Positions 1 to 29,082 of a stretch of DNA of 29,082 bases are shown piece after piece. Numbering within the stretch: position 1 is the stretch's first letter; every line of letters starts with the position of its first letter. The stretch is from a virus, in IMG/VR virus record IMGVR_UViG_3300019871_000005, positions 1 to 29,082 of that record. The stretch is one strand, 5' to 3'. The notes under the pieces were generated by a model. That model did no database searches. It worked only from the letters and a program-made list of their open reading frames with translations, and had not been told where the DNA came from. The position numbers and the translations under genes were made by a program.

Positions 1-2
1 AC

Positions 3-893
3 AAGTGGGGCGTCGATCCCATGCGCACGTCCCCCGTCGGCGCCGCCATGCTCGGCACCCGCATCCATGCCGCGATGGAGGGCTACTACGGCTACGACAT
101 CGACCCCTTCCGGGCCATCGACGTCATCTACGACACCGCCCGCGGCCAGCGGCCGGAGTACGCCTCCGAGCTGACCGGCGAGCAGGACTACGCAATCCGC
201 ATGGTCGACGGCTACCTGCACTGGGCCGCCGAGAACGGCCTCGACGAAGAACACGACGTCGTCGCCACCGAACAGGAGCTGGAAGCACGCATCCAGCTCA
301 CCAACGGTGACACCGCCATCGTTCACGGCAAGCTGGACCAGATAGTCCGGCGCCGTATCGACGGCGCCCTACAGCTGAGGGACTGGAAAACGGTCGGCAC
401 CCTCTCCAAAGCGGACCTCATCGTCCTCGACCCCCAGATGCGGATCTACTCCGCCCTCCTCAACACCACCAGCGACGGCCAGCGCGTCGACGGCGCCCTC
501 TACACCATGTTCCTGCGCTCCAAGCGCACGGCCCGCGCCACCGGCCCCTTCTACGAACAGATCTTCATCCGCTTCAACGCGTTCGAGGAACGCAACATCT
601 TCACCCGCCTGACCGGGATCATGGACGACATGGACCGGGTGGTCCGCCAGCTTGACGAGGGCGCCGACCACCGCCGTGTCGCCTACCCCAACCCCATGAC
701 GGACCGCTGCGCCTGGGACTGCCCTTTCGTGAGGGTGTGCCCCATGTTCGACGACGGCTCCCGCGTCGAGGACGCGATGCGAGGCGAGTTCATCGAGAAC
801 GCCGACGCCTACGGGTACCGAAAGCTTGATCTTCTCAGCCAGGTGAAGGCGGCCGTCGGCGTGTCCTCACCAGAAGGGGACACGCATGGCTGA
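3..893 (+). CDS. RecB/Cas4-like PD-(D/E)XK nuclease, 5' partial
   Basis: The frame is open to the left edge, so the true start lies outside the window; ATG at 21 is the first internal one. Nuclease signature residues are visible: GKLDQI, and about 15 residues later RDWKT (the D-x-K core of PD-(D/E)XK enzymes). Near the C terminus a cysteine cluster, CAWDCPFVRVC, resembles the Fe-S ligands of Cas4/AddB-type nucleases; a fourth ligand, if present, would be in the missing N-terminal part. The family degrades or resects DNA ends and in phages usually sits with recombinases. The stop overlaps the next gene, a RecA-fold ATPase, by 8 bases, and an ssDNA-binding-like gene follows, which supports a recombination or replication role. 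Family assignment is fairly sure; the exact substrate is inference. Confidence 0.8.
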   Translation, partial: KWGVDPMRTSPVGAAMLGTRIHAAMEGYYGYDIDPFRAIDVIYDTARGQRPEYASELTGEQDYAIRMVDGYLHWAAENGLDEEHDVVATEQELEARIQLTNGDTAIVHGKLDQIVRRRIDGALQLRDWKTVGTLSKADLIVLDPQMRIYSALLNTTSDGQRVDGALYTMFLRSKRTARATGPFYEQIFIRFNAFEERNIFTRLTGIMDDMDRVVRQLDEGADHRRVAYPNPMTDRCAWDCPFVRVCPMFDDGSRVEDAMRGEFIENADAYGYRKLDLLSQVKAAVGVSSPEGDTHG

Positions 894-1608
894 CATGCCC
901 GGCATTTCGATGATCGTCCATGGACCGAAGGGCGCCGGGAAGTCCTATCTCGGCGATACCACACCGGCCCCGCGGCTCGTGCTGGACGCCGAGATGGGCT
1001 CACGTTTCACACCCTCGAAGAAGATCTACTGGAACCCGCTCACCGAACCGGTCCCGGAGTACGACGGCACCTGGGAATCCTGCCTGGTCACCGTCCGCGA
1101 GTACCGCGCGGTCGAGAAGGCCTACGAGTGGCTCAACACCGGAGCCCACCCCTTCAAGAGCGTTGTCGTCGATTCCATCTCCGAGGTCCAGCAGCGCCTC
1201 GCCGACAGCCTCAAGGGCGACCACCCGCTGGAGATCAAGGACTGGGGCGAGATGCTCCGCACGGCCTCCCTCCTGATCCGCAACCTCCGCGACCTCGTCA
1301 GCCACCCCGTCAAGCCCATCGACGCAGTCCTGTTCATCGCGATGACGCACCAGCGGCAGGACAACACCTGGTACCCGTACGTCCAGGGGCAGCTGAAGAC
1401 GACGCTCCCCTACTACGTAGACCTCCTGACCTACGAGGCGGCCCTCCCCCAGGAAGACGGCACCACCGTCCACCGCCTCCTGATCGGACCGGCCCAGGGA
1501 TATGCCACCGGCGAGCGCGTCGGCGGACGACTCGGACGGTTCATCGACAACCCGAATATCACGGACATGCTCTCCGTGATCCACAACTCCACGACAAACG
1601 CGGCGTAA
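886..1608 (+). CDS. RecA-fold AAA ATPase, Sak4-like recombinase
   Basis: A 240-residue P-loop protein. Walker A is GPKGAGKS at residues 13-20 and Walker B is SVVVDSIS near 92-99 (Asp96). The length, short N terminus and position between a RecB-like nuclease and an ssDNA-binding-like protein fit the Sak4/RAD55-type single-strand annealing or strand-exchange ATPases of phages. The start overlaps the upstream stop by 8 bases, so the two are probably translationally coupled. A general AAA_24 ATPase of unknown role is the main alternative. The motifs are read directly; the recombinase role is inferred from family and neighbours. Confidence 0.8.
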   Translation: MADMPGISMIVHGPKGAGKSYLGDTTPAPRLVLDAEMGSRFTPSKKIYWNPLTEPVPEYDGTWESCLVTVREYRAVEKAYEWLNTGAHPFKSVVVDSISEVQQRLADSLKGDHPLEIKDWGEMLRTASLLIRNLRDLVSHPVKPIDAVLFIAMTHQRQDNTWYPYVQGQLKTTLPYYVDLLTYEAALPQEDGTTVHRLLIGPAQGYATGERVGGRLGRFIDNPNITDMLSVIHNSTTNAA

Positions 1609-1615
1609 CGAAGGA

Positions 1616-2152
1616 ATGGTGGCAAAGGTGGCCTCAGCCTTTTACGGAGACCTGCTGAAAAAGCGTCAGGACGCAGGCCTGGAGATGTTCCCCGTCGGTA
1701 CTTACGACGTCAGGGTGGTCGACGCCGAGAAGCCACAGAAGGGCGGCATGGGGTTCATCGTCCAGTTCGAAGTGATCAACGGGCCCCTCGCCGGACGGAA
1801 GTTCAAGAACTGGATGACCCTCTCCGACACTGTCATCGAGAACTGGCCGGGACTCGTCGCCATCTGGTTCAAGGAGATGGCGGCCCTCGGCCTGGGAGAT
1901 GCCTTCTTCGAGGCGGAGCCGTCCGACGAGCAGACCATCGCGGCCCTCAACGGCCGTACGGCCACCGCTCAGGTCGGGCGTCGTACGAAGAAGAACTCCG
2001 GCGAAGAGGTGGCGGACATCCGTATCCTGCCGCCCTCAACCCCCTCGGCCCCGGTAGGCGCTCCGGCGCCGGATCCGATGGCGATGAGCACCGCCGTTGC
2101 TGCGGCAGCCCCGGTGGCCGACCCCAACGCCCCCGGCCTGCCGCCGTTCTGA
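1616..2152 (+). CDS. Probable ssDNA-binding protein (DUF669/SSB-like)
   Basis: 178 residues. The N-terminal two thirds look like a compact beta-rich OB-type domain (pattern GTYDVRVVDAE, then FIVQFEVINGPLAGRKF). The C-terminal third is low-complexity Pro/Ala and ends in GLPPF, resembling the short hydrophobic tail that SSBs use to recruit partners. It closes the nuclease-ATPase-binding protein trio. AAGGA abuts the ATG at 1616, so the in-frame GTG at 1619 or 1628 may be the real start. The binding role is inferred; there is no catalytic motif. Confidence 0.65.
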   Translation: MVAKVASAFYGDLLKKRQDAGLEMFPVGTYDVRVVDAEKPQKGGMGFIVQFEVINGPLAGRKFKNWMTLSDTVIENWPGLVAIWFKEMAALGLGDAFFEAEPSDEQTIAALNGRTATAQVGRRTKKNSGEEVADIRILPPSTPSAPVGAPAPDPMAMSTAVAAAAPVADPNAPGLPPF

Positions 2153-2188
2153 CAAGCCGACACACCGTCCGACCTCCCGCTTCACTCC

Positions 2189-2217
2189 TTCACCACGTGG
2201 CACTCAACTGTTAGTGT
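2189..2217 (+). promoter_or_regulatory. Candidate promoter TTCACC-N17-TAGTGT
   Basis: The -10 hexamer TAGTGT and following GA are identical to those of the stronger promoter in front of the RNA array (3366). The -35 matches TTGACA at four of six positions. The shared -10 is why it is listed. Confidence 0.35.
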
Positions 2218-2301
2218 GAGATCACCGATGGAGCTTTGACAGAGGGTTGCAGAACACCCGTGGGCCGCAGCCATTCTGACGGCGGACGACGCACACCCTG
2301 C

Positions 2302-2329
2302 AGCTGCCGGACACACGGAACCGGCAGCT
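2302..2329. terminator. Perfect 9-bp hairpin, possible terminator
   Basis: AGCTGCCGG and CCGGCAGCT are separated by 10 bases. There is no T run, as is common for actinobacterial terminators, so it could equally be a structural element in a leader. It sits 150 bases past the stop of the ssDNA-binding gene. Confidence 0.35.
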
Positions 2330-2531
2330 TGCGCAACGACTGTTACACGGTCCGTACACAGGCGTTGTGCAAAAGTGACAGACCCACTGGGGTTGCTGTG
2401 TCTACTCACATCTACTGTGGTGGACCTGCTCTCACATACGCGGTACGACAACGCGGGGGTAGCCAGATCGGCCGGAGCGCCAACGCACATCCGGCTCCCC
2501 CCGCCACCGCATGCAACACGGGGAGGTACGG

Positions 2532-2906
2532 ATGAACGACAAGGAATGTCCGGCTGAACCGGTTGTAGGCGACGAAGGCGCTGGTCAGGGCGGTTTCGCC
2601 AAAGTGGCGGAACACCTCAACCGGCTCTACCCGAATCGTCCACGACTGATCAGCCGACAGCTGGTACACAAATGGTGGATGCACCGCCACTTCAACGGAT
2701 TTCCCGCGGCCATCGAGTCGACAGGCTCACCAGGGACGAGTGGCGGCAGAGGGCGTCCGGTCTTCGACATCGCAGCCGTCGAGGCGTGGCACACCCACTA
2801 CCTTCAGACGCGGCATCGTGGTGCGCCCTGGACCCCTGTACAGGAGCACGCACAGCGCGCCTCGACTGCAGGGTCACCCAAGGGCGACGATTCACTGGCT
2901 GCCTGA
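2532..2906 (+). CDS. Small helix-turn-helix-like protein
   Basis: 124 residues. ATG at 2532 is chosen because GGGAGG (2521-2526) sits five bases before it; an upstream in-frame ATG at 2511 lacks a site. The middle (AKVAEHLN, then SRQLVHKWWMHRH, later GRPVFDIAAVEAW) matches the layout of short phage DNA-binding proteins of the MerR/excisionase-like winged-helix type: a recognition helix followed by a conserved FD-x3-V-x2-W stretch. It may control the neighbouring promoters. The fold is inferred from pattern; no specific family is certain. Confidence 0.55.
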   Translation: MNDKECPAEPVVGDEGAGQGGFAKVAEHLNRLYPNRPRLISRQLVHKWWMHRHFNGFPAAIESTGSPGTSGGRGRPVFDIAAVEAWHTHYLQTRHRGAPWTPVQEHAQRASTAGSPKGDDSLAA

Positions 2907-2946
2907 CACAACAGCAGGGGTGCACCACGACAAGGAAGGCGTACAC

Positions 2947-2951
2947 CGCCT
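2947..2951 (+). promoter_or_regulatory. 3' arm of hairpin between SD and ATG
   Basis: The SD ACAAGGAAGG (2930-2939) lies 12 bases from the ATG at 2952. AGGCG (2937-2941) pairs perfectly with CGCCT (2947-2951) over a 5-base loop, so folding would bring the AAGGA core next to the start codon or mask part of the SD. Confidence 0.45.
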
Positions 2952-3272
2952 ATGAAACCACGCAAACCAGGACGCACCTTCTGGATCATCACCTTCGCCG
3001 TCGGCATCACCTCCCCGGGCACAGGCAAGAGACGCATCAACAGCCGGATGCAGGAACTGTACAAGGGCATCAAATCCCGGGACGTGAAGATCGAGATGCT
3101 GAGCGATCTGAATTCTGAGCTGACATCAGAGAACTCGTTTCTGCGGCGGAAGCTGTCCGAGGCAGTCGGGGAGCGGAACATGTTCCTGTTCCAGGACGAA
3201 ATCAACAGCGCAGTGATCGACAAGGACCTTCAGGGTGTCGACACGACGATGCCCCTGACCGTCGTCAACTAA
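2952..3272 (+). CDS. Small coiled-coil protein, unknown function
   Basis: 106 residues. The N-terminal third is basic (MKPRKPGR) with a short hydrophobic stretch (FWIITFAVGI) that could be a weak membrane segment. Residues about 35-85 carry heptad-like leucines with charged residues (KIEMLSDLNSELTSENSFLRRKL), typical of a coiled coil. No enzyme motif is seen. It has the CGACAAGGAAG translation signal shared by four genes of this arm. Its stop lies 72 bases before the RNA-array promoter. A bZIP-like DNA-binding role is conceivable but unsupported. Confidence 0.55.
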   Translation: MKPRKPGRTFWIITFAVGITSPGTGKRRINSRMQELYKGIKSRDVKIEMLSDLNSELTSENSFLRRKLSEAVGERNMFLFQDEINSAVIDKDLQGVDTTMPLTVVN

Positions 3273-3343
3273 GCCATGGCCAAAGGTAGGTTGACAACCT
3301 GGCACACTTCAGAAATCCGTGCCGGGGATTGTCAGAAAGTGCG

Positions 3344-3371
3344 TTGACACGACCGCGCCCGGTGATAGTGT
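3344..3371 (+). promoter_or_regulatory. Strong promoter of the Y RNA/tRNA array
   Basis: A consensus -35 TTGACA (3344-3349) is followed after 16 bases by TAGTGT (3366-3371). The expected start falls near 3378-3385, directly before the first Y-RNA-like hairpin. A second TTGACA at 3291 is inside a short palindrome (AGGTT-GAC-AACCT, 3288-3300) but has no good -10; it may be an operator. Confidence 0.65.
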
Positions 3372-3384
3372 GAACGCACTAGAA

Positions 3385-3452
3385 CGGCAGGTGCGAAGGA
3401 GCCGGTTCCTTCTTGGAAAGAATACGACCCGGCACCGTTCAGATCTCTGCCG
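3385..3452 (+). ncRNA. Y-RNA-like hairpin 1 (short form)
   Basis: The ends pair as CGGCAG (3385-3390) with CTGCCG (3447-3452). The 5' arm carries GGTGCGAAGG (3390-3399), the block shared by all six elements and close to the GGUCCGAAGG of vertebrate Y RNAs at the Ro-binding bulge. The 3' arm has GTTCAGATCTC, a diverged form of the TTGATCTC block of the others. Inside, GCCGG/CCGGC extends the stem. At 68 bases with no tRNA-like module it is the smallest and least conserved of the set. Confidence 0.6.
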
Positions 3453-3466
3453 CTCGAAAACAACTT

Positions 3467-3524
3467 CCCATCTGCTGCTCTCATGGCGTGAGTGACGATG
3501 GGTGAGCAGACCATCTGCGATGGG
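3467..3524 (+). ncRNA. Structured spacer hairpin between Y1 and Y2
   Basis: A nested fold is visible: CCCATC (3467-3472) with GATGGG (3519-3524), CTGCTC (3475-3480) with GAGCAG (3504-3509), and an inner CTCA/TGAG (3480-3483 / 3489-3492). A second GATGGG copy at 3497-3502 allows an alternative pairing. It lacks Y or tRNA motifs. It may be a processing element or a further small RNA; the function is unknown. Confidence 0.35.
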
Positions 3525-3534
3525 CCGCTCAATA

Positions 3535-3674
3535 CTGCCCGGTGCGAAGGATGACGAGTTCTTCCACTATTAATGGAGAGGTCGCGGGTTCAAATCCCGT
3601 CCGGCTGGTGAACTGGCCGGTAGCTCAGCATGGCTAGAGCACTTACGACGCGTCACCGATTTGATCTCGGGCAG
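3535..3674 (+). ncRNA. Y RNA 2 with embedded permuted tRNA domain
   Basis: The outer stem is CTGCCC (3535-3540) / GGGCAG (3669-3674). The Ro-site blocks are GGTGCGAAGG (3541-3550) and TTTGATCTCGGG (3660-3671), with upper stem TGACG/CGTCA (3552-3556 / 3651-3655). Inside is a tRNA in permuted order: variable-loop-like AGGTC, T arm (stem 3584-3588/3596-3600, loop TTCAAAT), acceptor 3' strand CCGGCTG (3601-3607), a closing loop, acceptor 5' strand TGGCCGG (3614-3620), TA, then D arm (GCTC 3623-3626 / GAGC 3637-3640). The anticodon arm is replaced by the Ro-binding stem. This is the architecture known for YrlA-type bacterial Y RNAs, which mimic tRNA. Confidence 0.85.
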
Positions 3675-3686
3675 TTGCAACACCTG

Positions 3687-3759
3687 TCGGACGTGGTGTA
3701 GTTGGCAGCACGCCTCCGCTTTGGAGGGGGTAGTGCGGGTTCAAGTCCCGCCGTCCGGC
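3687..3759 (+). tRNA. tRNA-Gln-like with irregular anticodon arm
   Basis: Acceptor TCGGACG/CGTCCGG (3687-3693 / 3752-3758; first pair U-G), D arm GTGT/GCAC and T arm GCGGG-TTCAAGT-CCCGC are sound, and the D-arm sequence is typical of bacterial tRNA-Gln. The anticodon region is odd. The best helix is CCTCC-GCTTT-GGAGG with a 5-base loop. A standard 7-base loop CTTTGGA (anticodon TTG, Gln) needs a G-G mismatch at the loop base. The 3' CCA is not encoded. It is either a real Gln tRNA or a decayed or repurposed one. Confidence 0.6.
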
Positions 3760-3783
3760 CTGGACAACTCAACAGAGAGCTTC

Positions 3784-3865
3784 GCGCGCCTGGTGCGAAC
3801 GACACCTCCGGCTACTTCAATTGGTGAAATCACGCCGGAATGCCACCCCCTGATCTCGGGCGCGC
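3784..3865 (+). ncRNA. Y-RNA-like hairpin 3 (short form)
   Basis: The outer helix GCGCGCC (3784-3790) pairs with GGCGCGC (3859-3865). Ro-site blocks are GGTGCGAACG (3792-3801) and CCTGATCTCGGG (3849-3860). The upper part contains CCGGC/GCCGG and a terminal TTCA-ATTGG-TGAA hairpin. No tRNA domain is present; 82 bases. Confidence 0.75.
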
Positions 3866-3876
3866 ACACCACTGAT

Positions 3877-4025
3877 AATGCCTGGTGCGCAGATGACACA
3901 TACTTCAAAGGGAACCAAAGGTCACGGGTTCAAATCCCGTCCGGACAGTCGCCCCCACTTTGTCCGGTAGCTCAGCGGTAGAGCATTGGTACGAAACAGT
4001 GTCATCGACCTTGATCTCAGGCATT
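3877..4025 (+). ncRNA. Y RNA 4 with embedded permuted tRNA domain
   Basis: This is the clearest element. The outer stem AATGCCTG/CAGGCATT has 8 perfect pairs (3877-3884 / 4018-4025). Ro-site blocks are GGTGCGCAGA (3884-3893) and CTTGATCTCAGG (4010-4021). The upper stem GATGACAC/GTGTCATC has 8 perfect pairs (3892-3899 / 3999-4006). The inserted tRNA-like domain has T arm ACGGG-TTCAAAT-CCCGT (3924-3940), a perfect 7-bp acceptor CCGGACA (3941-3947) / TGTCCGG (3961-3967) closed by a 13-base loop, TA, and D arm GCTC/GAGC (3970-3973 / 3981-3984). Conserved T-loop and D-loop GG residues suggest a tRNA-like elbow. Confidence 0.88.
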
Positions 4026-4033
4026 CAGACTTA

Positions 4034-4119
4034 CTGCCCGGTGCGAAGATGGGTGGATACTTCGTCGCCATCCCTCCGGTGTGACAGCCGGAACCACCCG
4101 TCACGATGACCTCGGGCAG
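4034..4119 (+). ncRNA. Y-RNA-like hairpin 5 (short form)
   Basis: The outer stem is CTGCCCG (4034-4040) / CGGGCAG (4113-4119). Ro-site blocks are GGTGCGAAGA (4040-4049) and the variant GATGACCTCGGG (4105-4116). The upper stem is GGGTGG/CCACCC (4051-4056 / 4094-4099) with an inner CCGG hairpin. It ends seven bases before tRNA-Asn, so the two are presumably cut from one transcript. Confidence 0.73.
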
Positions 4120-4126
4120 CAGACGT

Positions 4127-4202
4127 TCCCTCGTAGCTCAGCTGGCGGAGCAGCGGATTGTTAATCCGAAGGTCGTTGGTTCGAACCCAGCCGGGGGAGC
4201 CA
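4127..4202 (+). tRNA. tRNA-Asn (GTT), CCA encoded
   Basis: A full cloverleaf: acceptor TCCCTCG/CGGGGGA, TA, D arm GCTC/GAGC, anticodon loop TTGTTAA with GTT at 4160-4162, variable AGGTC, T arm GTTGG-TTCGAAC-CCAGC, discriminator G and encoded CCA (4200-4202). One G-A mismatch lies at the outer pair of the anticodon stem. It is the only tRNA of the array with CCA in the DNA. Confidence 0.9.
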
Positions 4203-4244
4203 AGGTAAGGGGCTGCGACGGCAGGAAAATCCACCTCCCCGAAA

Positions 4245-4302
4245 ACGCCGGTGCCTTGCGCGACAGCCTAGAGCTGAGAAGGCGAAGGATATGGCTCGGC
4301 GT
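4245..4302 (+). ncRNA. Possible decayed Y-like hairpin
   Basis: ACGCCG (4245-4250) pairs with CGGCGT (4297-4302) and GCCTT with AAGGC inside. CCGGTGC on the 5' side and GGCTCGGC on the 3' side recall the Y-RNA blocks, but the GCGAAG and TTGATC cores are missing. It may be a degenerate Y RNA or just spacer structure. Confidence 0.25.
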
Positions 4303-4305
4303 CAA

Positions 4306-4379
4306 GGATCCTTAGCTCAGTCGGATAGAGCAGCAGATTACGGATCTGCAGGTCGGGGGTTCGAGTCCCTCAGGTTCCG
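4306..4379 (+). tRNA. tRNA-Arg (ACG)
   Basis: Acceptor GGATCCT/AGGTTCC with one T-T mismatch, D arm GCTC/GAGC, anticodon stem GCAGA/TCTGC with loop TTACGGA (ACG at 4340-4342), variable AGGTC, T arm GGGGG-TTCGAGT-CCCTC, discriminator G. CCA is not encoded. The A34 would need host TadA to become inosine. Confidence 0.88.
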
Positions 4380-4410
4380 CTGGTCCGATCCCTTGGTGGG
4401 TCCGGGCCTC

Positions 4411-4449
4411 GCTGGCGCAGCATGGAATTGGTGTCCACGCTCCGCCAGC
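4411..4449 (+). ncRNA. Long imperfect hairpin between tRNA-Arg and tRNA-Ile
   Basis: GCTGGCG (4411-4417) pairs with CGCCAGC (4443-4449); AGC/GCT and TGG/CCA extend it with single mismatches to a 9-base loop. There is no T run. It may be a processing or stability element in the array transcript. Confidence 0.35.
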
Positions 4450-4454
4450 ACCAA

Positions 4455-4529
4455 TGGGTCTTAGCTCAGCACGGTTAGAGCACCTCCCCGATAAGGAGGT
4501 GGTCGAAGGTTCAAATCCTTCAGACCCAA
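4455..4529 (+). tRNA. tRNA-Ile-like (GAT) with C33 and U1-A72
   Basis: Acceptor TGGGTCT/AGACCCA, D arm GCTC/GAGC, perfect anticodon stem CCTCC/GGAGG, T arm GAAGG-TTCAAAT-CCTTC, discriminator A. The loop is CCGATAA, giving GAT at 4490-4492, but position 33 is C where nearly all tRNAs have U, and the first pair is U-A rather than G-C. The fold is otherwise complete. Confidence 0.78.
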
Positions 4530-4546
4530 CGTGGCTATTCACACGC

Positions 4547-4622
4547 GGGAGAGTCCTGGCCAGACACACGGCTGAAGTACCGGCAGCCCCGGTGCGAGGG
4601 GGTTCAAGTCCCTCATCTCCCA
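4547..4622 (+). tRNA. Aberrant tRNA-like element, identity unclear
   Basis: The acceptor half is tRNA-like: GGGAGA (4547-4552) / TCTCCC (4616-4621), T arm GGGGG-TTCAAGT-CCCTC (4598-4614), then A. The rest is unusual. The best anticodon stem GGCTG/CAGCC (4570-4574 / 4584-4588) encloses a 9-base loop AAGTACCGG, and the D arm is at most three pairs. Reading the U as U33 would give ACC (Gly); an alternative frame suggests GAA. It may be an expanded-loop tRNA, a pseudogene or a tRNA mimic. Confidence 0.4.
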
Positions 4623-4627
4623 CGACC

Positions 4628-4709
4628 GTTCCCGGTGCGCAGGCCTCAGCTACTTCATTTCTCTCTCAAAGAAACCCGAAAAGCCGAAGCCGACCTTGAT
4701 CTCGGGAAC
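4628..4709 (+). ncRNA. Y-RNA-like hairpin 6 (short form, nearest the Ro gene)
   Basis: The outer stem is GTTCCCG (4628-4634) / CGGGAAC (4703-4709). Ro-site blocks are GGTGCGCAGG (4634-4643) and CTTGATCTCGGG (4695-4706). The upper part is A/C-rich and loosely paired (GGC/GCC, TTC/GAA). No tRNA module. It ends 47 bases before the start of the Ro-protein gene, the usual position for a bacterial Y RNA. Confidence 0.75.
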
Positions 4710-4716
4710 ACCTGAT

Positions 4717-4735
4717 CACCAGCCATGTGCTGGTG
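4717..4735 (+). promoter_or_regulatory. Leader hairpin before the Ro-protein gene
   Basis: CACCAGC (4717-4723) pairs perfectly with GCTGGTG (4729-4735). The 3' arm runs into GGTGCGACG, a copy of the Y-RNA 5' block, just before the SD. It could be a processing site between Y6 and the mRNA, or a site for feedback by the encoded protein; both are inference. Confidence 0.4.
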
Positions 4736-4756
4736 CGACGACAAGGAAGGACAGGC

Positions 4757-6424
4757 GTGGCCCGCTTCAACACCACCAAGCACACGAGCAAGCCACTTGT
4801 CGCTACGGTCAAGAGCCCCATGGGCTCCACCACAGAACAGCCCAACACCCGTACCGCGCTCGGTGCGTGGGGCTGGACTCGGACGCCCCAGGGAGAGCTG
4901 TTCCTGATGTCCTCCGGCGCCCTGCTCGACGGCGAGGACCACCTCCACGAACTGGGCAGTGACCGCGACAACCGGTTCTCCCGCCTCGTACGCACCACCA
5001 CGGCCGAGGACCCGGCGTGGACCGGGGACATGCTCCGATGGCTCCGCACGGACGGCAACATGCGTACCGCTCCTGTGATGGGCGCCGCCGAGTTTACCGC
5101 CGAAAGCCTCCGCAACAAGGCCCCCGGCTCCCGCAGCGTCGTCGACTCGGTCCTCCAGCGTGGCGACGAGCCCGGCGAGATCATCGCCTACTGGACGGCC
5201 ACGTACGGCCGCCGCCTCCCGAAGCCGCTCAAGCGCGGAGTCGCCGACGCCGTACGCCGCCTGTACAACGGCAAGTCCCTCCTGAAGTGGGACAGCGACA
5301 AGGGCTACCGCTTCGGCGACGTCCTCAACCTTGTCCATGCGAAGCCTGACCCGTCGAAGCCGTGGCAGGGCGACGTGTTTCAGTACGCCCTGGACCGCCG
5401 CCATCACCCGGCCACCGCAGTTCCGCCCGCCTCCAACCGCACCCTCACCGCCCACCGGCGGCTGATGCAGATGCCGGTCAAAGAGCGTCGGGCCGCCATC
5501 GTCTCTTCCAACGGTTCGGCCCTGATCGCCGAGGCCGGACTGACCTGGGAAGGACTGGCCGGATGGATCCAGGGCCCGCTCGACAAGGCGGTCTGGGAAG
5601 CCATGATCCCCTCCATGAACATCATGGCGCTCATCAGGAACCTCAGGAACTTCGACCAGGTGGGCGTCTCCGACGAGGTCGCCGAGCTGATCGTCTCGCA
5701 GCTCACCGACCCCGACGTGATCGCCCGCTCGCGGCAGTTCCCCTTCCGCTACCTGATGGCCCATCGTGCCACGCAGAACGCCGGATCGCTGCGCTGGGCC
5801 TATCCGCTGGAGAAGGCCCTCAACCACTCGCTAGCCAACGTGCCCGCCCTCGGCGGACGCACGCTGATCATAGTCGACCGCTCGCCGTCCATGTTCCCGG
5901 AGTACAACAGCCACTTCCCGAACATGAAGATGAAGGACATCTCCCGCGCCGACCAGGCGGCGGTCTTCGGTTCAGCCCTGGCCGTCCGCGCCGAGAACGC
6001 AACCCTCGTCGAGTTCCACGGCAAGTCCCGCGAGATCAAGTTCCCGAAGAACTCCAGCGTGCTGTCCCTCCTCGACAAGTTCGGCAGGGACTGGGGCACC
6101 AACATCCCCGACGCCATCAGCGCGCACTACGACAACCACGACCGCGTCATCATCATCACCGACGAACAGACACGGCCCGGGTTTATCCCCTCGAACAAGA
6201 ACGGACGGTTCGTCGAGCACAGTCGCATCGACGCCGTCGTTCCGCTGAACGTCCCGGTGTACATGTGGAACTTCGCCGGGTACGAAGCCTCCGCGATGCC
6301 GAGCGGCAGCAATGCCCGCTTCACTCTCGGAGGCCTCACTGACCAGGCGTTCAAGCTGATCCCCATGCTCGAAGCAGGATCGGACGGCGTCTGGCCCTGG
6401 CATGCGGTGTGCCAGGGCGATTGA
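4757..6424 (+). CDS. rsr: Ro60/Rsr-type TROVE + vWA RNA-binding protein
   Basis: 555 residues from GTG 4757, preceded by ACAAGGAAGG at 4741-4750; an upstream in-frame GTG at 4727 lacks a site and lies in a hairpin. Residues about 15-360 match the TROVE domain, the ring of helical repeats that holds Y RNAs and the ends of misfolded RNAs. Residues about 365-540 form a von Willebrand A domain with all MIDAS parts visible: DRSPS at Asp374, GTNIPDAI, and IITDEQ. Length and domain order fit Ro60 and bacterial Rsr. Family knowledge: Ro proteins bind Y RNAs, and Deinococcus Rsr works with PNPase in RNA decay. Six Y-RNA-like hairpins lie immediately upstream on the same strand, so protein and RNA partners are co-encoded. 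The purpose in infection is not known from the sequence. Confidence 0.93.
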   Translation: MARFNTTKHTSKPLVATVKSPMGSTTEQPNTRTALGAWGWTRTPQGELFLMSSGALLDGEDHLHELGSDRDNRFSRLVRTTTAEDPAWTGDMLRWLRTDGNMRTAPVMGAAEFTAESLRNKAPGSRSVVDSVLQRGDEPGEIIAYWTATYGRRLPKPLKRGVADAVRRLYNGKSLLKWDSDKGYRFGDVLNLVHAKPDPSKPWQGDVFQYALDRRHHPATAVPPASNRTLTAHRRLMQMPVKERRAAIVSSNGSALIAEAGLTWEGLAGWIQGPLDKAVWEAMIPSMNIMALIRNLRNFDQVGVSDEVAELIVSQLTDPDVIARSRQFPFRYLMAHRATQNAGSLRWAYPLEKALNHSLANVPALGGRTLIIVDRSPSMFPEYNSHFPNMKMKDISRADQAAVFGSALAVRAENATLVEFHGKSREIKFPKNSSVLSLLDKFGRDWGTNIPDAISAHYDNHDRVIIITDEQTRPGFIPSNKNGRFVEHSRIDAVVPLNVPVYMWNFAGYEASAMPSGSNARFTLGGLTDQAFKLIPMLEAGSDGVWPWHAVCQGD

Positions 6425-6426
6425 TC

Positions 6427-6464
6427 TGCGGACCGGGAAACCTGGGGAGGTCAACCGGTCCGCA
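6427..6464 (+). terminator. Perfect 10-bp inverted repeat after the Ro gene
   Basis: TGCGGACCGG (6427-6436) and CCGGTCCGCA (6455-6464) flank an 18-base loop, starting two bases past the stop codon. There is no T run. It may be a terminator, or a 3' stabiliser that lets some transcription pass to the SD at 6468. The preceding bases TTGATCT echo the Y-RNA 3' block, probably by chance. Confidence 0.45.
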
Positions 6465-6493
6465 ACGACAAGGAAGGTGCTCCAAGGGGGGTC

Positions 6494-6802
6494 ATGGGTT
6501 TCTGGGACTTCACCTCTCAGAAGACTGCGTCCGCTGGCGGCACTGAAGTGGTGGGTGCGGGAGTCACGACGGGGTCCCGCACCGGTTCCTCGCCGGACGT
6601 GTGTCCGGCGAGGACACACCAACAGCACGTCCAAGATCAGAGTCTGTCCGTACGCATCGGGTCTGCGGCCAGACGACACAACTCCCGCAGCGCAGGTCCC
6701 TCCCGTTCTCTCGGGCCCTGCGCTGCGGGTTTCTCACGTTCCGTCGCCTATCACCAAGGACATCATGCTCGTCATCAAGACGGAGATCTGGCCGCACGGT
6801 GA
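6494..6802 (+). CDS. Doubtful small ORF after the Ro gene
   Basis: ATG 6494 follows AAGGGGGG (6484-6491) and, 17 bases upstream, the recurrent ACAAGGAAGG signal, which argues that something is translated. The first 35 residues (MGFWDFTSQKTASAGG, then VVGAGVTTG) look plausible, but the ORF then runs through two strong hairpins (6588-6613, 6684-6729), overlaps the next gene and becomes Arg/His-rich like an out-of-frame read. Either a short product is made and the annotated stop is irrelevant, or this is not a gene. Confidence 0.28.
   Translation: MGFWDFTSQKTASAGGTEVVGAGVTTGSRTGSSPDVCPARTHQQHVQDQSLSVRIGSAARRHNSRSAGPSRSLGPCAAGFSRSVAYHQGHHARHQDGDLAAR
6588..6613 (+). terminator. 11-bp perfect hairpin, probable terminator
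   Basis: CCTCGCCGGAC (6588-6598) and GTCCGGCGAGG (6603-6613) close a 4-base loop GTGT. The stem is very stable and GC-rich without a T run, as often in actinobacteria. With 6427-6464 and 6684-6735 it gives three hairpins in 310 bases. Confidence 0.55.
6684..6735 (+). terminator. 13-bp terminator with T-rich tail
   Basis: CCCGCAGCGCAGG (6684-6696) pairs perfectly with CCTGCGCTGCGGG (6717-6729), followed by TTTCTC. An inner CCCG/CGGG extends the fold. It sits 35 bases before the next start codon and should separate the Ro transcript from the small-gene unit. Confidence 0.7.
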
Positions 6803-7064
6803 GGTCGAGAATAGGTTCGAGATCGCCAGGATCGGCATCATCAACTGCCGTGGTCACGGCACACCGGACATCGCGGACTACAGCGTGGTCGGCCTCCTGG
6901 AGCGCGATAAAGCGGAGTACGTCGCCGAGGGAATCCTCCTCGCGCACTTCCGGCAGAACGGCTGGGAGCCGCTGGCCGCACGCGCTCTGCGTGAGCAGGA
7001 GAGAGCACCGATCTTCCACCCCGACTACACCCAGTCTGTTGTTGATCTACTGAGGCGAGGATGA
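6765..7064 (+). CDS. Hypothetical protein, 99 residues
   Basis: ATG 6765 follows AAGGA (6756-6760). An acidic/hydrophobic mix with beta-like N terminus (MLVIKTEIWPHGE, ARIGIINCRGHG) and a helical C terminus (LERDKAEYVAEGILLAHFRQNG). No domain is recognised. The next gene starts one base past its TGA, so the two are coupled. Longer readings from 6402 in the same frame cross two terminators and are not credible. Confidence 0.6.
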   Translation: MLVIKTEIWPHGEVENRFEIARIGIINCRGHGTPDIADYSVVGLLERDKAEYVAEGILLAHFRQNGWEPLAARALREQERAPIFHPDYTQSVVDLLRRG

Positions 7065-7065
7065 C

Positions 7066-7443
7066 ATGCCGGACACACCGGAACCCGCGCGGGAAGCGTG
7101 GATGGACAGGCCGTTCATGGTCGACCAGGCGGAAGGCACCGAGATCGTCGAAGACGACGTCTTCCAGATGCAGGTCCAGCAACCGTATGGCGGCTGGGAG
7201 CCTCTGGGTGCCTTGCGAACCGACCGTGACGAAGTCACCAGACTCCAGGCGTACTACCTGAACGAGGATGCGAAGGGGGAGCCGGACGGAAAGGTCCGGG
7301 TCCTGCGGCGCAGTGTCGTCTGGACCGTGGACGAAGTCCCTGGCGACGGCGAGGGACAGACCCCTGCATCAGACATCCTGGCCCGCAACGACATGATCAT
7401 CCAGAGACTGTCCGGCGCGCAGTCCGCGGACTCGGCCGCGTAG
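7066..7443 (+). CDS. Hypothetical acidic protein, 125 residues
   Basis: Starts one base after the previous stop (TGACATG), which implies coupled translation. Strongly acidic, with a central YGGWEPLGALRTD stretch, a beta-like KVRVLRRSVVWTVDE and a helical C terminus. It resembles no family I can name. Followed after 42 bases by the TerD-family gene with its own SD. Confidence 0.6.
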   Translation: MPDTPEPAREAWMDRPFMVDQAEGTEIVEDDVFQMQVQQPYGGWEPLGALRTDRDEVTRLQAYYLNEDAKGEPDGKVRVLRRSVVWTVDEVPGDGEGQTPASDILARNDMIIQRLSGAQSADSAA

Positions 7444-7471
7444 GACCGAACACCAGCACCACCGACAAGGA

Positions 7472-7485
7472 AGAGGGCAGCCTCT
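7472..7485 (+). promoter_or_regulatory. Hairpin between SD and ATG of the TerD-family gene
   Basis: AGAGG (7472-7476) pairs with CCTCT (7481-7485) around GCAG, abutting the ATG at 7486. The AAGGA of the CGACAAGGAAG signal (7463-7473) lies 14 bases from the ATG linearly. Either folding shortens this distance, or AGAGGG is the actual SD and folding hides it. Confidence 0.45.
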
Positions 7486-8142
7486 ATGAACATCCTGACC
7501 AAGGAAGACGGTGACAACCCGCTTGACGGCGTGGAGTTCCTGACGCTCGGACTGGCCTGGGAGCGCAACACCGTCCCCGGCGAGTCCTCAGGCATCGGCA
7601 AGGCGAAGGCCTGGGCTCAGCGCAAGAAGCGAGAAACGAACGGGCTGACCGATCCGGCCGACATGGACGCGGGCGCCCTGTTCTTCGTCGGCGACAAGCC
7701 GGTGAAGTACCTCGGCTTCGGCAACGAGACACCCTTCAAGGACGAGCCCACTCCCGCGGAACAGCACTCGGCCGTCACCACCGGCGACAGCCTTCGCGGC
7801 GAGGGAGACGGCGACGACGAGACCCTCACCTTCGACCTGCGGAACATCCCCGCCCGCTTCACCCGGTTCATGATCGTGGTCGGCGCCCACAAGCCCGGCT
7901 CCAAGATGAACGCGGTGCACGACCTGAAGGCCACCATCTATGACGGCACCGGCGGCACCAACCAGTCCGTCGCCGTCATCGAACCCTCACTCCTGGAGGA
8001 CCACGAGATCCTGGCGATCTGCGACGTCAAGCGCACCGCCGCCGCCTCATGGGTCCTCAAGGTCAACGGCTCCGGCTTCACCCCGGTCAAGGGCGACATC
8101 CGCTCACTGCTCCTGAAGTCCATCAACGCACTGGGCCGGTGA
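7486..8142 (+). CDS. TerD-family stress-response protein
   Basis: 218 residues, close to the usual 190-200 of TerD proteins with an inserted segment near residues 35-55. Family marks are clear: LGLAWERN near 21-28, ADMDAGALFFV (58-68) in place of the DLDAS-like strand, and the Ca2+-binding loop GDSLRGEGDGDDE at 100-112. TerD proteins are linked to tellurite, phage and DNA-damage stress and bind calcium through the acidic loop. Published comparative work connects Ter systems with vWA proteins and nucleic-acid processing, so its closeness to a TROVE-vWA gene is notable. The lipoprotein gene begins three bases after its stop. Confidence 0.88.
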   Translation: MNILTKEDGDNPLDGVEFLTLGLAWERNTVPGESSGIGKAKAWAQRKKRETNGLTDPADMDAGALFFVGDKPVKYLGFGNETPFKDEPTPAEQHSAVTTGDSLRGEGDGDDETLTFDLRNIPARFTRFMIVVGAHKPGSKMNAVHDLKATIYDGTGGTNQSVAVIEPSLLEDHEILAICDVKRTAAASWVLKVNGSGFTPVKGDIRSLLLKSINALGR

Positions 8143-8144
8143 CC

Positions 8145-8513
8145 ATGAAACGCTGGCACATCGCCGCGATGACACTGGCTCTGGTCTTCTCGGCCACCGG
8201 GTGCTACGGCGACGACGACAGCAAGGGCATGGGTGACGCCCCGGTGGCGACCTCCACCTCCGGCGTGCGCGCCGGTGACGACAGCCCGGGTGTCGTGACC
8301 AACATGCCGAATCACTATGGCAACGTGGCAACGAAGTGCGTCGCGGGTGCCAAGCCATGGCGCATCATCGAGGGCACCAACACCGACTACACGGGATCCA
8401 ATTTCGCCCTCGTGCAGGACCCCAAGGCCTGCGGCGGTGACTGGGTGTCCGGCGCCAGGGTGGTCATGGGCACTCGCAGCAAGGGCGTGGAAGAACCCGA
8501 CGACGGCTCATGA
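8145..8513 (+). CDS. Small secreted lipoprotein
   Basis: 122 residues with a lipoprotein signal peptide: MKRW, a hydrophobic core (AAMTLALVF) and lipobox ATGC with Cys20. The mature part is short and Asp/Ser/Thr-rich at first, then has CVAGAK and KACGG, whose two cysteines could form a disulfide. It would sit on the outer face of the host membrane; phage lipoproteins there often block superinfection, but nothing here proves that role. Last gene before the terminator at 8545. Confidence 0.75.
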   Translation: MKRWHIAAMTLALVFSATGCYGDDDSKGMGDAPVATSTSGVRAGDDSPGVVTNMPNHYGNVATKCVAGAKPWRIIEGTNTDYTGSNFALVQDPKACGGDWVSGARVVMGTRSKGVEEPDDGS

Positions 8514-8544
8514 CACGTCACACCATGACGTAATTCGACAACAA

Positions 8545-8595
8545 AAAGAAAGCCCCCGCGCCCCGGAATTCGCCGGAGAAACGGGGGCTTTCTTT
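8545..8595. terminator. Strong bidirectional terminator
   Basis: AAAGAAAGCCCCCG (8545-8558) pairs with CGGGGGCTTTCTTT (8582-8595), 14 pairs, with an inner CCGG/CCGG. A-rich and T-rich flanks make it work on either strand. It separates the TerD/lipoprotein unit from the next transcript. Confidence 0.88.
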
Positions 8596-8609
8596 CTTCC
8601 ATTATTGGT

Positions 8610-8621
8610 TACAATTCCTGC
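8610..8621 (+). promoter_or_regulatory. -10 box for a leaderless mRNA
   Basis: TACAAT (8610-8615) is six bases before the ATG at 8622, so transcription would start at the A of the start codon. No SD is present. No consensus -35 is seen in the preceding terminator tail. Confidence 0.6.
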
Positions 8622-9248
8622 ATGATCCATGAGCCGGGGAGTCTCCGCGCACGCCTGCGCACTACTGCCGACCAGGCACTACGCCTCTATGAGGCCCTTG
8701 AAGCCGTCATCCCTCACCGTCAGGTCACCGGAGAATACCGGCCCGCGATATCCCATCATCGGCGACCCGTGGCACCCATCCCATGGAATTCTGTCGCCGC
8801 CGAGTTGACACTTGATTTCCACACCGAGATACGGCGCCTCGAAATCCACCTCAAGGAACGGATCACCGGCGGCTACCTCCAGCGGCGCGGATCATCCAGC
8901 GACAACACCCGCTACGCCGTCGACTCCGTCGTCAATCTCTGCGAGACCATCGACGACAACGATGCTCTCGGCGTCCTCAACTACCTCGCCGCCTGGGTAC
9001 GCCGCGCCGAGACCTACTACAACCCCCAGGGGGGCCTGCGCCGCCTGCCCAGGGAACCCGGCGAGAAAGAGATGGCCTGTCCCTACTGCCAGCACAAGAC
9101 CATGCGCTGGCAGCCCTCCATCGGCATCGCCGTCTGCGTACGCCCCGCCTGCTGCAAGGACGACGGCCAGCGCCCCCGCTGGTCGGCCAAGTACACCCTC
9201 ACCGATACCGGGCCCGCGTTCCGCTGGGACGAGATGGAGGCGGCATGA
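8622..9248 (+). CDS. Hypothetical actinophage protein with zinc ribbon
   Basis: 208 residues. The N-terminal 140 are helical (RLRTTADQALRLYEAL, ELTLDFHTEIRRLEIHL) without a known motif. The C-terminal part has a ribbon-like set of cysteines: CPYC near 150, then CVRPACC about 20 residues on. Such proteins are frequent in actinophages next to a small HTH protein and are of unknown function. It is probably translated from a leaderless transcript and overlaps the next gene by four bases (ATGA). Confidence 0.7.
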   Translation: MIHEPGSLRARLRTTADQALRLYEALEAVIPHRQVTGEYRPAISHHRRPVAPIPWNSVAAELTLDFHTEIRRLEIHLKERITGGYLQRRGSSSDNTRYAVDSVVNLCETIDDNDALGVLNYLAAWVRRAETYYNPQGGLRRLPREPGEKEMACPYCQHKTMRWQPSIGIAVCVRPACCKDDGQRPRWSAKYTLTDTGPAFRWDEMEAA

Positions 9249-9559
9249 CCCGCGGCTGGACCTCCCAGAACCTGGCGCCCGTCGGAGACGACGAACGCCT
9301 GTGGACCATCGTCGACGCGGCCAGCCGCCTCGGCCCGCTTCCCGGTGACCCCGATGACACCCCTCTCGACACCACCATCATCCGGCTGCGCAACGCCGCC
9401 CGCTGCAACCAACTGCGCCTGCCACCCGCGGGGAAACGCCGGAGCGCACGTCCCGGACGGCCCGGCCGCTACGCCCGCGTCTACCGGGCCGATGATTTCA
9501 TCGCCTTGTACGAGAAGATGGACCCCGACAACGACGAAAGACCCCCGGCCGCCGCCTGA
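9245..9559 (+). CDS. Small helix-turn-helix-like protein
   Basis: 104 residues, start overlapping the previous stop as ATGA. The order WTIVDAASRLG, IIRLRNAARCNQLRL, RYARVYRADDFIALYEKM resembles DNA-binding proteins of the HTH_17/excisionase type: N-terminal helix pair, basic wing, C-terminal helix. It may bind DNA together with the zinc-ribbon partner. The stop lies inside the converging terminator. Confidence 0.6.
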   Translation: MTRGWTSQNLAPVGDDERLWTIVDAASRLGPLPGDPDDTPLDTTIIRLRNAARCNQLRLPPAGKRRSARPGRPGRYARVYRADDFIALYEKMDPDNDERPPAAA

Positions 9560-9575
9560 GCAGTGACCGGGGGTC
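9540..9575. terminator. Terminator shared by the converging arms
   Basis: GACCCCCGG (9540-9548) pairs with CCGGGGGTC (9567-9575) around 18 bases. It covers the stop of the plus-strand gene and follows the last minus-strand gene (stop at 9620), so it can serve both transcripts. Confidence 0.6.
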
Positions 9576-9619
9576 AGACGAACATCGGCTTCACAGATGT
9601 CAATTCATCGTACGCGCCA

Positions 9620-10267
9620 TCACGCGTATTGGCGCCGTTGCGGGTCGAGAGCAAGAGACGATGAAGAAGTCGAGGGATCCGGCTGGTCCGGGGACGAGCT
9701 GCCGTCACGGCGACAAACCAGGGCGTCCTGATCCCAGCTCGGCGTCTGCAAACTGTAGCCGTCGGGGCACGCCGGTCCCGGATCACCCTGCGGTCCCGTG
9801 GGCCCTTCAGGTCCCTGCTCGCCCTGGGCACCAGCGGGACCCGGGTCACCCTGCGGTCCTGCTGGACCCGCCACACCGCTGGAACCATCCGAGCCGTTGG
9901 AGCCGTCCTGCCCCGGACTGCCGGTGGCAGAGATGCCCTGGGCTCCGGTCTTGCCCGTGGCGCCCGTCTTCCCGGTCGGTCCTGCAGGACCAGGTGACCC
10001 TGTCGGGCCAGGCGGCCCCGAGGGACCGCTGGGCCCGACGTCACCGCGGCTGCCGGGCTTCCCGCCCACCGGTGTCGCCCCGAGACCCTGCACCTGCCGC
10101 GCCAGCGCATCACGCGCGCTGTTGGCGACGACGAGTTCCTGCTGCAGATCACGAATGCTGAAGAAAATCCCCGCCAGCAGCAGTCCCAGCAGGATGGCAC
10201 CCACAGCCACGACGGCATCCCCGCGTCTCCAGCGGTTACGCTCGGCACGCATTTCGCTCCGCGTCAC
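9620..10267 (-). CDS. Membrane-anchored collagen-like protein
   Basis: 215 residues. A basic N terminus, one membrane helix (about 17-38) and a short coiled coil (40-62) precede a collagen region: 15 uninterrupted G-X-Y triplets (69-113), a two-residue break (AT), then 17 triplets (116-166). The end carries CPDGY and a second cysteine at 184, likely a disulfide, then a Ser/Pro tail. It should trimerise through the coiled coil and collagen helix. Starts at GTG, overlapping the previous stop by four bases. Phage collagen repeats are usually in tail fibres; here the membrane helix and lysis-cassette position point instead to a cell-envelope role, which is inference. Confidence 0.8.
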   Translation of the reverse strand: MTRSEMRAERNRWRRGDAVVAVGAILLGLLLAGIFFSIRDLQQELVVANSARDALARQVQGLGATPVGGKPGSRGDVGPSGPSGPPGPTGSPGPAGPTGKTGATGKTGAQGISATGSPGQDGSNGSDGSSGVAGPAGPQGDPGPAGAQGEQGPEGPTGPQGDPGPACPDGYSLQTPSWDQDALVCRRDGSSSPDQPDPSTSSSSLALDPQRRQYA

Positions 10268-10560
10268 GTCGACCCTCCCTGTACCAACAGGATGATCACG
10301 GGCAGCAGGATGCTGATCAGCGGGACGATGACGGAGGCGATCAGCCAGCGGCGGGTGGCAACGATCCTCTCGGCATCCTTCTCACGCAGCGTTTCCAGTG
10401 TGGCAACCCGCGCCACGAGTGCCTCATGCCGAAGGTTGTAAATCTCCATATCGACTTTGCGATCGAGTCTGGAGTTGAATTCGACGATGTCCTCTTTGAG
10501 GTCGGCGAACCGTTGCTCCATACGTCTCTGGAGCTCACCGAGGGACGGCTCGTCCGCCAT
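10264..10560 (-). CDS. Small membrane protein with coiled coil (holin-associated)
   Basis: 98 residues. The N-terminal two thirds are charged and helical (LGELQRRMEQRFADLKEDI) with heptads. The C-terminal segment 71-94 is a single hydrophobic helix. GGGGAGA precedes the ATG. A one-helix C-anchored protein next to a two-helix holin and endolysin may be a second holin, an antiholin or another lysis accessory. Confidence 0.65.
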   Translation of the reverse strand: MADEPSLGELQRRMEQRFADLKEDIVEFNSRLDRKVDMEIYNLRHEALVARVATLETLREKDAERIVATRRWLIASVIVPLISILLPVIILLVQGGST

Positions 10561-10580
10561 GATTCTCCCCGATCAGACGG

Positions 10581-10838
10581 TCAGACGCCCTTCGCGGTGG
10601 ACGCCGAGTTCCGGTTGCCGACGTAGCGCGCGGCCAGCCCCTTCACGAGCGTCACCACCGCGGCGACACCGGCCGTACCGGCGGCTTGCCAGAAACTGGC
10701 ATGCAGCATGTCAGCCGGGCCAGCGGCCAGTGCGACAGCCGCCACCGCGGCGAGGAACGTCCAGATCACGCGCTCGGCGAGATCCTGCGCATACGTCGCA
10801 GCCGTCTTGATCAGAACGTTCGCCTCTTCGGGAACCAT
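10581..10838 (-). CDS. Holin, two membrane segments
   Basis: 85 residues from the ATG two bases beyond the endolysin stop. Two hydrophobic helices (about 25-41 and 48-67) are joined by a short turn, with a basic C terminus (ARYVGNRN). Size, topology and position directly after the endolysin fit small class II-type holins of actinophages. It would open the membrane to release the amidase. Longer readings of this frame run into the endolysin gene and are rejected. Confidence 0.78.
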   Translation of the reverse strand: MVPEEANVLIKTAATYAQDLAERVIWTFLAAVAAVALAAGPADMLHASFWQAAGTAGVAAVVTLVKGLAARYVGNRNSASTAKGV

Positions 10839-10840
10839 GG

Positions 10841-11725
10841 TCAGGCCCCCTTGGTGAGCGCGTCGGTGAGCTTGGCGACGGCCGCCGTCAACGCGGCGAC
10901 CTCTGTGCGCAGGGCGTCGACACCGTCGTGCGCCGCGCGGGCGTGTGCGTAGCCGGAGCCCAGCGCCGTATTGACGGTGATCTTCAGGTCGGTGACGCCC
11001 GCGTCGGTGGGCCACTGCTTCTTCACCCAGTCGCCGAGGGCAACCTGGCTCTGGAGGTCCATGTCCTTCTCCGTGTTCGTCGGGGTGGTGGGCGTCTTGG
11101 TCGTACCGTTGGCGACCGTGAGGATGGCGGTCATCGGGAACGCGCCGGGGTCACCGTGGACGTTGCCGCTGGGGACGTGCTGGTGGCCCAGGTGTCCCTC
11201 GAAGGACTCCCACCTGGACGTGCTCAGGCGCACGCCGTTGCTGGTGCCGTACGACGCCGGGTAGGCCTTGAAGGTCACACCGGAGGTGAGGGGGACGCCG
11301 TGCTGGTCGTGCGCCCACCGCGCGAACGCGGCGAGATCCCGGATCACCCAGTCGGGCAGCTCGGGGGAGTAGAGGTGAGCGATTCCCGACTTCTTCCACT
11401 TCGCGTGGGTGGTCGGGTCGCAGGTGCCGACGATCTCCACCTGCGCCACATTCAAGGTGTTGGTGGCGATGTCGGCCGTGGCATGCACGAGGGCACGGGC
11501 ACTGACATCGAAGTCGAAGTGCTGGTACCAGAGAAGCTTCTTCGCCTTGAAGTCCGGCACCGCAGTGACCGTCGGCGCCTCGGAGCCACCCTTGTAGTCC
11601 GGAAGTGACGTTCCTTCAGTGGTGTGCCACACGACGGTGTTCACGTTCATCGTGTCGCCCGGGTACTTCTTCTGGTACCACGCGCTGGTGAACGCGCCGG
11701 GATACTTCTGAGGACCGGAGGTCAT
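10841..11725 (-). CDS. Endolysin, N-acetylmuramoyl-L-alanine amidase
   Basis: 294 residues. The N-terminal 200 form an amidase_2/PGRP-type domain: zinc-ligand candidates are His34 in VVWHTTEG and His181/His183/His190 in LGHQHVPSGNVHGDPGAF. A Thr/Pro linker follows (about 207-216), then a region with a conserved actinophage pattern (QVALGDWVKKQW) and a C-terminal heptad helix, perhaps for wall binding or oligomerisation. No signal peptide is seen, so export depends on the holin. RBS AAGGAAA precedes the ATG. Confidence 0.9.
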   Translation of the reverse strand: MTSGPQKYPGAFTSAWYQKKYPGDTMNVNTVVWHTTEGTSLPDYKGGSEAPTVTAVPDFKAKKLLWYQHFDFDVSARALVHATADIATNTLNVAQVEIVGTCDPTTHAKWKKSGIAHLYSPELPDWVIRDLAAFARWAHDQHGVPLTSGVTFKAYPASYGTSNGVRLSTSRWESFEGHLGHQHVPSGNVHGDPGAFPMTAILTVANGTTKTPTTPTNTEKDMDLQSQVALGDWVKKQWPTDAGVTDLKITVNTALGSGYAHARAAHDGVDALRTEVAALTAAVAKLTDALTKGA

Positions 11726-11742
11726 GATGGGTTTCCTTAGAA

Positions 11743-11958
11743 TCAGACGATGGTCGAGACGCTCTCGTACTTAGTGGTGACGACGGTGTCCACGTTCTGT
11801 GCTCCCGCTACGAGGGAAGCAACAGCGCTGACGAAACCCCAGAGAGCGGTGTCCCCGGCCTGGAAGGACATTCCGCCGAGGGTGACGCTCGCCACCGGAT
11901 CGCCGGGGTTTTGGGTGTCGAATCCGCTGACATTCACGCTGATGAGGGACGTGGCCAA
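11743..11958 (-). CDS. Small hypothetical virion-associated protein, TTG start
   Basis: 71 residues. A TTG at 11958 is chosen because AAGGGG lies seven bases upstream; the longer open frame to 12078 overlaps the previous gene without a site. The sequence is beta-rich and neutral (SVNVSGFDTQNPGDPVASVTLGG cut at Gly-rich turns). Located between the tail genes and endolysin; it may be a minor tail component. No family is recognised. Confidence 0.55.
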   Translation of the reverse strand: MATSLISVNVSGFDTQNPGDPVASVTLGGMSFQAGDTALWGFVSAVASLVAGAQNVDTVVTTKYESVSTIV

Positions 11959-11968
11959 GATCTTCCCC

Positions 11969-12529
11969 TTACGCGATGCGCTGCAGCCGCAGCCAGGAAT
12001 CCGTGTAGATGGTCGTGTTGCCCGCATCCGAAATAAGCTGCGCCCAGTCCATCGAATAGGTGCCAGCCGTCGATCCATTGCGGATCGTTCCGTAAATGGA
12101 CATGGTGAGCGGGGTCAGACCCGTGCCGAGCGTGCCGTAGGAACGCGCAGACGTAATGTCGTTCGTTTCCGTACGCATCGGATAACCACGGGCACCCTGA
12201 GTGTCCAGCTGGGCAACACCCGTGTTGCTGAACGTGATCATCGGTGAATGGCCGCCCGCATAGGCGACCCATTCACCGAGAATTCCCGACGGACCGGACC
12301 AGTCGAGGTTGATGTCGGCCGCCGCCGGTCCGTCGAACTTCAGCCACCCGTCCATGATGTAGACCGCGTTCGCCAGAATCTGGAACTGCAGATGCGGGTC
12401 CGCAGTGGCAGCCGTGACCGCGGCACGGGAGGTATCCGCTGTCTTCCGGGCAACCATCGGCTGCCCCGAGGACAGCAGAGATGCCGTTATTCGCTGCCCT
12501 GCCAGAAAGGTGGGATAGGCTTCAGACAT
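11969..12529 (-). CDS. Putative minor tail / receptor-tip protein
   Basis: 186 residues with a perfect GGAGG site eight bases upstream. The start (MSEAYPTFLAGQRITASLL) is a common opening of actinophage tail-tip proteins: a short helix that anchors to the baseplate, then AARKTADTSRAA-like and a beta-rich C-terminal domain (WLKFDGPAAADINLDW, TMSIYGTIRNGSTAGTY), probably a jelly-roll head. It lies directly after the large tail-tip gene. A host-binding role is inference. Confidence 0.65.
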   Translation of the reverse strand: MSEAYPTFLAGQRITASLLSSGQPMVARKTADTSRAAVTAATADPHLQFQILANAVYIMDGWLKFDGPAAADINLDWSGPSGILGEWVAYAGGHSPMITFSNTGVAQLDTQGARGYPMRTETNDITSARSYGTLGTGLTPLTMSIYGTIRNGSTAGTYSMDWAQLISDAGNTTIYTDSWLRLQRIA

Positions 12530-12538
12530 TCCGCCTCC

Positions 12539-15409
12539 TCACAGCGAGATAATGGTCGGAGTGGCGAGACGCAAGTCCTCACCGGCAACCTGCGCCTTGA
12601 CGACGCCGTTGATGCTCCGAGTGACAGTGAAATTCTGCGGACTGATGATCCGGAAGTTGTCGTACTGAATCGCGACGGACGCCGCGTTCGTATTTCCGGT
12701 CACGCGGATGGAACGCGTTCCGATGCCATAGGCATTACTGATGGCACCGTCGGTCGCCGTAATATGCCATTCCGGCGGCTCAATCACGTCCGTAGCTGGC
12801 CACGCCTTCGCTTTCAAGGACGTTCCGATTCCCTGGAACCGCACCCGCACATACGTACCCGCCGCATATGTGATAGCCACCGCATACGATCCGAAATCCG
12901 TCGTGGCATCCGCATAGAGCTTGCGGAGAAGCAAAATGGCCGTATTCGACGTCGTGAACTCGACACGCGCCATGTACATCGTGCTGGAATCCAGCATCCG
13001 CGTCGTGAGCGCCCCATACAGGCTGTCCCCCGTTGCTGCGGCCGACGCGGTGATGTCGCAGTAGACATCGAAATCCACGGTCACCGGAGTGACCGAGGTG
13101 CGCCGCGAGACATCGACTGTCGACAACGTGGCCAGCGCCACACTGCCATTCACGGAGTAGTCCGAAGCGCTTCCGCCCGTGGCGGACCACGCGGGACCGA
13201 TGTCAGGAGTGCCCCACGATGAAGAGACGGACCGGGTGAACGTGTCCGACAGCCAGTCGGTGATGGCCGTGACCCGAACGGTCTCCCCGCCCACACGGAC
13301 ATCCACGGGGAAGTTCGCACTGTCCGTCGTCCACAGCCCCGTCTGACCCGCGGACGGCGCAACCACCAGGGTCGTGTCCACAGACGTCGCCGCGGTGGCG
13401 AGCACCGAGCCGTCTGTGTCGACTACCGCCAGCGCATCATCGAGAACACCTACCTTGTAAGGACTTGCTGGTGCACAGACCAGCGAGATCCGGTGTTCGA
13501 AGTGCGTGATCGTTTCCTCGAAACCGAGGATGATCTGGTTGACATCACCCGGAGGCAGCCACACCGGAACGTTCTGTACAACGACGCGGTCGCCCACGCG
13601 CAGCCCCAGCACCGCCTGCTTGAGCGCAGGGTTATTGACGAATGTGGAGTGCGCCAGGTTCACGCTGATCGACGGATACCGGGGCTCGTCAACAGTCCCC
13701 ATATGCACGCGCCAGGCAGCCTGGCTCAGCGCCTCACCCGTGTTCTGCAGGTTGAGAGTGATCTCCTGGCCGTAGGGACCGACACCGGCCGGAGGCTGCT
13801 GCACCGACAACGACCCCGTCGCCAGCGCATACGTCTGGGAGACAGTGCCGACTGTGACCGTGACCTGGTTCTGGATGTACCGGTCGTCCTCGACCGGCGT
13901 AGGGATCTCGTTGAGGTTGAACCCCGTGTAGCTCAGGGTGAGCTGAGGATCCTGATTCTGCAGCGACGCCCGCGTGCGGTACCCGATGCCCAGGACGGAC
14001 ATGCTCTCGTACAGCATGCCGTCGTCCGCCAGCTCGCACTCCTGCATATGACTGAGGGAGTTGAGCCGCGTCTGGCTCCCCATGGCGACGGTGTCGTCCA
14101 GATCACCTATCGACTGGAACGCGATCCCCGCCGTGCCGCACATGCGCTGAACACGGCGACCGGCCGTTTCCCCCGACGGCGCCAGCGCCCGCCCGAGGTC
14201 ATCAATCGGAGTGATGGTGGTCTGCACCGTCACATGGCCGACCGCAACGGCAGAACCGACCGTGTTGCCCACCGTCACGGGGGCGATCGCGACGGAGACG
14301 ACACGGGCCACGCTCGTGCTCACCAGGCCGATGGTCGCGGAATCCGTGACTCCCTGCGTCAGGTCGAGAACACGCAGAGTCATCGCCAGCGCGGTGCCGT
14401 TGTTCGACACCTCAACCGACACGCGCAGCATCTTGTTGCGTACGTCGAGGGTGATGGACTCGGTTCCGCTGTAGCCCAGGAGCGAGTCCTCACTGTCACG
14501 GGGCAGCAGGGAAATCGTTCCAGTGCCACCAAAAGCGCCGACACCACCAGGCGGAGCGTTGTACTGCACGTCCAGGAACTCGACACCGCTGATCGTGGTC
14601 GGCATGTCGATACGGGAAATCACGTCACCGTCGAGAAGACCATCCGCCGGGACATACATCAGGTAGCGCACCTGGCACTGCGTGACCGTGCTCGTGTCGT
14701 ACTTGGTCACACCGCCCGTGGCGGACGCGCTCGGAAAGGTCGCCACAGGATCGGAAGCATCGAACCTGTCGAACGATGCAAGCGTCGGAGTACCACTGAA
14801 GACCATGGCCGAACCATTGACCAGCGCACTGGCGATCGAAGTCGAGCCCTCCGCGTCTTCGCACGGCCAGTACGCGACAAGAGAACTGATCGGAGCGGAG
14901 ATCGCATCGCGGATGACCGATACCGAAGGCACAGGCCCCTGCGCGAGACGCTGCAGAATCCCGTTGCCACCGACGTCCGTCCAGACATCGGTGCCCGTCG
15001 GATCCCACGACTGCGGCCACGCAGAGACCTCACCCTGGAACCGGTAGCTCTTACCACCAAGACCGTCCGGGACCGAAACACGCAGAGGCGTGTTCCGGCC
15101 GATGACACCGTAGTAGGGGCCCGAGGGATTGCGAGGCGACCAGCGGGCATCCCTGTTGTTGAGCGTCATGGTGAGGGTCTGCTGCTCAGCCGTCGAGCCC
15201 TCATCGCGGCGACCGCGGGTGACGGCGATGTTGCCATTGTCGTCCCGCACCATCACGTAAGACGTGATGTCCACCCACGCGCCGCTCAGGTACATCTCGA
15301 CCTGGACGGAGTTGCCGTTGCTGGACTCCCCGCTGGCTCCGAACGGACTGGCCACACCACCCATCCGGCGCTGCCAGCCCATGACCTGCGACGCCATACT
15401 CCCCGGCAT
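12539..15409 (-). CDS. Large minor tail (tail-tip) protein with lectin-like domains
   Basis: 956 residues. The N terminus (VEMYLSGAWVDITSYV, TLTMTLNNRDARWSPRNPSGPYYGVIGRN) is the conserved tail-tip region of actinophage minor tail proteins. Residues about 165-360 form a LamG-like beta sandwich beginning LVAYWPCEDAEG. A middle part has hub-like repeats (YIQNQVTVTVGT). About 725-945 is a second lectin-like sandwich (DTFTRSVSSSWG, later WHITATDGAISN). These folds usually bind cell-wall sugars. AGGAGA precedes the ATG. Placed after the tape measure and two small genes, as in siphovirus tails. Confidence 0.85.
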   Translation of the reverse strand: MPGSMASQVMGWQRRMGGVASPFGASGESSNGNSVQVEMYLSGAWVDITSYVMVRDDNGNIAVTRGRRDEGSTAEQQTLTMTLNNRDARWSPRNPSGPYYGVIGRNTPLRVSVPDGLGGKSYRFQGEVSAWPQSWDPTGTDVWTDVGGNGILQRLAQGPVPSVSVIRDAISAPISSLVAYWPCEDAEGSTSIASALVNGSAMVFSGTPTLASFDRFDASDPVATFPSASATGGVTKYDTSTVTQCQVRYLMYVPADGLLDGDVISRIDMPTTISGVEFLDVQYNAPPGGVGAFGGTGTISLLPRDSEDSLLGYSGTESITLDVRNKMLRVSVEVSNNGTALAMTLRVLDLTQGVTDSATIGLVSTSVARVVSVAIAPVTVGNTVGSAVAVGHVTVQTTITPIDDLGRALAPSGETAGRRVQRMCGTAGIAFQSIGDLDDTVAMGSQTRLNSLSHMQECELADDGMLYESMSVLGIGYRTRASLQNQDPQLTLSYTGFNLNEIPTPVEDDRYIQNQVTVTVGTVSQTYALATGSLSVQQPPAGVGPYGQEITLNLQNTGEALSQAAWRVHMGTVDEPRYPSISVNLAHSTFVNNPALKQAVLGLRVGDRVVVQNVPVWLPPGDVNQIILGFEETITHFEHRISLVCAPASPYKVGVLDDALAVVDTDGSVLATAATSVDTTLVVAPSAGQTGLWTTDSANFPVDVRVGGETVRVTAITDWLSDTFTRSVSSSWGTPDIGPAWSATGGSASDYSVNGSVALATLSTVDVSRRTSVTPVTVDFDVYCDITASAAATGDSLYGALTTRMLDSSTMYMARVEFTTSNTAILLLRKLYADATTDFGSYAVAITYAAGTYVRVRFQGIGTSLKAKAWPATDVIEPPEWHITATDGAISNAYGIGTRSIRVTGNTNAASVAIQYDNFRIISPQNFTVTRSINGVVKAQVAGEDLRLATPTIISL

Positions 15410-15425
15410 CAGCGTCTCCTAAGAA

Positions 15426-15605
15426 TTACTCGTCCGCGTGAGCATTCAGTACGAGGACGGTGATGTTTTCCGAATTCACAGGCTCAGGGCCGTCATAAAT
15501 CAGCTTGAGCTGCCCGGTATTCTCGTCGTTTGTCCAGGCGAGAACCTTTTCCGGGTTCATCCCGGACCCCAAGGCTGCGGCGATAGCTTCCTCCGGCGAT
15601 GCCAT
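15426..15605 (-). CDS. Small acidic protein, 59 residues
   Basis: ATG at 15605, stop TAA at 15428-15426, 16 bases before the large tail-tip gene. The product begins MASPEEAIAAALGSG and continues with NPEKVLAWTNDENTG and LKLIYDGPEPVN; acidic, with one predicted helix then strands. It fills the space between two tail genes, GGAGA lies upstream, and codon use matches the neighbours. Short tail genes here are often chaperones or small tip parts. Function unknown. Confidence 0.65.
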   Translation of the reverse strand: MASPEEAIAAALGSGMNPEKVLAWTNDENTGQLKLIYDGPEPVNSENITVLVLNAHADE

Positions 15606-15614
15606 TTCGTCTCC

Positions 15615-16130
15615 TCACTCGTCCCAGCAGACCCAGCACCGCATGTCGACAGCGGTAGTGGGGGTTGTCGCACGCACGCGCAGGAATTTGGAGATGGCGA
15701 TGATCGGGCGTTCGTCCGGCATCCACTGGTAGACGTAGGTCAGCCCGGACTCGCCGGAGACGGAGCTGAGGGAGATGGCGTCGAAGACACGGGACGCCGC
15801 GGTGGTGCCTTCCACTGTGGCGGTATATCCAGTGAGGGCCGTGCCACCGGCGCACAGTGACGCCGGAGCGTTGGGATCCAGTGGCTGAATGCCCGCTGCC
15901 ACGTGGGCAGTTACGGTCGCCGCCACGTCGGTCTGGAGGAGTTCGACGACACCGTCGGCGCCCGGCGGGTCATCGATCGAGAAGCCCCAGCTGATGAGCT
16001 GGATCTGACGGGTCGACGGTGTCGCGACCTGCAGCATCGTCTTGATCGCCGTGCCGGTGGTGACGGACGCCTGCGCTGCCGTCGTCGGCATCGCGTTGTT
16101 CCATGTCTTGTACCGGTGAATTTCAACCAC
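15615..16130 (-). CDS. Hypothetical tail protein, 171 residues
   Basis: GTG at 16130 overlaps its AAGGGG site; an internal ATG at 16091 (MPTTAAQASVTTG) is a good alternative start. The fold looks all-beta: QIQLISWGFSIDD, VVELLQTDVAATVTAHV, and a C-terminal KFLRVRATTPTTAVDMRCWVCWDE. No known motif; it lies between tape measure and tail tip, so a distal tail or baseplate part is likely. Confidence 0.65.
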   Translation of the reverse strand: MVEIHRYKTWNNAMPTTAAQASVTTGTAIKTMLQVATPSTRQIQLISWGFSIDDPPGADGVVELLQTDVAATVTAHVAAGIQPLDPNAPASLCAGGTALTGYTATVEGTTAASRVFDAISLSSVSGESGLTYVYQWMPDERPIIAISKFLRVRATTPTTAVDMRCWVCWDE

Positions 16131-16150
16131 CCCTTGGTGCCTGCCGAGTG

Positions 16151-16187
16151 GCAGAAAGAAGAGCGGGCCCCTGCACGGGGCCCGCTC
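16151..16187 (-). terminator. Terminator after the tape measure gene
   Basis: GAGCGGGCCCC (16161-16171) pairs with GGGGCCCGCTC (16177-16187), 11 pairs; on the minus strand it is followed by TTCTTTCT. It starts four bases past the tape-measure stop. Downstream tail genes must rely on read-through or another promoter. Confidence 0.8.
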
Positions 16188-16190
16188 GGA

Positions 16191-19100
16191 TCACTTCTTT
16201 TTCTTGCCGTAGACGGCCTGGACGTCGCCGCCGCGTGTGCGGACGGTGCGCCGGTTGGAGTCGAGGATGACCTCGTCCACCTTCTTGTCCCCGACGTAGA
16301 CGGGGAAGATGTACGTGCCGCCCCCGCCGCCACCGCTGTAGCCGCCGCCCGAACCGCCTCCGGAGGACGGCCCGGTGTCGAGCATCGACGTCCACGCCGT
16401 ACCGACCGACCGGTTCTTCCTGATACCGACGGCGTAGCCCTCGGCCGTGTGATCACCGATCTTGGCCATGACACGGCTCGGCGAGTGGATGCCCAGGGCC
16501 TTCTTGATTGCCTTCTCCATGGAGGTAGCGATCTTCAGCATCGCGTTCTCGATGGACTTCTGCTTCTTCGTCAGACCGTCGACCAGGCCTTGCGCCGCCT
16601 TGATGCCCGCGGCATACATCGCGTCGGAGGCCGTCTTGCCAGCAGCGCTCGCAGCCGCGTTGATCTGCTTCTGCATGTCGTTGATCTGGCTGATCTCGGA
16701 GTCCGAGGCACCCAGCAGCGCGGTCGCCGTCTGGAGACCGCCGCCGGAGATACCGGCCTGTGCGATCTGCGAGATGATGCTGCCCGAGACGCCGCGGCCC
16801 TTGAGCTGGGAGAGGGCGCCAGAGAAAGCCGTCGACTGGTCGACGCTCTGACGCATCCCACCCATGATGTCGCTCATCGTGACGTTGGTGTCACTGCTGG
16901 CGACGCGGGTGATGTCGGTAGCCGACATGACGTTCGAGGTGACGGAATCCTTGAGGGATGCCGCCGCCTGCTTCAGGTCATCCAGGTGGGTCTTGGCCTT
17001 GTCGAGCGAAGCGTTGACCGAGGAGAGCTGTTTGTCGTACTTGATCAGCGACTTCCCGGCCTTGTCGAGCGACTTCAGCAGGCTCTTCTCGACACCACCG
17101 TGTGTCGCCTTGAGGATGGTGCTGCGCCAGCTGTTCAGCGCACCGACGAGATCCCCCAGAGCACTCGGCTTGCCGAGCGCGCTGCGGAACTCGTCGTTCT
17201 TGTACCCGGCCATCTTGCCGAAGTGGCTGATGGTCAGATCACCGACAGCAGCGTTGCGTGCTTCCTTCTCGGCGGCAGCAGCCGCCTTTCGCTTCGCTGC
17301 TGTCGTGCTGCCCTTGGCGAAGCCTCCAACTGCCAGCTTGGACACGTTGAGGGTGCCGTTGTTGACGGCGTTCAGGAACCCTGGACCGTACTTCCGAACT
17401 GATGAGGCACGTACAACGAACTCGTCGTTCGACAGCATCGCCGGGATGCTGTCCGACGTGCTGGTGCCGGGGCCCGACACCATGCCGCTGCCGCCGCTGG
17501 CGAGGCGCCGCACCCGGCCGCCCGTTGCGAAGCCCTTGTCCTGGAAGGTGGAGTCCACCTTCCTGTACTGGACGTTCACGTAGGACGTGCCGAGCGTGCG
17601 CCCGACGAGACCGCTGATGCCGCTCCAGAACGAAGCAGGATTGGCGCTGATGGTGACGGACTTGGCCCTCGGCTTGGACCGGTTCACCGCCGAGTAGACA
17701 CCGAAGAACTGCGAGGCGTTCGCGCTGAGGGTCGCGTCCGCCTTTTTGTTGTCGAACGCCCTCAGTTTGGCTTCGGCCTCATTGAGCTTCCGCTGCGCAT
17801 CGGCCATGTCAGCGGTGAGCTTGGCCTTGCGTTCCCTGGTCAGCTGCGGGTCCTGCAGACGGCTCTTGATGTCGGACAGGTTCCGCTTGGCCGTGTCGAC
17901 ATTGAGGGAGAGATTAGCGCGCGAGAGATTGGTGTGTGCCTTCTCGGCGAATTCCTTCGTGGCGTCAATGGCCGACCCGAAGGTTGTGTCGACCTTGGCG
18001 TGGAAGGCGTCGAAGCTGGTGCTCGCGCCTTTGAGTTTGTCACCGATGCCGGGGATCCAGCCGAACGCCGCGGCGGCCCCGCCGATCATCGCGCCCAGGG
18101 CTGTGAGGACGACGTCGCTCATGCCCTTCATCACGGTGAGGATCGTGGGTACGGACTGGATGACGGCGTCCGTCATCGTGATGACGGACTGGCCGATATT
18201 GGTGAACGCGTCCCGGATGGATCCTTCATTGTTCTGGACCCACGTGGAAATCGATTCGAGACCGCTCTTGAATCCTTCGACCTGGTCGCCGGAGAACGAT
18301 TCGACGATGGTCGAGAGAAGACCGCCGCCGAGTTCCTTGAGCGTGTCGAACATCGTGCCGAAGCTGATACGCGTCAGGTCGATCAGACTGGACGCGAAAT
18401 GCCCCAGCACACGGCCGACGGGTGCCAGCGCAGTGAACACGTCCCCGAGGTCGCCGGAAAGGTCGGAGAAGAAGTGCCCGGTTTCACGCAGGACGTCACC
18501 GATGGCCGGTCCAAAAGCCTCCATGAACTTGCCCACCAGCTTGCCAAGACCCGGCAGGAGTCCGTCGTTGATGAGCGACGACAGCCCCTTCAGGTAGAGG
18601 GAGGCCCCCTTGATCCCGGATTCCATGTTCTTGAACATGGAGGGAAGGCCCCGGTCCATGAAGCCGCCCAGCAGATCCTGCCAGGCGTCCAGAGCGGGCT
18701 GGGACTTGGTGCCGAATTCGAAGAACGCCTTCGCGAACTTTCCGAAAGACCCGAGAAACTTACCGAGCCATTCGGTGCCCATCTTGACGTTTTTGACAAA
18801 CGGCCCCATGAAATCCTTGGAGCTGATTCCCTTCGCGATTTTACCGACGAGTTTCCCGAAAGCATCACCGGCGATCTTGACAACCGGATTCAGGTCCTTG
18901 ACGACCTTCTTCACGTCACCGAAAGACTTGGTCAGCTGCGGCAGCACCGCATCCTGAGCCGACCTGCGCAGCTCGTCGAACGCACCCTTCAGGGGCTTGA
19001 GACCCTTGATGAACGCCTTCTGGCTGGCGCTCAGTTGCTTGGTCGGCTTGTCGAGACCGCTGAACGCCAGCGCCGCCACACCGACAACAGAACCAATACC

Positions 19101-19646
19101 GGCCAGCATGGGAGCGAGCGCACCGATGGTGGGCAGCAGCGACGCGCCCAGGATGACGGCCGTACCGATCAGCTTCGACCGCATGTTGCCGAAGACCTTG
19201 CCGAAGAAAGTCCCCTTATTGCCTGACCCTTGAGCCGCGTTCCCCACTCTGGTGAGAGCCCCCGAGGCGCCATCGACATCGGCGCCCAGGCGGTGGAACT
19301 CTCCTCGCATCCGGTTGATCGTGCCCGTCAAGTCCTGAAACCGGGACTGAGTTATCTCACCGGAACGCGCAGCATGCAGCGCACTGCGGCTCATTCCCTC
19401 AAGCGTGGTCTTGACCTGAGTCAGTTCCCGACGGGTAAGAGAACCAGTACTGCGCATCTTCGCGAGCTTGCTGTCCAGCGTGTTGACATCTCTACCGAGC
19501 TGCTTCGCATGCATACCAGCACTCTGCGTGGACCGGTTCACGCCCTGCAGATTTGCACGCATGCGCTGGAGTTCACGTTCGAGACGCTGAAAATCCCCAT
19601 GCGTCATATCACGAACGCGGACTGTGAGTGTAATGTCGTCAGCCAT
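16191..19646 (-). CDS. Tape measure protein
   Basis: 1151 residues. The N terminus (residues 1-150) is a long coiled coil (FQRLERELQRMRANLQG), followed by a hydrophobic stretch near 180-220 (LLPTIGALAPMLAGIG), many Gly/Ala/Lys helical repeats and a C-terminal GIHSPSRVMAKIGDH motif typical of tape measures, then a Gly-rich segment. It sets tail length; at about 1.5 angstrom per residue the tail would be near 170 nm (estimate from family behaviour). ATG overlaps by one base the TAA of the frameshifted chaperone, and GAGGGG lies just upstream. Confidence 0.95.
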   Translation of the reverse strand: MADDITLTVRVRDMTHGDFQRLERELQRMRANLQGVNRSTQSAGMHAKQLGRDVNTLDSKLAKMRSTGSLTRRELTQVKTTLEGMSRSALHAARSGEITQSRFQDLTGTINRMRGEFHRLGADVDGASGALTRVGNAAQGSGNKGTFFGKVFGNMRSKLIGTAVILGASLLPTIGALAPMLAGIGSVVGVAALAFSGLDKPTKQLSASQKAFIKGLKPLKGAFDELRRSAQDAVLPQLTKSFGDVKKVVKDLNPVVKIAGDAFGKLVGKIAKGISSKDFMGPFVKNVKMGTEWLGKFLGSFGKFAKAFFEFGTKSQPALDAWQDLLGGFMDRGLPSMFKNMESGIKGASLYLKGLSSLINDGLLPGLGKLVGKFMEAFGPAIGDVLRETGHFFSDLSGDLGDVFTALAPVGRVLGHFASSLIDLTRISFGTMFDTLKELGGGLLSTIVESFSGDQVEGFKSGLESISTWVQNNEGSIRDAFTNIGQSVITMTDAVIQSVPTILTVMKGMSDVVLTALGAMIGGAAAAFGWIPGIGDKLKGASTSFDAFHAKVDTTFGSAIDATKEFAEKAHTNLSRANLSLNVDTAKRNLSDIKSRLQDPQLTRERKAKLTADMADAQRKLNEAEAKLRAFDNKKADATLSANASQFFGVYSAVNRSKPRAKSVTISANPASFWSGISGLVGRTLGTSYVNVQYRKVDSTFQDKGFATGGRVRRLASGGSGMVSGPGTSTSDSIPAMLSNDEFVVRASSVRKYGPGFLNAVNNGTLNVSKLAVGGFAKGSTTAAKRKAAAAAEKEARNAAVGDLTISHFGKMAGYKNDEFRSALGKPSALGDLVGALNSWRSTILKATHGGVEKSLLKSLDKAGKSLIKYDKQLSSVNASLDKAKTHLDDLKQAAASLKDSVTSNVMSATDITRVASSDTNVTMSDIMGGMRQSVDQSTAFSGALSQLKGRGVSGSIISQIAQAGISGGGLQTATALLGASDSEISQINDMQKQINAAASAAGKTASDAMYAAGIKAAQGLVDGLTKKQKSIENAMLKIATSMEKAIKKALGIHSPSRVMAKIGDHTAEGYAVGIRKNRSVGTAWTSMLDTGPSSGGGSGGGYSGGGGGGTYIFPVYVGDKKVDEVILDSNRRTVRTRGGDVQAVYGKKKK

Positions 19647-20178
19647 TACCCCTCACTTTCTGACCGTCCGAGATCTGCAAGAGCAATGAGCTGAAGAATC
19701 TCAACCGGCTCATCCATGATTTGGCTCGGAAGCACATGGAAGCGGTCGCACAGACGAAGAATCACTTCCGCCTGCGCGACCACGTCGGGCTTACCTACAG
19801 GGTTTCCGTCGGAATTGACGCCACCAGGGCTAGATCGCCACTCGGCGACTTTTTTTCGGCATCCTTCGACACCGTGACCATGGCATCAGTCCAGGCGTCG
19901 ATGATCCGCATGTTCATCGCGAGGTCGTTGGAGCGAATGCCCTCGAACGTCATCGGAACCGGCTCGTCCTCCTCCTGGAGATTCCAGGAAACGAGATGGG
20001 TGAACATCAGCTTCAGCAGCTTCTCGGTCTCACCGCTGCTCTCACCGGTGGAACCGGTCAGAGTGACGAGTTCGAGGAACTCGCCGGTCGTCAGACCGCG
20101 GATGCGGACCTCCAGACCGTCGTACTCCGTGCCCTCGAAGTCCAGCTTGTAGACCTTGCGCTTCCTCTGGAAAGCCAC
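19646..20178 (-). CDS. Tail assembly chaperone GT fusion by -1 frameshift
   Basis: Ribosomes slipping back one base on the A7 run (19856-19850; codons GAA AAA AAG) continue through GTC GCC GAG TGG and about 65 further codons to TAA at 19648-19646, next to the tape-measure ATG. The extension contains KPDVVAQAEVILRLCDRF and EPVEILQLIALADL, as in chaperone T-domains, and has no start of its own. The fusion is about 177 residues. Tail chaperone frameshifts at this position are almost universal in long-tailed phages; the site itself is read from the sequence. Confidence 0.85.
19795..20178 (-). CDS. Tail assembly chaperone G (unshifted product)
   Basis: 127 residues from GTG 20178, which has GGGGAGG five bases upstream; an in-frame ATG at 20202 directly follows a terminator T run and has no site. 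The product (AFQRKRKVYKLDFEGTEYDG, RGLTTGEFLELVTL) is an acidic helical protein ending shortly after the slippery run. It helps the tape measure fold and tail-tube subunits assemble. It lies directly before the tape measure as expected. Confidence 0.85.
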   Translation of the reverse strand: MAFQRKRKVYKLDFEGTEYDGLEVRIRGLTTGEFLELVTLTGSTGESSGETEKLLKLMFTHLVSWNLQEEDEPVPMTFEGIRSNDLAMNMRIIDAWTDAMVTVSKDAEKKSPSGDLALVASIPTETL

Positions 20179-20203
20179 TGCATCCTCCCCGGATGTAGAC
20201 ATG

Positions 20204-20229
20204 AAAAAAGCCCACCGCGAATGCGATGG
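20204..20229 (-). terminator. Terminator between tail protein and chaperone genes
   Basis: On the minus strand CCATCGC-ATTC-GCGGTGG (7 pairs, one G-T) is followed by GCTTTTTTCATG. It would reduce expression of chaperones relative to the tail protein before it. Confidence 0.75.
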
Positions 20230-20264
20230 ACTGCCGAAGTGCGAAATCGGTACGAACTAGGACA

Positions 20265-20672
20265 TTAGCCCCATGTCGGGACGGTGCCATCTGCCAGCTG
20301 ACCAGGCACAGCCCAGGTGAGTTCACCGCTGTCCGAGCGGGTCAGCGGGTAGTCGGTGTAGAGGCACTCGTTCGCCAGCGTCTTGCCACCGATACCGATC
20401 GACGTGGTCCGCAGAACGGACGTCGAAGGAACGGTCTTGAAGACGTCGTGGCTCAGGTTCGAGGCCACGTTGAAGACGCCGTTGAGGGTGATGGTGAAGT
20501 CCGCGAGCAGCACGAGGCGCTCGAATGCAGACTTGTCGATGCCGGTGACATCCTGGGTTGCGCGCGGGGTGGCGAACTCCAGGTTCGTAATGTCATTGCG
20601 AATATCACGCGGGGTTCCGGCACTGTCGTCCACGCTCAGCGTGGTCCACGCAAGGCCGCTCTGCTTGGCCAA
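20265..20672 (-). CDS. Tail protein, probable tail-tube subunit
   Basis: 135 residues from TTG 20672, eight bases after AAGGAAG; GTG at 20681 overlaps that site and is less likely. The sequence (AKQSGLAWTTLSVDDSAGTPRD cut here, then ATQDVTGIDKSAFERL and DFTITLNGVFN) resembles small actinophage tail-tube-type proteins with the beta barrel and a helix. Its place just before the chaperones and the terminator after it agree with an abundant tail protein. Whether this or the 254-residue gene is the main tube subunit is unclear. Confidence 0.65.
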   Translation of the reverse strand: MAKQSGLAWTTLSVDDSAGTPRDIRNDITNLEFATPRATQDVTGIDKSAFERLVLLADFTITLNGVFNVASNLSHDVFKTVPSTSVLRTTSIGIGGKTLANECLYTDYPLTRSDSGELTWAVPGQLADGTVPTWG

Positions 20673-20710
20673 GAGAATCACTTCCTTCTAATGGCCGCAG
20701 CCATTGCTCG

Positions 20711-21151
20711 TTAGCCCTGCTGGATCCGCTGAGCCAGTCGGTCCTGGTGCTCGGCGAAGTCCTCCTGCCAGTCCTCGGGCCGGGTGTGGCGGCGGACGTT
20801 GCCGGTGGGGTTGCCGCGCCAGTCGCCGTCGCGGGCGATGAAGATCTCCTGCTTGTCCAGGAGGCCGCGGTGCTCGCTGGCCCGGAAGCAGGGCTGACCG
20901 GCTTCGAAGATCAGCCAGTGTTCGTTCGCGCTGACGTCCAGTTCCGTGAACGTGCGGCCTGCGGTCCGGGCGGCGTGTGCCATCTCCGGCGGCAGGCCTT
21001 CCAGGCGCAGGCGCCAGCCCTTGAGGTAGTCCGGGCAGTTGACCTCCGCGCACGTCGCCGGGCGCCAGTGCGTCGAGAGGGGCGAGAGGATCTGGTAGGT
21101 CTTGTAGTCCTGGACCCGCCCCTGCGGGGGGATCCGGTTGATGTGGTGCAT
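20711..21151 (-). CDS. Hypothetical protein between tail genes
   Basis: 146 residues, ATG 21151 with GGGGAGA site. Trp/Arg-rich: THWRPATCAEVNCPDYLKGW near 27-46, GRTFTELDVSANEHWLIFEAG, and RRHTRPEDWQEDFAEHQDRL at the end. Two cysteines (CAEVNC) and a later one could bind metal. It is a recurrent kind of gene in Streptomyces-phage tail operons; function unknown. A much longer reading of this frame crosses the upstream gene and is rejected. Confidence 0.65.
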   Translation of the reverse strand: MHHINRIPPQGRVQDYKTYQILSPLSTHWRPATCAEVNCPDYLKGWRLRLEGLPPEMAHAARTAGRTFTELDVSANEHWLIFEAGQPCFRASEHRGLLDKQEIFIARDGDWRGNPTGNVRRHTRPEDWQEDFAEHQDRLAQRIQQG

Positions 21152-21174
21152 GGTTCTCCCCGGGTGAAGAGTGT

Positions 21175-21939
21175 TCAGAAGACGATTCCGGCGGTGTCGT
21201 TGCGGATGGCGGCGACCGAGAACTGGAGGTTGGTGAAGCCGCCGGTGGTCACCGTCGTGGCGCGGACGTAGCGGCGGATGGTCGCCGTGTTGCCCAGGGC
21301 GATCCGCTGGGCCTGACGTGCGGTCGTGGTGATCTGGGTGAAGGCGTAGGAGGCGACGTCGGCGAAGGTCACGTTGTCGGCGGAGTCCTGGATTTTGACC
21401 GTGGCGTCGGTTCCGGTGAAGCCGAAAACCTGGAGATAGGCCTGCCCGCCGAAGGACAGCGGTCCCGTGCCGAGGTCGACGCCGGTGCCGAGAGTTGCCG
21501 CGGTGTCTGTGCGGATCCCGGCGGTGAGGCCGACGCCCCACTCCAGTCCGAAGCTGTTGCAGTCGGCAGCGACCTTGATGGTGATCTTGCCGTCGTTGTC
21601 GCGGGACCAGTCGTAGTTGAGCTGCTTGCCGACCATGGAGGCGACAGCACCGCCCAGCGTGGTACCGCGGAAGTAGGAGAGGGAGACGTCTGCCGTCGGC
21701 AGCGGTGCGAGCACCGTGTGCTCGGTGAAGGTGATACCCACGGTGTCGGGGTTGAAGAACGACGTCCACTCGATGTGACCGTCCCGTAGGCCGCCGATCC
21801 GCTGGAACGCGTACTGGTTGATGGCGGTCACGTCGATGGGGGCGATACTTCCGCTGATGGTGTCGAGCGCTGCGGTATCGCCGGACAGGTCGTAACCCCC
21901 GACGTAAAAGTTGTCCCCAAGTCCGGAAGTCTTGGACAA
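21175..21939 (-). CDS. Major tail protein candidate, 254 residues
   Basis: TTG 21939 follows GAGGAGGG. The opening SKTSGLGDNFYVGGYDLSGD and DVTAINQYAFQRIGGLRDG are typical of actinophage tail-tube proteins; beta-rich throughout, with FGGQAYLQVFGFTGTDATVK and a C-terminal Ig-like domain ending TNLQFSVAAIRND. It is preceded by a terminator and followed by the hypothetical gene and second tail protein. Confidence 0.7.
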   Translation of the reverse strand: MSKTSGLGDNFYVGGYDLSGDTAALDTISGSIAPIDVTAINQYAFQRIGGLRDGHIEWTSFFNPDTVGITFTEHTVLAPLPTADVSLSYFRGTTLGGAVASMVGKQLNYDWSRDNDGKITIKVAADCNSFGLEWGVGLTAGIRTDTAATLGTGVDLGTGPLSFGGQAYLQVFGFTGTDATVKIQDSADNVTFADVASYAFTQITTTARQAQRIALGNTATIRRYVRATTVTTGGFTNLQFSVAAIRNDTAGIVF

Positions 21940-21961
21940 ATCGGCTGCCCTCCTCGGGACA

Positions 21962-21989
21962 TGAAAAAGGCCCGCATGTAGCGGGCCTT
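21962..21989 (-). terminator. Terminator after the tail terminator gene
   Basis: AAGGCCCGC-TACAT-GCGGGCCTT on the minus strand, 9 pairs, followed by TTTCATGTC. The same tail as the terminators at 20204 and 27331. Confidence 0.85.
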
Positions 21990-22004
21990 CTCAGTTGCAT
22001 TACG

Positions 22005-22460
22005 TCAGGGGGCCTGGTCCCACAGGTCGTCCACGACAACGGGGACGTTGATGGAGAAGACCCGGAACTCCTTGCCGTCGTGGTTCACGAAACCGGTACG
22101 GACTTGGACGCCGGTGCCGTGGGCGCCGAACACGTCGACGTGCCGGACCAGGCCGCCGAGGGTGAAGTCGCTCATGTACTCCCGCATCAGCGCATCCATC
22201 GCGATGACGAGGCCGGAGTCGGTGTCGTCGTAGGGCTCGGAGATGGTGCCGGAGTAGATCCGCACCTGGAACTGGATACGGATCGAGGTGGTCGCCAGAC
22301 CGGAGGATCTGACCGGCGTGATCTGCTCGATCCAGATTTCGCAGGACAGACCCTCGAACGCCGACTGCTTCGACTCGTGCTCGTTGACCTGCTGGAAGTA
22401 ACCGGTGCCCATGGCGTGGGAGACCATGGCGTTCAGAAGCGCGAGGATGTCGAGCGCCAT
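22005..22460 (-). CDS. Tail terminator / neck protein candidate
   Basis: 151 residues, ATG 22460 after GAGGGAGA. The start is helical (LDILALLNAMVSHAMGTGYF), then beta strands (TTSIRIQFQVRIYSGT, LVRHVDVFGAHGTG, EFRVFSINVPVVVDD), which is the pattern of gpU-like tail terminator rings. Position after the head-tail connectors and before the tail tube supports this. No sequence-level certainty. Confidence 0.6.
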   Translation of the reverse strand: MALDILALLNAMVSHAMGTGYFQQVNEHESKQSAFEGLSCEIWIEQITPVRSSGLATTSIRIQFQVRIYSGTISEPYDDTDSGLVIAMDALMREYMSDFTLGGLVRHVDVFGAHGTGVQVRTGFVNHDGKEFRVFSINVPVVVDDLWDQAP

Positions 22461-22470
22461 GGTCTCCCTC

Positions 22471-22863
22471 TCAGATCAGCTTTCCCTCCGCGCGGTAGCG
22501 GCGCAGGATGCGGCGGGCGATATTCCCGCGCCTGGCCTGGACCTCTTGCTCGGCGCGCTGCCGGGAGTGGTAGCCCTCGAACCGCCTGCGCGGGGTGTAG
22601 GCGCCCGTTTCGAGCCAGTCGCCGTAGATGACACCGTGGTCGTGGACCTCGTAGCGGGTGGGTTCGATCTCCCGCTTGTCGATCTTCGTCCAGTAGTACG
22701 GCGTCGGGTGACGGACGGATCCCTTGAGGTTGTTGACCCAGGTGTCCTTGGCGGAGTCGGCGATCGCCGAGGCGACGTCATGCGAGTACTCGGCGGCTTG
22801 ACGTGCCAGACGTCCATCACTGGCCGGGCCGCGGATACGCGAGGTGAAGCGGATCTCCCACAT
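22471..22863 (-). CDS. HK97 gp10-like head-tail connector
   Basis: 130 residues. ATG overlaps the stop of the upstream gene (TGATG). Features of the gp10-like family: an N-terminal strand, helix with DVASAIADSAKDTW, TPYYWTKID, then HGVIYGDWLETGAYTPRRRFEGYHS with a basic C terminus. It likely closes the neck between the portal side and the tail terminator. Confidence 0.65.
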   Translation of the reverse strand: MWEIRFTSRIRGPASDGRLARQAAEYSHDVASAIADSAKDTWVNNLKGSVRHPTPYYWTKIDKREIEPTRYEVHDHGVIYGDWLETGAYTPRRRFEGYHSRQRAEQEVQARRGNIARRILRRYRAEGKLI

Positions 22864-23939
22864 CAGATGGTCCTTGTCCGGGCCTTGCGGCCGTACTGCT
22901 GATAGACCGAGTCACGCAGGTCGAGGATCGCGTCCATGGACGCCGAACGCTTCGCCGTACCACCGAAGTTCGAGGACGCGGACATGGTGCGGAACCATCC
23001 GGTCTGCTCCTGCATCAGCTCGTGAATCGCTTCGGTCGTGTTCAGCTGCCGCACACCCGCCGGGGGATTCCAGACGGAGATCGTGGCGCCGGTGAGGTGG
23101 GTGGCGGCCGTCGTACCGAAGGCACCGCGCCGCACCGTAAGGGTGCGCACCGCGTAGACGTGGACACCGGTGGCGTGGACAGCCAGGACCGTACCGTCGT
23201 ACGCCCGGATCACGGTGAGATTGTTGCCGGTGATGTCGACGATCAGCATGCGCTCACCGTCGAGGGTGATGATCTCCTCGATGGCGAACGCGGCTCCGCT
23301 GACCACGGGCAACACCACGTCGTCCTTGCGGGCGGCCAGACCACTGCCGCCCAGAACCTGGCCGGTGTCGAGCTGGGAACGGCCCTGGACCAGCAGCCGT
23401 TCACTGTCGATGCGCAGGATCGACCCCACACCGATCTCGGCAGAGGCCTCGGCATCCACATCCAGACCGGTCTCCACGGCGTCCAGGGCCTCGGCCGTGG
23501 TGCCCATGACGATCTCGTCCAGGGAATAACCCCACAGGCCCTCGATCGAGACGGCCTGCTGGTAGGTGGATCCCGAACTCAGCGCCGACGACGAGGAGAT
23601 GTTGATCTCCATGCGGTCGTACGGCGGCCCGACCCGGTTCGGCTCAAGGTTGTAGTTGCCCGCAGGGACGACCACACCGCCGGAGGTGACCGTCGTCGCG
23701 GAAATCAGCTCCGTGTCGTCCAGCCACAAACGCCACGGCACAGCTCCCTGGTCACCGGGCCAGTCGAAGTACTTGGTATCGACATACGGGTAGAAAGTCC
23801 GGTGGCACAGACCGTCCACACGCCGCGCCGCCGACTCGATACAGCGGTCGATCTGCCGGTCGTTACGCGCCGTGGCGGCAATATCCAGCCCCCGCTTGAT
23901 GATTTCACGGGTGGTGTAGACGCCGGTCGTGATAGCCAT
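22863..23939 (-). CDS. Head-tail adaptor (gp6-like) with extended beta domain
   Basis: 358 residues from ATG 23939. The first 75 residues (TTREIIKRGLDI, RQIDRCIESAARRVDGLCHRTFYP) match gp6-like connector proteins, which form the ring below the portal. Long inserted beta segments follow (residues 75-290; ERLLVQGRSQLDTGQ, AIEEIITLDGERMLIVDI), then a C-terminal helix (SMDAILDLRDSVYQQYG). Much longer than the usual 100-residue adaptor. Two bases separate the ATG from the stop of the small gene before it. Confidence 0.65.
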   Translation of the reverse strand: MAITTGVYTTREIIKRGLDIAATARNDRQIDRCIESAARRVDGLCHRTFYPYVDTKYFDWPGDQGAVPWRLWLDDTELISATTVTSGGVVVPAGNYNLEPNRVGPPYDRMEINISSSSALSSGSTYQQAVSIEGLWGYSLDEIVMGTTAEALDAVETGLDVDAEASAEIGVGSILRIDSERLLVQGRSQLDTGQVLGGSGLAARKDDVVLPVVSGAAFAIEEIITLDGERMLIVDITGNNLTVIRAYDGTVLAVHATGVHVYAVRTLTVRRGAFGTTAATHLTGATISVWNPPAGVRQLNTTEAIHELMQEQTGWFRTMSASSNFGGTAKRSASMDAILDLRDSVYQQYGRKARTRTI

Positions 23940-23940
23940 G

Positions 23941-24081
23941 TCAGGCCTCCTCGTCCACACTCTCCGCAGGGGCGTCCACTTCCAGGGCAACAAGCCGCGC
24001 ACGCAGGTCAGCGTTCTCCCGCTGCGTCACATACAGGTCCAAGAGGACGTTCTTGAAGTCCTCGACGCTCAAACCGCTCAT
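23941..24081 (-). CDS. Tiny coiled-coil protein, 46 residues
   Basis: ATG 24081 overlaps the previous stop as ATGA; its TGA (23943-23941) is followed one base later by the adaptor ATG. Product: MSGLSVEDFKNVLLDLY, VTQRENADLRARLVALE, and an acidic tail. An amphipathic helix with heptad leucines. Tight coupling on both sides argues that it is translated. It may be a connector chaperone or scaffold remnant; no family known. Confidence 0.65.
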   Translation of the reverse strand: MSGLSVEDFKNVLLDLYVTQRENADLRARLVALEVDAPAESVDEEA

Positions 24082-24869
24082 GCCGCCGTCGAGTCCGTGA
24101 CGAGCCCGTAGGCGACCAGCGCCGCCATGATCGAAGCGACCGCCGCGTTACCGCCCTTGGCACCAGTCACCGTCTGCTTGCCGACGGCCGCCGTGCCGAA
24201 GAAACCGATCGTGTTCGCCGCACCGTCCAGCGTGTGCTTCGTCGCCCCATACAAGGCGTCGACGAACTCGACCTTGCCCGCGACCTGCACGTTCTGCGCA
24301 TCGGCGGACATCCGCAAGTAGGAACGCTGCGTCCCGTTGAACGCCGCGCCCGACCAGTTCGAGATGACCAGGTCCGCACCGGTGGCTTCGAGGTCCAGAC
24401 CACCGCCGTCCTGCCTCAGCCGGTAGCCCTTGGTCGTACCGTCGATCGTCAGATTCCCGTTGTGCAGCGTGGTATTGCCACCCACACCCCCGGTCAAGGT
24501 AGTCAGCCCAGCAACCGCCAGAGTGGTACCGACCACCACGCCCGTCGTCGTCGTCACCGACGTGACACTGATGTTCCCGCTGACCGGAAACGACCCAGTG
24601 GTGACAGCCCCCGTGTTGTCGACCTCGAACACCAGCGTGTTACCGGCGTTGTACAACCGCACCAACGGACCCGCCGCCCTGGCACGGATCGCCGGTGCCT
24701 CCGTGTTGTCGGAGACGACATTGATACCCGCACCCACACCGGACCGGGCACCCTGGGTCACCTGCACCGCATGACAACTGGTCTGCGCACCGACCGGACT
24801 CTGCCGCACAGTGAAAGCGGTCTGCCCCGGATCAGTGTTACGGAGATCGGTCACCGAGTTGATCGCCAC
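24078..24869 (-). CDS. Virion protein, head-fibre-like
   Basis: 263 residues, GTG 24869 after GGAGGGGG. Repetitive beta sequence rich in Thr/Gly/Val (GNISVTSVTTTTG, GGVGGNTTLHNGNLTIDGTTKG), the kind found in head or tail fibre shafts. C-terminal residues 225-263 form an Ala-rich helix (KGGNAAVASIMAALVAYGLV), common in phage hypothetical structural proteins. Located among head genes before the connector, so a head decoration or fibre is more likely than a tail fibre. Confidence 0.6.
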   Translation of the reverse strand: MAINSVTDLRNTDPGQTAFTVRQSPVGAQTSCHAVQVTQGARSGVGAGINVVSDNTEAPAIRARAAGPLVRLYNAGNTLVFEVDNTGAVTTGSFPVSGNISVTSVTTTTGVVVGTTLAVAGLTTLTGGVGGNTTLHNGNLTIDGTTKGYRLRQDGGGLDLEATGADLVISNWSGAAFNGTQRSYLRMSADAQNVQVAGKVEFVDALYGATKHTLDGAANTIGFFGTAAVGKQTVTGAKGGNAAVASIMAALVAYGLVTDSTAA

Positions 24870-24884
24870 AGTGACCCCCTCCGA

Positions 24885-25073
24885 TCAGATGAGACGCCGC
24901 TGCTGCGGCCAGCGGTAATCACCCAGCGGGCAGTACTTCCCGCCGGGCTGACTGCGCGGAGTGTCCCGCAACGGCTCCCCGTCATAAGGACAGGCCAACG
25001 GCGGCTCCGTACGCTCCTGCACGATCCACGCCACCGCCTCGGCCTTGATGTCGACAAGCTGCCACCAGGACAT
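24885..25073 (-). CDS. Small CPYD-type zinc-motif protein
   Basis: 62 residues. MSWWQLVDIKAEAVAW, then PLACPYDGEPL and KYCPLGDYRWPQ. Such short proteins with two Cys and a conserved DG-EPL / G-YRWP pattern are frequent in actinophage head modules, usually just before the connectors. It may bind metal with a partner. ATG lies three bases after the previous stop. Confidence 0.7.
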   Translation of the reverse strand: MSWWQLVDIKAEAVAWIVQERTEPPLACPYDGEPLRDTPRSQPGGKYCPLGDYRWPQQRRLI

Positions 25074-25076
25074 GAC

Positions 25077-25715
25077 TCACTCCGCCGACGGCTCGGACGC
25101 AGCCGCGGAATCGTCCTCCCGCAACCGCTCAGCGACCTGCGCCTTCGTCCCGTAGGACGGCACACCGCGCCCGTCCGCCGCAGCCCGCAGCTCCGCCAGC
25201 GTCAGCCCCGCATACGGATCGACATCCGGCCCGGCCAGGAGCACCGCGTCCTCGGCATACGCCTCGACCGACACCGCCGCCAGCGCCTCACCGACAACCT
25301 CATCGGCAACGACTTCATTGGTGCGCCCCAGGCCGTCCTCGGCAACGACCTGGGGCGACTGGTCGGCGACCGCAGCCGGGGAGACGTCTGCGGCACCGAC
25401 ATCCGTCGGCCCGCGTCCTACATGGTTCTTCGGCATCGGCTCCTCCTCAGGAGGCCAGGAGACCGGCACACGACCACCACACGAGGCGCAGGCCAGTGTC
25501 GGAAGACTAAGAAGCCCGGACGTCACGGACTGCAGACGAACCGTCCACGGCCCGCGCCCACAACCCGGGCACGTGAGAGAGACGAACAGAGGAAGCCGCT
25601 TCGACACGACTCCCCCCTCATCCACGGAACTGGCGCTGCCACAATGCGGACACGCCGACAGATCGAGCGCATACACCGTCGAACAATCGGCACAGGTACG
25701 CAGGTTGACAGACAT
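25077..25715 (-). CDS. Zinc-ribbon protein with C-terminal SAP-like domain
   Basis: 212 residues. Four CxxC pairs in the first 80 residues (CADCS, CPHCG, CPGCG, CASCG) suggest two zinc ribbons. A low-complexity Val/Ala/Glu region follows, then LTLAELRAAADGRGVPSYGTK near 170-195, a SAP/HeH-type DNA-binding helix pair seen in phage head-operon proteins. An internal Met (MPKNHVGRG) could start a shorter form with only the SAP part. GGAGTAGCTG precedes the ATG. Confidence 0.65.
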   Translation of the reverse strand: MSVNLRTCADCSTVYALDLSACPHCGSASSVDEGGVVSKRLPLFVSLTCPGCGRGPWTVRLQSVTSGLLSLPTLACASCGGRVPVSWPPEEEPMPKNHVGRGPTDVGAADVSPAAVADQSPQVVAEDGLGRTNEVVADEVVGEALAAVSVEAYAEDAVLLAGPDVDPYAGLTLAELRAAADGRGVPSYGTKAQVAERLREDDSAAASEPSAE

Positions 25716-25736
25716 CAGCTACTCCGAGGTGATTGA

Positions 25737-26195
25737 TCAGGCGGCGACAACCGTCGCGCCGGTGTCGATGGGCCAGTACGCCAGCGTCCACTTCACCGAA
25801 CCGGTATTGGACGCCGCGCAGTCCAGCAGGACACTCCCGGGCTTCAGCACCAGCGGAAGCGCCAACACCTTGTTGCTCGGAAGGAAGTTGAGCGCGTCCT
25901 GAAGAACGGTGGCGGCCGTGCCGGTGATGGAGTACATCGTCCCGACGGCATCCGCCGTGATGTCAGTGGTGCCGCACAGATCCTGCGTGGCCCCGGCATC
26001 GGTCGGATCGAAAGTGAGCTTCGTAGCGTTGGCCTGGGTCTGGACGACCGTGGTCACCTCGCCGATGATCGACGTCACGACAACACGACCACCGGCGACG
26101 GTGAACAGGGCCCCGGCAGCACTCTGAGGGAGCGCTGCCGTAGCCCGTTCCACCTTCGCCCCCAAAGACCCTCCGGCCCTGAGGATGACGCTCAT
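25737..26195 (-). CDS. Virion decoration-like protein B
   Basis: 152 residues, all-beta. LFTVAGGRVVVTSIIGEVTTV and VKWTLAYWPIDTGATVV parallel the upstream neighbour (FTVTGGEILVTSFYLKVTT; VTAYVNWVPLTVGALLV), so the two are tandem paralogues. Its ATG is one base after that gene's stop. Location in the head module suggests a head spike or decoration protein; no direct evidence. Confidence 0.62.
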   Translation of the reverse strand: MSVILRAGGSLGAKVERATAALPQSAAGALFTVAGGRVVVTSIIGEVTTVVQTQANATKLTFDPTDAGATQDLCGTTDITADAVGTMYSITGTAATVLQDALNFLPSNKVLALPLVLKPGSVLLDCAASNTGSVKWTLAYWPIDTGATVVAA

Positions 26196-26196
26196 G

Positions 26197-26679
26197 TCAC
26201 TGAGCGACCAGCAGGGCGCCCACGGTCAGCGGCACCCAGTTGACATAGGCGGTGACGGCGCCGTTCACGGACGACGCACCCACCAGGTTGATCGCACCGG
26301 TCGTGACCGGCAGATTCACCAGAGCCGGACCGCCCTTCACGAACACGCGCGTGAAGACGGCACCATTGGTCGCCGGATCCGCGATACGACCGTCCACACC
26401 GATCGTGGTACCCGCGACGGAGTCCGTGGTACCCAGGTCAGTGGCCGCCACGACAGTGACAGCATCACCAGTCGTCGGAGCCGTCGACAGCGCCAGCGTG
26501 CCACCGTTGGTCGTGATCGACGTGGTCACCTTCAGGTAGAACGAGGTCACCAGGATCTCGCCACCAGTCACGGTGAACAGGCCGAACGTGGCCGCGGACA
26601 GTGTGCCCGTCGCCTTGGAAACTGTGTTGCTGCCCAGGACCAGGCTACGAACCTGCTCACCCTGAATGAGAGTGCTCAT
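26197..26679 (-). CDS. Virion decoration-like protein A
   Basis: 160 residues with GGGGGC upstream of the ATG. All-beta Thr/Val/Gly-rich sequence sharing pattern with the following gene. Regular spacing of short strands (GGPALVNLPVTTGAINLVG) fits a beta-sandwich trimer such as capsid decoration proteins. Function inferred only from fold pattern and place. Confidence 0.62.
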   Translation of the reverse strand: MSTLIQGEQVRSLVLGSNTVSKATGTLSAATFGLFTVTGGEILVTSFYLKVTTSITTNGGTLALSTAPTTGDAVTVVAATDLGTTDSVAGTTIGVDGRIADPATNGAVFTRVFVKGGPALVNLPVTTGAINLVGASSVNGAVTAYVNWVPLTVGALLVAQ

Positions 26680-26694
26680 GAGTCAAGCCCCCTA

Positions 26695-27216
26695 TCAGGC
26701 GTTCGGGTTGGCAAGGTTCTGCGGCTTGCGCATCACCTCAAGGCCGTGACGGATATACAGCGCGCAGCCCAGCTTGGTCGCACCCGGCTGCGGAATGTTC
26801 ACGCTGATCCACTCGAAGCCGTCCGACAGCTGCTCGGCACGAACCTCGATGACCACGACCTGCGAGTGCTCCGCCGACGTACCCGCACCACCGGTGTCGG
26901 CGATCTCCGACGCAGCGGACTGCGAGACCTCCGCCCACGTGGTCGCGGCCGTCAGGGACAGCGCGTCCTTGATGTAGTACTTGGTGACGATGTCCAGGTC
27001 CTGGATCGTGCCACCGGTTGCGGCGTTCGACTCCTGAACGTCCACCGCGAGGTCGGACGCCGCCGTACCGATCGACGCGAAGATGACGATGCTCACCGCA
27101 CGGCAGTCCTTGAGGTGGACCCGCTCACCGGTATTGCCCGCCGTGTTGAGGTTGACAGGAACGATGGCCGGGACGATGTCATAAAGCCGTCCCAGGCCAA
27201 ATGCGCCAGTGGTCAT
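26695..27216 (-). CDS. Capsid-associated virion protein
   Basis: 173 residues after an excellent AAGGAGAG site. Contents: AGNTGERVHLKDCRAVSIVIFAS, SDLAVDVQESNAATGG, and FEWISVNIPQPG; a beta-rich fold known in phage structural proteins near the capsid gene, with a C-terminal basic tail (VMRKPQNLANPNA). It starts a new segment after the terminator at 27331, so it may have its own promoter in the 120-base leader. Likely a minor capsid or decoration protein. Confidence 0.62.
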   Translation of the reverse strand: MTTGAFGLGRLYDIVPAIVPVNLNTAGNTGERVHLKDCRAVSIVIFASIGTAASDLAVDVQESNAATGGTIQDLDIVTKYYIKDALSLTAATTWAEVSQSAASEIADTGGAGTSAEHSQVVVIEVRAEQLSDGFEWISVNIPQPGATKLGCALYIRHGLEVMRKPQNLANPNA

Positions 27217-27273
27217 TTCTTCTCTCCTTGAGAAAGCCGAGACGGGCGGGGGATTAATGCCGCTCGTCCCATG

Positions 27274-27305
27274 ACTCCCGGTTGGGTATCAATGCGCACG
27301 GGAGT
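27274..27305. repeat. 7-bp inverted repeat in the leader at 27217-27330
   Basis: ACTCCCG (27274-27280) and CGGGAGT (27299-27305) in the leader before the capsid-associated gene. It could be a leader hairpin or operator. No clear promoter was found next to it. Confidence 0.3.
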
Positions 27306-27330
27306 TGTGCAGTGCCACAGCGCAAAGTGG

Positions 27331-27363
27331 CATGAAAAAGGACCCCGACGAATCGGGGCCCTT
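27331..27363 (-). terminator. Terminator after the endonuclease gene
   Basis: On the minus strand AAGGG, then CCCCGA-TTCG-TCGGGG with one mismatch to CCTT, followed by TTTTTCATG. The stable TTCG tetraloop is notable. It separates the endonuclease from the rest of the head genes. Confidence 0.82.
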
Positions 27364-27379
27364 CGTTCCCGGGAAGGAG

Positions 27380-27913
27380 TTAGCGCTCCTTCAGTCTTGT
27401 CTGAGCCGCTTCGAGAGCGCCAGCAACACGACGCATGAGAGCCGGGTCGTCATTGAAGCGCCCGATCCCCCAGTTGCAGTTGTCACACGCCAGACCCCGT
27501 ATGCATGCCCCGCAGGTCCGTTCACCTGAGCAGCAGGAGTGATCGTGGTCGACGTGCGGGGTGTTGGCTTTGCCCTCGCCGAACTTCCGCTGGCACAAGT
27601 AGCAGCGGTTGTCCTGCTCGTCGAGCATCGATCGCCACTCAGCGAGCGTCAGGTTGTATTTGTACGCCAGCCGATGATCTGGGTTACGCGCCTGCCAACG
27701 ACGAGTTGCTCGCCGAGTCGGCTCAGGATCCGCTGCTCGAATCTTGCGGGCCATGTCCCGGTTGTACGTCTTACGCACTTCGGGGTCGTCCCAGTTGATG
27801 CGGCGCTGCTTGTTGTGCTTCCCGCAGGCGCAACCCGTGGGGCACTTCTTCTTGGGGGCCGGGGTGTGCTTGAGACAAGTACACCCCGGCACGCACTTCG
27901 CTCGTCCTGTCAC
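27380..27913 (-). CDS. Endonuclease VII-family (HNH) free-standing endonuclease
   Basis: 177 residues from GTG 27913. The catalytic module is clear: CYLC near 103-106, HVDHDH, then RGLACDNCNWGIG, the zinc and ββα-metal layout of recombination endonuclease VII relatives. The N terminus has two small cysteine motifs (CVPGCTCLKH, CPTGCACGKH) found in phage homing-type nucleases. It lies between the capsid gene and other virion genes, with its own promoter and terminator, which fits a mobile homing endonuclease rather than a dedicated junction resolvase. Confidence 0.88.
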   Translation of the reverse strand: MTGRAKCVPGCTCLKHTPAPKKKCPTGCACGKHNKQRRINWDDPEVRKTYNRDMARKIRAADPEPTRRATRRWQARNPDHRLAYKYNLTLAEWRSMLDEQDNRCYLCQRKFGEGKANTPHVDHDHSCCSGERTCGACIRGLACDNCNWGIGRFNDDPALMRRVAGALEAAQTRLKER

Positions 27914-27919
27914 GCTTGC

Positions 27920-27928
27920 ATTCTATCA
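27920..27928 (-). promoter_or_regulatory. Extended -10 promoter, leaderless endonuclease mRNA
   Basis: On the minus strand TGA-TAGAAT (27928-27920) is an extended -10 box; six bases later comes GTG 27913 with no SD, so the transcript should begin at the start codon. It lies in the 33-base gap after the capsid stop. Confidence 0.6.
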
Positions 27929-27946
27929 AAGGCAAGCGGGCTCAGA

Positions 27947-29053
27947 TCAGCGAGTCTGGAGCTGAATGAACGGCGCAAGGGTGTTAGAACCCCTGTTGGG
28001 AGTGATGGCGGACTGGATCCACGGACGCCCGTCCACGCGCTCGATAAAGCGAACTGTGGTCACGTCGTTTTGAAAACGATAGTGAGGGCTGGTGTCGGCC
28101 TGGACGGTCTGGCGGTCGCCGAGCAGGTAGTAGCTGAGGTCGACGAAGTTGATGTCGCCCGCGGTACCGACCGAGTTGACCTTTTCCGTGAAGTACACGG
28201 GGCGGCCGAGGATGGTCATCGGGGGGCCGGTGACGCCGTTGTTGAGCCAGATCGCGGAGCCGCCGGTGCCGACCGAGAGTGCCATGGTGGCCAGCTCGGG
28301 GAAGGTGTCGATGTGGGCGATCCACACCGCGCTGTCCAGCGAGGACGGGAGCATCCGGCTGTACATCTTGACGATGTTTTCCCAGACGAGGGTGCCTGCG
28401 GACTGGCCGGTTTCCTTGGTGACGGTGACGGTGGCGGTGGCGTTGAGGAAGCCGAGGGGTTCGCCGACGCCGCTGCCGCGGATGAAGGCGATGTCCTCGA
28501 ACCAGGCGATTGCTTCCGGGAAGATTTCGTTGATGAACATTTGGAGCGAGATGATCGAGTCGGCGAACAGCTCGTTCGGGATCTCGGAGTACGCGGTGAG
28601 CTTCTTGGCTTCGAGCTTGACCCGGCCGAAGGTGGGTGCGGAGTCCGTGAGGGATGCGGCCTCTTCGGTCCAGTAGGCGGTGACGCCGCCGTAGATGTTC
28701 GACGCGTTCGACGTGGTGTCGATCATCGGGAAGGGGACGGTGAGCGTTTCCATCGGGACGACGCGGGCCCGGGAGCGAACGATTGCCTTTTCGAGTGCAA
28801 CGCGGAGAAGTTCGCTGCGGAGGTACTCGGGGATCAGGAACCCGCCGTCGGCCGGGACGTTCGAGCCGAAGGAGTTCATGACCTCCTTGATCTTGTGCTG
28901 GCTGGCGAGGGCGTCCGCGGAGCGGGTGCCGTGCCAGATCGACGTCATGAAGTCCTTGACGTCCGGGAACAGCTCGTCCAGCTGGGCACCCGGGGCGTTG
29001 GGGTTGTACTTGTCGCCGATGCGGGCGTGCTTGGTGGAGGTGGCCGGGCGCAT
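27947..29053 (-). CDS. Major capsid protein, HK97 fold, N terminus probably incomplete
   Basis: 368 residues from ATG 29053. Hallmarks of the HK97-like capsid family: GGFLIPEYLRSELLRVA near the start, the E-loop and spine region (VPMETLTVPFPMID, KKLTAYSEIPNELF), GEPLGFLN, and the A-domain (GRPVYFTEKVN, YYLLGDRQTVQ). The short N-terminal arm has no scaffold (delta) domain. The reading frame upstream meets TAG only inside the last 18 bases, an inverted copy of 28994-29011; if that is an artefact the protein continues beyond the window. First gene of the late operon. Confidence 0.92.
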   Translation of the reverse strand: MRPATSTKHARIGDKYNPNAPGAQLDELFPDVKDFMTSIWHGTRSADALASQHKIKEVMNSFGSNVPADGGFLIPEYLRSELLRVALEKAIVRSRARVVPMETLTVPFPMIDTTSNASNIYGGVTAYWTEEAASLTDSAPTFGRVKLEAKKLTAYSEIPNELFADSIISLQMFINEIFPEAIAWFEDIAFIRGSGVGEPLGFLNATATVTVTKETGQSAGTLVWENIVKMYSRMLPSSLDSAVWIAHIDTFPELATMALSVGTGGSAIWLNNGVTGPPMTILGRPVYFTEKVNSVGTAGDINFVDLSYYLLGDRQTVQADTSPHYRFQNDVTTVRFIERVDGRPWIQSAITPNRGSNTLAPFIQLQTR

Positions 29054-29082
29054 GTCGAGGCGCTAAGTACAACCCCAACGCC
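28994..29082. repeat. 18-bp perfect inverted repeat ending at the window edge
   Basis: GGCGTTGGGGTTGTACTT (28994-29011) and its exact reverse complement (29065-29082) flank 53 bases. The second arm ends exactly at the last base and puts a stop in the capsid frame. It looks like a fold-back at a contig end rather than a biological hairpin. Confidence 0.75.

Follow-up and report, generated by a model that had tools for sequence, protein, structure and literature searches.

In this study, we found that a collagen-like protein encoded at the end of a phage lysis cassette belongs to a large family, almost exclusively from Streptomyces, whose members combine a transmembrane helix, a collagen region and a small two-cysteine tip, and whose genes are coupled to a small partner gene. 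From this anatomy and gene coupling follows a membrane-anchored, wall-spanning rod with a partner that carries a cytoplasmic coil. We propose that the two proteins form a trans-envelope device, and that in phages this device is made late and most likely helps the envelope to break or to be released. We give this proposal about an even chance of being right.

The window analysed, 29,082 bases long, comprises a single virus record (IMGVR_UViG_3300019871_000005). Its late genes lie on the minus strand and run from the capsid protein (27947-29053) through a long open reading frame (16191-19646), whose size and position suggest the tape measure, to the lysis genes and the collagen gene. The cassette, all on the minus strand, consists of an endolysin (10841-11725; phrog_1493, E 8.1e-8), a holin (10581-10841; phrog_443, E 3.1e-11, with a Pfam r1t holin match below the cut-off), a one-helix partner of 98 aa designated P1 (10264-10560; phrog_38457) and the membrane-anchored collagen-like protein of 215 aa (9620-10267; Pfam Collagen). 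This gene order and the PHROG matches confirmed the setting described in the first-pass annotation, namely a position after a holin, an endolysin and a one-helix membrane protein. The collagen gene is the final gene of the late run and faces opposite-strand genes at 8622-9559. It begins with GTG, which overlaps the TGA of the partner by 4 nt (GTGA), and a Shine-Dalgarno-like GGGAGGG stands ahead of this overlap at 10273-10279 (minus strand). Because the start has both features, the transmembrane helix lies inside the rod gene. The region 9570-11800 matched 59 Streptomyces phage records, and the endolysin was under nearly all of the 40 matches listed.

Other genes of the same phage were also noted. 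At 4727-6424 and 3535-4530 (both plus strand), a TROVE-domain (Ro60-type) protein comes immediately after five clustered genes predicted to encode tRNAs; at least one of these could be a tRNA-like Y RNA. A TerD-domain protein (7486-8142, plus strand) adjoins a small lipoprotein-like open reading frame (8145-8513) in the plus-strand half of the phage, and a recombination endonuclease VII-type HNH protein (27380-27913, minus strand) adjoins the capsid gene.

From N to C, the rod protein has a basic N-terminus (flank charge +3), a transmembrane helix, a 32-residue spacer, a G-X-Y region and a two-cysteine domain. The helix covers residues 18-36 (10160-10216, minus strand, as for the following parts), with a Kyte-Doolittle peak of 2.75 in a 19-residue window and an N-terminus predicted to be cytoplasmic. 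Alignments showed that the juxtamembrane spacer (10064-10159), a probable short coiled coil, ends in a conserved ARDALARQVQxLGxxPVxG. The collagen region (9770-10063) has 98 residues with one interruption (GISATG), and exactly 32 triplets were counted behind the helix, the number reported initially. It scored 56.1 bits against PF01391 (cut-off 27.2; E 3.2e-15). The longest unbroken G-X-Y run was 17 triplets, while the part of the protein from the helix onward, shuffled 20,000 times at constant composition, never gave more than 8; the repeat is far beyond chance. The C-terminal 49 residues (9623-9769) contain two cysteines (CPDGYSLQ...DALVC) and end in the tail LALDPQRRQYA. A search of PDB sequences with this domain gave no significant match, AlphaFold2 on 23 rows produced only a hairpin at a mean pLDDT of 67.6, and Foldseek returned no match to the model at E <= 0.001. 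Against the relative L026, approximate dN/dS values, at dS >1, were 0.14 for helix plus coil, 0.14 for the collagen region and 0.16 for the C-terminus. The rod gene is under purifying selection.

Relatives were collected from viral contigs (171 of the rod, 80 kept; 51 of the partner) and from genome contigs (127 of the rod, 80 kept), the great majority with titles that name Streptomyces. A profile search found the rod in 132 of 134 collected sequences, and in the two exceptions (L122 and L126) the partner match lies no more than about 60 bases from the contig end. We compared 180 distinct closed rod proteins, which gave 168 phage-type rods after three with a missing N-terminus or helix (L212, L158, L178), nine chromosomal proteins and those cut by a contig end were left out. 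All 168 have the transmembrane helix and two cysteines after the collagen. The lowest Kyte-Doolittle peak was 1.62 in the three tabulated classes, which hold 164 of the proteins, and the other four, with a 46-residue spacer, reached 2.64-2.79. The parts that are best conserved are the helix, the coil and the tip, the last of these strongly so across phages of many Streptomyces species; X and Y residues of the collagen are about 18% identical between random short-spacer pairs. The topology first suggested, with the rod outside the membrane, is thus supported: anchor, extracytoplasmic rod and lysis-cassette setting hold across the family. A break of the form PAPTxTPSPG then GADST(I/V)PGP recurs inside the collagen region of 24 of the 168 rods (for example L035, L072, L117 and L119); it is common to both spacer classes and both C-terminal types and is perhaps a hinge.

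An endolysin homologue was found within 4 kb upstream at 125 of 177 loci using four endolysin queries, and at the other loci three of five upstream open reading frames tested were endolysins of other kinds. The rod is named hypothetical protein in OnionKnight (gp25, with gene 24 as its partner), minor tail protein in Kromp (gp28) and collagen like minor tail in SF3 (gp25); these three and SF1 are the four cultured carriers, and all have the order endolysin, holin, partner, rod. Phage-collection protein searches with four rod proteins matched only Streptomyces phages. In SF3 (NC_028952) the gene is annotated to start within the transmembrane helix; the N-terminus is recovered when translation begins at an upstream GTG overlapping the stop of the partner. 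In SF1 (KT221033) an antisense open reading frame, gp450, is annotated instead of the rod gene. Since only four cultured carriers were found, Streptomyces lysis does not generally need the rod. The C-terminal domain occurred in 35 of 150 Streptomyces genomes sampled and in 6 of 394 genomes drawn from the class.

The rods fall into N-terminal classes with a short spacer of about 31 residues or a long one of about 66, besides the four with 46; long-spacer rods often have an extra linker ending in EVPVPIPGP. Two C-terminal types, each with two cysteines, were distinguished: type A, CPDGYSLQxPxxDPDALVCRR...LALDPxRRQYP, which occurs with both N-terminal classes, and type B, WTYTDxxGxxYxC...YxC. There are also two kinds of partner. 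P1 has a coil and then a C-terminal helix after RR, and in P2 the helix is N-terminal, with GKRGEN and then a coil behind it; in both, the coil is predicted to be cytoplasmic by the positive-inside rule. P1 stands at the 125 short- and mid-spacer loci (116 by motif, nine by eye), and P2 at 48 of 49 long-spacer loci (26 by motif, 22 by eye), L178 being unreadable. Among the 142 loci classified by motif, spacer class and partner kind agreed with zero exceptions. As the partner and the N-terminal half of the rod are contiguous, this pairing may be mere linkage combined with recombination in the repeats. At 164 of 178 loci the rod start and the partner stop overlap by exactly 4 nt, a count to be read with the fact that the choice of rod start favoured such overlaps. 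A PDB sequence search with the partner returned no significant hit.

Rod length was estimated with textbook rises of 0.15 nm per helical, 0.30 nm per extended and 0.286 nm per collagen residue. The window rod came to 34.0 nm. The 168 phage-type rods averaged 35.3 ± 2.5 nm, with 161 of them within 30-40 nm. By class, the estimates were 35.1 ± 2.2 nm for short-spacer type A rods (99), 32.8 ± 2.4 nm for type B rods (23) and 37.2 ± 1.6 nm for long-spacer rods with the linker (34); taking the entire spacer as helix gave 33.7 and 33.0 nm for the two spacer classes. As a control we used tail-type collagen open reading frames from the same loci, 12 in all, of which three were left out for low third-position GC. 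The remaining nine ranged from 54 to 189 residues and had no helix. A general law of compensation between spacer and collagen length was dropped. The two lengths are anticorrelated over type A proteins and the difference between classes persists after clustering (45 and 19 clusters), but neither spacer class shows a correlation within itself, and we claim no such law because the independent contrasts are few and the signal is largely one split between two clades.

Cryo-tomography of S. albus gave a peptidoglycan thickness of 35 ± 5 nm in vegetative hyphae, against 50 ± 5 nm in aerial ones (PMC7541840). The estimated length of the phage rod matches the vegetative wall, with an assumed rod geometry, a wall figure from one species, and per-class estimates that predate this figure in the analysis but were made with the wall-spanning idea already in mind. 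The wall-spacing half of the first-pass suggestion, which had proposed a spanin-like or wall-spacing device, has therefore gained quantitative support (35.3 ± 2.5 nm against 35 ± 5 nm); the spanin half, in the strict sense, did not stand.

The partner and the rod also occur together in some Streptomyces chromosomes. One clade of long-spacer rods, a monophyletic group of 13 rows at 100/99, keeps the P2-rod pair, and no endolysin or holin was recognised in the flanks examined. In L259, P2 and the rod overlap by 4 nt, with a pyrimidine phosphorylase gene on one side and an adenosine deaminase gene on the other. Elsewhere in the clade the neighbours include molybdopterin oxidoreductase, NADH-dehydrogenase-type and FdhD genes, or the pair is flanked by an S41 peptidase and a D-Ala-D-Ala carboxypeptidase. 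All ten flanking proteins tested matched non-phage families, and no tail genes were among them. Regions compared for this clade gave dN/dS below 0.5, and its rods are longer (43.9 ± 2.8 nm, n=9). Strong matches to this form (E < 1e-70) occurred in 6 of 150 Streptomyces genomes. Therefore, lysis is not needed for the partner-rod unit to be kept, and the chromosomal pairs suggest a host use of the two proteins; a search of titles and abstracts in the open-access literature found no description of such a use. Three further long-spacer copies with no recognised lysis genes nearby (L193, L195, L196) may be prophage remnants. At six chromosomal loci, genes for a BNR/laminin-G and a DUF4185-type protein come after the P2-rod pair, identified by family matches in L201, L197 and L204 and by gene sizes and order in L256, L257 and L260; this arrangement is a possible envelope locus of Streptomyces.

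We infer the following mechanism. The partner would sit in the membrane by its one helix, with its coiled coil on the cytoplasmic side. The rod protein would be a signal-anchored chain that probably trimerises through its juxtamembrane coil; beyond the membrane it would form a collagen rod about 34-35 nm long. In this orientation its small tip, presumably disulphide-bearing, would come out at the outer surface of the wall of Streptomyces. In phages, with its gene at the end of the lysis operon, the rod would be produced late and would most likely help to break or release the envelope once the endolysin acts, as proposed for LysZ of corynephages. The lysis role is suggested by the position in the cassette, by LysZ and by LysF1b, a mycobacteriophage protein with the topology of P2 that is needed for efficient lysis. 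A bolder idea is that the rod is a protein ruler, in which length rather than sequence has been selected to match the wall, and that the two-gene machine links a cytoplasmic coil to the rod, with phages using it at lysis and Streptomyces retaining a longer version for a purpose of the host. We put this forward tentatively, at somewhat below even odds.

Databases store the protein under tail names, both in PHROG (tail fiber, phrog_18350; collagen like minor tail, phrog_1806) and in the GenBank-type names of Kromp gp28 and SF3 gp25. For these names we considered that the rod is a tail fibre or minor tail protein whose gene happens to stand after the holin. A literature search returned no virion proteomics for any phage with the rod gene. 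Tail-type genes after the amidase of Thermobifida phage P318 have been found in virions (PMC6893835). The two concerned, ORF37 and ORF38, have no collagen repeats or evident membrane helix, so that P318 was rejected as proof of the rod in virions and shows only that genes located behind an amidase can encode virion proteins. At five loci (L113, L115, L127, L153, L089) a second, helix-free collagen open reading frame directly follows the rod gene; the two tested, from L115 and L127, resemble tail fibres, and one has a weak GDSL-lipase match. The rod family, however, is not soluble and anchor-free as a tail fibre is: every intact phage-type rod has a strong signal-anchor helix, and the tail name of SF3 gp25 depends on the start set inside that helix. 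Its best-conserved parts do not include a virion-attachment domain. Nor does the gene stand among tail genes, since it follows endolysin and holin in 4/4 carriers and has housekeeping neighbours in the monophyletic chromosomal clade. Because of the helix, the mis-set SF3 start and the chromosomal pairs, we regard the tail-fibre reading as very improbable, and "tail fiber" is probably the wrong name for the rod family.

The main rival is that the rod is a late surface-display or exclusion factor without a lysis role, whose tip masks or alters phage receptors and so blocks re-adsorption to the dying mycelium or adsorption of other phages. The estimated rod just reaches the wall surface, the unit persists in chromosomes without lysis genes, several times beside BNR/laminin-G and DUF4185 proteins, and integrase and repressor genes are present in two of the cultured carriers, OnionKnight and Kromp. 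Against this, the rod gene ends a late lysis operon with no promoter nearby in a scan limited to the sigma-70 type, its tip is highly conserved across phages of many hosts, unlike a typical receptor-adapted domain, and the cytoplasmic coil of the partner would have no obvious role. We consider this rival unlikely, at roughly one chance in four. Another view makes the partner the working protein, a holin modulator of the LysF1b or XhlA kind that acts on lysis timing, with the rod only anchoring or clustering it against the wall. The partner gene does lie between holin and rod, Kromp gp27 weakly matches a PHROG hemolysin (E 0.008), and P2 shares the topology of LysF1b, which is reported to be needed for efficient lysis (PMC13056207). 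We think this improbable, as the pair persists in chromosomes without a recognised holin, and an anchor alone would not require such tight conservation of rod length and tip. We therefore favour the trans-envelope device.

Among known systems, collagen-like phage tail fibres (PHROG 18350, 1806 and 6320) share the Pfam collagen repeats, and PHROG 18350 aligns over rod residues 19-214; the tail-type collagens of the same loci differ in being helix-free and 54-189 residues long. LysZ of the Corynebacterium glutamicum phages CL31 and Cog is an N-in C-out accessory lysis protein of 177 aa linked to lipoarabinomannan (work of McKitterick et al., as described in PMC13056207); a further mark of LysZ is a small-plaque phenotype of the deletion that is rescued when a membrane glycopolymer is lost. 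The rod resembles it in its single N-in C-out transmembrane helix, its place in the lysis cassette of an actinobacterial phage and its proposed action on the envelope outside the membrane. The two differ in that the available part of the report mentions no collagen rod and the LysZ host has a mycolic envelope; the likeness is one of description. Mycobacteriophages Girr and NormanBulbieJr depend on LysF1b to lyse M. smegmatis efficiently, and this protein, as described there, resembles the long-spacer partner P2 in its one N-terminal helix, the basic residues after it, a helical C-terminal tail predicted to be cytoplasmic and 4-nt overlaps in the cassette (PMC13056207). This N-out C-in topology is found in P2 only; P1 of the window has a C-terminal helix, and in this comparison by topology no rod gene is described after LysF1b in the available part of that report.

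Rz/Rz1 spanins likewise consist of two adjacent overlapping genes after holin and endolysin, with an N-terminal signal anchor and an extracytoplasmic coiled part, and the rod has the predicted topology and gene position of their signal-anchored N-in C-out subunit. Streptomyces has no outer membrane, and here there is no lipoprotein subunit, the window partner being without cysteine; the rod is collagen rather than a coil, and the coil of the partner is predicted to be cytoplasmic. On these grounds the spanin-like membership proposed at first fails in the strict sense. The layout of the rod is that of the animal transmembrane collagens types XIII and XVII, which have a signal-anchored chain, a juxtamembrane coil and an extracellular collagen rod; the present one is bacterial or phage-borne, and we claim no homology. 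Lysis of thick-walled monoderm bacteria is usually ascribed to holin and endolysin alone, and titles and abstracts of the open-access literature gave no description of a membrane-anchored collagen-like protein in a lysis cassette. If our reading is true, the rod allows the fit between the length of a protein and a wall to be put to the test, and a conserved wall-length rod in the lysis operon adds an envelope step in monoderms comparable to that of spanins and LysZ.
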